Positions 1 through 64,000 of a stretch of 64,000 nt of DNA are shown here, piece by piece. The stretch is from Fluviicola sp. (lineage in GTDB: Bacteria; Bacteroidota; Bacteroidia; Flavobacteriales_D; Crocinitomicaceae), in NCBI RefSeq assembly GCF_039596395.1, contig NZ_JBCNJT010000003.1:62001-126000 (forward strand), given 5' to 3'. The notes beneath the pieces were generated by a model. The model ran no database searches. It was given only the letters and a program-made list of their open reading frames with translations, and was not told where the DNA came from. Numbering within the stretch: position 1 is the first letter of the stretch; each line of letters opens with the position of its first letter. Made by a program: the position numbers and the translations under genes.

Positions 1-217
1 TTCCCAAATCGTGGTCCAGGGTCATCAATTGAGAACCCGATAACTTACTGGCTTCGTGCAAGCTGGAAAGCAGGATTTCCGGGAATTGAAAAGTGTGAGA
101 TGCATGGATTGTAAACTCCCAATTCTTGTCAGAAACCTTCGTATATGTTGCGTAAGTGACATCGACTCCATCCAGTGAAGTGCCTGACATTAAGCCGATT
201 ATTTTGAATGAATTCAT
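1..217 (-). CDS. anmK: Anhydro-N-acetylmuramic acid kinase, N-terminal part (runs off the left edge)
   Basis: Only the first 72 codons are in the window; the gene continues beyond base 1. The ATG is at 217-215 and the protein begins with a hydrophobic strand followed by the glycine-rich motif IGLMSGTSLDGVDV (residues 7-20), the N-terminal phosphate-binding signature of AnmK. The enzyme hydrates and phosphorylates 1,6-anhydro-MurNAc from recycled peptidoglycan to MurNAc-6-phosphate in the cytoplasm. It is divergent from the acyl-CoA dehydrogenase gene across a 70-bp spacer. The family call rests on this motif alone, but the motif is highly characteristic. Confidence 0.9.
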   Translation of the reverse strand, partial: MNSFKIIGLMSGTSLDGVDVTYATYTKVSDKNWEFTIHASHTFQFPEILLSSLHEASKLSGSQLMTLDHDLG

Positions 218-244
218 AAAAGACGAAAATTAAGTTTTTATCGG

Positions 245-252
245 TACATTTG
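245..252 (+). promoter_or_regulatory. Putative -7 promoter element of the acyl-CoA dehydrogenase gene
   Basis: TACATTTG matches the Bacteroidota -7 consensus TAnnTTTG and lies 35 nt before the ATG at 288. No convincing -33 TTG was found. Confidence 0.5.
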
Positions 253-287
253 TCTCCTGAACAAATATAAAATAAACTGCGATACAG

Positions 288-1430
288 ATGAATTTCGAAT
301 TGACAGAAGAACAAAAAGCAGTAAAAGAAGCTGCGCGTGATTTCGCTCAAAACGTTTTAAAACCTGGGGTAATAGATCGTGACAGAGATCAGAAATTTCC
401 CGTTGAAGAAATGAAACAACTTGGTGAACTAGGATTCTTAGGAATGATGGTTGATCCGAAATATGGAGGTGGAGGTATGGACACCATGTCCTACGTGTTG
501 GCAATGGAAGAAATTTCCAAAGTAGATGCATCCACTTCAGTTTGTATGTCAGTAAACAATTCCCTGGTTTGTTGGGGATTGGAAAAATTCGGTAACGAAG
601 AGCAAAAGGAGAAATTCCTGGTTCCACTTGCAAAAGGAGAGAAAATCGGAGCATTTTGTTTGTCTGAGCCTGAAGCTGGTTCTGATGCTACATCTCAGCG
701 TACAACAGCTGTTGATATGGGAGATTATTACCTGTTAAACGGAACGAAAAACTGGATCACGAACGGTTCAACGGCTTCTACTTACATCGTAATTGCTCAA
801 ACGAATCCTGAATTGGGTCACAGAGGGATCAATGCCCTGATCGTGGAAAGAGGGATGGAAGGTTTCATCGTCGGAGCGAAAGAAGATAAATTGGGAATCC
901 GCGGAAGTGATACGCATACTTTGTTGTTCAACGACGTAAAAGTTCCGAAAGCAAACCGTATCGGTGAGGATGGATTCGGTTTCAAATTCGCGATGAAAAC
1001 ACTTTCCGGAGGTCGTATCGGGATTGCTGCCCAGGCTTTGGGAATTGCTGCCGGAGCATTTGAATTGGCTTCTGCTTATTCCAAAGAACGTAAAGCGTTC
1101 GGAAAAGAGATCTACAAACACCAGGCAATTGCATTTAAGATCGCTGACATGGCTACGGAAATTGAAGCTGCACGTTTGTTGGTTTACCGCGCTGCTGCTG
1201 ATAAAGATGCAGGAAGAAACTTTGACCAGTCTTCTGCAATGGCGAAATTATATGCTTCCAAAGTAGCAATGGAACAAACAGTTGAGGCTGTTCAGATCCA
1301 CGGAGGTTACGGATACGTAAAAGAGTACCACGTTGAGCGTTTGATGCGTGATGCGAAGATTACTCAGATTTACGAAGGAACTTCTGAAGTACAAAAGATC
1401 GTTATTTCAAGAAATATTTTGGCTGATTAA
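288..1430 (+). CDS. Acyl-CoA dehydrogenase (short/branched-chain type)
   Basis: A 380-residue protein, the usual length for a mitochondrial-type short- or branched-chain acyl-CoA dehydrogenase. It catalyses FAD-dependent alpha,beta-oxidation of acyl-CoA thioesters, passing electrons to ETF, in fatty-acid or branched-chain amino-acid breakdown. The N-terminal helical domain is followed by the FAD/substrate-binding beta domain (FCLSEPEAGSDA near residue 125) and the C-terminal helical domain. Glu363 in IYEGTSEVQ is at the position of the catalytic base in SCAD-type enzymes. It starts at ATG 288 behind a TAnnTTTG promoter and ends in a rho-independent terminator. It stands alone, with no beta-oxidation partners nearby, so the natural acyl chain cannot be named. 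Confidence 0.92.
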   Translation: MNFELTEEQKAVKEAARDFAQNVLKPGVIDRDRDQKFPVEEMKQLGELGFLGMMVDPKYGGGGMDTMSYVLAMEEISKVDASTSVCMSVNNSLVCWGLEKFGNEEQKEKFLVPLAKGEKIGAFCLSEPEAGSDATSQRTTAVDMGDYYLLNGTKNWITNGSTASTYIVIAQTNPELGHRGINALIVERGMEGFIVGAKEDKLGIRGSDTHTLLFNDVKVPKANRIGEDGFGFKFAMKTLSGGRIGIAAQALGIAAGAFELASAYSKERKAFGKEIYKHQAIAFKIADMATEIEAARLLVYRAAADKDAGRNFDQSSAMAKLYASKVAMEQTVEAVQIHGGYGYVKEYHVERLMRDAKITQIYEGTSEVQKIVISRNILAD

Positions 1431-1450
1431 TAATCAATCATAAGAAATCA

Positions 1451-1479
1451 AAAGGGCGGAAATTCTCCGCCCTTTTTTT
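1451..1479. terminator. Bidirectional rho-independent terminator
   Basis: The stem GGGCGGA/TCCGCCC (1454-1460 with 1466-1472) has a 5-nt loop, is flanked by AAA and TTT that extend the stem, and is followed by a T-run at 1473-1479. It lies between the convergent acyl-CoA dehydrogenase and murF genes and could serve both. Confidence 0.88.
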
Positions 1480-1503
1480 GTGCCAATTATTTTAATGGTT
1501 GAT

Positions 1504-2787
1504 TTACAAATATGGTATCACCTTCTCCAGAGAAATTCCTCTCGATCCTTTTAAAAGAATCAACAGGTCTGAAGGTGGGTTTTGTGTGAAATGTTCGATC
1601 AACGGATCCGTTGATTTCAAAAAGATGGCATTCGGATGCATACCCTTGAACTTCAAAAATTCTTCTCCGATAAAAAATCCGCTCAGGCGCAGGTCGATGG
1701 TTTGCTGAATCACTTCTTCGTGAACCATCGGAGCATCGGCACCCATTTCGCGCATATCGCCCAATATGAAGATCTTCGCATGGTTGTCGATTTTCGCAAA
1801 GCTGGATAGGGCAGAGCGCATGCTGGTCGGATTGGCATTGTAACAATCTACGATCAAGGTGTTTTTATCCGTTTTAGTCACCTGAGAACGGTTGTTGGTA
1901 GGTTCGTACCCGGAAATCGCCTGGTTGCAGTTTTCAGGGCTGATCCCGAAGAACCGGCCGATCCGGATTGCTGCCAGGAAGTTGATGAAATTGTATTCTC
2001 CAACCAGGTTGGTTTGAATAGCCGGACTTTTATAATCCGGTTCGAACCATTCCATTTCCACCAAAGGAGTCAATCTCAGTAGTGAGCCTCCCAATTCCGA
2101 ATCATCGTTGTAGAAATGGTTCTGTGTTGTAGCCGGAAGTTTTCCGGTAATTGTTTCGTCTTGTTTATTTGCAAAAAGATGTCCTTTCGTTTGAGCCAGG
2201 AAATCGAATAATTCCGTTTTGGTTTTGATAACGCCCTCCAGAGATTTGAATCCTTCGAGGTGAGCTCTTCCGATATTGGTAATAATCCCATGGGTAGGCA
2301 AGGCAATTTCCACCAGTTCTTTGATATCCCCGGGTTTATTTGCTCCCATTTCGATAACAGCGATCTCGTGCGTTTCATTGAGCTGTAAAAGCGTTAAGGG
2401 CACTCCAATGTGATTGTTGAAATTTCCCTGCGTAAAATGAACGCGGTATTGGGTTGCCAAAACAGTTGATATAAGCTCTTTGGAAGTTGTTTTTCCATTG
2501 CTTCCGGTAATTCCGATTACAGGGATCTGAAATTGGTTCCTGTGATGTCTTGCCAGGTTTTGAAGGGCGAGCAGGACATCGTCTACCAGGACCGTTTTTC
2601 CTTCTGTGTGGTATTCCGGATTATCAACTACTGCTGCAATTGCTCCAAGCCTGATAGCTTCTTCTGCAAAGGTGTTCCCGTCGAAATTGGCTCCTTTCAA
2701 ACAAAAGAACAAACACCCTTTTTGGATTTTACGTGTGTCGGTTTCTACACCGGTACTGGATTTAAATAAGGTATAAAGTGTTTCCAT
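1504..2787 (-). CDS. murF: UDP-N-acetylmuramoyl-tripeptide--D-alanyl-D-alanine ligase MurF
   Basis: 427 residues, the normal MurF length. It ligates D-Ala-D-Ala to UDP-MurNAc-tripeptide, the last cytoplasmic step of the peptidoglycan stem peptide. The N-terminal domain carries the STGVETDTRKIQKGCLFF uridine-binding segment. The ATP loop is GITGSNGKTTSKE near residue 95, then come the Mur central-domain motif NFNNHIGVPLTLLQ and the C-terminal DCYNANPTSMRSAL segment. It lies just downstream of gldJ on the same strand, but a terminator sits between them, so co-transcription may be partial. The start at 2787 is the only sensible ATG. Confidence 0.95.
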   Translation of the reverse strand: METLYTLFKSSTGVETDTRKIQKGCLFFCLKGANFDGNTFAEEAIRLGAIAAVVDNPEYHTEGKTVLVDDVLLALQNLARHHRNQFQIPVIGITGSNGKTTSKELISTVLATQYRVHFTQGNFNNHIGVPLTLLQLNETHEIAVIEMGANKPGDIKELVEIALPTHGIITNIGRAHLEGFKSLEGVIKTKTELFDFLAQTKGHLFANKQDETITGKLPATTQNHFYNDDSELGGSLLRLTPLVEMEWFEPDYKSPAIQTNLVGEYNFINFLAAIRIGRFFGISPENCNQAISGYEPTNNRSQVTKTDKNTLIVDCYNANPTSMRSALSSFAKIDNHAKIFILGDMREMGADAPMVHEEVIQQTIDLRLSGFFIGEEFLKFKGMHPNAIFLKSTDPLIEHFTQNPPSDLLILLKGSRGISLEKVIPYL

Positions 2788-2796
2788 AATGCATAA

Positions 2797-2829
2797 AAAA
2801 CCCTGACGTTCTTTTGGAAGCCAGGGTTT
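2797..2829 (-). terminator. Terminator hairpin downstream of gldJ
   Basis: AAACCCTG (2798-2805) pairs with CAGGGTTT (2822-2829). On the minus strand the hairpin is followed by a T-rich run, in the orientation expected after gldJ and just before murF. Confidence 0.7.
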
Positions 2830-2846
2830 CTGATAATCAATAACTA

Positions 2847-4880
2847 TTATTTTTTCTTTTGTTTCTTTTTACCGTAGTTGTGACCAACCGGGCTTCCTAC
2901 ACGATCCATCGCACAACGGAATCCGATAGTACAAGTTGACTGAGCTTCGTCAAGGAATCTTCTTGATCCTGCGTTCAACCAGTATGCACGATCTCTCCAG
3001 GAACCACCTTTGTAAACTCTTGATTTATCAGAGATCAAAGTTGTTGGCCAGGAAGTTCTGTCTTCCGGTTTGATTGGCGTACCATTCAAATCGTAAGTCT
3101 CGTATTCGTTCTGGTACATGATCAGGTGCGGATCACGAGTTGCTTCGTTGATACCGTTTTTGCGATCATCGTTGTCGTAGTAAATAGAGCTTTCGATATC
3201 ACCGTCCAAATAATCGATGTAGTCATCTTTACGGTAGTTCAAACGTCCGATATTTTCTTCTTCCGTTACATTTCTGTACTTCAGTTTACCCGGAGTACCG
3301 ATAATGAACTGGTTGAATCCTTCACGCAACATCGGGATGATTTCGAATGAATATTCTTCATCTCTACCTTGTCTTGTTCTTTCAGCGAAGATTCCTTCAA
3401 AGATCTCATCCTGAACGATAGAAGAAGCTTCGATATCGTATTTCTCGTTCTTATCCTGGATCGCTCTGTCTAAGACCGCATTGATTTCTGCGATCAAAGC
3501 TAATTCGATTGAATCCTTTTTCTTTCCGTGAGAAACGTAGTATGGATCAGGAGCTGCTCCGCGTTTTGTACGGTATTCAGCTTTGTTGTGCATTTGCGTA
3601 CCTCCAGGGATGATAGAATCGTTCGGATCGTGGTTTGCTGCAGATACACGCTGGTAACGTACACGTTCGAATGCATTCAGGTATTCTTTCATACCGTGAA
3701 CATCATACATTACCTGCTGATCTTTTTGCTCAACCGCTCCATCGTTGTTCAATACTTTCGTTTGGAATACGTTTCCACGGAAAGGACGGAACTCATCGAA
3801 ATCTTCCGAAGACAACGGACGGTAAACATCCATTACCCACTCTGAAACGTTACCGGCCATGTGGTATAAACCATAGTCATTCGGCCAGAAAGATTCAACC
3901 GGAGCAGTTACGTCAGCCCCATCGTTCAAACGACCTGCAACCCCCATGTAATCCCCTTTTCCTCTTACGAAGTTAGCTCGGATAGCACCTGTGAATTCTT
4001 TATTGTCCTGACGAACGAAGTGACCGTTCCAAGGGTATTGACGACGCTCTGTGATTACTTCAGTACCTTCTGAAAGGTTCCCGATCAATCCGATTGCTGC
4101 ATATTCCCATTCAGCTTCAGTTGGGAGACGGTATCTCGGAAGAAGGATTCCATCTTCCAAACGTACGATACGCTCGCCTAATTTTTTACCATCTCTGTGA
4201 GTTGGATCTGTATCTTTTAATTTTCTTCCTCCAAGCTCTTCGTCCTGCTCAAACTGACCTACCAAATAAGCATCCGTGTTGAATGTTTCCGCATCTGCTG
4301 CATCGATATCCCATCCAAGAACTCCTTCGCGGATCAAAATATACTCATTCACACGGTCTGTACGCCATTTACAGAAGTCTGTTGCCTGCAACCAGGAAAC
4401 ACCAACTACCGGGTAATCTCTGTAGGCAGGGTGACGTAAGTAGTAATCTACATACTTATCCATGAATGCCAGAGGGCTTCTCCATGCAAGTGTATCCGGC
4501 AAAGCGTTGCGGTACACCATGTTGTACTTCTCGTAAGATCTTTTAATCCAGTACAAATATTCCAGCCAGTGGAAATTTGTTACTTCTGTCTGATCCATGT
4601 AGAAGGAAGAAACGGTAACACGGGCAGGACGGTTGTTATAGTCGAACATAACATCTTGTTCAACCATACCCATCGTAAATGTACCACCTTCAACGAGGAT
4701 TAATCCGGGACCAGTTTCCTGATCTACAAACGGAACTTTTTGAAAGCCTCCATGTTGTACATTGTTGTAGTCCCATCCTGTTGATGAGGAGGAATCTCGA
4801 CTACACGAAGCTATTGCAACACCTGCAACCGCTAAGATAAATAAACGCAACATTTTCATATGCTTGGTTTGTTTTTTCAT
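2847..4880 (-). CDS. gldJ: Gliding motility / type IX secretion lipoprotein GldJ
   Basis: A 677-residue lipoprotein of the formylglycine-generating-enzyme fold. The signal peptide ends in a lipobox (VAIASC), followed by STGWDYNN, typical of GldJ. FGE-like motifs are GGTFTMGMV, YPVVGVSW, YRLPTEAEWEYAA and, at the end, KGGSWRDRAYW and GFRCAMDR. GldJ is needed for gliding and for stability of the T9SS ring protein GldK in Flavobacterium johnsoniae. About 270 residues separate GNVSEWVMDVY from KGGSW, far more than in ordinary FGE proteins, and the protein is longer than the roughly 560-residue F. johnsoniae GldJ. It ends in a Lys-rich tail. I place the start at ATG 4880; the upstream TTG at 4895 overlaps the promoter box. 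Confidence 0.88.
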   Translation of the reverse strand: MKKQTKHMKMLRLFILAVAGVAIASCSRDSSSSTGWDYNNVQHGGFQKVPFVDQETGPGLILVEGGTFTMGMVEQDVMFDYNNRPARVTVSSFYMDQTEVTNFHWLEYLYWIKRSYEKYNMVYRNALPDTLAWRSPLAFMDKYVDYYLRHPAYRDYPVVGVSWLQATDFCKWRTDRVNEYILIREGVLGWDIDAADAETFNTDAYLVGQFEQDEELGGRKLKDTDPTHRDGKKLGERIVRLEDGILLPRYRLPTEAEWEYAAIGLIGNLSEGTEVITERRQYPWNGHFVRQDNKEFTGAIRANFVRGKGDYMGVAGRLNDGADVTAPVESFWPNDYGLYHMAGNVSEWVMDVYRPLSSEDFDEFRPFRGNVFQTKVLNNDGAVEQKDQQVMYDVHGMKEYLNAFERVRYQRVSAANHDPNDSIIPGGTQMHNKAEYRTKRGAAPDPYYVSHGKKKDSIELALIAEINAVLDRAIQDKNEKYDIEASSIVQDEIFEGIFAERTRQGRDEEYSFEIIPMLREGFNQFIIGTPGKLKYRNVTEEENIGRLNYRKDDYIDYLDGDIESSIYYDNDDRKNGINEATRDPHLIMYQNEYETYDLNGTPIKPEDRTSWPTTLISDKSRVYKGGSWRDRAYWLNAGSRRFLDEAQSTCTIGFRCAMDRVGSPVGHNYGKKKQKKK

Positions 4881-4892
4881 TTTTTGGGACAC

Positions 4893-4900
4893 CAAAGTTA
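4893..4900 (-). promoter_or_regulatory. Putative -7 promoter element of gldJ
   Basis: On the minus strand this reads TAACTTTG, a match to TAnnTTTG, 12 nt before the ATG at 4880. It overlaps the alternative TTG start at 4895, which argues against that start. Confidence 0.55.
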
Positions 4901-4941
4901 AGTTTATAAACGGATTATCAACAAAAGGTTACAAAAAATAT

Positions 4942-5907
4942 TTAGAATGACGGACAAGAGATTGTTTTGAATGTTTTCACCGGACCTTTACACTTGGTAT
5001 AGATTCCTAATGAAACTTCGTGCGAACCACCTGAAACGCCATTGTTTAATCGTGAAACGGTAACGTCATAGCTGTAGCCGATCTTGAAAGAAGGAGTTGT
5101 TACACCGATCGTAAGGATGAACGCGTCTCTGTTTCTGAACCATGCTCCCGCATTGAATGCACCATACTTGATATACGTACCGATGTTGATTTCCTGGAAA
5201 CCTTGCTGGTACTGGTATATGATGTTGGGCATAATGGAGGTTGTGTTGTTGTATTTTGATTTTCCTCCCAATGGAATTTCAGCTCCCATGTGTCCTGTGA
5301 AGCGCATAGGCATCGGTGAGTTACCAATGATTACGGACTCATTCGGCATGTTTAAGTGGTGAACCGCTCCTCCGAAGAAGAAATGTTTTGAATATCCTAC
5401 GAAACCTGCGGAAGCATCAAAGAACCCTCTTGAACCTCCACGTTTTAAATCTCCTGTCTGGTAAATGAATCCTCTTCGCGGGTCGATCATATCCCCGAAA
5501 GTCAGTTTATCCCAATCCAGGAATTTTTGGTACCAGGCAGCGCGGGCTCCGAAAAGCATGGCGAATTTTCGATTTACCTTTAAGTGGTAAGAGTAAATCA
5601 AGCCTAACATAGATGTGTTAATCGTACCCTGACCTTGCATGTCATGAGTAGCCAGGACTCCGATCCCTCCTGAAATGTTTTTGAAGTACTGGTCATAGGA
5701 TGCGCTGTAAGTCACATAGTTCCCAGAAAGACTGGGCCATTCGTTCCGATAATTCATCGCAAAACGAGCACATCCATGAGATCCGGCAAAAGCAGGGTTC
5801 AGGTACAAAGGGTTCGCGTAAAACTGCGTAAAAGTTGGATCTTGCGCATACAACTGGCACGCGCCAAAAAAGCATCCAACAAACGCTAATAGTTTAATAT
5901 TTCTCAT
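4942..5907 (-). CDS. PorP/SprF family type IX secretion outer-membrane protein
   Basis: 321 residues with a signal peptide ending near ACQLYAQ. The family signature QDPTFTQFYANPLYLNPAFAG follows directly, then beta-barrel strands to the C-terminus. PorP/SprF-like proteins are outer-membrane partners of T9SS, and SprF is needed for export of the adhesin SprB. The gene is 61 bp upstream of gldJ on the same strand and divergent from porU, so it sits in the T9SS locus. No giant adhesin gene lies beside it. Which paralogue it is (PorP proper or SprF-like) cannot be settled from the sequence. Confidence 0.9.
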   Translation of the reverse strand: MRNIKLLAFVGCFFGACQLYAQDPTFTQFYANPLYLNPAFAGSHGCARFAMNYRNEWPSLSGNYVTYSASYDQYFKNISGGIGVLATHDMQGQGTINTSMLGLIYSYHLKVNRKFAMLFGARAAWYQKFLDWDKLTFGDMIDPRRGFIYQTGDLKRGGSRGFFDASAGFVGYSKHFFFGGAVHHLNMPNESVIIGNSPMPMRFTGHMGAEIPLGGKSKYNNTTSIMPNIIYQYQQGFQEINIGTYIKYGAFNAGAWFRNRDAFILTIGVTTPSFKIGYSYDVTVSRLNNGVSGGSHEVSLGIYTKCKGPVKTFKTISCPSF

Positions 5908-6021
5908 TCGGTTAAGAATATTTTTTCAAGCTAATTGTAGCATTGGTTCGCCAATGTTACGAAAAAAAAATACAATGGTTACAACTAAATCGCCGAAACA
6001 CAAAAATAAAAAAAGAATTCA

Positions 6022-6029
6022 TACGTTTG
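6022..6029 (+). promoter_or_regulatory. Putative -7 promoter element of porU
   Basis: TACGTTTG matches TAnnTTTG. It ends 34 nt before ATG 6064 and only 1 nt before the in-frame TTG at 6031, so it favours ATG 6064 as the start of porU. Confidence 0.55.
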
Positions 6030-6063
6030 ATTGAACATTCATCTAGTTTTCGAATTTTGTGCT

Positions 6064-9000
6064 ATGAAAAACGACAAAACACAAGCAAGTTACATTTTTA
6101 ACAATTATTACAAACTCCTTATTTTACTTTTACTTGGTCATTCATCTGTCGCTCAGGATGTTCCTGTGGAAATCCAATGGCAGCAACCGAAAGAATTGAT
6201 GATTAATGGTGTTCAAATGATGGTTCCGTTCATTTCCGGAGGGGATTTTGAAAACCAACTTCCGATGCACTCCTTTCAGCAAAAGTTTAAATCCGGTAAT
6301 TACCAGGTACTTGTGCTGGATATTCAAACCGAAGCAGTGAGCTCTTACGAGACCAATTACCTGAATACCATCAAAGACCTTGTTCCGGTATCTGCACAGA
6401 TCGAAGCAAAGGTTTCCCGGGCACGAAACGAACAATTCCTGTTCTCCAAATGTATTCCCTATATCAAAACAGCTTCCGGATATCAGAAAATTACCGCCTA
6501 TAAATTGCGAACAATTGCTGCCGGACCCGTTTCGAATTCAAATTATTTGAAAAGTTATGCATCCAATTCGGTACTTAACAGTGGGCTCTGGTACAAAATT
6601 TCCGTTCCGAATGACGGGATTTACCAATTGGATAAAGCATTTTTCAAAAGCATGGGAGTGGACGTGGATAACCTCGATCCGAATACCGTCAACTTATACG
6701 GAAATGCAGACGGGATCCTTTCCGAACTGAATAGTGACCCGTACCGCGACGATTTGAAAAAGAATTCCATCCAGTTTGTGGGAAATACCGATACTGCTTT
6801 TGCGGATGACGAATATTTTGTGTTCTTCGGCGCAGGACCCAATCGCTGGGATCGCGGCTCGGGAACGAATTACGACCGCAAAATGCATATTTACAGCGCG
6901 GTAAATACTTATTTCATTCACATTGATGCAGCAGATGCTCCGCTTCGCATTCAAAACCTGCCGCAATCACCTCTTCCTTCCACACAGACCGTTAACTCCT
7001 ATACGTTTTATGATATTCACGAGAATGAACTGGTGAACCTGGTTCAGGGAGGTCAGCGCTGGTACGGAGAGCAATTCGATGCAAACCTCACGCAGTCCTT
7101 TAAGTTCAATATCCCGAATCTGGATGGAGCAACGCCTGTTCAGGTGACTTATGCAACGGCATCCAATGCGAGTTCGGGAGGAAACAGCTTCCAGGTAACT
7201 TACAACGGTTCACAGGTCGACAACCTGCCTCTGTATTCTGCCGGTTCGGATTATATGCGTACGCCGGGAAGTTTTACATTCAATGCTTCTTCCTCTCCGG
7301 AACTCGTTCTCACGTTGAACCGGGTGAATGCATCCGTAAGAGCATATCTGGATTATATCCAGCTGGTGGGAAGAAGAAGCCTGGTGTTTTTCGGAAATTC
7401 GATGCTCTTCCGGGATTTGAATTCCGTGGGTGTCGGAAATGTGAGCCTGTTCACTGTTTCCGGGGTGAATGCTGCACATAAAGTGTGGGATGTGACTTCA
7501 AAAACAAATCCCCGATTGATTGAAGGAACGCTGGCCGGAAATATTTTTTCATTCAAACAAGCTACGGATACTTTGAGAGAATTTTTGGTTTTTAATGAAA
7601 ACAGTTATTCCCAACCAACGTTTATCAAGCAGGTGGATAACCAGGATTTACATGCTCTGGGCCAGTTTGATTACATCATTGTAAGCCCGAAACAATTTAT
7701 GAACCAGGCGAATCGTCTGGGAGATTTGCACCAGGCAAATGGTTTGTCAACGCTTGTGGTAGATGTAGAAACTGTTTACAATGAGTTTTCTTCCGGGAAT
7801 CAGGATGCAACAGCCATCCGCCGGTTTGTGAAAATGTTTTACGAACGTGCAGGAGGGAACGCGGCTTTGCAGCCAAAATACCTGTGCTTGTTCGGCGATG
7901 TAACATATGATCCGAAAAACCGCGTGGCAGGAAATAACTATATGATCCCGACTTATGAATACCTGAATTCCGAAAATCACATTTCTGCTTTGGTAACAGA
8001 CGATTATTTCGGATTTATGGACAACAATGAGTCTATCAGCGGTACGGATTTGATGGATCTTGGTGTGGGACGTTTGTTGATTTCCAATGCCACACATGCA
8101 CAGACGCAGGTCGACAAGATCGAGCATTACATGAAAAACGGGATCAATTCACCGATTGTTTCCAATGATCCGAACAGTTGTTGTATCGGGGAGGCGGCAA
8201 ATATGTTCGGAGACTGGAGACAAGTTTATACGAATATTACGGATGATGAGGAAAGCGGAACATTTGTTACCACGGATGCAGAACCGGCGTTCCAGCAAGT
8301 TCAGTCGGAATCCAATGAAATGAATTGCGAGAAGATCTATTCGGATGCATATACACAGGTTTCTACAACGGGCGGACACCGTTATCCGGATGTGCTGAAT
8401 GCCATTACGGACCGTGTTGAAAGAGGAAGTTTGATTACTAATTATATTGGCCACGGAGGAGAAGTCGGTGCAGCAGAAGAACGGATTATTACCATTCCGC
8501 AGGCAAATTCCTGGACAAACCTGAACCGTATGGGCTTATTCGTGACTTCAACCTGTGAGTTTACGAAATTCGATGATCCTTCGAGAGAGTCTATCGGGGA
8601 ATTGATTTCCCTGAACCCGAAAGGAGGGTGTATCGCATTGATGACAACTACCAGATCGGTTTACATTTCAATCAATACCGTAGTGGTGGCAAGCTTTTTC
8701 TCACACGTGTTGGAGCGCGACGCCAATTTCGATGCACTGACATTCGGTGAGATCATGCGCCGCACGAAAAATACTTCCGGAGGACAGGATAACAGAAGAT
8801 GTTTCAACCTGATCGGGGATCCGGCCTTGAAAATCTGCCTTCCGAAATGGCGAATCGTGACGGATTCGATCAATCACGTCTCTGTTTCAAACGGAGCCGA
8901 CACAGTTCGTGCACTGACGAAAATGCATGTCGTAGGACATTTGGAAGATTACGGTGGAAATAAACTGACAGCCTTCAACGGGATTTTAGCTCCGACCATT

Positions 9001-9948
9001 TTCGATAAGCCGAAAAAAGTTCAGACACTTGCCAATGATCCGATAACTCCATCCAATCCGGACGGTTCGCCGATCATCACATTTACAACACAAAAGAACG
9101 CATTGTACAAAGGACGAGCAACCGTTACAAACGGAGATTTTAAGTTTGAGTTCATTGTGCCTAAGGATATCGACTTCAATTACGGAAGAGGGAAGATCAG
9201 TTATTACGCGGATGATAAAGTAGTCGATGCAGACGGTTGGGACACTACATTTATTGTGGGTGGCATCAACCCGAATCCGCCGGTGGATAATGTGGGCCCG
9301 GAACTGAAAATCTATTTGAACGACGATTCTTTCGTGAACGGAAGTATTTCAAGTGCCAATCCGTTGCTGGTTGTTGAGGCTTACGATGAATTCGGGATCA
9401 ACACGGTAGGAAACGGGATCGGTCACGATATTACAGCTGTTCTGGACGGAAATACCGGCAGCCCGATCGTATTGAACGAGTACTACAAATCAAACCTGGA
9501 CAGTTACCAGAACGGAAAGCTGCAGTATACGATGCGAAACCTGTCGGTTGGTTCGCACACACTGGACGTAAAGGTTTGGGACGTTAACAACAACTCAAGC
9601 ACCGTTCGCCTGGATTTCACGGTAACGGAAGACCAGGATGTGCAACTGGACCACGTACTGAATTACCCGAATCCGTTTACAACCCATACGATGTTTATGT
9701 ATGAGCACAATCAATCCTGTGCTTCTCTGGAAACCCAGATCAATATCTATACGGTTTCTGGCCGTTTGGTGAAAACGATCAATCAGCTGGTTCCAACCAA
9801 CGGATTCCGTGTGGAAGGAATTTCCTGGGATGGAAAAGACGATTTCGGCGATCAGCTGGCAAAAGGAGTTTACGTATATCAATTAAAAGTCACCATGCCG
9901 GATGGAAAGAAGGCTCAAAAAATGGAAAAATTGGTTCTTTTAAGATAG
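6064..9948 (+). CDS. porU: Type IX secretion system sortase PorU (C25 peptidase family)
   Basis: 1294 residues from ATG 6064. A signal peptide is followed by N-terminal beta domains, a gingipain-type C25 peptidase domain, and a C-terminal T9SS sorting domain (NYPNPF near residue 1200, ending KGVYVYQLKV...KLVLLR). The catalytic dyad is visible: His797 in NYIGHGG and Cys831 in TSTCEFTKFDDP. PorU removes the C-terminal domain of T9SS cargo at the cell surface and attaches the protein to anionic lipopolysaccharide, working with PorV. It is followed 60 bp later by porV. A TTG 33 bp upstream would add 11 residues ahead of the signal peptide and is less likely. Intact, with no frameshift. Confidence 0.95.
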   Translation: MKNDKTQASYIFNNYYKLLILLLLGHSSVAQDVPVEIQWQQPKELMINGVQMMVPFISGGDFENQLPMHSFQQKFKSGNYQVLVLDIQTEAVSSYETNYLNTIKDLVPVSAQIEAKVSRARNEQFLFSKCIPYIKTASGYQKITAYKLRTIAAGPVSNSNYLKSYASNSVLNSGLWYKISVPNDGIYQLDKAFFKSMGVDVDNLDPNTVNLYGNADGILSELNSDPYRDDLKKNSIQFVGNTDTAFADDEYFVFFGAGPNRWDRGSGTNYDRKMHIYSAVNTYFIHIDAADAPLRIQNLPQSPLPSTQTVNSYTFYDIHENELVNLVQGGQRWYGEQFDANLTQSFKFNIPNLDGATPVQVTYATASNASSGGNSFQVTYNGSQVDNLPLYSAGSDYMRTPGSFTFNASSSPELVLTLNRVNASVRAYLDYIQLVGRRSLVFFGNSMLFRDLNSVGVGNVSLFTVSGVNAAHKVWDVTSKTNPRLIEGTLAGNIFSFKQATDTLREFLVFNENSYSQPTFIKQVDNQDLHALGQFDYIIVSPKQFMNQANRLGDLHQANGLSTLVVDVETVYNEFSSGNQDATAIRRFVKMFYERAGGNAALQPKYLCLFGDVTYDPKNRVAGNNYMIPTYEYLNSENHISALVTDDYFGFMDNNESISGTDLMDLGVGRLLISNATHAQTQVDKIEHYMKNGINSPIVSNDPNSCCIGEAANMFGDWRQVYTNITDDEESGTFVTTDAEPAFQQVQSESNEMNCEKIYSDAYTQVSTTGGHRYPDVLNAITDRVERGSLITNYIGHGGEVGAAEERIITIPQANSWTNLNRMGLFVTSTCEFTKFDDPSRESIGELISLNPKGGCIALMTTTRSVYISINTVVVASFFSHVLERDANFDALTFGEIMRRTKNTSGGQDNRRCFNLIGDPALKICLPKWRIVTDSINHVSVSNGADTVRALTKMHVVGHLEDYGGNKLTAFNGILAPTIFDKPKKVQTLANDPITPSNPDGSPIITFTTQKNALYKGRATVTNGDFKFEFIVPKDIDFNYGRGKISYYADDKVVDADGWDTTFIVGGINPNPPVDNVGPELKIYLNDDSFVNGSISSANPLLVVEAYDEFGINTVGNGIGHDITAVLDGNTGSPIVLNEYYKSNLDSYQNGKLQYTMRNLSVGSHTLDVKVWDVNNNSSTVRLDFTVTEDQDVQLDHVLNYPNPFTTHTMFMYEHNQSCASLETQINIYTVSGRLVKTINQLVPTNGFRVEGISWDGKDDFGDQLAKGVYVYQLKVTMPDGKKAQKMEKLVLLR

Positions 9949-9975
9949 TTGCACAATAAAAGTCCTAGTTTTGCG

Positions 9976-9983
9976 TATTTTTG
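9976..9983 (+). promoter_or_regulatory. Putative -7 promoter element of porV
   Basis: TATTTTTG matches TAnnTTTG, 25 nt before the porV ATG. A TTG at 9949-9951 is 24 nt upstream, slightly long for a -33 box. It suggests porV has its own promoter besides read-through from porU. Confidence 0.45.
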
Positions 9984-10008
9984 TCACAATTAAAACTGAA
10001 AAGCATTC

Positions 10009-11274
10009 ATGTTATCACATAAATTACTAGTAATTAATCTTTTTGTTGGTTTTTTCTCGTTCTCTCAAGGAGGACAAGGAGTTACTCAAAATGATATCCA
10101 GTTGAACACAATCACAACGGCCTTGCCTTTCCTGGGAATCAATCCTGATTCACGATCCGGGGCAATGGGTGATGCAGGAACAGCTTTAAGTCCGAATTCG
10201 TCCTCTACGATGTGGAATACAGCCATGCTTAATTTTGCCGAATCAAAATCGGAAATCGGTGTGAGCTATACTCCGTGGTTGAGACAGTTGACCAATGACA
10301 TGCACCTTTCTTACCTTTCTGGTTATGCCAGAGTAGGAGAAAGACACGTAATCGGAGGTGCTTTGCGTTACTTCAGCTTGGGTGAAATTACATTTACAGA
10401 CCAGGCAGGAAATTACATTCGTGAATTTAAACCGAATGAGTTCGAATTGACTTTGTCGTATGCATTTAAGCTTGCCGAAAAACACAGTATCGGTGTAAAC
10501 GGAAAGTTTGCATACTCGAACCTGACAGGTGGTTTGGTAACTGCAGGAACGGAAACCAAGGCTGCAATTGCAGGTATCGCGGATATCTCTTATGCCTACA
10601 GAACGGAAGATATCGATTGGTTTAAAGTGCCGGGAGTTTATTCCCTGGGAGTAGTGATCGCAAACGTAGGTAATAAGGTTGCTTACTCTGCAAATGCACG
10701 AAGAGATTTCTTGCCTACGGCTTTAAGAATCGGGAACGCCTATACAGCTAAGATCGATAAATACAACAGTTTGACAGTAAGTGTGGACGTATCCAAATTA
10801 TTGGTTCCGACTCCACCGGTTTACGCAACTATCAACGGAGAACAAACACTGATCTCAGGTAAAAACAACGATGTAGGTGTAATTGCGGGGATGATTCAGT
10901 CCTTTTACGATGCACCGGGAAGAGTTTTGAAAGACGACAACGGAGATCCGATTGATAACGGTGACGGAACTTACCAGGTGAAAAAAGGATCCAAGTTCGG
11001 AGAAGAAATGCGTGAAATCATGATCGGTTCCGGATTGGAATATTGGTACAACAACATCTTCGCTGTACGTGGAGGTTATTTCTACGAAAACATTTCAAAA
11101 GGAGGTCGTCAGTTCTTTACGATGGGTGTCGGATTCAAGTACAACATCTTCAGTTTTGACTTCTCATACCTGGCAGCAATGAAAAGAAACAACCCATTGG
11201 CAAACACGATGCGTTTCACGCTTCGCTTCACATTGGGTGACAAAGCAGATAAAACAGAGGCTAAACCTGAATAA
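10009..11274 (+). CDS. porV: Type IX secretion outer-membrane protein PorV (LptO)
   Basis: 421 residues with a signal peptide and a FadL-like outer-membrane beta barrel. The N-terminal mature part carries the PorV signature FLGINPDSRSGAMGDAGTA (about residues 44-62), followed by alternating strands to a C-terminal LRFTLGDK strand. PorV shuttles cargo from the SprA translocon to PorU in the attachment complex. The order porU-porV beside gldJ matches known flavobacterial T9SS loci. Its stop codon shares one base with the ATG of ispF. Confidence 0.94.
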   Translation: MLSHKLLVINLFVGFFSFSQGGQGVTQNDIQLNTITTALPFLGINPDSRSGAMGDAGTALSPNSSSTMWNTAMLNFAESKSEIGVSYTPWLRQLTNDMHLSYLSGYARVGERHVIGGALRYFSLGEITFTDQAGNYIREFKPNEFELTLSYAFKLAEKHSIGVNGKFAYSNLTGGLVTAGTETKAAIAGIADISYAYRTEDIDWFKVPGVYSLGVVIANVGNKVAYSANARRDFLPTALRIGNAYTAKIDKYNSLTVSVDVSKLLVPTPPVYATINGEQTLISGKNNDVGVIAGMIQSFYDAPGRVLKDDNGDPIDNGDGTYQVKKGSKFGEEMREIMIGSGLEYWYNNIFAVRGGYFYENISKGGRQFFTMGVGFKYNIFSFDFSYLAAMKRNNPLANTMRFTLRFTLGDKADKTEAKPE

Positions 11275-11750
11275 TGGATATTCGGATAGGTTTCGGAGTT
11301 GATGTTCATCGCCTGGAAGAAGGCCGCGAATTTTGGTTGGGAGGTTTAAAGCTCCCTTCTTCGTTTGGTGCCGTTGGGCATTCAGATGCGGATGTGCTCA
11401 TTCATGCTATTTGCGATGCTTTATTGGGTGCTTTGAACCTGCGTGATATCGGGTTCCATTTTTCAGATACCGACCCGCAATACAAAGGAATCGATTCCAA
11501 AATTTTACTGAAGAATGTCATGGGCCTGATCAAAGAAAAGCAGTTTTCAGTGGTCAATATCGACACAACCGTGATTTTGGAAAAACCGAAAGTGAATCCG
11601 CACATTCCTGAAATGCAAGCCATTCTGGCCAAGCTGTTGGAAGTGGAAACTGATCGTGTTTCCATCAAGGCAACCACGCATGAAAAAGTAGATTCATTCG
11701 GTGCCGGGGAAGCCGTGAAAGCTTATGCCGTTTGTTTGGTGACGAAATAG
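11274..11750 (+). CDS. ispF: 2-C-methyl-D-erythritol 2,4-cyclodiphosphate synthase IspF
   Basis: 158 residues, normal for IspF. It converts CDP-ME 2-phosphate to MEcPP in the non-mevalonate isoprenoid pathway as a cytoplasmic homotrimer. The zinc ligands are visible: Asp10 and His12 in GFGVDVHRL and His44 in HSDADVLIHA. The family motifs DIGFHFSDTDP and ATTHEKVDSFG are also present. The ATG overlaps the porV stop by one base (TAATG), so the two are probably translationally coupled although functionally unrelated. Immediately after the TAG stop a tandem octamer repeat begins. Confidence 0.97.
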   Translation: MDIRIGFGVDVHRLEEGREFWLGGLKLPSSFGAVGHSDADVLIHAICDALLGALNLRDIGFHFSDTDPQYKGIDSKILLKNVMGLIKEKQFSVVNIDTTVILEKPKVNPHIPEMQAILAKLLEVETDRVSIKATTHEKVDSFGAGEAVKAYAVCLVTK

Positions 11751-11813
11751 TTCAAAAGTTCAAAAGTTCAAAAGTTCAAATGTTCAAATGTTCAAATGTT
11801 CAAATGTTCAAAT
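11750..11813. repeat. Tandem octamer repeat (8 units) with inverted partner downstream
   Basis: Three copies of GTTCAAAA are followed by five of GTTCAAAT, starting on the last base of the ispF stop codon. The following 50 bp hold degenerate reverse-complement units (TGAACTTTT, GAACTCTTT, TTGAACC), so the 11750-11865 stretch can fold as a long imperfect hairpin. It lies between convergent ispF and the GNAT gene and may end transcription there. Confidence 0.85.
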
Positions 11814-11849
11814 TGAACTTTTTAAACCTTTGGAACTCTTTGAACAGTT

Positions 11850-12347
11850 TTAACTTTTTGAACCATCTAAGACCATATCATACCGGTGCATGCCTTCTCC
11901 ATAGGAATTCTCAGTTATTTTCACCGTCCGGAATCCATACTTTTCAAAAAACGAATACGAAAACTGGGTGGTGTCCAGGATGACTTTCCTGCCGGGAAAT
12001 AAGCGGTCGATCTCTTTCAATCGAAAACGGAGCAATTGTTCGCCGAATCCTTTTTTATGGTAATTACGGCGTACCATTCCCCAAACGAAGGTAATGGAAT
12101 CAACCCCATCGATTCCTTTCTTTTCACCGATCCCTCCGCAGCCAATGGGTTTATTTTCCAGTTCCAGCACATAATAAGGTGGATTATCCGTCGCTTCCGG
12201 ATCTCCGAGCTTCGTTAAAAAGCGCTCAAATTCATCCACTTCCTCCAGGGTAAAATATTTCGGAACATTTGTCCGGAAGATTTCCATGCAGGAGTCTTTG
12301 TCGGAATCCCGGTACGTTCTTATGTTTGCTGTTTGCTGGTTCATCAC
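11850..12347 (-). CDS. GNAT family N-acetyltransferase
   Basis: 165 residues of the GNAT fold. It begins with the strand-helix IRTYRDSDKDSCMEIF. The central strands carry KPIGCGGIGEK, then the acetyl-CoA-binding segment VRRNYHKKGFGEQLL (the R-x-x-x-x-K-G-x-G loop), and it ends with FFEKYGFRTV. Such proteins transfer an acetyl group from acetyl-CoA to an amine; the substrate is unknown. It is convergent with ispF and divergent from bioB. Two adjacent Met codons open the gene (12347 and 12344). Confidence 0.85.
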   Translation of the reverse strand: MMNQQTANIRTYRDSDKDSCMEIFRTNVPKYFTLEEVDEFERFLTKLGDPEATDNPPYYVLELENKPIGCGGIGEKKGIDGVDSITFVWGMVRRNYHKKGFGEQLLRFRLKEIDRLFPGRKVILDTTQFSYSFFEKYGFRTVKITENSYGEGMHRYDMVLDGSKS

Positions 12348-12429
12348 TGAAAATTCTTACCGCTAAATATAATTCTTTCCCTGTTCATAATTTCAAAACA
12401 CAAGTAGACGTCACCTTCGGGAGACTTTG

Positions 12430-12437
12430 TATATTTG
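12430..12437 (+). promoter_or_regulatory. Putative -7 promoter element of bioB
   Basis: TATATTTG matches TAnnTTTG, 20 nt before the bioB ATG at 12458. No biotin-operator-like palindrome was recognised around it. Confidence 0.5.
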
Positions 12438-12457
12438 TTCTTCATAAGAATTCAGAC

Positions 12458-13552
12458 ATGAAAGTAAACCCCGCATACAACACGAAAGAAAGTTTATTGG
12501 AATTGTACAACAAGCCTTTGTTGGAACTTGTTTTTGAAGCAGCAACCATCCACCGTCAATACCATAACCCGAGAGAAGTACAGATGTCTTCCCTGTTGAG
12601 TATTAAAACAGGAGGATGCCCGGAAGATTGCGGATATTGTCCGCAGGCTGCACGTTATCATACCAATGTAGAAGCTCACAAGTTAATGACAGTTGAATCG
12701 GTGATCGAGCAGGCAAAAAATGCACAGGCAAACGGTTCTTCCCGTTTGTGTATGGGAGCAGCATGGAGAGAAGTGCGTGATAACAAGGATTTCGACAATG
12801 TAATTGAAATGGTTGCAGCAGTAAACGGACTGGGAATGGAAGTTTGTGCAACGCTTGGAATGATGAACGAAGACCAGGCTAAACGTTTGAAAAATGCCGG
12901 TTTGTTTGCATACAATCACAACCTGGATTCTTCCAAAGAGTTTTACGGAGACGTGATTTCTACCCGTGAATACGAAGATCGTTTGAATACGATCGACAAT
13001 GCGAAAAAAGCCGGTTTGACGGTTTGTTCCGGGGGAATTATCGGGATGGGAGAAGCTGTTGAAGACCGTGTAGGTTTATTGATGAGCTACATGGAAATGG
13101 AAAATCCACCGGAGTCTATTCCGATCAATGCCCTGGTTGCAGTAGAAGGAACGCCGTTGGAAGACCAAAAACCAATCGAACAATGGGAAATGATCCGCAT
13201 GGTGGCAACTACGCGTATCGCATTCCCGGAAGCAGTTGTGCGTTTATCCGCAGGAAGAACAAAAATGACGATGGAAGGTCAGGCTTTATGCTTCATGGCA
13301 GGAGCGGGATCTATTTTCGCAGGAGATAAGTTATTGACCACTCCGAATCCGGAGTTTAACGAAGACAAAGAGATGTTCGAAATTTTGGGATTGATCCCGA
13401 AAGAAGCATTCGCCGATGGTGAACAGCCGGTTTCGAAACCAGATCCGATCATCGAAGCAAGAAAAGAAAAAGAAGCGCAGCGTGCAAAAGAATTGGCGGA
13501 GGCAAAAATCGCATCAGCCGGATTTGTTCCGCGCAAAGTGACTGTTTCTTAA
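12458..13552 (+). CDS. bioB: Biotin synthase BioB
   Basis: 364 residues. This radical-SAM enzyme inserts sulfur into dethiobiotin to give biotin. The [4Fe-4S] cluster cysteines are Cys54, Cys58 and Cys61 (GGCPEDCGYC). The auxiliary cluster region SSRLCMGAAWR, the motif YNHNLDSS, and the conserved SAGRTKM near the C-terminal part of the barrel are present. The frame is open upstream to 12269, but that part overlaps the divergent GNAT gene and the promoter, so ATG 12458 is chosen. It ends in a charged Lys/Glu-rich tail of about 35 residues. bioF follows 9 bp later; bioA and bioD are not in the window. Confidence 0.97.
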   Translation: MKVNPAYNTKESLLELYNKPLLELVFEAATIHRQYHNPREVQMSSLLSIKTGGCPEDCGYCPQAARYHTNVEAHKLMTVESVIEQAKNAQANGSSRLCMGAAWREVRDNKDFDNVIEMVAAVNGLGMEVCATLGMMNEDQAKRLKNAGLFAYNHNLDSSKEFYGDVISTREYEDRLNTIDNAKKAGLTVCSGGIIGMGEAVEDRVGLLMSYMEMENPPESIPINALVAVEGTPLEDQKPIEQWEMIRMVATTRIAFPEAVVRLSAGRTKMTMEGQALCFMAGAGSIFAGDKLLTTPNPEFNEDKEMFEILGLIPKEAFADGEQPVSKPDPIIEARKEKEAQRAKELAEAKIASAGFVPRKVTVS

Positions 13553-13561
13553 ATCGCAGGT

Positions 13562-14620
13562 TTGAAGTTTCAACACCATTTACAGGATAGAATAGAGAAG
13601 GGGAGTTTACGCTCCCTTTTGTCGTTTGATAACCACGCTGATTTTTGGTCGAACGACTATTTGGGCCTGGCACAACGTGCGCACACTATTGAGATAACCG
13701 GAAGCACCGGTTCCCGTTTAATTTCGGGAAATTCGAAAACGATAGAAGATTCGGAAAGCAGGATTGCTGCTCATTTTCAATCCGAAGCAGCCCTTGTCTT
13801 TAATTCGGGCTACGATGCAAACGTGGGATTGTTTTCTTCCCTTCCGCAAAAAGGCGACACCATTCTATACGATGAATTGGTGCACGCTTCTGTCCGCGAC
13901 GGGATCCGTCTGAGCTTTGCCAATTCCTTTTCGTTCAGGCATAACGATGCGGCAGATCTGGAGAAGAAATTGAAAAAAGCAACCGGGACCATTTTTGTAG
14001 CTGTGGAATCGCTTTACAGCATGGATGGAGACATAGCGCCTTTGGTTGAAATAAATCGCCTCTGCACCGCATATAAAGCCTTATTGATCGTAGACGAAGC
14101 ACATTCCGGAGGCGTGTTCGGGAAGGAAGGAAAAGGGTTGTGCAACGAACTGGGAATTTCAGATTCCGTTTTCATCCGTTTATTCACCTTCGGGAAAGCT
14201 TACGGGGCGCATGGAGCGGCTGTTTGCTGCCCGGAAGAAGTCAGGCAGTTCCTGATCAATTTTGCGCGTTCCTTCATTTACACAACGGCTCTTCCGGAAG
14301 CCATGTATCTGCATATCGTACATCAGATCGAACAGAGTAAGAATCCTGCTTTAAGAGAAAAACTGCAGAAAAATATCGCTCATTTTACCCAAAGCATTCA
14401 ATCTACTTTAAGCGCCTCTAACTCTCCGATCCAGGTTCTGGAATTCTCAGATCTGGAAGTTTGTAAACAAAAAGCGGATCAATTGCAGCAAGCAGGATTT
14501 GCAGTAAAAGCCATTTTACCACCAACCGTTCCAGCCGGTTCACAGCGTTTACGCATTTGTATTCATGCATTCAATACGGAACCTGAAATAGATCATCTGA
14601 TTGGATTTTTAAAAGGCTGA
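13562..14620 (+). CDS. bioF: 8-amino-7-oxononanoate synthase BioF (TTG start)
   Basis: 352 residues, somewhat short for the family. This PLP enzyme of the alpha-oxoamine synthase group condenses pimeloyl-CoA/ACP with L-alanine, an early step of biotin synthesis. Visible motifs are FWSNDYLGLA at the N-terminus, GSTGSRLISGN, the PLP-binding DEAHSGG (Asp178, His181), and the Schiff-base Lys212 in FTFGKAYGAHG. The start is TTG 13562, since no in-frame ATG lies before the conserved N-terminal motif. It begins 9 bp after bioB and is probably co-transcribed. A KBL-type relative is less likely given bioB next door. Confidence 0.92.
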   Translation: MKFQHHLQDRIEKGSLRSLLSFDNHADFWSNDYLGLAQRAHTIEITGSTGSRLISGNSKTIEDSESRIAAHFQSEAALVFNSGYDANVGLFSSLPQKGDTILYDELVHASVRDGIRLSFANSFSFRHNDAADLEKKLKKATGTIFVAVESLYSMDGDIAPLVEINRLCTAYKALLIVDEAHSGGVFGKEGKGLCNELGISDSVFIRLFTFGKAYGAHGAAVCCPEEVRQFLINFARSFIYTTALPEAMYLHIVHQIEQSKNPALREKLQKNIAHFTQSIQSTLSASNSPIQVLEFSDLEVCKQKADQLQQAGFAVKAILPPTVPAGSQRLRICIHAFNTEPEIDHLIGFLKG

Positions 14621-14776
14621 CCAAATTTTTTTTTGGAGGATTTGCTAATTTTTTTCCATTACAAAACTCATTGATTTTTAGCTTGTTAAAAATTGCAACG
14701 AGGCTCGTGCAAAAATATTGTACGCACAATATCACCATCGGATCACCGTTTTTGAAGGCAAATAAAAAAATCACTT

Positions 14777-15418
14777 ATGAAAAAGATACTTGCCTTAACA
14801 ACCCTGAGTCTCCTGATCCTGTCCTGCAAAAAAGACAAATTGAATCCTGTTCCACAAGCTGCCAATTCTTACACACATGTCAGCACAGTTGGCTCTTACT
14901 GGGTTTATGAATGGTACGACGTAGATTCTACCGGAAATGAAACACCCTGGAATGTCAGTTGGAAAGATACCATTCGTATTGTCGGCGATACGACGATTCA
15001 CGGAGAAGTATTTCAGCATTACAAAGGGAAATACAGGAATGCACCTACAGAATATTACAACAGGGATTCCAGCGGATATGTAGTAAGTCCGAATGGTACG
15101 ATCGCTTACTCCTATATGGGAGCCCCCATGTCGCTGAGTGCTTCCAATGACGGGTACATGAACCAGGATTATTTCATCGGAGCAAACCAAACCGTTAATA
15201 CCGCTTTCGGGAGCAAGGAGGCGAGTACCACTTACCTGGAAGTTTCCATGGTAGACGGAACGCCGGTAAACAGTTGCGGAGATCTTTCTGTAAGATTTTA
15301 CACCTATTATGTTTCCGGATTGGGTTGCACGGGTACCGAAACGGCATACATTGGACCGTTTCAGTCATTATGCGCCATCAAGCGCTCAAAGTTATGTGCT
15401 TATTACATTGCTCCATGA
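14777..15418 (+). CDS. Hypothetical lipoprotein
   Basis: 213 residues with a lipoprotein signal (TLSLLILSCKKDK), so it is probably anchored in the outer or inner membrane. I do not recognise the family. The mature part has the sense of a beta-rich domain with a WKDTIRIVGDTTIHGEVFQ segment, common in secreted Bacteroidota proteins describing a stored or measured quantity. Three cysteines near the C-terminus (SCGD, LGCT, LCAI, LCAY region) might form disulfides. It stands alone between bioF and tetR with 156 bp upstream and shows no operon links. Confidence 0.7.
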   Translation: MKKILALTTLSLLILSCKKDKLNPVPQAANSYTHVSTVGSYWVYEWYDVDSTGNETPWNVSWKDTIRIVGDTTIHGEVFQHYKGKYRNAPTEYYNRDSSGYVVSPNGTIAYSYMGAPMSLSASNDGYMNQDYFIGANQTVNTAFGSKEASTTYLEVSMVDGTPVNSCGDLSVRFYTYYVSGLGCTGTETAYIGPFQSLCAIKRSKLCAYYIAP

Positions 15419-15469
15419 TGCAATTAAAGATTTAAAAATCCTTCCCCTCGGCTAACTACCTATATGATT

Positions 15470-15563
15470 AACCACATAGAAACATAGTTCACATAGTTTT
15501 TGGATAAAAGCCTTGAAAATAGAGGTTAAATAATTTCTATGTGTTCTATGCGCCTATGTGGTT
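15470..15563. repeat. Inverted repeat with 27-nt arms (CCACATAG type)
   Basis: The left arm 15470-15496 and the right arm 15537-15563 are imperfect reverse complements, both beginning AACCACATAG when read inwards. Each arm has 9-bp internal periodicity built on CACATAG. It lies between the lipoprotein gene and tetR. It belongs to the same family as the arms at 24535, 38966 and 60629. Confidence 0.85.
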
Positions 15564-15602
15564 TTAAAATTTTCTTGCATTTTTTTGAAATAAAATTTGC
15601 AG

Positions 15603-15619
15603 ACTTAACAGTGTTAAGT
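15603..15619. promoter_or_regulatory. Putative TetR operator O1, in front of tetR
   Basis: ACTTAACAGTGTTAAGT is a perfect 8+1+8 palindrome that touches the -7 box of tetR (15619-15626). A copy with one base changed occurs before tolC at 16280. Such placement fits autorepression by the TetR protein; this is inferred. Confidence 0.8.
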
Positions 15620-15626
15620 ATATTTG
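15619..15626 (+). promoter_or_regulatory. Putative -7 promoter element of tetR
   Basis: TATATTTG matches TAnnTTTG and directly follows the palindromic operator. It ends 18 nt before ATG 15645. Confidence 0.6.
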
Positions 15627-15644
15627 TACCATTCAAGATTCAAA

Positions 15645-16265
15645 ATGGGAATAAACGAACGTAAGGAACGGGAAAAAGAAGTGTTGCAAAAAAGCATCCT
15701 CACAGCTGCTCGTGAGGTCTTTTTGGAAAAAGGCTTTGACCAGACTTCCATTCGTTCCATTGCCCAAAAAATTGAATACAGTCCCACAACTATTTATTTG
15801 TATTTCAAGGATAAAGATGCGATCCTGTATGCCTTGCATACGGAAGGATTCAACCTGCTGGGGAGCAAAATGGAGGTGCTCAATATGGTGGAAAATCCGC
15901 TGGAACGAATCAAAGCGATGGGACGTGTGTATATCCAGTTTGCAATGGATTATCCGGATTACTACGACCTGATGTTCGTACAGAAATCACCCATGAACAA
16001 ACTGGACGAAGATCACGAAGTATGGAGGGAAGGACAAAGCACTTTTGATGCGTTGAAATTCTCTGTTCAACAATGTATAGACCAGGGATACCTTCCGTTC
16101 AGGGATGTAGAAGCCGGAGCATACATGTTGTGGTCGACACTGCATGGAATGTGTAATTTATACGATCGTGGCCGCTGCAAGGTATTGGATGAAGAAAAGA
16201 GCGAACAAATCGTTGATTTGGGTTTTGCTGAGTTCTTAAGAATGCTCGACGCGTTCGGTCGCTAA
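15645..16265 (+). CDS. TetR/AcrR family transcriptional regulator of the efflux operon
   Basis: 206 residues. The N-terminal helix-turn-helix domain is typical of TetR: AREVFLEKGFDQTSIRSIAQK followed by YSPTTIYLYFKDKDAILY (about residues 19-57). The C-terminal ligand domain is helical. It is the first gene before a tolC/adaptor/RND set on the same strand. A perfect palindrome overlaps its promoter and a near copy precedes tolC, so it most likely represses itself and the pump until an inducer binds. The start is ATG 15645; the TTG at 15624 lies within the promoter box. Confidence 0.92.
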   Translation: MGINERKEREKEVLQKSILTAAREVFLEKGFDQTSIRSIAQKIEYSPTTIYLYFKDKDAILYALHTEGFNLLGSKMEVLNMVENPLERIKAMGRVYIQFAMDYPDYYDLMFVQKSPMNKLDEDHEVWREGQSTFDALKFSVQQCIDQGYLPFRDVEAGAYMLWSTLHGMCNLYDRGRCKVLDEEKSEQIVDLGFAEFLRMLDAFGR

Positions 16266-16279
16266 TTTTTTTAATAACT

Positions 16280-16297
16280 ACTTAACAGTGTTCAGTA
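16280..16297. promoter_or_regulatory. Putative TetR operator O2, in front of tolC
   Basis: ACTTAACAGTGTTCAGTA is identical to the O1 region (15603-15620) at 17 of 18 positions and lies 15 nt after the tetR stop and 17 nt before the tolC ATG. The single change breaks one arm of the palindrome. Confidence 0.78.
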
Positions 16298-16314
16298 AAA
16301 TAACAATGGTTACT

Positions 16315-17661
16315 ATGAAACAAAAAATGAGCTTTCTGGTTGTGATTTTAGCAAGTATGTTCGTTCATACGCTTGCTCAGTCACAAACCGCACTGGAGAA
16401 TTATGTCCGGCAGGGACTCGACTCCAACCTGGTGCTTAAACAGCGTTCTGTTCAGTTGGAAAAAGCGCTTCTGACCTTGAATACGGCGAAAAGCAATTTT
16501 CTGCCTTCCGTGAATTTCAATGCCTCTTATACAACCGCAGAGGGCGGGCGTTATTCCGAACTTCCGGTGGGAGATATGCTGAACCCGGTTTATACGACTT
16601 TAAACCAGATGACCGGAACCAATGCTTTTCCGCAAATCAAGAACGAGCAGATCAACTTCCTTCCGAATAACTTCTACGATACTTACATCCGCACTTCCGT
16701 TCCCCTGCTGAACATGGACATTATTTCCAACAAACGCATCCAGGAGCAAAAAGTGGAATTAAGCAGCCTGGATATGCAGGTTTATGCGCGTGAGTTGGTG
16801 AAGAACATCAAAGTGGCTTACTACAATGTGATCATGGCTTCCAAATCCGTAGAAGTGTATGAGTCGAACGAAAAGATCCTGGAACAGAATGTGGCTTTGA
16901 ACGAAGCGTTGATCAAACAGGGAAAAGGTTTGAAAGTGACTTTAGTAAAAGCTCAAACCGAGTTGATGAAAATGAACACTTCAATTTCAACGGCTAAGAA
17001 CCAATTGAAAAATGCACAGGCCTATTTCAATTTCCTGATCAACAAACCATTGGATTCGGAAATTGTATTAGAAGACGCTTTGTCGGCAAACCCGCAATTG
17101 GAAACGAAACAGGAACGGGAAGAACTTCAATTGATCAATCAATCGATCGAAGTACAGGAATCCGTTTTGAAAATGAACAAGAACTATTGGGTACCGAAAA
17201 TCAACGCATTCCTGGATTTGGGTTCGCAGGGCACGAATTGGGAAGTGAGCAGAAAATCGGCTTACTATATGTTCGGGGTTTCTGCTTCCATTCCCATCTA
17301 CAACGGTTCCCGCAATCAGCAACAGATCAAACAAACGAAATACGAACTGGAAAATGCACGCTTGCAATTGGACCAGGTAGCACAACAATTGGAACTGCAG
17401 CGTACACAAGCATTGCGCAATGTGTTAAACGCACAGGAAAATTGGGAAACGGCTAAAGTTCAATTAGAAGCTTCCAAAGAATACTTTGCGCTGGTTTCCG
17501 GTGCAAACAGGGAAGGGCTTACCAATCAGCTGGAATTCATTGATGCCTCCAATCAAGTGACCAATGCTGAATTGTTTGTCCTCATTCAATATCAAAATTA
17601 CTTGAGTTCACTGGCTGAACTTGAGCGGGCAGCAGCAACATATCCATTGAAATTCAATTAA
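16315..17661 (+). CDS. TolC family outer-membrane efflux channel
   Basis: 448 residues from ATG 16315. A signal peptide (ASMFVHTLAQSQ) is followed by two outer-membrane-factor repeats with long alpha-helical coiled coils, e.g. LETKQEREELQLINQSIEVQ and YELENARLQLDQVAQQLELQ. It should form the trimeric channel for the RND pump encoded downstream. The adaptor gene starts 14 bp after its stop. A GTG at 16288 would extend it upstream through the operator and is not preferred. Confidence 0.92.
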   Translation: MKQKMSFLVVILASMFVHTLAQSQTALENYVRQGLDSNLVLKQRSVQLEKALLTLNTAKSNFLPSVNFNASYTTAEGGRYSELPVGDMLNPVYTTLNQMTGTNAFPQIKNEQINFLPNNFYDTYIRTSVPLLNMDIISNKRIQEQKVELSSLDMQVYARELVKNIKVAYYNVIMASKSVEVYESNEKILEQNVALNEALIKQGKGLKVTLVKAQTELMKMNTSISTAKNQLKNAQAYFNFLINKPLDSEIVLEDALSANPQLETKQEREELQLINQSIEVQESVLKMNKNYWVPKINAFLDLGSQGTNWEVSRKSAYYMFGVSASIPIYNGSRNQQQIKQTKYELENARLQLDQVAQQLELQRTQALRNVLNAQENWETAKVQLEASKEYFALVSGANREGLTNQLEFIDASNQVTNAELFVLIQYQNYLSSLAELERAAATYPLKFN

Positions 17662-17675
17662 AAAACTATTCGATT

Positions 17676-18719
17676 ATGAAAAATGTAGTCATTCCGGCGC
17701 TGTTTCTTTCATTTTTGGTTGCTTCCTGCGGCTCGAAAGAAAAGCCAACCAATGAAATTCCAAAAGCAGAAATCATCCCGGTAAAACTGGAATCTATCCG
17801 GTCGATGAATTCCTACGAAGAAATCCATGTTTCCGGTCAGTTCACCACAGACGATGAAACGTATTTGTCTTTCCTTTCGGGTGGAGTTATCCAGAAGTTA
17901 TATGTCAAAGAGGGCGATAAAGTGCGCAAAGGACAATTGCTGGCAACCCTGGACCTGACCCTGGTAAAAGCTACCGTGAGCCAGGCAAAACTGGGATTGG
18001 AAAAAGCTAAACGCGATTTGGAACGTGCGAAGAATCTGCAAAAAGAAGGCTTTGCAACCCTGGAACAAATGCAAAATGCGCAAACTGCTTGCGATGTTGC
18101 ACAGGAACAATTGCAATCGGCGTTATTCAACATGAAGTACGCGGAGATCAGAGCCGTTTCAAACGGTTTTATCCTCAAAAAAATGGCTAACCAGGGACAA
18201 TTGGTGAGCAGCGGAACACCGGTTTTTCAAACAAACGGCGCAGGTTCCAATTCCTTTAAGTTGAAAGTAGGTGTTAGTGACCGGCAGTGGAGCCAGATCC
18301 AAATCGGGGACGAAGCAACGGTCCAGGCAGATGTTTTTAAAAACAAGACTTTGAAAGCAAAAGTTTCCCGCAAGTCAGAGAGCATAGACCCGTATAGCGG
18401 AACATTTACCGTGGAACTGGAATTGCAGGGCAAATTGCCGGAAGGACTGGCAAGCGGTGTTTTCGGAAAAGCAACGATCAAACTTTCCGAAACTTCCGAG
18501 AACTGGAAAATTCCTTACGAAGCATTGCTGGACGGAAACGCAGACGATGGGTATGTCTTTATTTCGAACGATCAGAAAACGGTGAAGAAAGTTCCGGTGA
18601 AGATTGAGAACCTCGACCAGAATGTTGTGGAAATCTCCGAAGGCCTGGAAGGATACAAATACGTAATCGTTTCCGGCGGGCCTTACCTGAACGAGAATTC
18701 GACCATTTCATCCAAGTAA
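17676..18719 (+). CDS. RND efflux periplasmic adaptor (membrane fusion protein), lipoprotein
   Basis: 347 residues with a lipobox (FLVASCGSK), so it is lipid-anchored on the periplasmic side. The biotinyl-lipoyl-like domain appears in two halves around a helical hairpin: IQKLYVKEGDKVRKGQLLATLD, then the coiled coil AKLGLEKAKRDLERAKNLQKEG, then AEIRAVSNGFILKKMANQGQLV. A beta-barrel domain follows. It links the RND pump with the TolC channel. The pump gene starts 10 bp downstream. Confidence 0.93.
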   Translation: MKNVVIPALFLSFLVASCGSKEKPTNEIPKAEIIPVKLESIRSMNSYEEIHVSGQFTTDDETYLSFLSGGVIQKLYVKEGDKVRKGQLLATLDLTLVKATVSQAKLGLEKAKRDLERAKNLQKEGFATLEQMQNAQTACDVAQEQLQSALFNMKYAEIRAVSNGFILKKMANQGQLVSSGTPVFQTNGAGSNSFKLKVGVSDRQWSQIQIGDEATVQADVFKNKTLKAKVSRKSESIDPYSGTFTVELELQGKLPEGLASGVFGKATIKLSETSENWKIPYEALLDGNADDGYVFISNDQKTVKKVPVKIENLDQNVVEISEGLEGYKYVIVSGGPYLNENSTISSK

Positions 18720-18729
18720 TACTTCGAGC

Positions 18730-21700
18730 ATGAAAATAGCAACTTACGCAGTACGCAACTACCAATTTACTTTGGTGTTGTTCGTCATGGCGATCGCTTT
18801 GGGAGTGAATACGCTGTTGACGATGCCTCGAAGTGAGGACCCTGCTACCAATTCCCCGATGTTCCCGGTGATCGTGGTTTATCCCGGAACAAGTCCGTCG
18901 GATATGGAAGAATTGGTGGTGAAGCCGCTGGAAAAACAGATTTACAGCCTGGAAAACATCAAACGGATCAAAACCCAGATCAAAGACGGTGTGGCGATCA
19001 TGCAGGTCGAGTACAAATACGAATCGGACGTGAATGAAAAGTTCCAGGAACTGACCCGCGAAGTCAACGGAATGCGTTCCGAACTTCCGGATGAGATCCT
19101 GAGCATCGAAGTGAAGAAACTGGTAGCTTCGGATGTAAACGTCATTCAAACGGCATTGATCAGTGAAAATGCATCGCGGAAATCCCTGAAACGGGTAGCA
19201 GAAGATTTGCAGGAAGAACTGGAAAAACTGCCGGAACTGAAGAATGTCAAAATCCACGGTTTGTCGGATGAGCAGGTACGTATTGACCTGAGAACAGATA
19301 AACTGGCGCAGTTGCACCTTCCTTTAAATGCGGTGGTGGGAACTTTGCAAAGTGAGATCGCGAATATTCCGGGAGGAAGTATCGATGTGGGAACAAAGTC
19401 CCTGAACGTGAAAACGAGCGGGAATTATGTGTCGCTGGATGAAATTGCAAATACCATTATTTATGCTTCCGAAGGAAAAACCATTCCGCTGAAAGATGTA
19501 GCGGATGTTTATTACGATTTTTCAGAAACAAAGCACATTACGCGACTGAACGGTCACCGCTGTGTGTTTGTAACGGCTGCGCAAAAGGAAGGATTCAATA
19601 TTTCCGAAACACAGAAGAAATACCAAAAAGTATTGGATGAATTTGATCCGCACATTCCTTCCAACATCGACCTGGTGAATCATTTTGACCAGGGAGACAA
19701 TGTGAATACGCGTTTGGGCGGTTTGGGTATGGATTTCCTGATTGCCATTCTCCTGGTGGCAATTACCCTGCTTCCTTTGGGGGGAAGAGCTTCATTGGTG
19801 GTAATGATTTCCATCCCGCTTTCCCTGGCAATCGGATTGGTGCTTCTGAATGTGATGGGATACAACATCAACCAGCTGAGTATTGTTGGTTTGGTGGTGG
19901 CACTCGGATTATTGGTCGACGACAGTATCGTGGTGGTTGAAAATATCGAACGCTGGCTGCGCGAAGGTCATTCCCGCATGGATGCAACCTTAATGGCGAC
20001 CCAGCAGATCGGCCTTTCGGTGATCGGTTGTACCGTTACATTGATCATTGCCTTTTTACCGCTGGTATTCCTGCCGGAAGTTGCCGGTGATTTTATCCGC
20101 AGTCTTCCGATGGCGGTTATTGCGAGTGTTTTGGCTTCCATGCTGGTTTCGCTCACGATTATCCCGTTCTTGTCGAGCCGTTTGCTGAAACAACACCAGG
20201 GACAACACGACGGGAATATTTTCCTGAGAGCTTTGCAAAAAGCCATTTCCGGTACTTACTCCGTGTTGCTGGATAAAGCGTTGAAAAGACCCATCATTAC
20301 GTTGACCGTAGCACTGGCGATCTTTGTCGGATCTTTGGCTTTGTTCCCGGTAATCGGTTTCAGTTTGTTCCCGGCTTCGGAAAAACCGCAGTTCATGGTG
20401 AATGTTTCGGCGCCTTTGCAGACAAACCTGAATCACACGAATGAGATTACGAAATACGTCGAGAAGGAATTAAGCAAAATTCCGGAAGTGAAATACTACG
20501 CTTCCAATGTGGGGAAAGGTAACCCGCAGGTTTATTACAACGTAGCGCAGGAAAACGAACGCACGGATTTCGCACAGGTCTTCGTTCAGCTGGATAAGCA
20601 TACAGGCGTTGACAAGAAACAGGAAATTGCGGATCATTTGCGTTCCATCTTCGATGAGTACCCTGGAGCCAAGATCGAAGTGAAGAATTTCGAACAGGGC
20701 CCGCCGATGGTTGCCCCGGTTGAAGTACGCCTTTCGGGAGATAACCTGGATACCTTGCGAAAACTGGCCCAGGAAGTGGAAACCTTGTTGAAGGAAACCC
20801 CGGGAACCATGTACGTCAACAACCCGGTGAGCAACCTGAAATCCGATTTCAAACTGGTCATTTCTAAAGAAAAAGCACGTGCTTTGGGGATAAATACCGT
20901 TGATATTGACCGGACAGTGCGCCTGGCAATTGCCGGAGTCGACCTGGGAACATTTTCAGATCAGAACAACGACGAGTTTTCGATGTTGCTGACTACGCAT
21001 AAAGGTGAGCGCGCAACTTTGGATGTGTTCAATCAATTGTACATCAATAACCAGCAGGGGCAAGCCATTTTACTTTCCCAGATCGCGCGCCTGGAACTGG
21101 AAAGTTCTCCTTTATTCATCAATCACCTGAACAAGGTCCGCACGGTTTCGGTGAGTGCTTTTGCCCAAAAAGGGGTTTTGGCAGACAACCTGATCAATGA
21201 AGTAATTGCGAAAATGGATGCGAAGAAGCTTCCGCGTGGTTATTCCTATGTAATGGGAGGTGAATTTGAATCGCGCAACGAATCGTTCGGTGGTTTCAAT
21301 ACCATTATTACGATTACGGTTTTCCTGTTCGTCGCCGTACTGATCCTGTTGTTCAAAACATTCAAAAGTACGCTGATCGTATTGTCGGTTATTCCGCTTG
21401 GAATTGTAGGAGCGGTGATTGCGCTTTGGATGACAGGGAATTCGCTTTCCTTCGTTGCGGTAATCGGATTGATCGCATTGGCTGGAATTGAAGTGAAAAA
21501 CTCGATTTTGCTCGTTGATTTTACCAATCACCTGCGTGAAGAAGGGCGAACCCTGGACGAAGCGATCCGTGAAGCCGGAGAAGTCCGTTTCTTACCGATC
21601 GTACTCACATCGCTCACAGCAATCGGAGGATTGATACCGATCGCAATTTCTACCAATCCGCTGATTTCGCCGTTGGCCATTGTATTGATCGGAGGATTGA

Positions 21701-21783
21701 TCAGTTCTACTTTGCTTTCGCGGGTTGTCACACCGATTATTTACAAATTGATCCCGCCGAAGGTGGAAGTGAAAAAACAATGA
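18730..21783 (+). CDS. RND superfamily efflux pump, inner-membrane component
   Basis: 1017 residues, the full length of an AcrB/HAE1-type proton-driven transporter with 12 membrane segments and two large periplasmic loops. The TM4 motif reads VALGLLVDDSIVVVENIERW, with the paired acidic residues needed for proton relay. The TM10 region has ALAGIEVKNSILLVDFTNHL. The N-terminal DPATNSPMFPVIVVYPGTSP segment is typical of porter domains. It is the last gene of the tolC-adaptor-pump operon and ends in a strong hairpin terminator. Substrates cannot be predicted; drug or bile/detergent-like compounds are usual for HAE1, and no metal-binding motif was noticed. Confidence 0.94.
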   Translation: MKIATYAVRNYQFTLVLFVMAIALGVNTLLTMPRSEDPATNSPMFPVIVVYPGTSPSDMEELVVKPLEKQIYSLENIKRIKTQIKDGVAIMQVEYKYESDVNEKFQELTREVNGMRSELPDEILSIEVKKLVASDVNVIQTALISENASRKSLKRVAEDLQEELEKLPELKNVKIHGLSDEQVRIDLRTDKLAQLHLPLNAVVGTLQSEIANIPGGSIDVGTKSLNVKTSGNYVSLDEIANTIIYASEGKTIPLKDVADVYYDFSETKHITRLNGHRCVFVTAAQKEGFNISETQKKYQKVLDEFDPHIPSNIDLVNHFDQGDNVNTRLGGLGMDFLIAILLVAITLLPLGGRASLVVMISIPLSLAIGLVLLNVMGYNINQLSIVGLVVALGLLVDDSIVVVENIERWLREGHSRMDATLMATQQIGLSVIGCTVTLIIAFLPLVFLPEVAGDFIRSLPMAVIASVLASMLVSLTIIPFLSSRLLKQHQGQHDGNIFLRALQKAISGTYSVLLDKALKRPIITLTVALAIFVGSLALFPVIGFSLFPASEKPQFMVNVSAPLQTNLNHTNEITKYVEKELSKIPEVKYYASNVGKGNPQVYYNVAQENERTDFAQVFVQLDKHTGVDKKQEIADHLRSIFDEYPGAKIEVKNFEQGPPMVAPVEVRLSGDNLDTLRKLAQEVETLLKETPGTMYVNNPVSNLKSDFKLVISKEKARALGINTVDIDRTVRLAIAGVDLGTFSDQNNDEFSMLLTTHKGERATLDVFNQLYINNQQGQAILLSQIARLELESSPLFINHLNKVRTVSVSAFAQKGVLADNLINEVIAKMDAKKLPRGYSYVMGGEFESRNESFGGFNTIITITVFLFVAVLILLFKTFKSTLIVLSVIPLGIVGAVIALWMTGNSLSFVAVIGLIALAGIEVKNSILLVDFTNHLREEGRTLDEAIREAGEVRFLPIVLTSLTAIGGLIPIAISTNPLISPLAIVLIGGLISSTLLSRVVTPIIYKLIPPKVEVKKQ

Positions 21784-21789
21784 TTACAT

Positions 21790-21824
21790 GTGGAGACGCG
21801 ATTAATCGCGTCTCCACTGTTTTT
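21790..21824 (+). terminator. Terminator after the RND operon (perfect 28-bp palindrome)
   Basis: GTGGAGACGCGATT followed directly by its exact reverse complement (21790-21817), then TGTTTTT. The 14-bp arms meet without a separate loop. Confidence 0.85.
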
Positions 21825-21869
21825 ATACAAATACTGCAAATGGCTTATTGCTGCGAAAATCGACTTCCG

Positions 21870-21877
21870 TAATTTCG
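21870..21877 (+). promoter_or_regulatory. Putative variant -7 element (TAnnTTCG) of the WG-repeat gene
   Basis: TAATTTCG lies 15 nt before ATG 21893. The same TAnnTTCG variant precedes three other genes here (43725, 55657 and 55996), so it may be a real promoter form in this genome. Confidence 0.4.
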
Positions 21878-21892
21878 TTTCAAATAAACTAC

Positions 21893-24526
21893 ATGAAGCA
21901 GCTACCAGCTATTTTCTTCCTCTTCCTGGCATTTCAGGGCTTTTGCCAGATGGACCCGGAACGGGAAAACGATACCCTCAAATTCATCAAAGTAAACGGG
22001 AAAGTGGGGTTGGTCAACCGGAACACCGGGAAGTCAGTCCTTGAACCGGCATATACGGATTTGAAAATCGAGCCTTGGGGGATTCGGTTTTTTGACGGGG
22101 AATTGCAGGGATTTTTACCGAAAGGATTTGACCGGCCAATTCCGGCAAACTACAAAGAGATTACGCAAGTTTACAGTTATTTCGAGGCACGAACTGAAAA
22201 CGGGACCATGGATTTGTATTTCGGTACGGAACTCATAGCGAGCGACCTGGATGCGGAGGTCAAATTATCCGAAGAAGACGTGCTTTTGGAAGCGGGGCTG
22301 ATTATGGTTCGCAAAGACGAAAAATCGGGAATTATCGACCAAAAAGGAACTGTTGTTGTTCCTTTCGAATATTCCACTGTTGAACGCGTAAAATCCTTTC
22401 CATATGCATTGAAAAATGCAGCACCGGCAGACTATATTTTGGTGTTGGATAAATCGCCCTATTTCTACAGTCCGGAAGCTGGTGGTTATTATAGCCTGGG
22501 TGCTCCGGAATACGTGCTCATGAAAGCAGACGGAACGTTAATTTCCGATTCTGTTTTTACGGAAGTTTCGGAGGTGAACCCGGATAAGAACGAGATGAGT
22601 TTGAGGTTGACCAAAAAGCTGGCAACGCTGAACAGTCAATTCGAAATCACCTATTCTCCTTATGTGGATGTCCAGGAATTTATGGAGTGGAAGTTCGGAT
22701 TTACCGGAACGGAACAGGTGATCCATAACCTGTTTAACCAGGCGGTTGATACCTTTGTTTTTGTAAGTGTTCCGGTCAAACTGTCGTGGGTCTACACGGA
22801 AGATGGAGAAATGACATCAAACTATTACACCGAGCCTCTTTTTGAAGACTTTGTATATGTCCAAAAGATGACAAGTGGAGACGACTTTGAACTTCTGACA
22901 GCGATTTACGACCTGAAAAACGAACAAGTGGTTTCCGGTTGGGAGAAAACAATCACGTTCGTGAGTAAAGGCATTCATCCTTCCGGATCGATTGTTTGGA
23001 TTTATAAGAACGAAGTTGACCGGATGGCTTTCGGCCTTTCAAACGGAAAACGATCTGATTACGACTACCTGGATATTTATCACGTCGGAAATCAATTCTA
23101 CGCATTCAAAAAGCCGGAAGACACCGTTTACATACTCTGCGAACTGGTGGGAGATTCTGCTTTTGTGGAACGGGGTAAACTGGAGAAGAGTTTCGGAAGC
23201 CTGAATTATATTGGCGCAGATACCCGGAGTGTCCAGGAGTTTGACCCGGAACATGCCAATGGTTATGTAGACGATTTCGGGAATTATTATGCTTATCGGG
23301 GAACCGAGCCGGAAAATCTGCATCCTGCTTTCAGAACACCTTTTACGATCTTCAAAAACGCACATGGAACATTCGGATTTATTTCCTGGAATGGAAAAGT
23401 GCGTGATTTGGATGCAGACACCCTTTTCCAAAGCCCGCTTTCCAGCAGTTTATTGGAGTATCGTTCCGGAAATCTTTGGGGCGCGGCAGACATTGCTTGG
23501 GGATCCGTGTTCCGGGCAGACCGTCCGTCACCGGGCTTTTTCTACCTGCTCGACGGCCTTGCTTTGATCTATCGCCTGGGAGAAGATGAAAAGCATTATG
23601 TGGATCACAAAGGACGCACTTTTTATTCCGTAAATACCGAAAGGGGCATTTCCAAAAAAGGGAAATTCAAAGGATCAGAAATGTATTCGGATTTTGAAGA
23701 TACCTACGATAAAAAGACAGCGGTGATTCCCTATCAATACACGGAAATTCTGCAAACCTGGGACGGCATTCACTTTTTGGCGAAAGGAACGGATAAAAAA
23801 TGGGGGATCATTTCTTCCTATGCCGACACCCTTTTTCCTTTCCAATACGACGAACTGCGATTCGGGGCCAGCAAAGAAAATAGCATTCCGGTTGAATTTC
23901 CATACCGGGATTACGACGAACAATGTTTTACGAGAATAGGCGGGTTTCATGGGATTTTAAGCCTGAACCTGCGAAAGGAAATCCCAGCGATTTACAACCG
24001 GGTAAATTATGTTCCGGATGCAGCTTTTATCGTGGAGAAGAACGGGAAATTCGGCGTGTATGATTACAACCTGGATGAAAAGATCCAACCGGTTTTGGAT
24101 GAAGCTTTTATTGCATCTTCCGGCTTCGGGAAATATTTCCTGCGTGCGAGAATAGGAAACAAGTGGTACAATATGGAATTCTTCGAAGGGAAAGTTCCCG
24201 GCCAAACTACTTTTCTTCAGGCACCTGCTTTTGATCTGGTGATCAATGAAACCGGTTTTGTGAAAACACCGACGGGTTATGAAGCGCGTGATTTCAACAA
24301 CGTACTGCTCCGCGAAGAAGCTGTGATGTCTGATTACCTGGATGAGAACCAGTTCCTGTTTAAAGATGGGAAGATCTTCCTCATTGATCTCAAAGGAAAA
24401 GTATTGTACCCGGAAGGATTGACGAACATCGTGATCCTGGAAGACGGCCGTGTGGTGAGCGTGGAAAACGGGGTGACCTATTCTTATGCAACCTGGAAGA
24501 AACGCAAAGAAAATTTTACGGAATGA
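21893..24526 (+). CDS. WG-repeat-containing secreted protein
   Basis: 877 residues with a signal peptide (FFLFLAFQGFCQ). Several WG repeats are visible, each with a G[LIV]-x-[DN]-x-x-G pattern and a following P-x-x-Y/F: GKVGLVNRNTGKSVLEPAY, EKSGIIDQKGTVVVPFEY, KKWGIISSYADTLFPFQY and GKFGVYDYNLDEKIQPVL. The repeats make beta structures with unknown partners. No T9SS sorting domain is seen at the C-terminus, so it is probably periplasmic or surface-exposed by another route. The frame is open further upstream, but the signal peptide defines ATG 21893. Stands alone. Confidence 0.8.
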   Translation: MKQLPAIFFLFLAFQGFCQMDPERENDTLKFIKVNGKVGLVNRNTGKSVLEPAYTDLKIEPWGIRFFDGELQGFLPKGFDRPIPANYKEITQVYSYFEARTENGTMDLYFGTELIASDLDAEVKLSEEDVLLEAGLIMVRKDEKSGIIDQKGTVVVPFEYSTVERVKSFPYALKNAAPADYILVLDKSPYFYSPEAGGYYSLGAPEYVLMKADGTLISDSVFTEVSEVNPDKNEMSLRLTKKLATLNSQFEITYSPYVDVQEFMEWKFGFTGTEQVIHNLFNQAVDTFVFVSVPVKLSWVYTEDGEMTSNYYTEPLFEDFVYVQKMTSGDDFELLTAIYDLKNEQVVSGWEKTITFVSKGIHPSGSIVWIYKNEVDRMAFGLSNGKRSDYDYLDIYHVGNQFYAFKKPEDTVYILCELVGDSAFVERGKLEKSFGSLNYIGADTRSVQEFDPEHANGYVDDFGNYYAYRGTEPENLHPAFRTPFTIFKNAHGTFGFISWNGKVRDLDADTLFQSPLSSSLLEYRSGNLWGAADIAWGSVFRADRPSPGFFYLLDGLALIYRLGEDEKHYVDHKGRTFYSVNTERGISKKGKFKGSEMYSDFEDTYDKKTAVIPYQYTEILQTWDGIHFLAKGTDKKWGIISSYADTLFPFQYDELRFGASKENSIPVEFPYRDYDEQCFTRIGGFHGILSLNLRKEIPAIYNRVNYVPDAAFIVEKNGKFGVYDYNLDEKIQPVLDEAFIASSGFGKYFLRARIGNKWYNMEFFEGKVPGQTTFLQAPAFDLVINETGFVKTPTGYEARDFNNVLLREEAVMSDYLDENQFLFKDGKIFLIDLKGKVLYPEGLTNIVILEDGRVVSVENGVTYSYATWKKRKENFTE

Positions 24527-24534
24527 TATTCATT

Positions 24535-24677
24535 AACCGCAGAGAGAAGAAGAGCGCAAAGTTTTTGAGTGAGCCCTTTATTGTTATTAAGAGAAAAAAA
24601 CTATTGTGTTTTAAAAATATTAGTCCTCTATAAGGCATTCTGAATAACACCTTTGCGTCCTCTGTTTCTTTGCGGTA
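24535..24677. repeat. Inverted repeat with 27-nt arms (CCGCAGAG type), no gene inside
   Basis: The left arm 24535-24561 and the right arm 24651-24677 are imperfect reverse complements separated by 89 bp of AT-rich sequence without an ORF. The left arm is identical over 27 of 27 bases to 38966-38992, the left arm of the copy that carries a GxxExxY gene. It sits 8 bp after the WG-protein stop. Confidence 0.88.
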
Positions 24678-24720
24678 AAAATTACCCCTGATCGAACAAA
24701 GAACGCAAAGTGTTACGTAT

Positions 24721-25524
24721 TTATACCGGTTGGTGTTTTTTCATTTCTTCATACACGCCATCCCACAATTGCTTGCGCATTTCCAGGGATTTGATCGAGT
24801 AGGTTTTCGCTTCTTCCCATTTTTGAGAGTCGTTTCCACACAATTCGCTGACCATCTGAAGGGCCAGGTGTCCGTGATGATCTCCGTCCACTTCAATGTG
24901 ACGGTCCAGGTAGAACTTGAACGTGGTCAATTGAGCCGGGAATTTGGCATTCAAATCGCTGACAATGTTGTGGAACATATTCGGGATGAGGTCTTCTCTT
25001 CCGAAGGTAAATACAGCCGCGATCACATGCGGTTTTTTTGTTGCAATGACCTCGAATGTAAAGCGGAGGAAACGTTTTGCCGCTTCAGGAATAGAAACTG
25101 CTTCAATAGCTTCCTCCACGGTTTTCCCCTGCTGGATTTGAGCAAAAAGCGCATCGATTCCTTCACGTGAAGCCCCGGTTTGCTCCATCGCTTCCAGGTA
25201 CAATTCGAAATGGCTTTTACGGATACCGTCTCCGTTTTTCACATCTTCTTCCGAAGCCAGGTCGGATTCTTCCCCGCACACGATCTCATTGATGAGGTAG
25301 CGTACTTCTGCGGAACCAACGGGAAACCATGGAACCTGTGTGCACGTCAATTGATTTTGAAGTGCTTTCAGCAGCGACATAAAATCCCAAACCGCATAAA
25401 TATGGTGTTCCATAAAAATGCGGATGTCTTCGATCGATTGGATCGCTTTGTAGCTGGGATGGTTTACTACTTCCTGGCGAACTTCTTCAAGTCCTGCCTG
25501 TATTTGTTTAATTTCCTGTGTCAT
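24721..25524 (-). CDS. DUF3050 domain-containing protein (heme-oxygenase-like fold)
   Basis: 267 residues spanning a whole DUF3050 domain. Characteristic are DIRIFMEHHIYAVWDFMSLLKALQ (from about residue 29, broken here at the family's conserved HxYAVWDF) and a later DRHIEVDGDHHGH with multiple histidines that could bind metal. The fold is predicted in the literature to resemble heme oxygenase; the reaction is unknown. Cytoplasmic, no signal. It is 12 bp downstream of the DoxX-like gene on the same strand, so these two are probably co-transcribed. Confidence 0.82.
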   Translation of the reverse strand: MTQEIKQIQAGLEEVRQEVVNHPSYKAIQSIEDIRIFMEHHIYAVWDFMSLLKALQNQLTCTQVPWFPVGSAEVRYLINEIVCGEESDLASEEDVKNGDGIRKSHFELYLEAMEQTGASREGIDALFAQIQQGKTVEEAIEAVSIPEAAKRFLRFTFEVIATKKPHVIAAVFTFGREDLIPNMFHNIVSDLNAKFPAQLTTFKFYLDRHIEVDGDHHGHLALQMVSELCGNDSQKWEEAKTYSIKSLEMRKQLWDGVYEEMKKHQPV

Positions 25525-25535
25525 GGAATCGTATG

Positions 25536-25904
25536 TTATTTAAAGACTTTATTCAATTTGTGATGGCTCCAGTAGGAAATTGCGAGCAATGCAAAAATAA
25601 CGAGCGGGAAGAATGTCGAACCCTGCATTCCGTCTGTCCATGCCAATGCATAAAATGCCGACAAAACATCGAGGAATAAACCGAAGTAAGCCCATTCTTT
25701 GATGCGGTTTCCTGCAAAAGGCAAGAGCAGTACCAACGCCCCGATTGCTTTTAGAATTCCCAGTTCCCAGTGGAACCAAAGTGGTAAATCCAGATGTCTC
25801 ATGCCTTCTTTGGCAAGTGGAGCATTCAAGAAGAAAACTCCGGGAATAATGAATAAACCGATCAGGCTGGTGCTGACCCAAAATGTAATTTTAACTCCTT
25901 TCAT
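25536..25904 (-). CDS. DoxX-like family membrane protein
   Basis: 122 residues with four predicted membrane helices, the DoxX/SURF4-like layout: ITFWVSTSLIGLFIIPGVFF, then ELGILKAIGALVLLLPF, EWAYFGLFLDVLSAFYALAW, and FPLVIFALLAISYWSHH. Function unknown; DoxX-like proteins are often linked with redox or detoxification. The start is ATG 25904; a TTG at 25919 would add five residues. It precedes the DUF3050 gene with an 11-bp gap. Confidence 0.75.
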   Translation of the reverse strand: MKGVKITFWVSTSLIGLFIIPGVFFLNAPLAKEGMRHLDLPLWFHWELGILKAIGALVLLLPFAGNRIKEWAYFGLFLDVLSAFYALAWTDGMQGSTFFPLVIFALLAISYWSHHKLNKVFK

Positions 25905-25939
25905 GGTAGTGCGTTTCAATAATTATTAAGTAGATATTC

Positions 25940-26344
25940 TCACATTTTTGAAAAATCCATGTAAAGGCCGTTCCAGCGATGTCCGTCCAGGTCTGCAAAA
26001 GCAAAACCGTACATCCAGCCCTGGATTTCTGCCGGTTCAGCAAACACTTTTCCACCGGCTTTTTTCACCTTTTCAGCCAGTTCATCGATTTCTTCCCTGC
26101 TTTCTGCATCAAATGAGATAAGCATTTGAGCGGTTTTCGAAGTGTCGTTCATTTCCAGTCCGCCATTGACATGCTTGAATGATTCCGCATTGAATAACAT
26201 CACAACGGATTTTCCCGCCTGGAAACAAGCACGATCTCCGGGAGCAGACCGTTCCGGTTTGGGTGTGAAACCGATTGTTGTGAAAAATGCCTGTGAAGCA
26301 TCCACATCTTTAGCCGGCAAATTCAGCCAAATTTCTTTTGTCAT
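25940..26344 (-). CDS. VOC family protein (glyoxalase/bleomycin-resistance fold)
   Basis: 134 residues. The vicinal-oxygen-chelate fold shows as two beta-alpha-beta-beta-beta modules: MTKEIWLNLPAKDVDASQAFF at the N-terminus (split by the family's beta1-alpha1) and the closing GGKVFAEPAEIQGW-MYGFAFADLDGHRW segment. The family includes dioxygenases, glyoxalases and resistance proteins; the substrate is unknown. The start is ATG 26344. It lies 35 bp upstream of the DoxX-like gene on the same strand and may belong to the same transcript. Confidence 0.82.
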   Translation of the reverse strand: MTKEIWLNLPAKDVDASQAFFTTIGFTPKPERSAPGDRACFQAGKSVVMLFNAESFKHVNGGLEMNDTSKTAQMLISFDAESREEIDELAEKVKKAGGKVFAEPAEIQGWMYGFAFADLDGHRWNGLYMDFSKM

Positions 26345-26445
26345 ATTTTTCAGTAATAATGGTTGTAAAAATAATGATTTGAAACTAGCTAAATTCCGGT
26401 TCAATGTCAATTAAAAATGAGCAGAAAGCATCGCGGACTGATTCG

Positions 26446-27780
26446 CTAGATGGTTAGATGAAGCCGGAGTGAAAAAATATGTACGGGGCCTCTGCGGTCT
26501 CTGTTATATCCCGGGTTTACCAAAAACTGGTAAGCACCGCTCAGGAACAGGTTGTCTTTTATCAAAGCGGCCGAGTAATAAAGTTCCGTCAAATGTTCCC
26601 AGGCATAATTCAGCTGGCCGTCTCCGAGAATAAAACCCAGTCCTCCGGCTTGCAGGTAATCGCGATGTGGTTTGGAAAGCCCCGACGTAACATAGGCAAG
26701 TCCAAGTTCATCATCCGGACGTTTCCATTTATTTCCCTTGCAAACCGCTCCGGCACTGATGCTATGGTCGATTTCCGTGAAAGCCCAGGTTTCGTTGTTC
26801 CCGTCATTCCAGCTGGCTCTCAAAAACACGCCGATAGTTTCGCTCACAGCCTGTTCTGCATTGATCCCGAAGCCGTATTTGGATCTTCCGAAGGCGCGCA
26901 CGGAAGTAATGTCGGGAGCTAAACTGTCTGCCAAACCGTTGAGACTCTGGCGGTAATTTCCCATTTGGGTCGTATTGAAGTAGGCGAGGAAGTGCACGGC
27001 GCCTTCGAGGTTATTGATCTGATGCCTGTGTACGTATTCGAAGTTATGGGAAGCAGACCGGCGAATGTCCCAGTCCATGGTATTTGCATTTGCCTGCACA
27101 GGAAGCAGGGAAACGGCATAACGGACTTCGTGATCGGGAGAAATGTATTCCAGTATGACACTTGGCGTATAACCGCGGGTATTTGCCGGATAATCCCAGG
27201 CTCCGAAATCCATCAGGGACCAGGCCATAAACTGTGTTCTGGGATCGTGACTGTACTCGTTGTCGTCGAAGAAATCAGTAATGGAAACTTTACCAATCGT
27301 TAGTGAAAGGTAGCTTTCGGGAACAAACATTCCCAATTGATTCTGGTCGCTTTCCTGGTACGTTGTTTCTTTGGTCAGGGCAAACCGTTGGGTGAAATAC
27401 AGGCGTGCCAGGTAAAGCTGCGGTGCAGGACTTCCCACGCGGAATGTTTCACCGTTTGTAGCATCACCGATTCCCAAAGCGCCGCTTAAACCAGAACCTC
27501 CTGCAATTTCCGGGTTGAAATAAATACTTGCTCCTTTCCATAACCGGGCACCCAGATACAGGGTGGATGTAATGGAGGTTTTATTTTCCTGTTCCTTTTC
27601 CAGGCTGTTCTCCCCGGAATAAGGTGCATGGAAATGCGGTTTGAACTGATTGATAACCGTTGTTTGCGCATGAATGGTCAGCCAGTGATTCTTAAGGGAA
27701 TCCGTTTCCTGTGCAAAAAAAGAGGCGGTGAAAAGGATGCAGGTTGAAAAACAAAGTAATGAATGCTTCATGTCTTTCAT
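26446..27780 (-). CDS. Carbohydrate porin, OprB family
   Basis: 444 residues with a signal peptide (CILFTASFFAQ). The N-terminal barrel part NPEIAGGSGLSGALGIGDATNGE matches the OprB-type signature (given here in part: NPEIAGGSG). The protein continues as a large beta barrel to the last strand IFSLRLHLTI. OprB-type porins let sugars diffuse across the outer membrane. No sugar operon is nearby. The first ATG is at 27780, with another at 27771. Confidence 0.82.
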   Translation of the reverse strand: MKDMKHSLLCFSTCILFTASFFAQETDSLKNHWLTIHAQTTVINQFKPHFHAPYSGENSLEKEQENKTSITSTLYLGARLWKGASIYFNPEIAGGSGLSGALGIGDATNGETFRVGSPAPQLYLARLYFTQRFALTKETTYQESDQNQLGMFVPESYLSLTIGKVSITDFFDDNEYSHDPRTQFMAWSLMDFGAWDYPANTRGYTPSVILEYISPDHEVRYAVSLLPVQANANTMDWDIRRSASHNFEYVHRHQINNLEGAVHFLAYFNTTQMGNYRQSLNGLADSLAPDITSVRAFGRSKYGFGINAEQAVSETIGVFLRASWNDGNNETWAFTEIDHSISAGAVCKGNKWKRPDDELGLAYVTSGLSKPHRDYLQAGGLGFILGDGQLNYAWEHLTELYYSAALIKDNLFLSGAYQFLVNPGYNRDRRGPVHIFSLRLHLTI

Positions 27781-28205
27781 TTAAGTATACCTGAATTTAA
27801 TTCATCGGTTTTTACTTCTGCCGGATTTAGGTTTTATTGGCTTTTCGAATGAACAGACGAGTTTATATACGATTTTTACTTCACATGTGTGTGAAATGGA
27901 GAGGAGGTTCCGAATACCGGAAATGCGGAACTGAAATGGGTGTTTTTGAACCGGGATTTCCTGAAATGCAGTAAAACCGGAAGTTAATTTCTTAACTTTT
28001 TGATACTATATCTATACTTGACCTATACTTGACACTGGGGATATCTATACAGAACCCCTGCGCAACCAATTTTGCTGTTTTTTGATCGTTTTTCGGGTTA
28101 CACTTCTGTGTATCTGTCTTTAGGCTAAATTCAGATTGTATTGTTCCTGTGCAGAAACCATTTTCCCGCACAGGATGACGCATACTATCCATAAAAGCCT
28201 TCGTG
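27781..28205. other. Non-coding stretch upstream of the porin gene, with an 11-bp tandem duplication
   Basis: No convincing gene here. CTATACTTGAC occurs twice in tandem (28012-28022 and 28023-28033), and CTATAC again near 28045. A TTCACA/TGTGAA hairpin lies near 27881-27896. This is the upstream region of the porin, so these may be regulatory, but nothing recognisable was found. Confidence 0.5.
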
Positions 28206-30014
28206 CTATTTGCGTTTTGCCGTAAAGTTTCCGTTCGGCTGAATAAAGGTCACTGCTTTGGAAACCCCGTTCTCAACGGTGAATTTGACGCTGTAGCCTT
28301 TTGCAATGGCTAAATTGAAGGTGTCGTTTCCTACGGAAACCGTTTCGTAATCCGGTTGTCCGGGAACCAATACCATGAGAGTGGTTCCTTTCAGGTAAAT
28401 TTTCACGGTCAACCCTTCCAGGTCGTAATCACCTACGTATTTGTTCAGGTCGTCTCCGGATAAATGGACTTTGATGGCTCTTCGTTCAAAAACGGTCGGT
28501 TTTCCGGGTTCATCCATTTCGATGGAGGCACTTTCAATTTTTCCGGTGTTTGCTGTTCCGAAATTGATGAAGAATTGACTATCGCCATCTCCCTGGTCTG
28601 CAGGATCTGTCGATTCTATCGAAAACACGTCGTAATGGTAATGTTTCAGCCATACTTTTTTTCCTGCTACAACCGTAAATAAAGTATCGTTTTTCAACTG
28701 AACCTTAAATTCCGAAAAGGCAGAATTTCCATACAAACCTGCGTAATCTGCAAGCGGATGGGAAGGATGGGTGTTTTTAACCTGCATGGTGTCTTTGCTT
28801 TGTTCCCCTTTTTTCGACATTTCGGCCATTTCTTCCTGTGCCTTTTTTGCATCCGCGTTCCATGGAATGAGCTCCAGAGCGAATAATCTGTCGGAAAGGA
28901 TATTGCGTACAATGCCTGTTGCAGCGGAACCGTTTTGGTTGGTCAATACCACAATCCCGATGGAATCGGAAGGGTAGAAGCCCACGCTTGCGGAGAAGCC
29001 GTCGATGTTTCCGCCATGTTCTACCAAATAATGTCCGCGGTAGGATTCCAGGAACCATCCCAAACCGTAGTTTTTGAACTGAATGTCGGGATGAACGCCC
29101 GGCCTTCCTCCTGAAACGACCATTTGTGAACTGGATGCTTCTCTTACATAAGAGGCAGGAATGATTTCCGTTCCTTTGAATTTTCCGCCCATAATCCAGG
29201 TTGAAACCCAGTTTGCCATATCGTTTGCACATGAATTGATACTTCCTGCCGGTCCCATTCCGTTGATATGGTAGTAATCCAGTTTTTTGATCTCCAATTT
29301 CTCATCGACCGTATAGGGAAGGGAAGCGTCCGCATCTTTTTGCGTAGCGAAGATGTCCGTGTTGCTGTGAGTCATGTTCAGGGGCTTGAAGAAACGCTCA
29401 CGGATATTGTCTTCCCAGCTTTTTTCCGTGATTTTCTCTGCAATCATTCCCTGAGCCAGGAACATGAAGTTGTTGTACTGCCATTTCTGACGCAGTTTTG
29501 CATTCGGTTCCATGTATTTCACGCGCTGGATCAAACTGTCGCGGTTACTTGTATTAAACAGGTACCACGAATAATCGAAGCGTGGAAGGCCGGTTCTGTG
29601 GCACATCATATCGCGAATCGTAATTCCTGTGTTCATGTAATCGTACTTAAATTCCAGTTTAGGAAGATGTGTTCTTGCCAGGTCATCCAGTTTCAGTTTG
29701 TCTTCTTTTTCCAATTGGCCTAAAATAGCAGCAGTAAATGCCTTGCTGGAAGAACCGATCGCAAATAAAGTATTCGGAGTTACCGGTTTTTTGTTTGCTA
29801 CATCGCGGTAACCGAAACCTTTGCTGTAGATCACTTTGTCTTTGTAAACAACGGCCACGGAATAACCGGCCACTTTTTGGTCTGCCAGTACTTTTTCCAG
29901 TTCTTTTTCAACTCCGGAGAGCCTTTTGGTGTAATCAGGGGTTTTTGTTTTGGTTTGAGAAACGGCTGTAAGCGCGCAAGTGGTTGTAAGTAAAAGGGTA
30001 AGGATCTGTTTCAT
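28206..30014 (-). CDS. Serine hydrolase of the beta-lactamase / class C family with C-terminal DUF3471-like part
   Basis: 602 residues with a signal peptide (TCALTAVSQ). The catalytic domain covers about residues 30-380. The nucleophile motif S-x-x-K is Ser88-Ser-Ser-Lys91 in FAIGSSSKAFT. The Tyr-x-Asn motif is YNN in WQYNNFMFLAQG, and the third motif is HGG in LVEHGGNIDGF. The C-terminal 200 residues form beta-rich domains of the type often annotated DUF3471 after such hydrolases. Members are esterases, peptidases or beta-lactamase-like enzymes; resistance to beta-lactams cannot be claimed. Stands alone in the envelope, minus strand. Confidence 0.85.
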   Translation of the reverse strand: MKQILTLLLTTTCALTAVSQTKTKTPDYTKRLSGVEKELEKVLADQKVAGYSVAVVYKDKVIYSKGFGYRDVANKKPVTPNTLFAIGSSSKAFTAAILGQLEKEDKLKLDDLARTHLPKLEFKYDYMNTGITIRDMMCHRTGLPRFDYSWYLFNTSNRDSLIQRVKYMEPNAKLRQKWQYNNFMFLAQGMIAEKITEKSWEDNIRERFFKPLNMTHSNTDIFATQKDADASLPYTVDEKLEIKKLDYYHINGMGPAGSINSCANDMANWVSTWIMGGKFKGTEIIPASYVREASSSQMVVSGGRPGVHPDIQFKNYGLGWFLESYRGHYLVEHGGNIDGFSASVGFYPSDSIGIVVLTNQNGSAATGIVRNILSDRLFALELIPWNADAKKAQEEMAEMSKKGEQSKDTMQVKNTHPSHPLADYAGLYGNSAFSEFKVQLKNDTLFTVVAGKKVWLKHYHYDVFSIESTDPADQGDGDSQFFINFGTANTGKIESASIEMDEPGKPTVFERRAIKVHLSGDDLNKYVGDYDLEGLTVKIYLKGTTLMVLVPGQPDYETVSVGNDTFNLAIAKGYSVKFTVENGVSKAVTFIQPNGNFTAKRK

Positions 30015-30055
30015 TCGGATCGGTATTTTAATTGGAGCTAAATGTACTAATATCT

Positions 30056-30101
30056 AATTACGAATTACGAATTGCGAATTGCGAATTGCGAATTGCGAAT
30101 T
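30056..30101. repeat. Tandem heptamer repeat (about 6.5 units)
   Basis: Two AATTACG units are followed by four AATTGCG units and a final AATT. It begins 42 bp upstream of the serine-hydrolase start. The same heptamers (as GAATTAC/GAATTGC) recur at 51126-51171. Confidence 0.9.
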
Positions 30102-30165
30102 CGGTCATTTACTTACTAAGACTGAAAGTGGGTGGAAATGTTACAAACTTCTGCTCCTGGTCCAA

Positions 30166-30639
30166 TTAACTCTGTACTTTCCGGATTCTTCTGGCTTTTA
30201 ATAGCGAAAGCAATACATTCAAAACAAAAATCACTTGTGCGCCGATTATCAGGTAAACAATAAACGGAGCTCCATCTACCGTATTGATGGTGTGTTCGGT
30301 TTGCTCTTCGGAAATGCTGAAATCTTCCATATAGGGTGTTGTCGAAACTTCCTGTGGCAAGGCGAAATAAAAGACGGCCAGGCCAATGACCGTGAGCAAA
30401 TAATGCGCTCCGAAAAAGTAAGGGTTGATCGGTTTTTTGTTAAGTTCAAAGGTCAGGGAAATTGCCCAGAATATTAAAAAGCAAAATGCAAGGACCAGCC
30501 ACGCTATACCTTTTGGGACTGCAAAATAGATTTCGTGAAGCGCAATATCCAGGGATTCTGACCATTCGAGGAACGCAAATAATCCGATAAGCAGCGCTGT
30601 AAGCAGGTAAATGATTGAAATAATATGAGATTTGATCAT
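30166..30639 (-). CDS. Hypothetical four-helix membrane protein
   Basis: 157 residues with four hydrophobic segments: IISIIYLLTALLIGLFAFL, WLVLAFCFLIFWAISLTF, FGAHYLLTVIGLAVFYFAL, and FIVYLIIGAQVIFVLNVLL. Between the first two, ESLDIALHEIYFAVPKGIAWL loosely resembles the D-x-LHDTYFV segment of haem-copper oxidase subunit I, with Glu in place of Asp; this may be a distant relationship or chance. Function unknown. Minus strand, first of a run of hypothetical genes reaching 36.6 kb. Confidence 0.65.
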   Translation of the reverse strand: MIKSHIISIIYLLTALLIGLFAFLEWSESLDIALHEIYFAVPKGIAWLVLAFCFLIFWAISLTFELNKKPINPYFFGAHYLLTVIGLAVFYFALPQEVSTTPYMEDFSISEEQTEHTINTVDGAPFIVYLIIGAQVIFVLNVLLSLLKARRIRKVQS

Positions 30640-30694
30640 AACTTGTGTGTTTGTGACTCAAGTTACGCCCCTTTATTTTGAAATCCTACTTAAT

Positions 30695-31294
30695 TTATCT
30701 TAATTGAATCATTGTGATATCTGCACTTCTTTTCCGGGCATGAACCAGTGATAGTAAAGCTACCAGGAACAAACTACCAAACAAAATAGTCAACATCAAA
30801 ATTCCCATGGACGATAATGCCTGGAACAAGGCTATCATTGCATCGCTAAATCTTCGGGATCCGGAATAATAGGGTTTATCGGTTTTTGTTACCAATGCAA
30901 TCATATAAACACTGGGAATGATGATAAGTGCAGCTGCTGCCCCTTTTGTTTTTGATTTTACTTTGTGTTCTCTTGCTAAGATGTGTGAACCGGGAAACCG
31001 GTTTAACAGGAAATGTTTAAAGTCGTTTATCGAATCCATACTTTCCCATCGGATCAAAATCGTGGATTCCGACCGTTTTCCATATTCGAGGGTGGTTGTT
31101 TTTTTCTTCCGGTCTATCTGAAATGACCTGAGATAGGAAAGGGGAATTGATACCAACTTATTTAAATCTTCGGGGTTGAGATTTTCAGCATTTTTTCCTG
31201 AAAGGAATTTGCCGTAATAGAGCAATTCTTCAGAAATAAATACGGAATCCTTTTTATTAGATACCCATTGCTTTACTATTCTGCTATCTTTCAC
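30695..31294 (-). CDS. Hypothetical membrane protein, overlapping its upstream partner
   Basis: 199 residues. The N-terminal 110 residues are soluble and rich in beta strands (ISEELLYYGKFLSG, TTTLEYGKRSESTILIRW), then come two hydrophobic segments: AAALIIIPSVYMIALV and MGILMLTILFGSLFLVALLSL. I recognise no family. The start ATG overlaps the stop of the 31291-31914 gene by four bases, so the two are translationally coupled and probably act together. Confidence 0.65.
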   Translation of the reverse strand: MKDSRIVKQWVSNKKDSVFISEELLYYGKFLSGKNAENLNPEDLNKLVSIPLSYLRSFQIDRKKKTTTLEYGKRSESTILIRWESMDSINDFKHFLLNRFPGSHILAREHKVKSKTKGAAAALIIIPSVYMIALVTKTDKPYYSGSRRFSDAMIALFQALSSMGILMLTILFGSLFLVALLSLVHARKRSADITMIQLR

Positions 31295-31914
31295 TTCAGG
31301 CGCACTTTTCCCCAGTCAATGAATTTTTGTCCGCCACTAAAGTCATTTACAAAACCAAGAATGGATTTCTTTTTGGAAAAGCGTTCGTCTCCTTTGGGTT
31401 TTATCAATACGGATTGCGGTTCCTGACTGTCATTCTGAAAATCGACTTTCAGCCATCTGCCTTCTTTTCCGCGATTTATAATTGCTGAAATTTCGCCTTC
31501 TATTGGTGTTAACGGCGAATCAGCTTTAAATGGCCTGATACTCACATTTTTACCGATCAGGTCATACATTTTCAATATTCGGTAACCGATGAAGAAAAAC
31601 AGCGGGACAAAATTGATGGCAAATACCGAATTCGGCGATTGGAATGTCATCCCGAGATGAAACAATGAAACCTGGTCTGTAAAATAGATGAAGCTCGGGG
31701 TTTGGTAAGTTACCAATTGGGAAATGATCCAGATATAGAACAAGCTGCCTGCTGGTTTTTTTCCACTGAAAAAAAGTGCTACTCCTGCAAGGCCTAACAG
31801 CGAAACCAGTATGGAAGAAATAACCGGGGTTTGGATATTTTGCACCAATTTAAAAAGTGAGAAAGCTCCAACTATAATGGGAAAGACCATTTGTTCGCTT
31901 GATTTATTTTTCAT
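31291..31914 (-). CDS. Hypothetical membrane protein with C-terminal soluble domain
   Basis: 207 residues. Four hydrophobic segments fill the first 115 residues (VFPIIVGAFSLFKLV, ILVSLLGLAGVALFF, SLFYIWIISQLVTY, FAINFVPLFFFIGYRIL). The remaining 90 residues form a soluble part with strands such as GRWLKVDFQNDSQEPQSVLI and ends with FIDWGKVRLK. No known family recognised. It precedes the 30695-31294 gene with a 4-bp ATGA overlap and follows the 31932-32486 gene by 17 bp, so an operon is likely. Confidence 0.65.
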   Translation of the reverse strand: MKNKSSEQMVFPIIVGAFSLFKLVQNIQTPVISSILVSLLGLAGVALFFSGKKPAGSLFYIWIISQLVTYQTPSFIYFTDQVSLFHLGMTFQSPNSVFAINFVPLFFFIGYRILKMYDLIGKNVSIRPFKADSPLTPIEGEISAIINRGKEGRWLKVDFQNDSQEPQSVLIKPKGDERFSKKKSILGFVNDFSGGQKFIDWGKVRLK

Positions 31915-31931
31915 TTTGAGTTGGATAAAGG

Positions 31932-32486
31932 TTATTTTTTCCAGTGATACAACTTGAACCGTTTTTGGTTGTCCATATCATCCAAATGGAAGCCGGTGAT
32001 TTCATTGACTTTATACAGCGATTTTCCTTCGCTATTGCCGGTGTACCCGATGCATGCGATCACAAAATCCTCTTCCGTAACATCTTCAATGAAACCGGTA
32101 AATAAACTTCCGCCGTTGAGTTCCGTACTGGTCAGGAAAGCCTGGTCGCCCTCCAGTTGTACCAGCATGTCGAATTGCCATTCGTCGTGGTTCGGCAAAT
32201 TGAAATGGATCGGATATCCCGATTGATCGTTGACCTGTTCGATGATGTGTTGCAGGCAAAAAATGTAATCGTTCTGGAAATCAATGTTCTGGATCTTATC
32301 GATCGGCCAGATCAGGATGCCGTCTTTCATCCCGTATTTGGAATAATGCTGGATCGAAACCAGTGTTTCATTGTAATCGATTACATATCCGCACCAGAAA
32401 TTTTCCGTATTTCCGTATTGCCAGAATTCCAATAATTCTTTGGTGAGTTTGGAGCGCTCTAATAAGCGTATCAGGATGTTGTCCAT
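31932..32486 (-). CDS. Hypothetical cytoplasmic protein
   Basis: 184 residues with no signal or membrane segment. It begins MDNILIRLLERSKLTKELLEF and has aromatic- and acidic-rich strands (FWCGYVIDYNETLVSIQHYS, DEWQFDMLVQLEGDQAFLTS). The two halves each contain a beta segment around a short-side response to conditions, but I recognise no family. It may be the first gene of the 32486-30695 minus-strand unit, since the gap to the next gene is 17 bp. Confidence 0.6.
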   Translation of the reverse strand: MDNILIRLLERSKLTKELLEFWQYGNTENFWCGYVIDYNETLVSIQHYSKYGMKDGILIWPIDKIQNIDFQNDYIFCLQHIIEQVNDQSGYPIHFNLPNHDEWQFDMLVQLEGDQAFLTSTELNGGSLFTGFIEDVTEEDFVIACIGYTGNSEGKSLYKVNEITGFHLDDMDNQKRFKLYHWKK

Positions 32487-32575
32487 TGGTTTGTTCAGTT
32501 GATTGTTGTATTTCCGGGGATAAAAGTAAGAAAAATTAGTCCTTATAATTGACTATTCTCTTTTTTCAGGAATCA

Positions 32576-32938
32576 CTATCCCTGCGCTAATTTGTTCAGT
32601 GCTTCTTCCGTTGATCCTAAAAAGTTGATCAGTTTCCCTTTATTGGATTCGTACATGAAATCAGTGATGCTTTTCCCGGTGCAGGCAGAAAAATCTCCTA
32701 CAATGGCCAGGCGGACCCGGTAATTCGAAAATTTCTGAAGAATTTCTCCGGCCATCCTGTTTTTCAGATCGAAGAAAGCAGGAGTGAGGTTCTTTTCATG
32801 GATAATGATCCGGTCGAAACCCTGGTAATAGAGATTTCCCAACAGGTCAAGCCCGTCTTCTTCCTTTTCGATGATCAAACCTTCCGCATTTATTTCCGCA
32901 ATGGAAACGTTGTTAATGGTGTGAGCTTTGATTTGCAT
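32576..32938 (-). CDS. DUF4180 domain-containing protein
   Basis: 120 residues covering one complete DUF4180 domain: IAEINAEGLIIEKEEDGLDLLGN, then GFDRIIIHEKNLTPAFFDL, and VRLAIVGDFSACTGKSITDFMYESN (family landmarks; parts quoted as IIIHEKNLTPAFFDL and SLTDF-like SITDFMYESN). Function unknown; the fold resembles the STAS/SpoIIAA-like group in outline, which is only an impression. The ATG shares a base with the stop of the upstream 32938-33597 gene, so the two are coupled. Confidence 0.82.
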   Translation of the reverse strand: MQIKAHTINNVSIAEINAEGLIIEKEEDGLDLLGNLYYQGFDRIIIHEKNLTPAFFDLKNRMAGEILQKFSNYRVRLAIVGDFSACTGKSITDFMYESNKGKLINFLGSTEEALNKLAQG

Positions 32939-33597
32939 TAGTTAATCGGGACAATGACCCATTTTTTTCCGATTTCGAATAGTTTGCTATTTACTTTTTG
33001 AGGAGTGGCCGCATACGCTTCCCAGGTGATGGTTCTGTCGGGCCATTCAAACTCGATTTTCAAAGGCAAAGACTGCGATTTTTCATAAATGACATTGTAT
33101 GCATTTCCTTTGCAATTCTTAAAATGATCCGGGTCTACCGGGAAATCTTTGGAGCAGTAATACCTGCGGTAAGAAATTGGTCCGTCTTGTCCGGAAGGAA
33201 TGAGTTTTAAGGTCACCACAACGCAGGAATGGCCTAGGATTTTTTCTTCGTAATCCTTCACTTCCACATCCATTACATCCATGTCGGTAACGGTTCCGTC
33301 GACCCGGTAAGCAGTGTCGGATTTACTCATGGGCAAATAATTGGCAACCTCCGAAGCCCGGAATAAATCGCCGGCAAATAGTCCGCCATGGTTCACGAAT
33401 TTGTAATTGCCTTTTTTATAATAGTATTCGGATTTTTGTCCCAATGCGGAATAGTCGTAATTGACATCGTAGCTTTTTTCTTTGGGAGTCACCGTGTGTT
33501 TATACTTGATAACGCCTTCGAATTCCTTTTGCGCCGTCAGCTGAGTGACGAAAAAAGAAAACAGAACGAATAATAAAAGATGCAAACCTGGCTTCAT
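32938..33597 (-). CDS. Hypothetical secreted protein (GLPGLI/DUF4412-like)
   Basis: 219 residues with a signal peptide (FSFFVTQLTAQ). The mature protein starts with FEGVIKYKHTV and contains beta strands typical of small Bacteroidota envelope proteins that begin with a GxIxY segment and have a shared C-terminal strand, such as DUF4412 or GLPGLI families. Two cysteines (HSCVVV, YYCSKDF) and NCKG may pair. Function unknown. Its stop overlaps the DUF4180 start by one base. Upstream lies structured repeat copy 1. Confidence 0.65.
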   Translation of the reverse strand: MKPGLHLLLFVLFSFFVTQLTAQKEFEGVIKYKHTVTPKEKSYDVNYDYSALGQKSEYYYKKGNYKFVNHGGLFAGDLFRASEVANYLPMSKSDTAYRVDGTVTDMDVMDVEVKDYEEKILGHSCVVVTLKLIPSGQDGPISYRRYYCSKDFPVDPDHFKNCKGNAYNVIYEKSQSLPLKIEFEWPDRTITWEAYAATPQKVNSKLFEIGKKWVIVPIN

Positions 33598-33687
33598 AAT
33601 GGAGTATTTAAATCGTTTGACAGTTTTAAAGATACACGGAATAGTGCATTATAGAAACTTAAAATAAACTAAAATTGCGGCAATAGA

Positions 33688-33859
33688 TTTCCACCTTTTT
33701 GTCATTGCCACAAAAAGGTGGAGCCAAAAAGGTCTAGGCGTGGTAAACCAATCGACCTGTTAGCAGGTTATGCCAGAATTTCTCATAAACTCAGCTGCGC
33801 CTCAAACAGTATGAGAAATTTACTGGCATTTACTGCACAGGTGCCCGATCTTGTTCACC
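33688..33859. repeat. Structured dispersed repeat, copy 1 (about 172 bp)
   Basis: Three hairpins are visible. H1 is CCACCTTTTTGT pairing with ACAAAAAGGTGG around CATTGCC (33691-33721). H2 is ACCTG/CAGGT around TTAG (33755-33768). H3 is TGCCAG+AATTTCTCATA pairing with TATGAGAAATT+CTGGCA (33771-33828) with a 2-nt bulge. A final CAGGTG/CACCTG stem closes the element (to 33861). Copy 2 at 34570-34744 has the same layout with compensated changes in H1 and H3. No ORF. Confidence 0.9.
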
Positions 33860-33962
33860 TGATCGCCATTCAAATCCTTTTTCAGCTGATCTAAAATTCA
33901 TTCTAAAAAATAATTCGGGCAGGTTTAGTTTTATTAGCAGACATAGTTTGCGAATCATCGGG

Positions 33963-34553
33963 CTAGTCTACGATCTCATTTCTATATAACTCCACCAAAT
34001 CCTCAAAAGAAAAACGGTTCGCGGCACGTGGAGATGTAGAATACAAAACCACCAGTTCGATCGTCCGGTCGCGGTATTGAAAAGCGCTTTTGATCGGTCT
34101 TTTCCCGGTAGGGAAGCGGTGTTTGATGTCGTGTGTTGCCAGAAAGTTATTGAACCATCGAGCAGCACTTTCTTTCCCCGAGCTGCTGGTAAAAATGACT
34201 TTGTGTATACCTGGATTTTCGTCCAGTATCTGGAAGATATTCATGTACTCGACGATGCTCAGGTTTTCGTCCAGCGAACTGTTCCCGCTGCGCTGAATGT
34301 GACGGCCCATATCTGTAACTGCTACACGCAGTTTTCTGAGGATGTCTTTTCGTTCCTCTACAGCGAGTTCTCCGCTCGGATACTGAATTTCCGTTTCGGC
34401 AATGCGTGCCATGATCCTCCAGAAAAAATTCGCCTTATTCGGGTAAAAGAAATCGAAGGACCAGTTCCGTTTGGTCGGCGGGAAGGTCCCGACAATGAGA
34501 ACACGGCTGTTTTCCGGTGCGAACCAATTCCAGGGATGAAGTTCTTGTTGCAT
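33963..34553 (-). CDS. Uracil-DNA glycosylase superfamily (Mug/hypoxanthine-glycosylase-like) protein
   Basis: 196 residues. The N-terminal motif VLIVGTFPPT and the following FFYPNKANFFWRIM match motif I and the base-pocket Asn/Phe region of Mug/UDG-like enzymes. The C-terminal motif reads LYSTSPRAANR, the second DNA-contact motif. Such enzymes excise damaged bases from DNA; the exact lesion specificity cannot be told. It lies alone on the minus strand and is flanked on both sides by direct copies of the structured repeat (33688 and 34570), so it could be a duplicated or mobilised unit. Confidence 0.75.
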   Translation of the reverse strand: MQQELHPWNWFAPENSRVLIVGTFPPTKRNWSFDFFYPNKANFFWRIMARIAETEIQYPSGELAVEERKDILRKLRVAVTDMGRHIQRSGNSSLDENLSIVEYMNIFQILDENPGIHKVIFTSSSGKESAARWFNNFLATHDIKHRFPTGKRPIKSAFQYRDRTIELVVLYSTSPRAANRFSFEDLVELYRNEIVD

Positions 34554-34569
34554 CCTCCAAGATAATCAT

Positions 34570-34744
34570 TTTCCACCTTTTTACCATTGCCGTAAAAAGG
34601 TGTAGCCAAAAAGGTCTAGGCGCGGGTAAACCAATCGACCTGTTAGCAGGTTATGACAGAATTTTTCATAAACTCAGCGTACCGCCTCAAACAGTATGAA
34701 AAATTTACTGTCATTTACTGCACAGGTGCCCGATCTTGTTCACC
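34570..34744. repeat. Structured dispersed repeat, copy 2 (about 175 bp)
   Basis: Direct repeat of 33688-33859. H1 is CCACCTTTTTAC with GTAAAAAGGTG around the same CATTGCC loop. H3 is TGACAG+AATTTTTCATA with TATGAAAAATT+CTGTCA. Four base pairs differ from copy 1 and each change is compensated, while the H2 hairpin and the stretch CTGCACAGGTGCCCGATC are unchanged. Confidence 0.9.
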
Positions 34745-34810
34745 AAAGCGCCGTTTTGAATTGTTTTTTCGAAAACGATTAGGTCTTCCAAGAAAATTGT
34801 CATTTGTATG

Positions 34811-35377
34811 TTAGTGCTTCTTAACAAACTTACCGGACGGCTCGATTTCGTAGTTGAGTGTTTCGATTACAGGTTCTTCATCCATGTAGTTGTAATTGGT
34901 CACTACAATACCGATTTTGGAAACTTTTCCGATAGAGGAAAATGCAGATTCGGCGATCTCATCGTAGGCAATCACCACCTTGTCGATGACTTTGTAATCT
35001 TCTTTGGTATAGGAAATTAAAAAAGTTTGCATTTCAAATTCACCGGCCAATGTAACCACCACCGCGTCGATCTTATCCGAAAGCGCCACGCGATACCGCG
35101 AATAAAAGTGCTGGTGCTCCGGATCGTCACTTTTCAATTTTAGTTTGGTGGCAATTTCTTTCGAAAGCACTGTTTTTCCCTCGAAATCATCGAAACTGGT
35201 GGAATCGACTACCGGCAATTTCTTGAAAGGAACTCCCTTCAGCAAATCGGCTTTTTCCAACTGTTTTTCGATGGGCAGGTTCTTCAGGGAATCATTTCCG
35301 GTTTCTTTGTTTTCGTTCCCGCCACAGGAGAACAGGAAGCAGGATAAAACTGCGATTGAAAGAATTTTAAAATGCAT
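34811..35377 (-). CDS. Hypothetical lipoprotein
   Basis: 188 residues from ATG 35377, where the lipoprotein signal (AVLSCFLFSCGGN) begins. The mature part alternates beta strands and charged turns (PFKKLPVVDSTSFDDFEGK, KIDAVVVTLAGEFEMQTFLI). I recognise no family. Many small Bacteroidota lipoproteins of this size are envelope proteins of unknown role. It is upstream of repeat copy 2 and about 105 bp from the next lipoprotein gene on the same strand. Confidence 0.65.
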   Translation of the reverse strand: MHFKILSIAVLSCFLFSCGGNENKETGNDSLKNLPIEKQLEKADLLKGVPFKKLPVVDSTSFDDFEGKTVLSKEIATKLKLKSDDPEHQHFYSRYRVALSDKIDAVVVTLAGEFEMQTFLISYTKEDYKVIDKVVIAYDEIAESAFSSIGKVSKIGIVVTNYNYMDEEPVIETLNYEIEPSGKFVKKH

Positions 35378-35482
35378 AAGAAGGATTATTGGAGTACCGA
35401 AGTTAATAATCATTCGGGTTTGTTGAGCCACATTTACTGAAAACTATTCTCTGTGTTTAAGACGCCTCGTTGTACAACTCAC

Positions 35483-36193
35483 TTACTCCACGTCGATAGC
35501 CGTCAGTTTACGGCCCGGTTTATCCATGAGCAAAATGTAATGCGTTAAGAGGTAATGTTTTTCGTAGAACAAAATGTAAGTTGCTTTCATGGCTCTGACC
35601 GTTTTGCCGTTCATTTGGGTTTCCCCGATGGTAAAGCTTTGCAAATCCCTGTTTTTAAGTTCACCGAATCGGTTGGATAGTGTTTCGTAGAGCGTTTTCA
35701 GATCAAGTGAGGCTGTGTCGACTCCAGGATCGAATTGCAGTTTGGCATTTTCATACTCTTTATCATCGATCAGTAAAAAGTATCCTTCCAGCCAGGTCAG
35801 GTTGTTGGTTGCTTCCTGCAAACTGTTGTTCGGATACCGTATTTCGGTGGTGCGGTTCTTTTTGGTAATCCTGACAGCGAAAATATCGTATTTCCTGCGC
35901 TCCGTTTGGTCCAGGCTGGAATACAGGCGCAAAGCGATATCTGATGCGAATTGCTCCGGGTCAGATTTGGAGTTATCGATCAAAGTACTTTTCCCCACGC
36001 TGATTTCGAAAGTGCTTTCGGTTTTCCCGTTCTTAAATGTTTTCCCGATAGTTGCAGTCACATCCGAAGTTTGATACCGCTCCAGGATGTACTTCTTCAA
36101 TTCGTCACTGGCAGCAAGCGATTTTTTTGTTTCCGTACTACAGGAATGAAGAACGAGAGCGAGAATGAGAATGAGGAAGGAAGATTGTTTCAT
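35483..36193 (-). CDS. Hypothetical lipoprotein
   Basis: 236 residues with a lipobox (ALVLHSCSTE). The N-terminal region ILERYQTSDVTATIGKTF is followed by a mixed alpha/beta region with many charged residues. A later segment, KATYILFYEKHYLLTHYILL, is hydrophobic but probably a buried strand. No family recognised. Same strand as the 34811-35377 lipoprotein gene. The two are not obviously similar. Confidence 0.6.
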   Translation of the reverse strand: MKQSSFLILILALVLHSCSTETKKSLAASDELKKYILERYQTSDVTATIGKTFKNGKTESTFEISVGKSTLIDNSKSDPEQFASDIALRLYSSLDQTERRKYDIFAVRITKKNRTTEIRYPNNSLQEATNNLTWLEGYFLLIDDKEYENAKLQFDPGVDTASLDLKTLYETLSNRFGELKNRDLQSFTIGETQMNGKTVRAMKATYILFYEKHYLLTHYILLMDKPGRKLTAIDVE

Positions 36194-36242
36194 GGGATTT
36201 TGGGTTTTAGGAATTGAAAGTAGTTATTAATTGCGAATGGTT

Positions 36243-36269
36243 GACCACGAAGAACACGAAGCACACCAG
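36243..36269. repeat. Single 27-nt repeat arm (CCACGAAG type)
   Basis: GACCACGAAGAACACGAAGC begins a stretch with the same 9-bp spacing as the other arms (CCACGAAGA, ACACGAAGC, ACACCAGG). No inverted partner was found nearby. Confidence 0.55.
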
Positions 36270-36287
36270 GAAATGGTGTTTGATACA

Positions 36288-36617
36288 TTATTTGTAATTA
36301 CTGTAAATGCGGTCAAAGCTTTCAGCCAATTTCAAATATTCGTCGGACCAGCCGTTTTGAATGGAGAGTTCCTGAAAGCTTGAGGTAGGTGCAAAATGCA
36401 TGGATAATTCTTCTAAAGATTCTAAATTTCCATTCTTAACAGCTTCAGAGAGTTCATCTAATTCCCGGATCAGTTTTTCGACACTCTCGAAATATGAAAA
36501 AATGAGCTCCGTTTCAGGATTGATTGTTGACTTAATAATCTCCAATATCTGAAGTAATATTTCCTGATCATCCGAAGTGAGTTCTTTCGGTTGTTTTTTT
36601 AAGAATTTGAAAAACAT
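36288..36617 (-). CDS. Hypothetical small helical protein
   Basis: 109 residues, cytoplasmic, mostly helical and acidic. It reads MFFKFLKKQPKELTSDDQEI at the start and ends with AESFDRIYSNYK. The size and acidic helices are those of many small proteins that could be immunity or adaptor proteins, but there is no toxin gene next to it and I do not assign a function. Codon use fits the surrounding genome. Confidence 0.55.
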   Translation of the reverse strand: MFFKFLKKQPKELTSDDQEILLQILEIIKSTINPETELIFSYFESVEKLIRELDELSEAVKNGNLESLEELSMHFAPTSSFQELSIQNGWSDEYLKLAESFDRIYSNYK

Positions 36618-36812
36618 GTATGCAATATAGATAAAGTTTACAACTCTTCTTTGAGTAAAACCTTTATCTGCGTCATCCGCGAAACGTAAGTTCAGCGAAG
36701 CTAGATCTGGGGGAAATATTATTCAGCGTTCCTTGCGGCGTTCTGCAGGAAACTTTATAGTTGCTATATCGGTTTACCTGAATTAATATTGGTTTGCGGG
36801 AGTTTTCCGTCG

Positions 36813-36820
36813 TAATTTTG
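36813..36820 (+). promoter_or_regulatory. Putative promoter of the secreted endonuclease gene (leaderless or nearly so)
   Basis: TAATTTTG matches TAnnTTTG, and a TTG at 36789-36791 is 21 nt upstream as a -33 box. The -7 box ends only 4 nt before ATG 36825. Confidence 0.6.
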
Positions 36821-36824
36821 CAGT

Positions 36825-38567
36825 ATGAAATACGCTTTACTTGTTTTTGGGATGATTTTCGGGATGACGGCTGTTGTTGCCCAAACTGTTCCCGTGCGCA
36901 TTGTTTCCTACAACCTGCTCAATTTTCCGAACGGAAGAACGGATTGTGGTTCCGGGAATGTGAACCTGCCGAACCGTGCGGATTCTTTGCGCAAGATCAT
37001 GCAGTATCTCAAGCCGGATATTTTCGTGGGGTGTGAGATCCAAACTCCGGCAGGTTGCGACAGTGTATTGAACCGGGCTCTGAATGTTTTCGGAACGACA
37101 TATTACCAGCGTGCGCAATGGGTGAACAACTCGTTTGGCGGTGATTTGCAGAACATGCTGTTTTACAATTCCGCGAAACTGACTTTGAAAGAACAGCGTA
37201 TTGTACAGACTTCTCCGCGCGATATCAGTCATTACATTCTTTATGTGAATGACAATACGTTGCCACAACACCACGATACCTGTTTTATCGAAGTGTTTAT
37301 GTGCCATTTGAAAGCCGGAAGTGCAAGCGCTGACCTGAGCGATCGTGCGGCTCAAACACAGTTGCTTCGTTCGGTGCTTGACAACAGACCACAGGGACGG
37401 CATTTGTTTGTTTGCGGAGACTTGAATACCTACCGCAGCTCGGAAGTCGGTTACCAAAACCTGGTGAGCGGTGGTACAACTTTCCTGAAAGATCCGCTGA
37501 ATATGCCCGGAAACTGGACGACCAATGCTTCGTTTGCTGCCATTCATACACAATCGCCACGTGCAAGCGGCTCAACGGATTGCGGTGTTACCGGCGGACT
37601 GGATGACCGATTCGATCACATCCTTGTTTCGCAAAACGTGATGAATGGGTCGAACCTGCTGCAATACACAGCGAATTCGTATAAAGCGATCGGTAACGAC
37701 GGGAATCACTACAATCAAAGTATCCTGGCCGGCACGAATTCCCAATACCCGGATTCGGTGGTGCGCGCTTTGTATTACGCTTCGGATCACTTGCCGGTGA
37801 AAATGGATGCACTTGTAACCATCCCGACGAATTTCGGTTTGAACCTGACTTTGACGTATGCAGGAAGCGGATGCCAGACAGGTGGAACAAGCGTAACGGT
37901 TCATCCGAATTTAGGTCAGGGGCCTTATACTTACCAATGGAGCGCGAATGCCGGTTCTCAAACCACGAATACTGCTACAAACCTGCAGGGAGGAAGTTAT
38001 TGTGTAACCGTAACGGACAATAACGGATTGACCGACCAGGTTTGTTTTGAAGTGGAAACAACCAGTCCAATGAGCGCAAATGGTTTCGACGGAATGGACT
38101 ACGGAACGTGCAACGGACAATCCTTTGTGGTGGTTTCGGGGGGGAATTCTCCTTATACATATCAATGGAACGACCCACAGAACCAAACAACTGCAACAGC
38201 TACCAACTTGTGTGCAGGAACTTATTCCTGCGTAATCACCGACCAGAACGGCTGTTCATTAACAGTTCAAACAACGGTTTTCTCCAATACCACTTCCGTA
38301 GCGGAATTGTTTGCAGGAACGGATTTCACCTTGTTCCCGAATCCGGCGACAGAAAGTGTGACCCTTCGTTGTGAGAACGCGTTTGAGTTGGGAATGATAG
38401 AACTAAGCGTTTTGAACGTTTCCGGAGAAGTGGTTAAAACGCAGCAGGTAGATTTTTCGAATGGAAAAGAAGTACTGATTCCGTTATCGGAATTAAAGAG
38501 CGGAGTATATTTTGTGGAGTTGAAGAAAGATGGAGTTTCTACTCAAAGTATGCTGGTTAAGCAGTAA
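36825..38567 (+). CDS. Secreted endonuclease/exonuclease/phosphatase protein with SprB repeats and T9SS sorting domain
   Basis: 580 residues. A signal peptide (GMTAVVAQ) is followed by an endonuclease/exonuclease/phosphatase domain (about 20-325): SYNLLNF with the metal/phosphate Asn, VGCEIQ with the catalytic Glu, FVCGDLNTYR with Asp-Asn, and the closing SDHLPV. Two SprB-type repeats follow (GQGPYTYQWSANAGSQ..., GNSPYTYQWNDPQNQ...). The C-terminus is a type A T9SS domain (FTLFPNPATESVTL ... SGVYFVELKKDG). It should be exported by the T9SS encoded nearby and attached to the surface, where it may cut nucleic acids or phosphoesters. All catalytic motifs are intact. Confidence 0.88.
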   Translation: MKYALLVFGMIFGMTAVVAQTVPVRIVSYNLLNFPNGRTDCGSGNVNLPNRADSLRKIMQYLKPDIFVGCEIQTPAGCDSVLNRALNVFGTTYYQRAQWVNNSFGGDLQNMLFYNSAKLTLKEQRIVQTSPRDISHYILYVNDNTLPQHHDTCFIEVFMCHLKAGSASADLSDRAAQTQLLRSVLDNRPQGRHLFVCGDLNTYRSSEVGYQNLVSGGTTFLKDPLNMPGNWTTNASFAAIHTQSPRASGSTDCGVTGGLDDRFDHILVSQNVMNGSNLLQYTANSYKAIGNDGNHYNQSILAGTNSQYPDSVVRALYYASDHLPVKMDALVTIPTNFGLNLTLTYAGSGCQTGGTSVTVHPNLGQGPYTYQWSANAGSQTTNTATNLQGGSYCVTVTDNNGLTDQVCFEVETTSPMSANGFDGMDYGTCNGQSFVVVSGGNSPYTYQWNDPQNQTTATATNLCAGTYSCVITDQNGCSLTVQTTVFSNTTSVAELFAGTDFTLFPNPATESVTLRCENAFELGMIELSVLNVSGEVVKTQQVDFSNGKEVLIPLSELKSGVYFVELKKDGVSTQSMLVKQ

Positions 38568-38580
38568 AGAGTTTTGATGG

Positions 38581-38607
38581 AACCGCAAAGAGAAGAAGTA
38601 CGCAAAT
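38581..38607. repeat. Single 27-nt repeat arm (CCGCAAAG type)
   Basis: AACCGCAAAGAGAAGAAGTA starts an arm that closely matches 24535 and 38966. It lies 13 bp after the endonuclease stop and has no private inverted partner; the right arm at 39509 could pair with it too. Confidence 0.7.
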
Positions 38608-38657
38608 AGAGTAAATGTCTATCAAAGAATCCTGTTGATTTTTTGTAACTTTCCGTA

Positions 38658-38921
38658 ATGACGAAAGAACAACTTTTAGAATCGTATTTGATCAATCTCC
38701 GCAAAAAATTGAATGCGCTGGATTATGCTTCTGCTGACAGGGAACAGTTGGCTGAGTTGGTATTTGCGATCAAACATCAAATGAGTCAGCGATTGAATGA
38801 GCATTTCCAACAGCACTTCATTGACGACCTTTCCGATGAAGAAATAGTAACATTCTTTGAATCGGTAAAGAAAGGTGCTGATGAGATTATAGCAGCGCTG
38901 CCGGTGGATTTTTCGGATTAG
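38658..38921 (+). CDS. Hypothetical small protein (87 residues)
   Basis: A soluble, mostly helical protein beginning MTKEQLLESYLINLRKKLNA and ending AALPVDFSD, with no signal or cysteines. I recognise no family. A TAACTTTC box (38646-38653), close to the TAnnTTTG consensus, lies 4 nt before the ATG. It is placed between a single repeat arm and the GxxExxY cassette, in a region rich in repeats, and could be a small accessory protein. Confidence 0.5.
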   Translation: MTKEQLLESYLINLRKKLNALDYASADREQLAELVFAIKHQMSQRLNEHFQQHFIDDLSDEEIVTFFESVKKGADEIIAALPVDFSD

Positions 38922-38965
38922 TTTCCATTACAAAAGAAAAGAGGTTTGTTCTGAAGTGCTTAGCT

Positions 38966-39536
38966 AACCGCAGAGAGAAGAAGAGCGCAAAGATTAAGTG
39001 CATCTTTCTTTGTAATGAAAATTTTCTTAACTTAAGAATAGTAACTTACTACTATTCAATATGTCAGAAAACGAATTATCCTCAATTATTATTGGAGTGG
39101 CCATTGAAGTTCACACACAACTTGGTCCAGGACTCCTTGAAAGTGTTTATGAAACATGTTTGTACTATGAACTTAAACAACTGGGCTTAAAAGTCGAGAG
39201 ACAAGTTGAGCTTCCGGTAAAATATAAGAATCTATGCCTGGACTCTGGTCTCAGATTGGATCTGATAGTTCAGGACAAGGTAATCATTGAGTTAAAAGCT
39301 GTTAGAGAACTTTGCGATATTCATGTTGCACAGACTTTGACCTATTTAAAATTGACAGATCTAAGATTAGGTCTTTTAATCAATTTCAATGAAGTTCGCT
39401 TGAAAAATGGACTCAGAAGAATTGTAAATAACATGGCTAAAAGCAATTGATTCCAATAAAATGTGATTTCTCTCATTCTCTTATGAAAGGTCTTTTGGAT
39501 ACATCATGCTTTGCGTCCTTCTTATTCTTTGCGGTA
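38966..39536. mobile_element. Inverted-repeat cassette enclosing a GxxExxY gene
   Basis: The left arm 38966-38992 and the right arm 39509-39536 are imperfect reverse complements of the CCGCAGAG family. The left arm is identical to 24535-24561, and the right arm resembles 24651-24677. The interior holds only the 129-residue GxxExxY gene. No clear target duplication was found. Calling it mobile is inference from the shared ends at a second, gene-free locus. Confidence 0.6.
39061..39450 (+). CDS. GxxExxY protein, PD-(D/E)xK nuclease-like
   Basis: 129 residues. The family motif is G24-LL-E27-SV-Y30 in GPGLLESVY. The nuclease-like core is visible as Asp67 in GLRLDLIV and Glu77-Leu-Lys79 in VIIELKAV, the D...E-x-K pattern of PD-(D/E)xK enzymes. 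Members of this family (TIGR04256/PF13366) occur in many bacteria, often in several copies, with unknown role. It is bracketed by inverted repeats that also occur elsewhere without a gene, which suggests that the repeat ends and this nuclease fold act together. No toxin, phage or helicase partner is beside it. Confidence 0.85.
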   Translation: MSENELSSIIIGVAIEVHTQLGPGLLESVYETCLYYELKQLGLKVERQVELPVKYKNLCLDSGLRLDLIVQDKVIIELKAVRELCDIHVAQTLTYLKLTDLRLGLLINFNEVRLKNGLRRIVNNMAKSN

Positions 39537-39551
39537 AAAAATAAAAGCGGA

Positions 39552-40094
39552 TTACTCCGCTTCGATCATTTGTTTCATATTTTCCAATCCTTCTTCAAAA
39601 TCCTTTCCGATGGCATTTTCCATGTTGAAGAACAACATAAAGGCATTGAAAGGCCAGGGAGTTTTGCTGGTGAATCCCCAGGCAACGCGTGTGCGGTTAT
39701 CGCCTTCATCAGCTACTGTAAAATAGGCATTTGCGATACTTCTCATGGGTTTCAGAAAGCGCAGTTCGTTTTCGATGCGTTGGTTCGGGATCAGTTTTTT
39801 GATCTCCTGTTCGCCTTCACCCACTTGTTTGTGTGAACTTTCCCATTTGGAAATAAATCCAACGGTTTTGTCTTCCCCGGTGTAGGTCAATTTGATGTTC
39901 GGGTCCAACCGGTTCCATTTACTCCACTGGTTTTGTTTTTTCATAGAGGTCAGGAAATCATATGTTTCAGGTAGTGGTTTGTTGACTGTAATGGTGCGTT
40001 CTACGGCAAAATCTTTCTTGCTGAAAGCAGCAATAATCAATACAAGGGCAATCAATCCACCGATCGCTCCCAGAATAATCCAAACAATCATCAT
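39552..40094 (-). CDS. SRPBCC family (polyketide cyclase/START-like) protein with N-terminal membrane helix
   Basis: 180 residues. An N-terminal hydrophobic helix (VWIILGAIGGLIALVLIIAAF) anchors it. The rest is an SRPBCC-type lipid-binding fold: FAVERTITVNKPLPETYDFL at its start, QWSKWNRLDP and the long C-terminal helix IGKDFEEGLENMKQMIE. Ligand and role are unknown. The ATG is 40094 (an ATG one codon later is equally possible); a longer frame from 40163 is less likely. It is downstream of the HD gene on the same strand. Confidence 0.82.
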   Translation of the reverse strand: MMIVWIILGAIGGLIALVLIIAAFSKKDFAVERTITVNKPLPETYDFLTSMKKQNQWSKWNRLDPNIKLTYTGEDKTVGFISKWESSHKQVGEGEQEIKKLIPNQRIENELRFLKPMRSIANAYFTVADEGDNRTRVAWGFTSKTPWPFNAFMLFFNMENAIGKDFEEGLENMKQMIEAE

Positions 40095-40178
40095 AAGCTT
40101 TAAAATTTGTGTAAATAAACGATTTTTTGAGATATCAGGACTTAGATTGGTGTATAATACCAAATTCGGTCTAAAATC

Positions 40179-41456
40179 CTAATGTCTGATAACCGGGTAA
40201 CACAAACAATATTTTTCTACCGGCTGGGCCAATGCAGAAATATTCAGGTTGTCGGATGCTTTGGAAACATCGATCGTCTGACCGTCTTTCTTCAACAGGT
40301 TAATGGTTTGTTTGACTTGGCTGTAAGCATTGTTCGAAAGCAATTCCGAATACACGAAATAATTGATCTCTTCATCGTTCAGGTGAAATTGCGTGCGCAC
40401 CAGTTCCTTTTCCATCAAAATACGGTCGGGACTAAAAGGCTCTTTCGCGATTTCCACCTTATGTAAATTGCGGTTCACCAGGTTTTTGGAAAGAATGGAT
40501 AATACTTTGTCCGGGTGATTTTGCCACACTTTTACGGCTCCCATCACGTCAAAATCGTCCAATTGTGCAAAAGTGTTCAGGATTTCCGGATTCGTTTCGA
40601 AATCTGTTTTTTGAATATCCTGGCTCATGAAGAACAGCAAAGCAGGACTGCCAAACAGGTTTTCCCCGTCGCGGATCAGTTTTTTTGCCCTGCGCAGGAT
40701 GTTGATCAGCATGAATTCGCCCGAAACAACCGTCTTGTGCAGGTAAACCTGCCAGTACATCACGCGTCTTGCTACCAGGAATTTCTCAATGCTGTAAATT
40801 CCTTTTTCGTCGATCACCAATTGGTCGTTGTGCACATTCAGCATTTCGATGATGCGTTCCGTTCCCACAATTCCTTCCGAAACACCGGTGAAAAAGCTAT
40901 CCCGGGTCAAATAATCCAGGCGGTCCATATCCAGTTGGCTCGAAACCAATTGGTACAGGAATGTTTTGTGGTATTTATTCGCAAAGATCATCAATGCGCG
41001 TTCCAGGTCGTCCGAATTTTCGGGGAAATCGCGTTTCAATGCCTGGATGAAGTAGTAAGAAATCTGTTCGTGGCTGACATTTTTCACAATGTCGTATTCC
41101 AAAGCGTGGCTGAAAGGACCGTGCCCGATATCGTGCAGCAGGATCGCCACTAAAACGGCGCGTTCCTCTTCGGTAGTAATTTCGTGTCCTTTTCTGCGAA
41201 TTACAGCAACAGCCTGCGCCATCAGGTGCATTGCCCCGATAGCATGGTGAAAACGTGTGTGCAAAGCTCCCGGGTAAACGAGGTGCGTCATTCCCAATTG
41301 CTTGATTCTTCTGAGTCTTTGGAAAAAAGGATGCTCCACCAGGTCGAAAATAAATTCGTCGGGAATTGAAATAAAACCATAAACGGGGTCGTTGATGATT
41401 TTCTTTTTATTATTTCGATGTGTGTTTGTGCGCAATTGAATACCTTTATAAATCAA
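40179..41456 (-). CDS. HD-domain phosphohydrolase (dGTPase/SAMHD1-like, YdhJ type)
   Basis: About 418-425 residues. HD motifs are RFHHAIGAMHL, LLHDIGHGPFSHALE (metal His-Asp) and the later ISYYFIQALKRDF region, as in SAMHD1/dGTPase-related proteins; the substrate may be a nucleotide. No ATG precedes the conserved N-terminus (IINDPVYGFI), so the start must be a rare codon: TTG at 41456 or TTG at 41435. The upstream one overlaps a promoter-like GATATTTG (41454-41461), so 41435 may be the true start. It is divergent from porX with 27 bp between them. Confidence 0.85.
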   Translation of the reverse strand: MIYKGIQLRTNTHRNNKKKIINDPVYGFISIPDEFIFDLVEHPFFQRLRRIKQLGMTHLVYPGALHTRFHHAIGAMHLMAQAVAVIRRKGHEITTEEERAVLVAILLHDIGHGPFSHALEYDIVKNVSHEQISYYFIQALKRDFPENSDDLERALMIFANKYHKTFLYQLVSSQLDMDRLDYLTRDSFFTGVSEGIVGTERIIEMLNVHNDQLVIDEKGIYSIEKFLVARRVMYWQVYLHKTVVSGEFMLINILRRAKKLIRDGENLFGSPALLFFMSQDIQKTDFETNPEILNTFAQLDDFDVMGAVKVWQNHPDKVLSILSKNLVNRNLHKVEIAKEPFSPDRILMEKELVRTQFHLNDEEINYFVYSELLSNNAYSQVKQTINLLKKDGQTIDVSKASDNLNISALAQPVEKYCLCYPVIRH

Positions 41457-41483
41457 ATATCAAAGCTAATTAATCTTTAGGAT

Positions 41484-43025
41484 ATGCAAGCAAAGATTCT
41501 GTGGGCAGACGACGAAATGGAGTTTCTAAAACCTCACGTACTCTTTTTGGAAGCAAAAGGATACCAGGTGGAACTCATCAACAACGGTAGTGAAGCGGTG
41601 GAGAAGTGCCAGGAAAACAATTACGACATTGTCTTTTTGGACGAGAATATGCCTGGTATTTCCGGTTTGGAGACATTGGCGCGAATCAAGGAAATTACCC
41701 CGATGACGCCGGTTGTGATGATTACGAAAAGTGAAGAGGAATCGATCATGGAAGAAGCAATCGGTAGTAAAATTGCCGATTACCTGATTAAACCGGTCAA
41801 TCCGAACCAGCTGTTGCTTTGCCTGAAGAAGAACCTGGATCACCGCAAATTGGTTTCCCAAAAAACGAATTCAAACTACCAGCAGGAATTCCGCCAGTTG
41901 GGAATGCAATTGAATGGCCGTTTGGATGCCGAGGAATGGAAAGACATCTTTAAAAAACTGACTTATTGGGATCTTGAGTTCAATGGCATTGAAGACCAGG
42001 GAATGCGCGAAATCCTGGATGCCCAGCGAAAGGAGGCAAACGACTTGTTCTGCCGTTTCATTGAGAATAATTACGAAGACTGGTTCAACGGGCAGGAAGA
42101 GGCCCCCGACATGGTGCATCATTTGTTGAAAGAACAGGTTTTTCCCTTGTTGAATGAGCGTGTTTTTCTAATGGTGATCGATAATTTGCGCTACGACCAG
42201 TGGCAGATCTTAAAACCGATCATTTCGAATTATTTCACTATTGAAAAGGAAGATATTGTCTATTCGATTTTGCCTTCCGCGACACATTATGCCAGAAATG
42301 CCTTGTTTGCCGGGTTAATGCCGTCGGAAATAGAAAAACGGTTCCCGAACCTGTGGTTGAACGAAGAAGATGAAGGAGGGAAAAACATGCAGGAAGCGGC
42401 ATTTTTGGAAGGAAACCTGAAACGGAACGGGAAAAACATCAAATGGTCTTACCACAAGATTACCAACCTCGATGCCGGGAAGAAATTGGTGGACCAATTC
42501 CACACGCTTTGGGATAACCAGCTGAATGCTATCGTTTACAATTTTGTGGACATGCTTTCTCATGCCCGTACCGAAATGGATATGATCAAGGAACTAGCGG
42601 CAGACGAAGCGGCGTATCGCTCACTGACCCTTTCGTGGTTCGAGCATTCTCCGTTGCAGGAAATGTTTAAGAAAATCGCTGAAAAAGGAGGGAAAGTAAT
42701 TATCACAACAGATCATGGAACGGTTCGTGTGACGAATCCGGTGAAAATCGTTGGTGACCGCAGTACAAATACCAACCTGCGTTACAAAACCGGGCGGAAT
42801 CTGAGCTACAAAGACAAAGAAGTATTTACAATCAAACACCCGGATAAAGTGGGCTTACCGAAATCGAGCTTGTCGGCCGAATTTGTATTTACCCGCGAGC
42901 AGGACTATTTTGTTTACCCCAATAACTACAATCATTTCGTGAATTACTACAACGACACATTCCAGCATGGAGGAATTTCCATGGAGGAATTGTTAATCCC
43001 ATTTGTCATTTTACAATCGAAGTGA
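41484..43025 (+). CDS. porX: Type IX secretion response regulator PorX (receiver + PglZ/alkaline-phosphatase-like domain)
   Basis: 513 residues. The N-terminal receiver has the acidic pocket Asp9/Asp10, the phospho-acceptor Asp53 in DIVFLDENMPG, Thr80-Lys81 and Lys103 in YLIKPV. A linker joins it to a PglZ domain with alkaline-phosphatase-type metal motifs (LMVIDNLRYDQW, DMLSHART, ITTDHGTVR). In Porphyromonas gingivalis and Flavobacterium, PorX with PorY controls expression of T9SS genes; its effector domain also hydrolyses phosphodiesters. Its stop overlaps the GTG start of tsaE by 4 bases. The synteny (HD gene, porX, tsaE, ald) is typical for flavobacteria, from memory. Confidence 0.92.
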   Translation: MQAKILWADDEMEFLKPHVLFLEAKGYQVELINNGSEAVEKCQENNYDIVFLDENMPGISGLETLARIKEITPMTPVVMITKSEEESIMEEAIGSKIADYLIKPVNPNQLLLCLKKNLDHRKLVSQKTNSNYQQEFRQLGMQLNGRLDAEEWKDIFKKLTYWDLEFNGIEDQGMREILDAQRKEANDLFCRFIENNYEDWFNGQEEAPDMVHHLLKEQVFPLLNERVFLMVIDNLRYDQWQILKPIISNYFTIEKEDIVYSILPSATHYARNALFAGLMPSEIEKRFPNLWLNEEDEGGKNMQEAAFLEGNLKRNGKNIKWSYHKITNLDAGKKLVDQFHTLWDNQLNAIVYNFVDMLSHARTEMDMIKELAADEAAYRSLTLSWFEHSPLQEMFKKIAEKGGKVIITTDHGTVRVTNPVKIVGDRSTNTNLRYKTGRNLSYKDKEVFTIKHPDKVGLPKSSLSAEFVFTREQDYFVYPNNYNHFVNYYNDTFQHGGISMEELLIPFVILQSK

Positions 43026-43438
43026 AAGAACTGATAGCACATAATTTGGACGATGTTCCTTTTGTTGCCAAAGAATTGCTGGAGGCTATCGGGAACAGGA
43101 AGGTTGTAGCTTTTTACGCAGAAATGGGTTCGGGAAAAACGACCCTTATTTCAGCTGTTTTGCGGGCTATGGGAATTGAATCTCCGGAAGGTTCTCCGAC
43201 CTATTCGCTGGTTAACACCTATGATTCTCCCTATTTCGGGGAAGTGATGCACTTTGATGTTTACCGTCTGAACTCGGTGGAAGAAGCCCTGGATGCCGGT
43301 GTGGAAGAAATGCTTTATTCCGATGCGTATTGCTTTGTGGAATGGGCAGAGATTATTGAACCTTTGTTGCCGGAAGATGCGGTGAAAGTTTCCATTACGC
43401 TGAATGCTGCGGGTGAGCGGTTGATTCGGATTGATTAA
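43022..43438 (+). CDS. tsaE: tRNA threonylcarbamoyladenosine biosynthesis ATPase TsaE
   Basis: 138 residues, normal for TsaE. The Walker A motif is GSGKT at 36-40 (FYAEMGSGKTTLISAVL). The family motifs SPTYSLVNTY and MHFDVYRL follow, and near the end VEWAEIIEPLLP. TsaE is the ATPase of the complex that makes the universal t6A37 modification in ANN-decoding tRNAs. It starts at GTG 43022, overlapping the porX stop (GTGA). The coupling implies that it is made with PorX although the two have no known common function. Confidence 0.94.
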   Translation: MKELIAHNLDDVPFVAKELLEAIGNRKVVAFYAEMGSGKTTLISAVLRAMGIESPEGSPTYSLVNTYDSPYFGEVMHFDVYRLNSVEEALDAGVEEMLYSDAYCFVEWAEIIEPLLPEDAVKVSITLNAAGERLIRID

Positions 43439-43759
43439 AACTCATTTTGATCGGATAGCTGTAAGGTCAAAAAATCGAAATTTTCTGCTTTGAAAATTTT
43501 AGAATTTACAAATTCTCTTCTTCACAAAGATATGAACAGATTTTTAATTAAGTATCTGTTTTAAAGCGATTTAAGCCCCGTGTGTCTTGTTGATTTTAAG
43601 AACGGTTTCAATATTGGTTTTTAGGAATTCAGAAATTTTGAAACCTGTTTTTCGCCTTTTTCAGACCCTGGAGAATTTCTCTAATTACATCCTGATTCAG
43701 GAACTTTCATATTCCTTTTTTTCGTATCTTCGTTTGGCTAAAATTGGAGACGCAGACTT
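43439..43759. other. Non-coding, AT-rich stretch between tsaE and ald
   Basis: No gene seen. Weak hairpins: AAATTTTC/GAAAATTT near 43478-43500, followed by AGAATT/AATTCT. A variant promoter box TATCTTCG lies at 43725-43732, 27 nt before the ald ATG. Nothing else recognisable. Confidence 0.5.
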
Positions 43760-44986
43760 ATGGTAAAGGACCCGGAATTACTCAAGCAACTTTTGAAAGA
43801 GGGCAATATTCTTCCAATGGAAGAAATGCTGGAAATTGCTAAGAAAAAAGGAAGATTGGTAATAGGCATCCCGAAAGAGCTGAGTTTCCAGGAACGGCGT
43901 GTTGCACTGGTTCCGGAAGCCGTTTCATTGTTAGTAGCAAACGGACACGATGTCCGGGTAGAAAGAGGAGCAGGAGAGTCCAGCAAATTCAGTGACCGCG
44001 AATATTCCGAAGCAGGGGCGGAGCTTTGTCCTTCCAATAAGGAGATTTTTGAATGCGACATTATTTTGAAAGTCACACCGGCCTCCGAAGAGGAAGTAGA
44101 CCTGATGAAAGGGAACCAAACCCTTATTTCCGCTTTACAATTGAGCATTCAGCCGAAAAGCATTCTGCAGAAATTAATCGAAAAGAAAATAACGGCCATT
44201 GCCTGGGATTATATCCGTGATGAGCAGGGAGTGTTTCCTGTAGTACGTACAATGGGAGAAATTGCCGGAACAACATCCATTTTGATCGCAGGAGAATTGC
44301 TTTCTTCTTTCAACGAAGGAAAAGGAATCATGTTGGGCGGAATTGCCGGTGTGCAGCCAACCGAAGTCGTTGTTTTGGGAGCAGGTACCGTTGGGGAATT
44401 TGCAACCCGTGCAGCTCTCGGATTAGGAGCTTCCGTGAAAGTATTTGATAACAGTTTGTCGCGTTTGCGCCGTTTGCAGAACGATTTGGGCTCACGCGTT
44501 TATACATCCGTTTTGCAGCCGAAAGTTCTTGCAAAATCCATCATGCGTGCCGATGTGGTAATCGGGGCAATCCGATCTCCTTTGGGAAGAACTCCATGTG
44601 TGGTTTCCGAAGAAATGGTAGAGAACATGAAAGAAGGTTCTGTAATCGTAGATATCAGTATTGACCAGGGAGGATGTTTTGAAACTTCCCGCGTGACGAA
44701 TCATATCAATCCTACCTTTGTGAAACACGGAGTAGTGCATTACTGCGTTCCGAATATTGCTTCGCGCGTACCGAGGACAGCTTCTTTTGCCCTGTCCAAT
44801 ATCTTTTCTCCGATCCTGATGGATATGGGAGAATCCGGAGGATGCCTGGACCTGATCCGAAATGATCACGGATTCCGTTCCGGAGTGTATATCTACAAAG
44901 GAATTTTGGTCAGCGAAGTACTGGGCCGCGTTTTCGACCTGAAATACAAAGATATCGATCTGTTGATGATGGGACTGAAAGGTTAA
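43760..44986 (+). CDS. ald: Alanine dehydrogenase
   Basis: 408 residues. It catalyses reversible NAD-dependent deamination of L-alanine to pyruvate. Visible are the catalytic GIPKELSFQERRVALVPEAV (substrate-binding Lys/Arg region), the Rossmann loop VLGAGTVGEFATRAALGLGA near residue 205, and VIVDISIDQGGCFE, typical of Ald/PntA-like enzymes. It has an N-terminal extension of about 33 residues before this core, as usual in Bacteroidota homologues. Preceded by a TAnnTTCG box. It ends in a hairpin between convergent genes. Confidence 0.93.
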   Translation: MVKDPELLKQLLKEGNILPMEEMLEIAKKKGRLVIGIPKELSFQERRVALVPEAVSLLVANGHDVRVERGAGESSKFSDREYSEAGAELCPSNKEIFECDIILKVTPASEEEVDLMKGNQTLISALQLSIQPKSILQKLIEKKITAIAWDYIRDEQGVFPVVRTMGEIAGTTSILIAGELLSSFNEGKGIMLGGIAGVQPTEVVVLGAGTVGEFATRAALGLGASVKVFDNSLSRLRRLQNDLGSRVYTSVLQPKVLAKSIMRADVVIGAIRSPLGRTPCVVSEEMVENMKEGSVIVDISIDQGGCFETSRVTNHINPTFVKHGVVHYCVPNIASRVPRTASFALSNIFSPILMDMGESGGCLDLIRNDHGFRSGVYIYKGILVSEVLGRVFDLKYKDIDLLMMGLKG

Positions 44987-45005
44987 TTATCAATTATGAA
45001 TGAAA

Positions 45006-45039
45006 GAATTATCAAGATTGGAAATCCGCTTGATAATTC
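45006..45039. terminator. Hairpin between convergent ald and the barrel-protein gene
   Basis: GAATTATCAAG (45006-45016) pairs perfectly with CTTGATAATTC (45029-45039), loop of 12 nt. AT-rich and without a strong T-run, so it is a weak terminator by usual rules. Confidence 0.5.
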
Positions 45040-45063
45040 ATAATTCAACCATTGATCATTAAA

Positions 45064-45762
45064 TTATCCTCCGCGCTTATTGCCTTTATATTTCTGCTTC
45101 TTATTCGTCCACTTGTAACGCTTCTTGTTGAAGTTTTCTCTTCCGCGTGCACCGGAATTGAACTTGTAGACGAATCCGACATTGTGCTGCAAATAATTTC
45201 CTCCTGCCAAAGCTCCACCGGTGAAAGCAAATTTACCCGAAGACTGAAGCTGGAAACCCAAACCACGGTAGAAGAATAAATTGACTCCAACACCCACATT
45301 TCCTGTCAGGGCAGTAACTCCCGGCATTGAAGTGCGCTGGGTCATCCCGATTCCCAAAGAAACATACGGATCCAGCCAACGTGGAGTAATTAAAGGATAA
45401 AAGCTGTATTTACAATTCAGGTCCAGTGCCAGAAATACTCCCGAGCGGCCAATGGTGTCGTTGATTAATTTTGCAGGTTTATAAGTCACATAAGCTCCGG
45501 AAAATTCTGCGCTTAATCCGTACTTAAAGTACTTGTCGACCATGATGCGCGTTGGAAAGTATTCGTAATTCCAGGACTGAGCCACGTCAAAAGGCTGACA
45601 CAAACCACGGCCGTCATCTTCCACTGCTGTCCAGCTGATACCGATCATCCAGGAGTAAGGTTTGCGGTTTCCTAATACGTAAGGTTGGGCATCAGCACAG
45701 TTGGTGACAAACAAAAAAGTGAAAAGCAAGACTGCATGTAGGAAAGTCTTCTGCATAGGCAT
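45064..45762 (-). CDS. Small outer-membrane beta-barrel protein with Lys/Arg-rich C-terminal tail
   Basis: 232 residues with a signal peptide (LFTFLFVTNCADAQ). The middle part is a beta barrel of 8 or so strands (LPNRKPYSWMIGISW is its beginning, in part KPYSWMIGISW; later DPYVSLGIGMTQR and NVGVGVNLFFYRGLGFQ). The last 25 residues are very basic (GRENFNKKRYKW ... KGNKRGG). The tail would face the periplasm. Role unknown. Promoter at 45786-45793. Confidence 0.72.
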   Translation of the reverse strand: MPMQKTFLHAVLLFTFLFVTNCADAQPYVLGNRKPYSWMIGISWTAVEDDGRGLCQPFDVAQSWNYEYFPTRIMVDKYFKYGLSAEFSGAYVTYKPAKLINDTIGRSGVFLALDLNCKYSFYPLITPRWLDPYVSLGIGMTQRTSMPGVTALTGNVGVGVNLFFYRGLGFQLQSSGKFAFTGGALAGGNYLQHNVGFVYKFNSGARGRENFNKKRYKWTNKKQKYKGNKRGG

Positions 45763-45785
45763 GGATCGAGTCTATTAATTTGCCC

Positions 45786-45793
45786 CAAATGTA
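45786..45793 (-). promoter_or_regulatory. Putative -7 promoter element of the 45064-45762 gene
   Basis: Read on the minus strand this is TACATTTG, a match to TAnnTTTG, 23 nt before the ATG at 45762. Confidence 0.5.
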
Positions 45794-45861
45794 TACAGCA
45801 TATCTGACATATCCCGCATTTTTTTTCAAAAATGTTGGTATATTAGCCAAAACTGAAACGC

Positions 45862-47076
45862 GTGAGAAGCAACAAATTAGGACTAAATTGGCCTGAAACA
45901 ACACCTGAATGGAAGAAAAATTTAGTTCGTAAGGTCAATTTCCTAAGCTTGATTGGTACCTTTAATGTGATTGCTTCGTTTATTATTTTTCAATTCATCG
46001 GATTTCAATTCCTAAACCTGCATCTTTTGGTGGTTTTAGGTTTGGCGGCAACGATCTTTTTGCTGAATTACCGGGGCATGTTCATCCTCGCGTCCTACCT
46101 CTTTTTTGCCATCGGAGTTTATTTGCTGGGTGTTGCAACCGTTTATATGCAGCTGGAAAGCAATGTGCTCATGTATTTTTTTCCATTGACGCTTTCTATC
46201 GTACAGATTTACGGACGAAAAGAAACCTTTGGGCATTTGATCGTCTGGTGCATTATTTATTTCCTGACCATCAGTTTTTTGGTGATTTTCGGCCCGAAAT
46301 ATTACCCGGTTACGATCTATAGCTCGACGATGGAAACTTTGAAGGTTTTCAACGGACTCTTTGCATTCTTTTGCGGATTAATGCAGATCACGGTCATTAC
46401 CTGGCTGAATATTCGTCAGGAAGAGCAAATACGGAATGTGATTGAAGAGAAACGACTCCTTTTGGCCGAGTTGTACCACCGGGTGAAAAACAACCTGAAC
46501 ATTGTCACCAGCCTGATCAATATTAAAAAGAACAATTCGAATTCCCAGGAAGTGATAGATGCTCTGGAAGATTGCAGAGGGCGTGTGTATTCAATGGCGT
46601 TGGTACATCAGCAAATGTATTCCGGGTCGAAAGTCGGGAATTTGAACATGATGAGTTACCTGGTCGAATTGATACGAAACGTGGAGCATGCTTTCGGCGG
46701 TGATGCAGACGTCATACTGGAAGTCGATTCCGACGAATTGATCGTACCCATTTCCAAAGCAGTGCCCATAGGTTTGATCATGAATGAGTTGATTACCAAT
46801 TCGTACAAACATGCCATGGTACCTGAAAGGAAATTAATCGTTAAGATCCATGTGACCCAAATCGGTCATTCATTGCAGGTCGAAGTGACGGATAACGGAC
46901 CGGGAATTAAATCGGGGAAAGAACTCAATCAATCACTCGGTTTTGAATTGATCCGCTCGTTGTGTGAACAGATTGATGCCAGCATTATCGTGGGTAAGAA
47001 CGGGGGAGAAGATTCCGGCACAAACATCCGGATTAAGGTCATTGATTATTCGGAGAAGACGCAGCTTTTTGTGTAA
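45862..47076 (+). CDS. Membrane-bound sensor histidine kinase, HisKA_2 (HWE/citrate-type lineage) class
   Basis: 404 residues. Five to six membrane segments occupy residues 28-182 (for example LNLHLLVVLGLAATIFLL). The dimerisation domain is of the HisKA_2 type: LLAELYHRVKNNLNIVTSLI, phospho-acceptor His206. The HATPase domain follows, with N-box MNELITNSYKHA and G-box DNGPGIKSG. No extracellular sensing loop of size, so it may sense within the membrane. The start is GTG 45862. No response regulator is beside it. PorX is about 3 kb away, but this kinase does not look like PorY, so pairing cannot be claimed. Confidence 0.88.
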   Translation: MRSNKLGLNWPETTPEWKKNLVRKVNFLSLIGTFNVIASFIIFQFIGFQFLNLHLLVVLGLAATIFLLNYRGMFILASYLFFAIGVYLLGVATVYMQLESNVLMYFFPLTLSIVQIYGRKETFGHLIVWCIIYFLTISFLVIFGPKYYPVTIYSSTMETLKVFNGLFAFFCGLMQITVITWLNIRQEEQIRNVIEEKRLLLAELYHRVKNNLNIVTSLINIKKNNSNSQEVIDALEDCRGRVYSMALVHQQMYSGSKVGNLNMMSYLVELIRNVEHAFGGDADVILEVDSDELIVPISKAVPIGLIMNELITNSYKHAMVPERKLIVKIHVTQIGHSLQVEVTDNGPGIKSGKELNQSLGFELIRSLCEQIDASIIVGKNGGEDSGTNIRIKVIDYSEKTQLFV

Positions 47077-47124
47077 TTCAAAATTCAAAATGTAAAATGT
47101 AAAATGTAAAATGTAAAATGTAAA
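47076..47124. repeat. Tandem heptamer repeat (7 units)
   Basis: Two ATTCAAA units then five ATGTAAA units, starting on the last base of the histidine-kinase stop codon. It sits between the convergent kinase and helicase genes. Confidence 0.9.
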
Positions 47125-47153
47125 ATGGAGAAGAGTCCATTACAATTTTTCAA

Positions 47154-48932
47154 TTAGTTGTCGAATTCCCAGGCACTTCTGTAAATCCCATGTTGCTCCA
47201 GTTCTTTCAGTAATTCCGAGTAGAAAGGATCACTTCCCAGTGTGGCGCTGTCGCCAATTAAATAGCACGCTCTTTTGGCACGGGAAATTGCCACGTTCGT
47301 TCTGCGGTAATCACTTAGGAAACCAATCGTACCATCCGGATTGGAGCGTGTGAAACTCACCACGATATTTTCTTCTTCCTGTCCCTGGATGGCATCAATG
47401 GTGGATACTTTCCATTCACTCCCCAGTTCTTTCTGCAAACGTGCAATCTGTGCGGAATAGGGAGCAAGAATAACTGTTCGCTTTGAGTCAAGACCCTCAG
47501 ATGTGATGAGTTTTTGAAGGATTGCGATCTCATCGCCGTTCTCAAAACTTCCCGTAGTTTCATGTTGTGTTTCACCGTTCCCGAATCCTGCCATATCGAT
47601 AAACTGGATCTGCCCAGCCGGAATTCCTGCCGCAGTTTGAAGGAGTCCCCGGTAGAAGTAAGGATTAATGACGGAAACAATTTCAGGTGACATGCGGTAT
47701 TGTTCGTTCAGTAATATCGGTGGCTGAACTTCACTGACTGTTTCCAATAAACTTTTATTCAACCCCAATTGGACTGCTTTTGCACTTAAAACAACCGGTG
47801 GTAATTGCTGCGGATCCCCGCAAAGAACCAATTTCTTCCCAAAACTTGCTACCAGCCAGGTCAGAGGTGCCAAAGCCTGTCCGGCTTCATCCATTATCAC
47901 CACATCAAACGAATGGTTTTTGGAAAGCTCGTTGAACAATCCGACTGGTGTTCCGGCAATCACCGAACTGGAGTCGATCAGCTGTGCTTCGGAGTCGTGA
48001 GCCAGCTTTCGCAGTTCTTTTTGCAATTCGCGCAATTCTTTCCGGGCTGCGCGTCTTTCGTCTGCCGCTTCTTTGGTGTAATTCCGGATGTGCCTGTTGG
48101 CGATTTGTTCGGCCTTCTGAATTTGTTTTTTCAAACTCTGGGCATATTGTGCCCCTCTTCCCGAATCCAGGTAAGCATCCATGGTATAAGGCATGATCTC
48201 GGCTGCTACTTTTTCTTCGTTTCCTACGCGCAGCAAGGAAATCTTAGCAGCAGCAATCTTCTTACAGAGATTATCAACGGCTGTATTGCTAGGTGCAGTG
48301 ACCAACACTTTCTTTCCGCGTTTTACCAATTCTTCAATGGCAATGGAAAGTGTATGCGTTTTTCCTGTTCCCGGAGGACCTTGAATCACCGTCGTCAGTT
48401 CGGGACTTAAAATTGCCCCGACTGCTTTTTGCTGGGATTCGTTGAGTGTAGGATAGGAGAAAACAGCGGTTTCATGCACTGTTTGAAAACTGCTTTCAAA
48501 TTCCTGCAGGTGTTTCTGTTCTTTCAGGAAGCGCAGGCCTAAATGCATGCATTCCAAGGTGCGGTCGTCAGGCGTGAAATCTACCCGGATAGCATCTTCA
48601 CGCAGGTTTCCTTCAATTTCTTCCTTGCAGAAAAGGAGCAGGGAATAAGCATTCAACTCAGCTATACGAGCTTTGTAAGATTTATCCGCTACGTACAATA
48701 AAACCGTTGCTCCCCGCTTGAAAAAGGTATTGTTGATCACGAAGGAAGTTTCCAACTGGTAAAAATCACCGTCTATGCCACTGCGAATGTCTGCAATTTC
48801 ACAAGGGAATAAACTCAATCCCTGTTTGCGCAACTCATTGGGGGAAGCCTTTAAATGTTCGGCTGCCAATGCCTGAGAGTAGGAAATTTCTTCCTTTACG
48901 GCCTGTTCCAAATGAGGGTGTAACGCTTGCAT
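47154..48932 (-). CDS. Superfamily 1 helicase (Upf1/IGHMBP2-like AAA domain protein)
   Basis: 592 residues from ATG 48932. Helicase motifs: I (GPPGTGKTHTLS, 185-196), II (VIMDEAGQALAP), III (LCGDPQQLPPVV), IV/V (VSTIDAIQGQEEENIVVSF) and VI (RRTNVAISRAKRACYLIGD). The N-terminal region has a beta-barrel stalk domain. Such enzymes unwind nucleic acids 5' to 3'; in Bacteroidota it is usually annotated as an AAA domain protein of unknown target. The frame extends upstream to 49013 by 27 residues, but this region includes an inverted repeat arm (48961), so ATG 48932 is the likely start. Confidence 0.88.
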   Translation of the reverse strand: MQALHPHLEQAVKEEISYSQALAAEHLKASPNELRKQGLSLFPCEIADIRSGIDGDFYQLETSFVINNTFFKRGATVLLYVADKSYKARIAELNAYSLLLFCKEEIEGNLREDAIRVDFTPDDRTLECMHLGLRFLKEQKHLQEFESSFQTVHETAVFSYPTLNESQQKAVGAILSPELTTVIQGPPGTGKTHTLSIAIEELVKRGKKVLVTAPSNTAVDNLCKKIAAAKISLLRVGNEEKVAAEIMPYTMDAYLDSGRGAQYAQSLKKQIQKAEQIANRHIRNYTKEAADERRAARKELRELQKELRKLAHDSEAQLIDSSSVIAGTPVGLFNELSKNHSFDVVIMDEAGQALAPLTWLVASFGKKLVLCGDPQQLPPVVLSAKAVQLGLNKSLLETVSEVQPPILLNEQYRMSPEIVSVINPYFYRGLLQTAAGIPAGQIQFIDMAGFGNGETQHETTGSFENGDEIAILQKLITSEGLDSKRTVILAPYSAQIARLQKELGSEWKVSTIDAIQGQEEENIVVSFTRSNPDGTIGFLSDYRRTNVAISRAKRACYLIGDSATLGSDPFYSELLKELEQHGIYRSAWEFDN

Positions 48933-48960
48933 GGTTTGTTTTGATCCACGAAGATAAAGT

Positions 48961-49060
48961 TTCCCACAGACGTGCACAGATGAACGCGGGTGAAAAACTT
49001 CATTTAATTTCAAATAATAGAGTAATCAAACTTCTGTTCTTCCGTGTTCCTCTGTGGGAG
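48961..49060. repeat. Inverted repeat with CCCACAG-type arms
   Basis: TTCCCACAGACGTGCACAG (48961 on) is partly complementary to CCGTGTTCCTCTGTGGGAG (49042-49060). The arms have the same 9-bp style as the other families. The element lies between the ABC permease stop and the helicase start. Confidence 0.65.
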
Positions 49061-49067
49061 ATTTTTG

Positions 49068-50258
49068 TTATGAAATCACGTTATTTTCGTTCTCGAATTT
49101 GCGGTAAGAAAGCATAATTGCAATTACGGCCAGTACCACCATCACCCCGAAAGCGATAGCTACCAAATGCCATTCCAGCGTTCCGGCGATCAATTCTTTC
49201 GTTGCCAAAACAATATTCACTACCGGGATCAAAGCCGTTACTTCATTCAATTCCACGCCCGGGAAAAATCCTACCATGGCCGGTAAAATGATCAACAGGT
49301 TGAGCGGGGAAATGATACTTTGTGCTTCCTTGAAGCTCTTGGCACGAACCGATATCGGGATCATAATTCCTGCAAAGAAGATGATCAGCGGGCAAAGCAA
49401 GGCGTAAAGCATGACGATGAATGTGGGTGATAGAATGTCTTTAATAGCCTGAAGAACAACCGGGTCTTTTACCAGGTTCAGGACTTCGATCGATAAATAA
49501 ATTCCCAGTAAGTTAAAGGTCGCAGCCAGTAGACCGGAAAGCACCACCACTCCCATTTTCCCGAAAAGGATTTTCCAGCGCGGAACAGGAGTAGTCAGTA
49601 AAGTTTCGATCGTGGCACGTTCTTTTTCTCCTGTGAACAAATCAATTGCGGGGAACATACAGCCCATAAATCCGAAAGCAATAAACAGGTACGGGAGGAA
49701 TCCGCCTGCCAGTTTCCCGATCATTTCCTTGCTGGATGCCACATTGGAATAAGCCATCACGAAAGGTGTAATTTTAGCTTCGTCGATTTTCAATTCGGCA
49801 TAACGCTGTTTTTTCCAGTTTTCCTGCACGAAAGTCAAATAAGCATCTGCACGTTCTTTCATTCCCAGATCCGTTCCGTCATGGAAAACAGTTACCGAAA
49901 TAGGTTTCATGGCACTTTTCAGTTGTTCGGCATTATTAGGCACATAAATCCCCACCTGGATCGAATCTTCACGGATTGCCTGAATTAACGAAAGAGTATC
50001 TGTAAACGGAATAAACTCCTTCTTTCCGAGCACTTCCGGAACTTTCAGTAAATCGGCTTCCAAACTTCCCACCTGGTTGCTTACTAACCCGATTTTCACT
50101 TTTTTCTCAGCGGCTTTTTTCTGGAAACTTTCGGATACAGACATGAAGATGCTCATGATCATCGGGAAAACCAATGTGGGGATGACGATCATCATCATAA
50201 CTGTTCTGCGGTCGCGCAGGGTATCGCGTAATTCCTTTTTAAATACGGTAAAGATCAT
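49068..50258 (-). CDS. ABC-2 type exporter permease (NatB-like)
   Basis: 396 residues. One N-terminal membrane helix (VMMMIVIPTLVFPMIMSIFM) is followed by a 130-residue extracytoplasmic domain and five to six helices (LPYLFIAFGFMGCMFPAIDLF with the TGEKERATIETLLTTPVPR linker, VVVLSGLLAATFNLLGIYLS, and others). This is the NatB/ABC-2 pattern of Na+-extrusion-like or lipid/peptide exporters. The start ATG overlaps the ATPase stop by 4 bases. Confidence 0.9.
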   Translation of the reverse strand: MIFTVFKKELRDTLRDRRTVMMMIVIPTLVFPMIMSIFMSVSESFQKKAAEKKVKIGLVSNQVGSLEADLLKVPEVLGKKEFIPFTDTLSLIQAIREDSIQVGIYVPNNAEQLKSAMKPISVTVFHDGTDLGMKERADAYLTFVQENWKKQRYAELKIDEAKITPFVMAYSNVASSKEMIGKLAGGFLPYLFIAFGFMGCMFPAIDLFTGEKERATIETLLTTPVPRWKILFGKMGVVVLSGLLAATFNLLGIYLSIEVLNLVKDPVVLQAIKDILSPTFIVMLYALLCPLIIFFAGIMIPISVRAKSFKEAQSIISPLNLLIILPAMVGFFPGVELNEVTALIPVVNIVLATKELIAGTLEWHLVAIAFGVMVVLAVIAIMLSYRKFENENNVIS

Positions 50259-51031
50259 AGTGCTTCGGATTTTTTATCGTTAACAATTCGGATAAACTCT
50301 GCAGTGAGGTTTGGCGCCTGCTGTTGTGCACGGAATGCTTCCATGGTGTCGTTAAACAGGACTTTTCCTTTGTGAATGATGGTAATGTCATCACACAACA
50401 AGTCTACTTCTCCCATGATGTGACTGGAAAAGATGACGGTTTTTCCCTGGTTTTTGCAATCGCGGATAAGCTGGATGATGTTTTCAGCTGTAATCACGTC
50501 CAGGCCGCTTGTAGGTTCGTCGAAAATAACGACTTGCGGATCGTGGATCATGGTCCGGCAAATCGAAACTTTTTGTTTCATCCCGGTGCTCAGTTTCCCA
50601 ATGCGTTTGTTCTGGAAATCATGCATGTCGAGCAGGTCGTACAACTTTTTCTTACGCATGTCGATGTCGTTCTTTGAAACACCGTATAGCTCGCCGAAAT
50701 AAGCAATGAGTTCGTTGGGAGTGAGCCGGGCATAAAGTCCTGCAGAGCCGGTTAAAAAACCGATGTGTTTGCGTGCTTCCTGCGGATTTTTCACTGCGTC
50801 GATATTATCTATGACAATCGTTCCTTTGGTAGGCTTGAAAATCGTAGATAACATCCGGAGTGTAGTAGTTTTTCCGGCACCGTTCGGACCAAGAAGCGCA
50901 TGGACACGTCCGGGAAGACACTCGAAGCTGATATCGTCGACTGCCAGTACCGAATCCTGCGTGGTTCCCAATTCTTTCTTCTGCTGTCTGTTTAAAGTAA
51001 AAGATTTACTGAGATGAGAGATTTGAATCAT
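50255..51031 (-). CDS. ABC transporter ATP-binding protein (NatA-like)
   Basis: 258 residues with a full nucleotide-binding domain: Walker A GPNGAGKTT, Q-loop FLTGSAGLYARLTPNE (with an unusual residue in place of Gln), signature LSTGMKQKV, Walker B VVIFDEPTSGLD, and the H-loop SSHIMGEV. Paired with the NatB-like permease by a 4-bp overlap. The two form one transporter that probably exports a small compound or sodium; the substrate is unknown. Confidence 0.92.
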   Translation of the reverse strand: MIQISHLSKSFTLNRQQKKELGTTQDSVLAVDDISFECLPGRVHALLGPNGAGKTTTLRMLSTIFKPTKGTIVIDNIDAVKNPQEARKHIGFLTGSAGLYARLTPNELIAYFGELYGVSKNDIDMRKKKLYDLLDMHDFQNKRIGKLSTGMKQKVSICRTMIHDPQVVIFDEPTSGLDVITAENIIQLIRDCKNQGKTVIFSSHIMGEVDLLCDDITIIHKGKVLFNDTMEAFRAQQQAPNLTAEFIRIVNDKKSEAL

Positions 51032-51125
51032 AGATGTGAGATTATCCCACTAAAGTAATAAGATGTTTCCAGGAATTCCAGTAAATACAGGATGAAAGTG
51101 ATTTTTGAGGATGAGTGGTTTTATA

Positions 51126-51171
51126 GAATTACGAATTACGAATTACGAATGCCGAATGCCGAATTGCGAAT
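51126..51171. repeat. Tandem heptamer repeat reaching into the hydrolase 3' end
   Basis: Three GAATTAC units, two GAATGCC, one GAATTGC and a partial GAAT. It overlaps the last codons and the stop (51136-51138) of the alpha/beta hydrolase gene. The same heptamers occur at 30056-30101. Confidence 0.9.
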
Positions 51172-51822
51172 CTCTTCCAATGCTTGTCGGATGACACGGC
51201 TCACTTCTTCGTGTTTGGAGACTGTCATGAAATGTGTTCCTTCGTGGATGATGTAATCCGGATGCACATTTGAAATAGGGAAGATGCGGTCTTGATCACC
51301 ATGAATGTGGATCACTTTTGCAGGAACTCGTTCTTCTCTTTTCCAGTTTGATATCTGGTGAATGGCCCATTGGGCGAAAACGGGATCTGTGTCGGCAATG
51401 ATCGCATCCAATAGCGTGCGTTCGCTTTGTGTTTGTGTTCCGAACAGCCAGTAATTGACGCGGTTTGGTTTTTGTATCCGTTTCACCGATATGAGCTTAT
51501 GCAGTCCGATTTTCCCACTGAAGCGCATGATCGGAGAGAGTTCCCGGCGGGTTCTGACACTTGAAATAATTAAAACCGGACAATTATTCAGCAAGACGCT
51601 CATTTCCTGGGCAACTATTCCGCCGAATGAAATACCGATAAGGACCGGATGTGCACTTTTTATATGGCTACTCAATTGTTTGACATAAGACCCGAAGGTC
51701 TGATCCGGATCGACCGGTTCCCAGGGAATGAAAACAGGAGATATGGAGCCGAAATCGATTTGATCAAAAACGCGTTCGTCCGCTCCTAAACCCGATAAAA
51801 TGTAATAAACCGGTTTTTCCAT
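51136..51822 (-). CDS. Alpha/beta hydrolase; last residues encoded by a tandem repeat
   Basis: 228 residues. The nucleophile elbow is G63-I-S65-F-G67 in VLIGISFGGIVAQEM; the catalytic acid is in HGDQDRIFP, and the His in EGTHFMTVSKHEEV. The oxyanion strand is YILSGLGADERVF. Substrate unknown. The C-terminus EEIRNSAFGIRNS is translated from a 7-bp repeat tract, and the stop codon itself lies in a repeat unit, so the protein end was probably reshaped by the repeat. The core fold is complete before it. Confidence 0.85.
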   Translation of the reverse strand: MEKPVYYILSGLGADERVFDQIDFGSISPVFIPWEPVDPDQTFGSYVKQLSSHIKSAHPVLIGISFGGIVAQEMSVLLNNCPVLIISSVRTRRELSPIMRFSGKIGLHKLISVKRIQKPNRVNYWLFGTQTQSERTLLDAIIADTDPVFAQWAIHQISNWKREERVPAKVIHIHGDQDRIFPISNVHPDYIIHEGTHFMTVSKHEEVSRVIRQALEEIRNSAFGIRNS

Positions 51823-51834
51823 GCCGAAAGTTAG

Positions 51835-52509
51835 TTAATTCTTCTCTTCCCGGAAACCCAAACGGTATACAACTCCTAAGCGCATGTCCGTGGTATTGGT
51901 GAAAATCCGGTCGCCACTGTAAGCATGGATTTCCTGTGCTCCCAAATAATTTCTGAATTCTATGTGAACCATCCAGAATTCTTTGATTGGAACAGCCAGA
52001 CCGATTCCACCGGTAACACCAAAATCCAGGCGTTTGAAACTGCTCAGATTACTTAGGTGAGAAGTATAGTCTCCATAGGTAAAATGTGTCTTTTCGGAGA
52101 GTAGAAAAGCAGCATAAGGACCTGCATTGATAAAGAATTTTGTTTTTTTTCCGAAGGAAGCTTTTACCAATAGGGGCAAACTGATGTAATCCATGCTGAA
52201 TATGGATTTCCCCTGTGAAAAATACGCATTCTGATTATATAGAGGATTGAAGTAATACCCACCGCTCATTTGAGCTCCTTTTCGCTGATAGGAAAACCCG
52301 GTTTTAAACGAAAGGATTTTACGCGTATTGTATTGAAAGATGAATCCGGCTGATCCGTAAACCACCGAATTGGTTTGCCTGTTCGAGATGCGCAAAGTAC
52401 TCAAATTCGGCCCGCCTTCAATTCCCCAGTCGTAACGGTTGGATGATTGTGCGCTGAGTGAGTTGATTCCTGCCAAAAACAGAAAAGTGATTAATAAGGT
52501 GTTTTTCAT
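51835..52509 (-). CDS. Outer-membrane beta-barrel protein, PorT-family-like (paralogue 1)
   Basis: 224 residues with a signal peptide (AGINSLSAQ). A short N-terminal WGIEGGPNLSTLRIS segment and barrel strands such as KTGFSYQRKGAQM, AGPYAAFLLSEKT, VTGGIGLAVPIKEFW and LGVVYRLGFREE follow. It matches PorT/opacity-type small barrels of unknown role. It is a close relative of the next gene upstream (52596-53267). The C-terminal strand LRLGVVYRLGFRE is the same in both, and so is the N-terminal signature. Confidence 0.82.
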   Translation of the reverse strand: MKNTLLITFLFLAGINSLSAQSSNRYDWGIEGGPNLSTLRISNRQTNSVVYGSAGFIFQYNTRKILSFKTGFSYQRKGAQMSGGYYFNPLYNQNAYFSQGKSIFSMDYISLPLLVKASFGKKTKFFINAGPYAAFLLSEKTHFTYGDYTSHLSNLSSFKRLDFGVTGGIGLAVPIKEFWMVHIEFRNYLGAQEIHAYSGDRIFTNTTDMRLGVVYRLGFREEKN

Positions 52510-52595
52510 GTCGGATGATTTGATAGCTGCAATGAAATACGTAGGGGGTTGAAAAATTTCGCCCTACGTATCTCTATCGAAATTTATTGATTGAT

Positions 52596-53267
52596 TTACT
52601 CGCGAAAACCCAAACGGTATACAACACCTAAACGCAAATCTGTTGTGTTAGTATAAATTCCGGTACCTCCGCCACTATTGCTCAGATCTATCAGTCCGAA
52701 ATAATTGCGCAATTCTGCATGTATTTTCCACGCCTCTTTGATTGGAATGGCTATCCCGATTCCGCTTGCAACCCCGAAATCCCAGCGTTGTACATCATTC
52801 GTAAAGGTTTCTTTTTGATTTTCCTGTCCGTTATAGATATACCTTCCTTTTGCGGATAAGAGGAAGCCTCCGTAGGGTCCCGCATTGATGAAGAATTGGG
52901 TCTTTTTTCCAAAGGAAGCCTTTACCAGCAGGGGTAGGGTAATGTAATCCAGGCTCACAATCGCTTTACCTGTTTCGAGGTAATTTCCGTCAACGTCTGT
53001 GAAAGTAAGGCCTTTGATCTGGTATCCTTTTCGCTGGTAGGAAAACCCGGTTTTAAAAGAAAGAATCTTTTTAGTATTGTACTGGAAGATAAAACCTCCT
53101 GATCCGTATACAGCCGGTGAGATATCAAAGAATGGCATTTCCTGGGCTCTGAAAGTACTCAGGTTCGGCCCGCCTTCAATTCCCCAGTCGTAACGGTTGG
53201 ATGTTTGAGCCTGAAGGGAAGTGATTCCCAGTGCAAAAAATAAGGTAATGATGAAGGTGTTTTTCAT
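52596..53267 (-). CDS. Outer-membrane beta-barrel protein, PorT-family-like (paralogue 2)
   Basis: 223 residues, a tandem paralogue of 51835-52509, with the same signal region (LGITSLQAQ), NRYDWGIEGGPNLST, TGFSYQRKG, SFGKKT-x-FFINAGPY and the C-terminal RLGVVYRLGFRE. The loops (for instance YNGQENQKETF) differ most, as expected for surface-exposed parts. Gap to the other copy is 86 bp. Role unknown. The pair probably arose by local duplication. Confidence 0.82.
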   Translation of the reverse strand: MKNTFIITLFFALGITSLQAQTSNRYDWGIEGGPNLSTFRAQEMPFFDISPAVYGSGGFIFQYNTKKILSFKTGFSYQRKGYQIKGLTFTDVDGNYLETGKAIVSLDYITLPLLVKASFGKKTQFFINAGPYGGFLLSAKGRYIYNGQENQKETFTNDVQRWDFGVASGIGIAIPIKEAWKIHAELRNYFGLIDLSNSGGGTGIYTNTTDLRLGVVYRLGFRE

Positions 53268-53314
53268 GTCGAGATTAAAAGTTCAAAAAAATTAAATGTT
53301 TCTGCCGCGGCAGA

Positions 53315-53355
53315 TTCAAAGGGTTCAATTATTTTAAACAGTTGAACCCTTTGAA
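53315..53355. terminator. 14-bp inverted repeat downstream of the SlyD-like gene
   Basis: TTCAAAGGGTTCAA (53315-53328) and TTGAACCCTTTGAA (53342-53355) are exact reverse complements. Just upstream TCTGCCGCGGCAGA (53301-53314) is a separate perfect palindrome. It lies after the SlyD stop (minus strand) and before the barrel gene; read on the minus strand a terminator role is plausible. Confidence 0.65.
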
Positions 53356-53367
53356 CTTTGTAACTTG

Positions 53368-53874
53368 TTAGTGATGATGTCCGTGTGCACCGTGTGAGTG
53401 TCCGTGATCCAACTCTTCCTGGGTTGCCGCTCTTACGGTCAAAATAGTACCTGAGAAAAACAGGTCTGTTCCTGCAAGCGGGTGATTGAAATCCATGGTT
53501 ACTGTTTCGTCCGTGATTTCAAGAATCGTTCCTCTCAAATGATTTCCTTCGTTATCTGTCATTGGCAGTACTGCACCTACTTTGATCTGTGTTTCATCGA
53601 TCTTTCCGGATTCGTCAAAAAATACGGAAATCGGAATCAGTGCAACATGGTCGTCGTTCTTTTCACCGTAAGCCTCTGCTGATGGAATATCGAACTCAAA
53701 TGTGTCACCCGGTTTCAATCCGTGAATATTTACTTCGAAAGTCGGGATGATGCGTTCAACTCCGTACAAGAATTCCATTGGCTGACTTTCCGATGTTTCC
53801 TCGATCAATTCACCTGTTTTGTGATTGGTTAACCTGTAACTCAAGGAAACCACCATGTTTGTGTCTACTGTCAT
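53368..53874 (-). CDS. FKBP-type peptidyl-prolyl isomerase, SlyD-like
   Basis: 168 residues. The FKBP fold has an inserted chaperone (IF) domain; landmarks are VSLSYRLTNHKTGELIEETS, PMEFLYGVERIIPTFEVNIHG, GDTFEFDIPSAEAYGEKND and VTMDFNHPLAGTDLFFSGTIL. A His-rich C-terminus (HGHSHGAHGHHH) can bind nickel or other metals, as in SlyD. It assists folding in the cytoplasm and possibly metallocentre assembly. No hydrogenase or urease genes are here. Confidence 0.93.
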   Translation of the reverse strand: MTVDTNMVVSLSYRLTNHKTGELIEETSESQPMEFLYGVERIIPTFEVNIHGLKPGDTFEFDIPSAEAYGEKNDDHVALIPISVFFDESGKIDETQIKVGAVLPMTDNEGNHLRGTILEITDETVTMDFNHPLAGTDLFFSGTILTVRAATQEELDHGHSHGAHGHHH

Positions 53875-53919
53875 ATACTCTAATTTACTTATATAAAAGT
53901 AAGGTAAAATTCGCGCAAC

Positions 53920-54951
53920 CTAATCACAAATTGTCCCTTTATGGTCGGAATGCTGGTATAATTGGTCCAATTCTTCCAGTTCTTTCAGGAGTTGAGCAGA
54001 AGGCGGACTGTTTGTTAATTTTGCTAAATCGGGTTGTCCGGCGTCTACCCAGGCCGTGTACCAGATAGAACCAACAGCAATAATAGCTTGGCGCATACGT
54101 CTTTCGACCATTCCGTTCATGCGTTTTTGGTATTCGTCGCAAAAAGCTTTGGAATAAGTTTGGATCACCACATTTCCGCGCGTTTCATACGTGTATTTCT
54201 GGTCACTCGGAAACTCTGCAGTCAATTCTTTTTCCATTGAGAGAACCGAATCTACTGCTGCATTGGAAGCTTTTACGGCATCCCAGGCAAATTCCAGTAC
54301 ATCGGGAATGTATTTTCCTTTTCCTACGAAATAATCGTAATCCTCCGCATTCAGTTCTACGATGCGGCTTTCCCACAAACCATGAATTCCGCGCTGGCCG
54401 GTCAGTTGTCCGTTGTAATTCTCGGTAGTGTGCAAAGGAACGTGAGCATCGCCGATGTAATGGCCGATTTCCGTCGCGTTTTTCAGAATCAGGTCAATAT
54501 TCTTCGATTCGAAGGCTTTCTGAAGCCGGTTTTTCATGACCACAATGTGCCATGGAACAATTCCGTAAGCCTGTAATGTGTCTTCGGTGAATTTTTCTAC
54601 CGCATCTTTCCAGCGTTTCGGCACGACTTCAAACGGATTTTGCCCGTTTACCGAATAATGGTCGATGTCGATGTAATGCCGCTGAGCTTCTCCGTCCACG
54701 CCGTAACGTCTTTTATCCGGATCCACGGCATGTTCTGTAATGAATTCAATGTTTTCCTTGAAAAAACCGAACATTTCCGGGGGAAGCGTAAACGTAGCCA
54801 CGCGGTTAATGCGTTTGTGCCCGAAGAAGCCCCACAAGGCCGGATTGGGTTTCTGAAAAACAGGAAGGGGAGCTGCGTTCCCGAAGCCTGTCAGAAGCAG
54901 GCTCAGTAGTAAAATAGTGCTAGTTCTCCGAAATGTTGACGAGTTTACCAT
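53920..54951 (-). CDS. Secreted zinc-dependent phospholipase C / S1-P1 nuclease-like protein
   Basis: 343 residues with a signal peptide (TILLLSLLLTGFGNAAP). Metal ligands of the family are apparent: the mature N-terminal Trp-Gly-Phe-Phe-Gly-His (WGFFGHKRIN), DIDHYS, and HYIGDAHVPLHTTENY with HGLWESR. This group includes bacterial phospholipase C and S1/P1 nucleases that share three zinc ions. It acts outside the cytoplasm. Its start overlaps the end of comB by 32 bp; no other ATG offers the signal peptide, so the overlap is probably real. Confidence 0.85.
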   Translation of the reverse strand: MVNSSTFRRTSTILLLSLLLTGFGNAAPLPVFQKPNPALWGFFGHKRINRVATFTLPPEMFGFFKENIEFITEHAVDPDKRRYGVDGEAQRHYIDIDHYSVNGQNPFEVVPKRWKDAVEKFTEDTLQAYGIVPWHIVVMKNRLQKAFESKNIDLILKNATEIGHYIGDAHVPLHTTENYNGQLTGQRGIHGLWESRIVELNAEDYDYFVGKGKYIPDVLEFAWDAVKASNAAVDSVLSMEKELTAEFPSDQKYTYETRGNVVIQTYSKAFCDEYQKRMNGMVERRMRQAIIAVGSIWYTAWVDAGQPDLAKLTNSPPSAQLLKELEELDQLYQHSDHKGTICD

Positions 54952-55648
54952 TTCTTAAAATTGGAATCACGTTTGTTTGGTTTGGTGTCAAACAATACTT
55001 GATGTCTTCATTCAAATTTAAGTTTTTTAATCGTCTTCTGTGCGAACTGGACTTTAAAAATCCGAGATAATTGTCTTTTGCGGAAAGATACAGGTATTTG
55101 GCAGCGATGGATGAATCTTCCACGGAAGTGAAATTCCCGGTGTTGATCAGGTGATCGCAGATTGCTCCCGCGCAAATGGTGTCTTCCAGGTTGAACTTGT
55201 CCTGCCAGCCGGAACACAAACACAAAATGTTTTTGTCCTGCTTTTCAAGCCATTGATTCAAATGGTTGAGGTTTAAGAAAGAACCGACTACTACGATTTC
55301 CGCATCTTTGGCAACATCCAGTGATTTGGTTCCATTAGTGGTCGTCAAAACTACTTCCTGACCTTTGAATTCTTCCTTCATGTAAGAAAAAGGCGAGTTC
55401 CCGAAGTCGAAACCTTCTACGATCTGACCTTTGCGTTCTGCACCTGCCAGGAAGCCTTTTTGCTTGTATTCCCACGCTTCTTCCACGGTAGGAACTGGAA
55501 TAATGGATGCAATTCCATTGTCGAATGCCGCACAAATAGCCGAGGTTGCACGCAACACGTCGATTACTACTACGATTTCAAATTCATCTTTAAAATATGC
55601 GTACTCACCGGGAGTATAGCAAACTTCGATCAGCTTTCTTGTATCCAT
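54920..55648 (-). CDS. comB: 2-phosphosulfolactate phosphatase (ComB family)
   Basis: 242 residues. Family landmarks are VVIDVLRATSAICAAFDNG (VLRATS), LAGAERKGQIVEGFDFGNSP and the VVLTTTNGTKSL segment. ComB dephosphorylates phosphosulfolactate in coenzyme M synthesis in archaea; in Bacteroidota the substrate is probably another sulfonate (inferred). The gene ends inside the downstream phospholipase-like gene by 32 bp. A TAnnTTCG box at 55657-55664 precedes it by 8 nt. Confidence 0.88.
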   Translation of the reverse strand: MDTRKLIEVCYTPGEYAYFKDEFEIVVVIDVLRATSAICAAFDNGIASIIPVPTVEEAWEYKQKGFLAGAERKGQIVEGFDFGNSPFSYMKEEFKGQEVVLTTTNGTKSLDVAKDAEIVVVGSFLNLNHLNQWLEKQDKNILCLCSGWQDKFNLEDTICAGAICDHLINTGNFTSVEDSSIAAKYLYLSAKDNYLGFLKSSSHRRRLKNLNLNEDIKYCLTPNQTNVIPILRNGKLVNISEN

Positions 55649-55670
55649 ATTAAGTGCGAAGGTACTAAAA

Positions 55671-55982
55671 TCAGATGGATTTCAGGGATTCCTGGGTCGG
55701 TTTGAAAATTTTCGCGTCTGCAACAAAGGTCCCGAACGGCAAAAGTGAAGCTACGTAAGCCCAGAATTTGGTTTTTGTGTCCCATTTTGTTTCCGTTGAA
55801 GCCCAGAAAACGAGGAATATGTAAGCAATGAACAAAACTCCGTGTGCCATTCCCACGATTTTATTGGGAGCAGTAATGTCCATCATGTATTTCAAAGGCA
55901 TGGTCACCAAAAACGAAAGAAAGGAAATCCCTTCCAGTATCCCGACGATGCGGAGTGCACCCAAAGCAGATTTGAAGTTCAT
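55671..55982 (-). CDS. DUF3817 family membrane protein
   Basis: 103 residues with three predicted membrane helices (ALRIVGILEGISFLSFLV, GMAHGVLFIAYIFLVFWAS, FWAYVASLLPFGTFVADAK), the DUF3817 layout with the conserved GxxHGxLF (GMAHGVLFIAY). Function unknown. A TAATTTCG box at 55996-56003 lies 13 nt before the ATG. It is a 22-bp step upstream of comB on the same strand, so they may form a transcript. Confidence 0.85.
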   Translation of the reverse strand: MNFKSALGALRIVGILEGISFLSFLVTMPLKYMMDITAPNKIVGMAHGVLFIAYIFLVFWASTETKWDTKTKFWAYVASLLPFGTFVADAKIFKPTQESLKSI

Positions 55983-55995
55983 AATTTTTTGTTTG

Positions 55996-56003
55996 CGAAA
56001 TTA
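55996..56003 (-). promoter_or_regulatory. Putative variant -7 element of the DUF3817 gene
   Basis: On the minus strand this reads TAATTTCG (TAnnTTCG), 13 nt upstream of ATG 55982. Confidence 0.4.
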
Positions 56004-56144
56004 GTGCATGAAGTTTAAAGGGCGGTACAATTCACCGAAAAAGATTTTCCAACCATTGAGGGAATCATGAATCCTAACAAAGTAAGAATTGAAATATATC
56101 TATTCATATATAAGAACGATCTTTACTATAATTAGAAACAAATT

Positions 56145-57143
56145 TTGGATCATATCATCAAATATATAGTATTCTTTTTCCTGTTTACTTTTCATACTTT
56201 AGGGCAGGGAAACCTCATTTTGAATGGTGATTTCGAGAAGTATTGGGAATGTCCGGATAATGCCTCTCAGATTGAACGATGTAAATATGTTTATAATCCT
56301 TGTGCATTGAACGTAAGCACTTCTGATTACTTCAATGCCTGTTTTACAACAGCTTCTACAGTGGGAGTTCCGAACACGTTCTTAGGGTACCAAAGTCCAA
56401 GAAGCGGAAATGGCATGGTTGGTTATTTTTGTATCGATGGTCCATATTCACGGTACAGGGAATATATCCAATTATCCTTTTGTAAACCACTGGAATATGC
56501 ACATAAATACATGGTTGAAGGGTATTTTAATCTAGGCAACTCATCCACGCATACCATTAAAAATATAGGTTTTTTATTTTCAGAAACTCGAATCAATTCC
56601 AATGATTTTTTATATGAAAATTACATTCCTCAATATACTGATAGTCTGGCTGTGATTAACGATACAGCTAACTGGATAAAAATATCATTCGAATTCATTT
56701 CAGATGCGCCTCATCAATTTTTAACCATCGGTCATTTTTTAAAAGATAGTACAGAAAGTTATATCCAGCTTGGTCCATATGCAAATGTACAATATGTATG
56801 TTATTTCCTGTTAGATGACTTTAGTGTGAAGGAATTAGTAGATGGTGAAATGCAGCCTCCCAATATTGAAATGCCGTTTACTAATTTTGAAATACAGCTT
56901 CCCAATATCGTTACTCCGAATAATGATAATATAAATGATTTTATTGATCTATCAGAATTCTCTGATTTTTATATTGTGAACAGATGGGGAGAGGAGGTTT
57001 TCAATGATTCCAATTCGAAGATTTGGAAAGGGGAAGACAATCGGGGTAATCCTTTATTTGAAGGAGTTTATTTTTTGATGGGATCTTACGAAAGTTGTGA
57101 CGAGAAAAAAGGTTTTTCTACGCCTATTACAATCATAAGATAA
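56145..57143 (+). CDS. Secreted protein with type B T9SS (gliding-motility-associated) C-terminal domain
   Basis: 332 residues. A signal peptide (FFLFTFHTLGQ) is followed by an N-terminal domain of about 220 residues of unknown family that starts LILNGDFEKYWECPDN, with several cysteines. The C-terminal 80 residues are a CHU_C/type B sorting domain: NIVTPNNDNINDFIDL, FYIVNRWGEEVFND, WKGEDNRGNPLFEGVYF. It is likely exported by T9SS. The start is TTG 56145, since no in-frame ATG precedes the signal peptide. The gene is clearly more AT-rich than its neighbours, with a different codon feel. It lacks an adjacent PorP/SprF. Confidence 0.78.
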   Translation: MDHIIKYIVFFFLFTFHTLGQGNLILNGDFEKYWECPDNASQIERCKYVYNPCALNVSTSDYFNACFTTASTVGVPNTFLGYQSPRSGNGMVGYFCIDGPYSRYREYIQLSFCKPLEYAHKYMVEGYFNLGNSSTHTIKNIGFLFSETRINSNDFLYENYIPQYTDSLAVINDTANWIKISFEFISDAPHQFLTIGHFLKDSTESYIQLGPYANVQYVCYFLLDDFSVKELVDGEMQPPNIEMPFTNFEIQLPNIVTPNNDNINDFIDLSEFSDFYIVNRWGEEVFNDSNSKIWKGEDNRGNPLFEGVYFLMGSYESCDEKKGFSTPITIIR

Positions 57144-57154
57144 ATAGTTTATTC

Positions 57155-57535
57155 TTATTGCTTCTTATAAACTTTCCCATCAATCTTCATGTACCAGGAA
57201 CCTCCTTGTTCGTAAGGTTCTGCATCCAGGGTAAAGGTGCGAGGTGTTTGTGAATTCAAACGGATAATGGTATGTTGCTTGTTGATTTCGGGTGTTCCGG
57301 TCAGTTTGCCGGTACATTCACACAAGTTTGTTGCACATGTGTCTTTACAATCGACCTGGTAGCTGCCTTCCTTGCCGGAAAATACCAGTTCATCACTTAC
57401 AAAAGCGCCCATGTCCGGGTTGTACTGCTTTTCACTGTACCAGGTTCCCTCAAATTCGGAGTTGTATTTCAAAAGTGGTTTGTTGCAGCCAAACAGCAGG
57501 AGGCATGTTGCAGTAAGGAAGAGGATGTTTTTCAT
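57155..57535 (-). CDS. Hypothetical lipoprotein
   Basis: 126 residues with a lipobox (TCLLLFGCNKP). The mature part contains four cysteines (CKDTCATNLCEC) that may form disulfides or bind metal, then KPTGTP-like turns and strands to IDGKVYKKQ. Family not recognised. It is convergent with the type B cargo gene at 56145 and stands 66 bp from uvrB on the same strand. Confidence 0.6.
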   Translation of the reverse strand: MKNILFLTATCLLLFGCNKPLLKYNSEFEGTWYSEKQYNPDMGAFVSDELVFSGKEGSYQVDCKDTCATNLCECTGKLTGTPEINKQHTIIRLNSQTPRTFTLDAEPYEQGGSWYMKIDGKVYKKQ

Positions 57536-57601
57536 TCTTTTAGATATTAAGACATCAGGATTTCAGTATGTCAGCTAAAAATCTGCTGTCGTATGTTGAT
57601 T

Positions 57602-59623
57602 TTACTTTTTCTTTGCCTGTAATTCAAATAATTCGTCCCGTAAGCGTGCCGCTTCGATGAAATCCAGGTCTTTGGCCGCTTTTTCCATCTGTTTGCGTTT
57701 CGCCACGATCGCTTTTTCCAGTTCTTCCGGATCGTTGTAGTGAACCTTAGGTTCTGCAGCCATCGAACTTTCTTCCGGTGCATAATAGGCTTTCTGAGAA
57801 CGCGTTTCCGGATCTCCGTCCGCCACTTTTGTCGATTTCAGGATCACTTCTTTCGATTTGTTCAGCGCTGTCGGAACAATGCCGTTCGCTTCATTGTATG
57901 CTATCTGCATTGCTCTTCTGCGTTCGGTTTCCGTAATCGTACGCTCCATGGAATCCGTTATTTTATCGGCATACATGATCACGCGTCCGTTCACGTTTCG
58001 TGCCGCACGACCGACCGTTTGCACCAGGGAGCGTTCGTTTCTCAAAAATCCTTCTTTATCTGCATCGATGATCGCTACCAAACTTACTTCCGGCAAATCG
58101 AGTCCTTCGCGAAGCAGGTTCACCCCGATCAGCACATCAAATTCACCCAGTCGCAATTGGCGCAAAATCTCCACACGCTCAATCGTGTCGATGTCCGAGT
58201 GAATGTATCGGCAGGCAATACCCAGTTTGTCCAGGTATTTTTGCAATTCCTCGGCCATTCGCTTGGTCAGTGTGGTTACCAGCGTGCGTTCGTCCTTTTC
58301 AATGCGTACCTGCATTTCTTCGATCAAATCATCGATCTGGTTCAGACTCGGCCGCACTTCGATTACCGGATCCAATAAGCCGGTAGGACGGATGAGCTGC
58401 TCCACGACTACTCCTTCGGATTGCTCCAGTTCAAAATCGGCCGGAGTAGCAGATACATAAACGATCTGATTTACCAGCGACATGAACTCGTCAAACATTA
58501 AAGGACGGTTGTCCATTGCTGCCTGGATTCGGAAACCATAATCCACCAGGTTGATCTTACGTGCGCGGTCCCCACCGTACATGGCGCGGATTTGCGGCAT
58601 TGTTACGTGGCTTTCGTCCACGATCATCAAATAATCGTCCGGGAAATAGTCCAGCAAACAGAAAGGCCGTGTTCCCGGAGCACGCTGATCGAAATAGCGG
58701 GAATAGTTCTCGATTCCCGAGCAATAGCCTAATTCGCGCATCATTTCCATGTCGTAGGAAGTGCGTTCTTCCAGTCGTTTTGCCTCAAGCAATTTGCCTT
58801 CACGCTTAAAATTCTCGACCTGGATGACCATGTCTTCACCGATCTGGTCAATAGCTCTGCGGGTAGTTGCCGGGCTGGAAACGAAAATGTTTGCCGGGTA
58901 AATGTTGATTTCGGAAAAAATCTCGATTTCGGAATTGTTCTCCGGATCAATGGTACGGATGCGTTCGATCTCGTCTCCCCAGAATTCTACGCGCAACGCA
59001 TAATCGGCGTAAGCGAGGTAAATATCAACCGTATCGCCTTTCACACGGAAAGTTCCGCGTTTGAATTCGCCTTCTGTACGTGAATATAAATTTTCGACCA
59101 GCCGCAACAGGAATTTATTTCTGGGAAACGATTGCCCGATGCGGATCGGAATGATGGAATTTGCAAATTCATTCGGGTTCCCGATACCGTAAATACAACT
59201 CACGGAAGCGATCACGATCACGTCCCTTCTTCCCGAAAGCAGGGCAGAAGTAGCCGAAAGCCGCAGCTTTTCAATTTCGTCGTTGATCTGCAAGTCCTTC
59301 TCGATATACGTATCCGTAACCGGCAAGTACGCTTCGGGCTGATAATAATCGTAATAACTCACAAAGTACTCCACGGCGTTATTGGGGAAGAACTGTTTGA
59401 ACTCCCCGTAAAGCTGTGCCGCAAGTGTTTTGTTGTGGGAAAGGATCAGGGTCGGTTTTTCGACCTGCTGGATCACGTTTGCCATGGTAAAGGTCTTCCC
59501 ACTTCCGGTAACACCCAGCAATGTTTGCGCAAAGTGTCCGTCGCGGATTCCGCTGACTAATTGTTCAATGGCAACAGGCTGATCACCCGTCGGTTTAAAT
59601 TCAGAAGTGAGTTGGAAATCCAT
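57602..59623 (-). CDS. uvrB: UvrABC system protein B
   Basis: 673 residues from ATG 59623, normal for UvrB. The helicase subunit of nucleotide excision repair. Walker A is GVTGSGKT (37-44). The beta-hairpin that holds damaged DNA reads YYDYYQPEAYLP. Motifs LIGVNLLREGLDLPEVSLV and QTVGRAARN complete the helicase core, and a C-terminal UVR motif (EKAIVAKRKQMEKAAKDLDF) binds UvrC. A longer frame to 59662 overlaps the promoter and is rejected. Read together with the TAnnTTTG box 5 nt upstream, the transcript may lack a leader. Confidence 0.97.
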   Translation of the reverse strand: MDFQLTSEFKPTGDQPVAIEQLVSGIRDGHFAQTLLGVTGSGKTFTMANVIQQVEKPTLILSHNKTLAAQLYGEFKQFFPNNAVEYFVSYYDYYQPEAYLPVTDTYIEKDLQINDEIEKLRLSATSALLSGRRDVIVIASVSCIYGIGNPNEFANSIIPIRIGQSFPRNKFLLRLVENLYSRTEGEFKRGTFRVKGDTVDIYLAYADYALRVEFWGDEIERIRTIDPENNSEIEIFSEINIYPANIFVSSPATTRRAIDQIGEDMVIQVENFKREGKLLEAKRLEERTSYDMEMMRELGYCSGIENYSRYFDQRAPGTRPFCLLDYFPDDYLMIVDESHVTMPQIRAMYGGDRARKINLVDYGFRIQAAMDNRPLMFDEFMSLVNQIVYVSATPADFELEQSEGVVVEQLIRPTGLLDPVIEVRPSLNQIDDLIEEMQVRIEKDERTLVTTLTKRMAEELQKYLDKLGIACRYIHSDIDTIERVEILRQLRLGEFDVLIGVNLLREGLDLPEVSLVAIIDADKEGFLRNERSLVQTVGRAARNVNGRVIMYADKITDSMERTITETERRRAMQIAYNEANGIVPTALNKSKEVILKSTKVADGDPETRSQKAYYAPEESSMAAEPKVHYNDPEELEKAIVAKRKQMEKAAKDLDFIEAARLRDELFELQAKKK

Positions 59624-59628
59624 AGTAA

Positions 59629-59636
59629 CAAATATA
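59629..59636 (-). promoter_or_regulatory. Putative -7 promoter element of uvrB
   Basis: On the minus strand this reads TATATTTG (TAnnTTTG), only 5 nt before the uvrB ATG, which suggests a leaderless or very short leader transcript. Confidence 0.5.
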
Positions 59637-59743
59637 GCCAATTGCGGATTATGAATTGCCAATTAAGCAGGATGAAATTGGTTAAATTGGAAGGAATTTC
59701 GGAAAACCTTTTCAATTCTCAATTTTCACTTTTTATTTAATCG

Positions 59744-59751
59744 TATCTTTG
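59744..59751 (+). promoter_or_regulatory. Putative -7 promoter element of the TerC gene
   Basis: TATCTTTG matches TAnnTTTG, 30 nt before ATG 59782. Confidence 0.5.
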
Positions 59752-59781
59752 AGTTTCGTTTAAAAGTATACGCAGCGTCCT

Positions 59782-60537
59782 ATGATGAAACAATTCCATG
59801 AATTTACAGCGCTCATGTCAGAGCATCCGTTGAATGCCATTTTACTGATTCTTGGAATTTTACTGCTTGAAATTATTTTATCATTCGACAATGCAGCCGT
59901 ACTGGCCACGATGGTGAAAGACTTGCCGAAAGAACAACAGGCAAAAGCATTGAAATACGGAATTCTGGGAGCTTATATTTTTCGCGGACTGGCGCTGATA
60001 TTGGTGGAATCCATCCTGAGTATCTGGTGGTTCAAACCGATCGGCGGTGCTTACCTGATTTACATGGCTGTGAAGCATTTTGCAGCGAAAAGTGTGCAGG
60101 AGGAAATTGAGTCGGAAGTGCAGCAAACGAAGAAAAATTTTGTTTACCGCGCAACGGTCGGAGTGATCGGTATTTTCTGGTCGACCGTATTGGCGGTAGA
60201 ATTCATGGATATTGTCTTTTCGATCGACAACATCTTTGCGGTGGTTGCTTATTCCGACAATGTGATCCTGATTTGTATCGGGGTGTTCATCGGGATTTTA
60301 GCCATGCGTTACGTTGCGAAGTATTTTGTGTTGCTGATGGAGAAATATCCTTTCCTGGAGAATGCGGCTTTCCTGGTAATCGGAATCCTGGGAATTAAGT
60401 TGTGCCTGGCCTTGCTCGTGCATTTTGTTCCTGCAACGAAATGGATCGAATCGGAACAGTTTGACTTGTGCATCTCCGGGTTGACGCTGGCTATTTTCAT
60501 TGTGCCTATCCTGATTTTCCGGGCAAAGAAGAAATAA
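59782..60537 (+). CDS. TerC family integral membrane protein
   Basis: 251 residues with 7-8 membrane helices, the TerC/Alx size. The two conserved acidic membrane motifs are visible: LLEIILSFDNAAVLATMV and VEFMDIVFSIDNIFAVVAY, whose Asp residues are thought to coordinate metal ions. Related proteins export manganese or act in tellurite resistance and secreted-enzyme metallation; the exact role here is not known. Stands alone, and a 27-nt repeat arm begins 1 bp after its stop codon. Confidence 0.92.
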   Translation: MMKQFHEFTALMSEHPLNAILLILGILLLEIILSFDNAAVLATMVKDLPKEQQAKALKYGILGAYIFRGLALILVESILSIWWFKPIGGAYLIYMAVKHFAAKSVQEEIESEVQQTKKNFVYRATVGVIGIFWSTVLAVEFMDIVFSIDNIFAVVAYSDNVILICIGVFIGILAMRYVAKYFVLLMEKYPFLENAAFLVIGILGIKLCLALLVHFVPATKWIESEQFDLCISGLTLAIFIVPILIFRAKKK

Positions 60538-60538
60538 T

Positions 60539-60921
60539 AGCCACATAGGTATATAGAACACAGAGTTTTTTTTGATTAGTGCTATTCAAGCTGGTAATTT
60601 GTCGTTTCGCTCCGCTCTCATTTCTTTTAACCACATAGAAACATAGGACACATAGACTTTTGATGCAGGAGTACAAGGCACACTAGGTTTTGTATCTAGC
60701 TTAACTTTTATTTGCGGATTTCAGATAAGAAGGAGTGCAGTTTTTAACTTACACATAAATATACCCTATGAAGTTCACTCAAATAAAGAGGAGAAAGTAA
60801 TGCTTTTGCAAAACACATGGAAATTTAGTAGAAACCCCAGCTTCAATTCGGACAAACACAAATGAATTTTACTATTCCAACTTCCAAAACACCCCTATGT
60901 GCCTATGTACCTATTGTGGTT
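60539..60921. repeat. Region of 27-nt repeat arms (CCACATAG type): two left, one right
   Basis: Left arms at 60539-60565 and 60629-60655, right arm at 60895-60921 (reverse complement). The second left arm and the right arm are separated by 239 bp without a supported gene. The first arm begins 1 bp after the TerC stop; the right arm ends 9 bp before the porP/sprF stop. The rest of the 393-bp spacer shows nothing else recognisable. Confidence 0.8.
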
Positions 60922-60930
60922 CAATACCTC

Positions 60931-61872
60931 TTACCATTTTTGCTTCTTACGGAACTGCCCTCCCTTGCGGGTAATGAATTTGCGTTTTGCAAATGGCAGA
61001 TCATCAATAGTACGTGCAAAATTCAGCGTGATCTCATGCGTGTGCTCGAAAGTTGTTTTATGTGGTGAGAAAGTACCGGTTTGGTAGGTATATACAATCC
61101 GCAATCCTTTTTCTAAAAAGAAGCCCAGACTTCCCGTTACCGAATTATCCGATTGATAGCCGCCGCCGACCCAAACCAGCTGACCGAACAGGAAATGCCC
61201 GTCGAAAGACATGTTTAAGCGCGAACCTTTTACCATGCGTGCCATGGCAGTAGGATACAGGATAATGTTGTCGTTGAAACGGATTTTGTAACCGATGTGC
61301 GAATAGAAATGGTTGTAAGTGGTGGTGTAAATACTCGACGGATCAGCCAACGCATTGTCGAAAATGCTCGGCATGGAAATCCCGAAATCAAAGTTCTGTG
61401 ATTGAATGGACAAACCAACTCCCAGGTTTACACCTCTTGTTACACGGTTGTCCAAAGTCGGCTCTTTTTCACTGAAGTAGATGTAATCTGTTTGCAGGGA
61501 ACGTTGCTGGTATCCGACTTTTACTCCCAAACCAAGTGCTGTTTTTTCGCCCAGCCACACATGGTAATTGTAGATTGCACCAATTTCCAGGGAATTCACT
61601 CCGGCAGTAAAATCGCTGATTGCAATGGCACCGACCCCATGATTTTTCGTAATGTGGTAATGGCCGTTTGCTGTAAAGGTCAAAGGAGTTTCAGGAGTAG
61701 TCATCCATTGCTTTTTGAAATGCAGGGTTGCACTGAAACGCGTAGAAATATCCATGTAACCCGGATTGAACACAGCCTGGTTGAGCATGTATTGATTGTA
61801 CAAGGTGCGTAATTGCGCGGAAGATGTCAGGGTGATAGTCAATAACACCAAAAGGGAGTAAATTTTTCTCAT
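60931..61872 (-). CDS. PorP/SprF family type IX secretion outer-membrane protein (second copy)
   Basis: 313 residues with a signal peptide (LTITLTSSAQ) and the family signature LYNQYMLNQAVFNPGYMD, then barrel strands (FTANGHYHITKNHGVGAI, AIYNYHVWLGEKTALGLG) to FARTIDDLPFAKRKF. PorP/SprF-like proteins are often encoded beside type B T9SS cargo and needed for its surface delivery. The upstream gene encodes such a cargo and overlaps this gene by 4 bases, so this PorP is probably its partner. Differs clearly from the copy at 4942. Confidence 0.9.
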   Translation of the reverse strand: MRKIYSLLVLLTITLTSSAQLRTLYNQYMLNQAVFNPGYMDISTRFSATLHFKKQWMTTPETPLTFTANGHYHITKNHGVGAIAISDFTAGVNSLEIGAIYNYHVWLGEKTALGLGVKVGYQQRSLQTDYIYFSEKEPTLDNRVTRGVNLGVGLSIQSQNFDFGISMPSIFDNALADPSSIYTTTYNHFYSHIGYKIRFNDNIILYPTAMARMVKGSRLNMSFDGHFLFGQLVWVGGGYQSDNSVTGSLGFFLEKGLRIVYTYQTGTFSPHKTTFEHTHEITLNFARTIDDLPFAKRKFITRKGGQFRKKQKW

Positions 61873-62279
61873 CGTTTCAATGTTATTTTACCTGACGCGA
61901 TGTTTCCGTTTCCGTCGTTGAATTCAAAATAATAAACCCCGGTAGAACACTCTTCTCCGAGCATGGCGTTCGGCTGGTTCGATCTTCCATCCCAAAGGTT
62001 CAGGTACGGAGACGCATAATAAACCGTTTCTCCCCAACGGTTGAATACTTTCAAATAATTGGTCGGGTAGTTCAAAACATTCAGAATGATAAAATGATCG
62101 TTGTATCCGTCACCGTTCGGAGAAAAGAAATCCGCAAAAGTCAGGTCATTGATTTTCAGGGTGTCCTCCAATTCGTGATTGGAAACAGGTGGTTTTTCCA
62201 CCGTGAACTTAAGTTCTTTCTTTCCCGTAAAGCTGAAAGCAAGGGCGATTAGTGGAACTAAAAAGATGAATCGAATCAT
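61869..62279 (-). CDS. Minimal secreted protein made of a signal peptide and a type B T9SS domain
   Basis: 136 residues from ATG 62279. After the signal peptide (FIFLVPLIALAFSFTG) come about 35 linker residues and then a nearly complete type B C-terminal domain: FADFFSPNGDGYNDHFII, LKVFNRWGETVYY, WDGRSN, and the end STGVYYFEFNDGNGNIASGK. There is no passenger domain. Its stop overlaps the porP/sprF ATG by 4 bases, so the two are coupled. This may be a small structural or accessory cargo, or a remnant of a larger one. The longer frame to 62312 is unlikely. Confidence 0.82.
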   Translation of the reverse strand: MIRFIFLVPLIALAFSFTGKKELKFTVEKPPVSNHELEDTLKINDLTFADFFSPNGDGYNDHFIILNVLNYPTNYLKVFNRWGETVYYASPYLNLWDGRSNQPNAMLGEECSTGVYYFEFNDGNGNIASGKITLKR

Positions 62280-62640
62280 TCTAAATAAATTTTCTCCGGC
62301 AAAGTTCAGCATTTTAACCCATTAAGCGCAAAAAAAGAACAACAATATTTTTCAAAAGCCTGATGAATCAATTACATAGAAGATCCGGATTTTGTTTTAA
62401 ATCACAGAATCAACAAATGCGGATGCTGGCTAAATGATCGAAGCAGAAGAAATGTACGCTTTTAGCCATTGTTGATGTGTCAATTAAAAAGAGATGAATA
62501 TTAAAAACCTGTTAATTAGTAGCTTATCCTTTTGGTGGTAGCGAAATTTCTTTCAAAACAGTTTTGACTTCCAACACCCGGCAGATAAGGAAATCCGGTG
62601 AAATAGCCCTAGCTTTAATGAAGACTTTAACTGCTGAAAT
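62280..62640. other. Non-coding stretch between divergent genes
   Basis: 361 bp between the type B cargo gene and the large secreted protein. It holds the promoters of both, but I could not place a TAnnTTTG box with confidence. I saw no riboswitch or RNA gene. Confidence 0.5.
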
Positions 62641-64000
62641 ATGAAAAAAGGACTACTTCTTCTGGCGCTGACTTCCTTATTGTTAAGTATCGCGAAGCCG
62701 GCATTTTCCCAAAATGATGAGAAAAGTACCCTGATAGGAAATCCGGGAATCCGGGAATTTGGCGTGGCTATTTGCGCAGACAATTCGGGGTACAAATACA
62801 TTGGCGGTGAGTCCGGTCAAAAAGGGCTGATTGTCAAACAAAATGCGCTGAATGTGATCCAGTGGAGTAAAACGCTGACTTTTACTTCTGATCCGAACGA
62901 CTGGGTGAGTATGGGTTTTTTAGATGTTGTAGGAGATACTGTTTTCGGATGCGGTAAGATAGCGGATAATGCGAATGCTATAGGGAAAGGATCTTTTTAT
63001 TTCAAGATGAATGCTCAGACCGGTGCAGTTTATTGGTCCAGATACGAAGCAAGCGGCCCCAATTATTTATCCTGTATGCGCTATTCAAACGGGAAATTTT
63101 TCCTGGTTGGAGGAGGTTATGGAGCTTCCACCAATTATGGGGGAAGAGTACTGGCGGTTTCTTCTCAAACGGGGCAGGTTCTTTGGCAAACCAACAGCTT
63201 ACAGGGAGTTTTTACCACACCGGGCGGTTACTCACGTACCTTATTTGTGAGCGCAACCGAAATGATTAACGGAAAAATGTACATTACGGGTTCCGTTCAT
63301 AATTTCAATATAAGCATGGAACGGCCATTCCTGCTGGGTATTACTGAAAACGGAACGATTTTTTTACAGAAGTACATCGATCTCCCGGTGGCGCAATGGA
63401 CACTTGACGAATACATCGGACAACGCATTGAATATGATCAGGACCAAAACCTGATACTGATTGTTTCAGATAACATTACGAATGTTACCATGGATCCGTT
63501 TTTTGTCAAGTGTGATACATCGGGAAACCTGATTTTTGCCAAGCGTTACGGACTTCCGGGTAATAACCTGAAAGTATTGACTGCGCTGAATGAAACAGCA
63601 ACCCACTATGTCCTTTACGGGTTCAACATAACAGGAGGACAACACTTATATGCGGTAAAGGTTTCCAAAAACGGAGTTTTCGATAAATGCGTTGCGATCA
63701 GCAAACCGAATGTTTACTATTATGTTCCCTTCGGTCTTGATTTTTTGATGGGAAACAGTACTTTTCTCAACGGGCTTCATTATTTCGTGACAGCTGAATC
63801 TGCAAGCACCGTTTTTGATATGAACATCAACCAGATTATTTTGGACGAAGATCTGAACATCGTTGGAGATTGTTCTGAAACCCTTGAATTGCCTTATCTG
63901 GAAACAAATGTTCCGGCCTCCATGGTACAGTTGTCTATCTCTGCCGCTCCTTTTCCGCTTACGTACACCAACGGAATTACCATCCAGGATGAACCTTTTC
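62641..64000 (+). CDS. Large secreted beta-propeller-like protein (runs off the right edge)
   Basis: The frame is open from ATG 62641 to the edge: 453 complete codons with no stop. A signal peptide (LLSIAKPAFSQ) is followed by repeated strand blocks with GG-x-x-G or G-x-x-Y turns (YIGGESGQKG, FFLVGGGYGAS, MYITGSVHNF, HYVLYGFNITGG), like the propeller-style proteins secreted by Bacteroidota. A T9SS sorting domain would be expected at the missing C-terminus, which cannot be checked here. It is divergent from the minimal type B cargo gene. Confidence 0.78.
   Translation, partial: MKKGLLLLALTSLLLSIAKPAFSQNDEKSTLIGNPGIREFGVAICADNSGYKYIGGESGQKGLIVKQNALNVIQWSKTLTFTSDPNDWVSMGFLDVVGDTVFGCGKIADNANAIGKGSFYFKMNAQTGAVYWSRYEASGPNYLSCMRYSNGKFFLVGGGYGASTNYGGRVLAVSSQTGQVLWQTNSLQGVFTTPGGYSRTLFVSATEMINGKMYITGSVHNFNISMERPFLLGITENGTIFLQKYIDLPVAQWTLDEYIGQRIEYDQDQNLILIVSDNITNVTMDPFFVKCDTSGNLIFAKRYGLPGNNLKVLTALNETATHYVLYGFNITGGQHLYAVKVSKNGVFDKCVAISKPNVYYYVPFGLDFLMGNSTFLNGLHYFVTAESASTVFDMNINQIILDEDLNIVGDCSETLELPYLETNVPASMVQLSISAAPFPLTYTNGITIQDEPF

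Follow-up and report, generated by a model that had tools for sequence, protein, structure and literature searches.

The window, a 64,000-nt stretch of a Fluviicola sp. contig, carries two copies (w1 and w2) of an element of ~180 nt, made up of a hairpin (H1), a linker and a long second hairpin (H2) of 131-134 nt, whose fold is well supported. We tentatively read it as a dispersed, multi-copy structured RNA element with a knotted 3' end that would stabilise or mark the transcript upstream of it, and give this reading somewhat less than an even chance. The copies and their parts, on the minus strand (the proposed RNA strand), are as follows:

33688-33867, minus strand: copy w1
33737..33867, minus strand: H2 of w1, the 5' long imperfect hairpin of the proposed RNA, 131 nt, from the single-copy fold, consensus folds and pair counts
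33787-33792 and 33801-33808: conserved internal loop of w1 H2, plus-strand letters AAACTC and CTCAAACA, respectively
33723..33736, minus strand: linker of w1, plus-strand letters GCCAAAAAGGTCTA, containing the third run along with the letters that would pair with the H1 loop
33690..33722, minus strand: H1 of w1, the 3' hairpin with a 13-bp stem and a loop at 33703-33709 that reads CATTGCC on the plus strand
34570-34752, minus strand: copy w2
34619..34752, minus strand: H2 of w2, long hairpin of 134 nt, from the single-copy fold and consensus folds
34605..34618, minus strand: linker of w2, from its sequence and its conservation in diverse cores
34572..34604, minus strand: H1 of w2, 11 bp in the best fold, loop at 34585-34591

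The original prediction, made from these two copies, placed them at 33688 and 34570, where both are found with 91% identity by BLAST; its ends need a small extension, as H2 runs slightly further, to 33867 and 34752 on the minus strand. Over the 43 pairs of a consensus fold, 39 are unchanged between w1 and w2 and four differ on both sides, with no one-sided change and no broken pair; 4 of 86 unpaired columns differ. These four pairs reproduce the compensated changes first noticed, G-C to A-T and T-A to C-G in H1, and C-G to A-T and C-G to T-A in a segment then called H3, and the loop CATTGCC and the TTAG segment are identical in the two copies, as had been claimed. Three separate hairpins had been proposed; the best fold consists instead of H1 and one long H2, which encloses both the TTAG and the H3 segments. 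Folding of w1 and w2 exceeds chance, since z-scores were -5.6 to -6.8 and none of 200 dinucleotide shuffles was as stable in any of six folds, four of them for w1 (each strand, both as RNA and as DNA) and two for w2 (the plus strand as DNA, the minus strand as RNA).

Selection for folding, the core of that prediction, is borne out beyond the two copies. The consensus fold of 43 pairs comes from an alignment (A2) of 12 hand-picked same-type copies, which omits those interrupted by inserts (L008, L019, L020 and L022) and includes L003, with its broken H1; 13 of the 43 pairs show two-sided changes among these rows. Pairing is largely kept in further copies, a point on which the prediction had been staked: at the same sites in relatives, w1 and L018 differ by three two-sided changes, none one-sided and none broken, and w2 and L006 by three two-sided, none one-sided and two broken. 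The covariation statistics that had been called for point the same way. Across 42 distinct H1 stems of several families, picked from loci by loop and tag letters only, 93.3% of cells are paired compared with 70.2% when arms are shuffled, covariation is 0.572 compared with 0.145 in shuffled arms, and 8 of 11 pairs show two-sided changes. Positions 3, 4, 5 and 6 from the loop are T-A in 42, 42, 41 and 41 of the 42 stems; this nearly fixed T/A core is flanked by covarying pairs, with three or four Watson-Crick types at each of positions 1-2 and 9-11.

H2 turns over in sequence across the family while its architecture is kept. Its several types (A, B, C and others) are unrelated in sequence and share a plan with GGC... 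at the base, and many H2, though not all, contain the internal loop AACTC / CTCAAACA and an inner hairpin; in a Cytophagales metagenome-assembled genome (MAG) and some other genomes the second hairpin is short and without this loop. In type B (20 rows, minus strand), two-sided changes occur in 33 of 48 pairs and 92.5% of cells are paired, compared with 76.3% after shuffling; when the partner is slid by 1-3 columns, pairing is only 42-54%.

BLAST and model searches agree on three copies in the genome that contains the window (G000; 4.6 Mb, five contigs), the third at G000:C1:326308-326466 with its H1 interrupted by another sequence. BLAST of 99 relatives gave matches in 15. A model of H1 and linker (R1) was built from alignment A3, which holds 35 of 41 dereplicated cores (L003 and L012:2226 were omitted as broken, and L086, L092, L121 and L146 for their longer runs) and in which the linker is conserved. 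The search with it, of a kind suggested at the outset, shows that w1 and w2 are not the sole copies: under strict filters 33 of 59 relatives are positive, among them 11 of the 14 genus genomes, with 1 to 26 matches per positive genome. An exact core pattern matched 111 stretches in named public genomes, and 77 of the 80 matches listed belong to Bacteroidota by name (Cytophagales, Saprospiraceae, Chitinophagaceae, Flavobacteriaceae genera and Salinivirgaceae), which takes the element beyond the single lineage first envisaged. The other three listed are a Sporomusa isolate, a Patescibacteria MAG and an Absconditabacteria MAG. One subtype accounts for 57 near-identical cores among the 111; those with titles all come from one Cytophagales MAG, many of them near contig ends. 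The copy in Sporomusa acidovorans (L081:5375-5620) has a long, very stable second stem (z -7.0) and, lying outside the Bacteroidota, suggests rare transfer between phyla. The exact core pattern had no match in viral contigs, where phage carriage would appear, and an 81-base query against plasmids gave one short match, to a Bacteroides plasmid (E 0.01).

The element had been called unnamed, and this agrees with Rfam 15, in which no family reached its gathering score for the whole window or for 20 diverse loci (the five matches in the region of the copies, at E 1.3-9.3, lie far under the gathering scores), and with literature searches, confined mostly to non-subscription papers, in which no published description was found among the matches listed. 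Present in these 33 relatives and across the Bacteroidota, strongly covarying and without an Rfam match, the family is a sizeable structured element that has gone unannotated in a major phylum.

The first reading implied the plus strand; the consensus folds better on the minus strand. For type B, the same 20 elements, with each strand aligned separately, gave -34.8 kcal/mol and 48 pairs on minus versus -15.6 kcal/mol and 21 pairs on plus, because many pairs alternate between G-C, G.U and A-U on minus. For type A the values were -43.8 on minus (alignment A7, 11 rows, L003 excluded) and -33.0 on plus (12 rows including L003), a comparison not quite like for like because the row sets differ by the copy with the broken H1. 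All 48 elements tested, taken from the 67 matches of the placement set described below, are more stable on minus, an advantage that is partly one of base composition, as shuffle z-scores are equal between the strands. Non-Watson-Crick cells in H1, counted in the 83 of 129 distinct stems with at least 8 Watson-Crick pairs of 11, are on plus A.C in 30 cases (that is, 30 G.U on minus), G.T in 7 and other in 28; the asymmetry has a binomial p of 0.0015 against the independent expectation and, counted by distinct stems, is 19 to 5 (p 0.023). In type B, the 24 pairs with at least two Watson-Crick types have 47 G.U versus 11 A.C on minus, which is not an unbiased test because the structure was predicted on that strand, and in type A H2 the cells are even (five G.T, five A.C). 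The folding strand is therefore probably minus, opposite to the first reading, judging from these models. Tolerance of G.U on one strand favours RNA; the choice between RNA and single-stranded DNA, earlier left open, leans by this wobble pattern to RNA, and a minus-strand RNA is the likely folding molecule.

Evidence for pairing outside the stems comes from a sister subtype with loop CTTGAY and linker RTCAAG. Of 299 genomes of the order, 15 contain this pattern with Y and R left free, for a total of 27 matches; a reversed control has none. Y and R are complementary in 26 of the 27 (16 C-G and 10 T-A), or in 20 of 21 distinct strings (Fisher p 1.3e-4), and the lone exception is a G.U on minus. 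The hallmark of an H-type pseudoknot, a loop that pairs with a strand outside its stem, is thus seen in the CTTGAY subtype at one free position. In the CATTGCC subtype, to which the window copies belong, the majority combination CATTGCC/GGTCTAGG (44 of 92 rows) mispairs in part in the pseudoknot register; variant loops mostly switch together with the linker (CATTGAT with ATCTAGG, CATCGTC with GACTAGG), while CATCGCT does so incompletely. In the window copies, too, the H1 loop may form a pseudoknot with the linker. The length of the H1 T-A tract is correlated with that of the linker A-run in the CATTGCC subtype (rho 0.67, n=78) and not so in CTTGAY (rho -0.23, n=28).

Read on minus, the order of strands is linker pairing strand, U-run, U-run arm, loop and A-run arm, an order like that of pseudoknots with a triple helix, telomerase RNA among them. 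A U.A-U triple helix occurs in telomerase RNA and in ENE elements, and by analogy the pseudoknot of the element could contain one as well. The same strand order with conserved A/U runs is shared with telomerase RNA, with the PAN/MALAT1 ENE and with the guanidine-III and SAM-V riboswitches; the element differs from these in having no leader role for a downstream gene, in being joined to a long hairpin, and in that its triple helix is only predicted.

These features bear on the idea that no selection is involved and that template switching during replication perfects imperfect palindromes. Such quasipalindrome correction yields two-sided changes without intermediates, which is what w1 and w2 show with their lack of one-sided changes, and the geometry of the H1 hairpin is ideal for it. 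We nevertheless consider this explanation very improbable, as it leaves unexplained why loop and linker are conserved, why the T/A core is nearly fixed and its flanks vary, why the loop covaries with a linker ~18 nt away, why one-sided states of G.U type occur on minus, and why the architecture outlasts sequence turnover.

In the window, the copies lie among three ORFs:

32938..33597, minus strand: 219-aa ORF that follows w1 on the proposed RNA strand, starting ~91 nt past it
33963..34553, minus strand: 196-aa uracil-DNA-glycosylase-like ORF between the copies (PF03167 sub-threshold, 21.7 vs 24.3 bits), starting ~17 nt after w2 and ending ~95 nt before w1
34811..35431, minus strand: 206-aa ORF with no Pfam match at E 0.001, ending ~58 nt before w2 on the proposed RNA strand

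PADLOC identified no defence system in three neighbouring ORFs. Since w1 and w2 lie on the strand of three consecutive minus-strand ORFs, read-through transcription is plausible. Placement across genomes was assessed in a hand-made set of 67 of the 70 places scoring at least 30 bits (omitting L028:268, L012:2601 and L204:1501), with ORFs called mechanically; 63 have ORFs on both sides and four lie inside an ORF call. Read on minus, the element stands behind a co-oriented gene in 43 of the 63 and not in 20 (p 0.005); within this, tandem orientation alone gives 22 versus 10 (p 0.05) and convergent versus divergent 21 to 10 (p 0.07), all p-values, those given above included, being optimistic because the rows are related. 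Genes downstream of the element are evenly split between the two orientations, an argument against a leader or riboswitch.

For the glycosylase-like gene, the 14 genus genomes give nine clear matches, that in its own genome included, and the 450 and 420 nt beside it were compared by reading. On the w1 side, G000 and G002 share both the element and the gene next to it, G008 has this neighbour and no element, the copy in G013 adjoins another gene, and none is seen in the remaining genomes. On the w2 side, the element is present in G000 and G007, only a short stretch resembling its start is left in G013, ahead of another repeat, and the rest have none. The element is thus present or absent at one site between species, through gain or loss. 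Gene conversion from other copies could have transferred compensated changes as blocks. At the w1 site G008 (L059) has a different palindromic repeat (CCCGCAGATTACGCGG...), of which G000 and G002 seem to retain one end only (window 33947-33966).

In the reading that we prefer, the element would be transcribed from the minus strand, together with the gene upstream on the same strand. The 5' part of the RNA would be the long imperfect H2 (~130 nt here) with its conserved internal loop UGUUUGAG / GAGUU, the middle a linker of UAGACC followed by a U-run, and the 3' part H1, with a U-run/A-run stem and the loop GGCAAUG. Base-pairing of this loop with the linker would close the pseudoknot, in which the U-runs of linker and H1 may form a U.A-U triple helix with the H1 A-run, and the knotted 3' end would block 3'-to-5' decay or set a processed end. 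REP hairpins in enterobacteria block decay or define processed ends, and a knotted 3' structure that follows a gene would suit a role in protecting or marking 3' ends. Transcription of the element and its stabilising role are proposals that go beyond the observed fold, covariation, spread and presence or absence at one site. The wider proposition, that it represents an undescribed, phylum-wide RNA class in which a 3' triple-helical pseudoknot is spread as an interspersed repeat and serves as a portable means of stabilising or marking the 3' ends of transcripts, we hold to be unlikely. If the element acts as RNA, it offers a tractable case for the marking or protection of bacterial 3' ends and a testable bacterial triple-helix pseudoknot.

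The even orientation of downstream genes also fits a family of independent small RNA genes, each transcribed from a promoter of its own, working with a protein partner or in trans, and present in several copies per genome. The conserved two-part fold, loop, linker and internal loop would suit such a gene, as would a block of ~40 nt beside H2 that, by reading, is common to some Fluviicola copies of three H2 types. The block is missing from other copies, however, and the doublets, like the copies that other repeats interrupt, are more in keeping with repeats than with genes, so that this origin appears improbable to us.

A mobile single-stranded DNA repeat of the REP/BIME kind, with hairpins recognised in trans by an HUH (Y1) or other transposase, is an explanation we regard as possible yet somewhat unlikely. 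The element is intergenic and multi-copy, varies in presence at the same site between species and forms inverted doublets at two loci, and the 57 near-identical cores, concentrated as described in one MAG, fit a spreading repeat. In the Bacteroidetes, moreover, TnpA subclass 2.6 genes have atypical structures on their flanks with copies elsewhere in the genome, according to PMC6006769, which also describes TnpA_Y1 subclass 2.6 as lacking the GTAG/GTGG foot. Against this, no CATTGCC-type H1 lies within ~1.5 kb (less at contig ends) of any of the 23 Y1 loci in the genus, so that a pairing with RAYT genes in the genus was rejected, and blastn of ten element queries against these loci gave one 19-nt match. 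A Y1 match is lacking in two of the 11 genus genomes that carry the element, one of these two being 100% complete, and three genes with a motif of the subclass 2.6 type adjoin, by eye, other palindromic repeats. Tolerance of G.U on one strand fits RNA better, and there is no consistent bias of strand relative to dnaA: on plus along the leading strand are 20 of 26 copies in G011 (19 of 25 without one match beside the assumed terminus), 5 of 8 in G003, 1 of 6 in G013 and 0 of 5 in G017, tallied by hand from the position of dnaA with the terminus assumed opposite. A search for an autonomous partner gene by clustering of ORFs over 111 loci returned mostly repeat-derived ORFs and scattered paralogues. 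If the element does act as single-stranded DNA, it would point to an unidentified transposase.

REP/BIME sequences and their RAYT transposases (TnpA_REP, including TnpA_Y1 subclass 2.6; PMC6006769) are likewise dispersed intergenic palindromes, some in inverted doublets. The element differs from them in being far longer, in its two-part fold, in not lying beside Y1 genes in this genus, in its one-strand G.U tolerance and in having no conserved GTAG/GTGG foot: w1 has GTGG in its H1 and at the base of its H2, and at the latter place w2 has CGGG. A REP hairpin spans 20-40 bp with such a foot, a description that the ~180-nt element does not fit. The three RAYT-like genes (L035, L038 and L040) share the motif YIH[QN]NP, and the palindromic repeats adjoining them, GCGCTGGATCTCCTGATCCTGCGC in L035 and GCACGAGCGAGACGCTCGC or similar in L038 and L040, could be the 'atypical' structures that have been reported for TnpA_Y1 subclass 2.6. 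A pseudoknot together with a possible single-stranded DNA nature, as considered here, was also discussed for STAXI in Weinberg 2010 (PMC2864571), the table of which includes Bacteroidetes motifs such as Flavo-1; no Rfam family reaches threshold for the element, a comparison that covers such of these motifs as Rfam includes.

Some copies occur in clusters of one orientation, 0.4-5 kb apart, and w1 and w2 flank a single gene, as would recombination sites that separate gene cassettes. The attC sites of integrons are long imperfect hairpins of variable sequence and constant architecture, clustered in one orientation, and the element resembles them in each of these respects. It differs in having an additional H1 module with loop-linker pairing. 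Cassette arrays were rejected as an explanation of the clusters, integron-like at first, when ORFs of thirteen regions were read: the genes that lie between copies are of both orientations and have the look of normal chromosomal genes, and in many cases an interval contains several genes or none. We find an attC-like role barely credible.

Other repeats are found within and around the copies. Short repeats with GAAGAC lie inside copies at L003:1501-1740, L054:12100-12500 (G008) and L019/L055 (G007), and one insert of this type resembles repeats beside the RAYT gene in L035. Head-to-head doublets of two different H2 types, ~400 bp in length, occur at L012:1502-2648 (twice) and L055:3065-3489. 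In the Cytophagales MAG (L070-L174), the core is embedded in a longer mosaic of short modules, the ends of which, approximately GTATGTG... and ...CACATAC, are inverted repeats. In the window itself, a short tandem repeat of GCGAATT-like units is located at 30045-30109, and a 26-nt direct repeat (88%) at 38581-38606 and 38966-38991 flanks a small ORF at 38658-38921.
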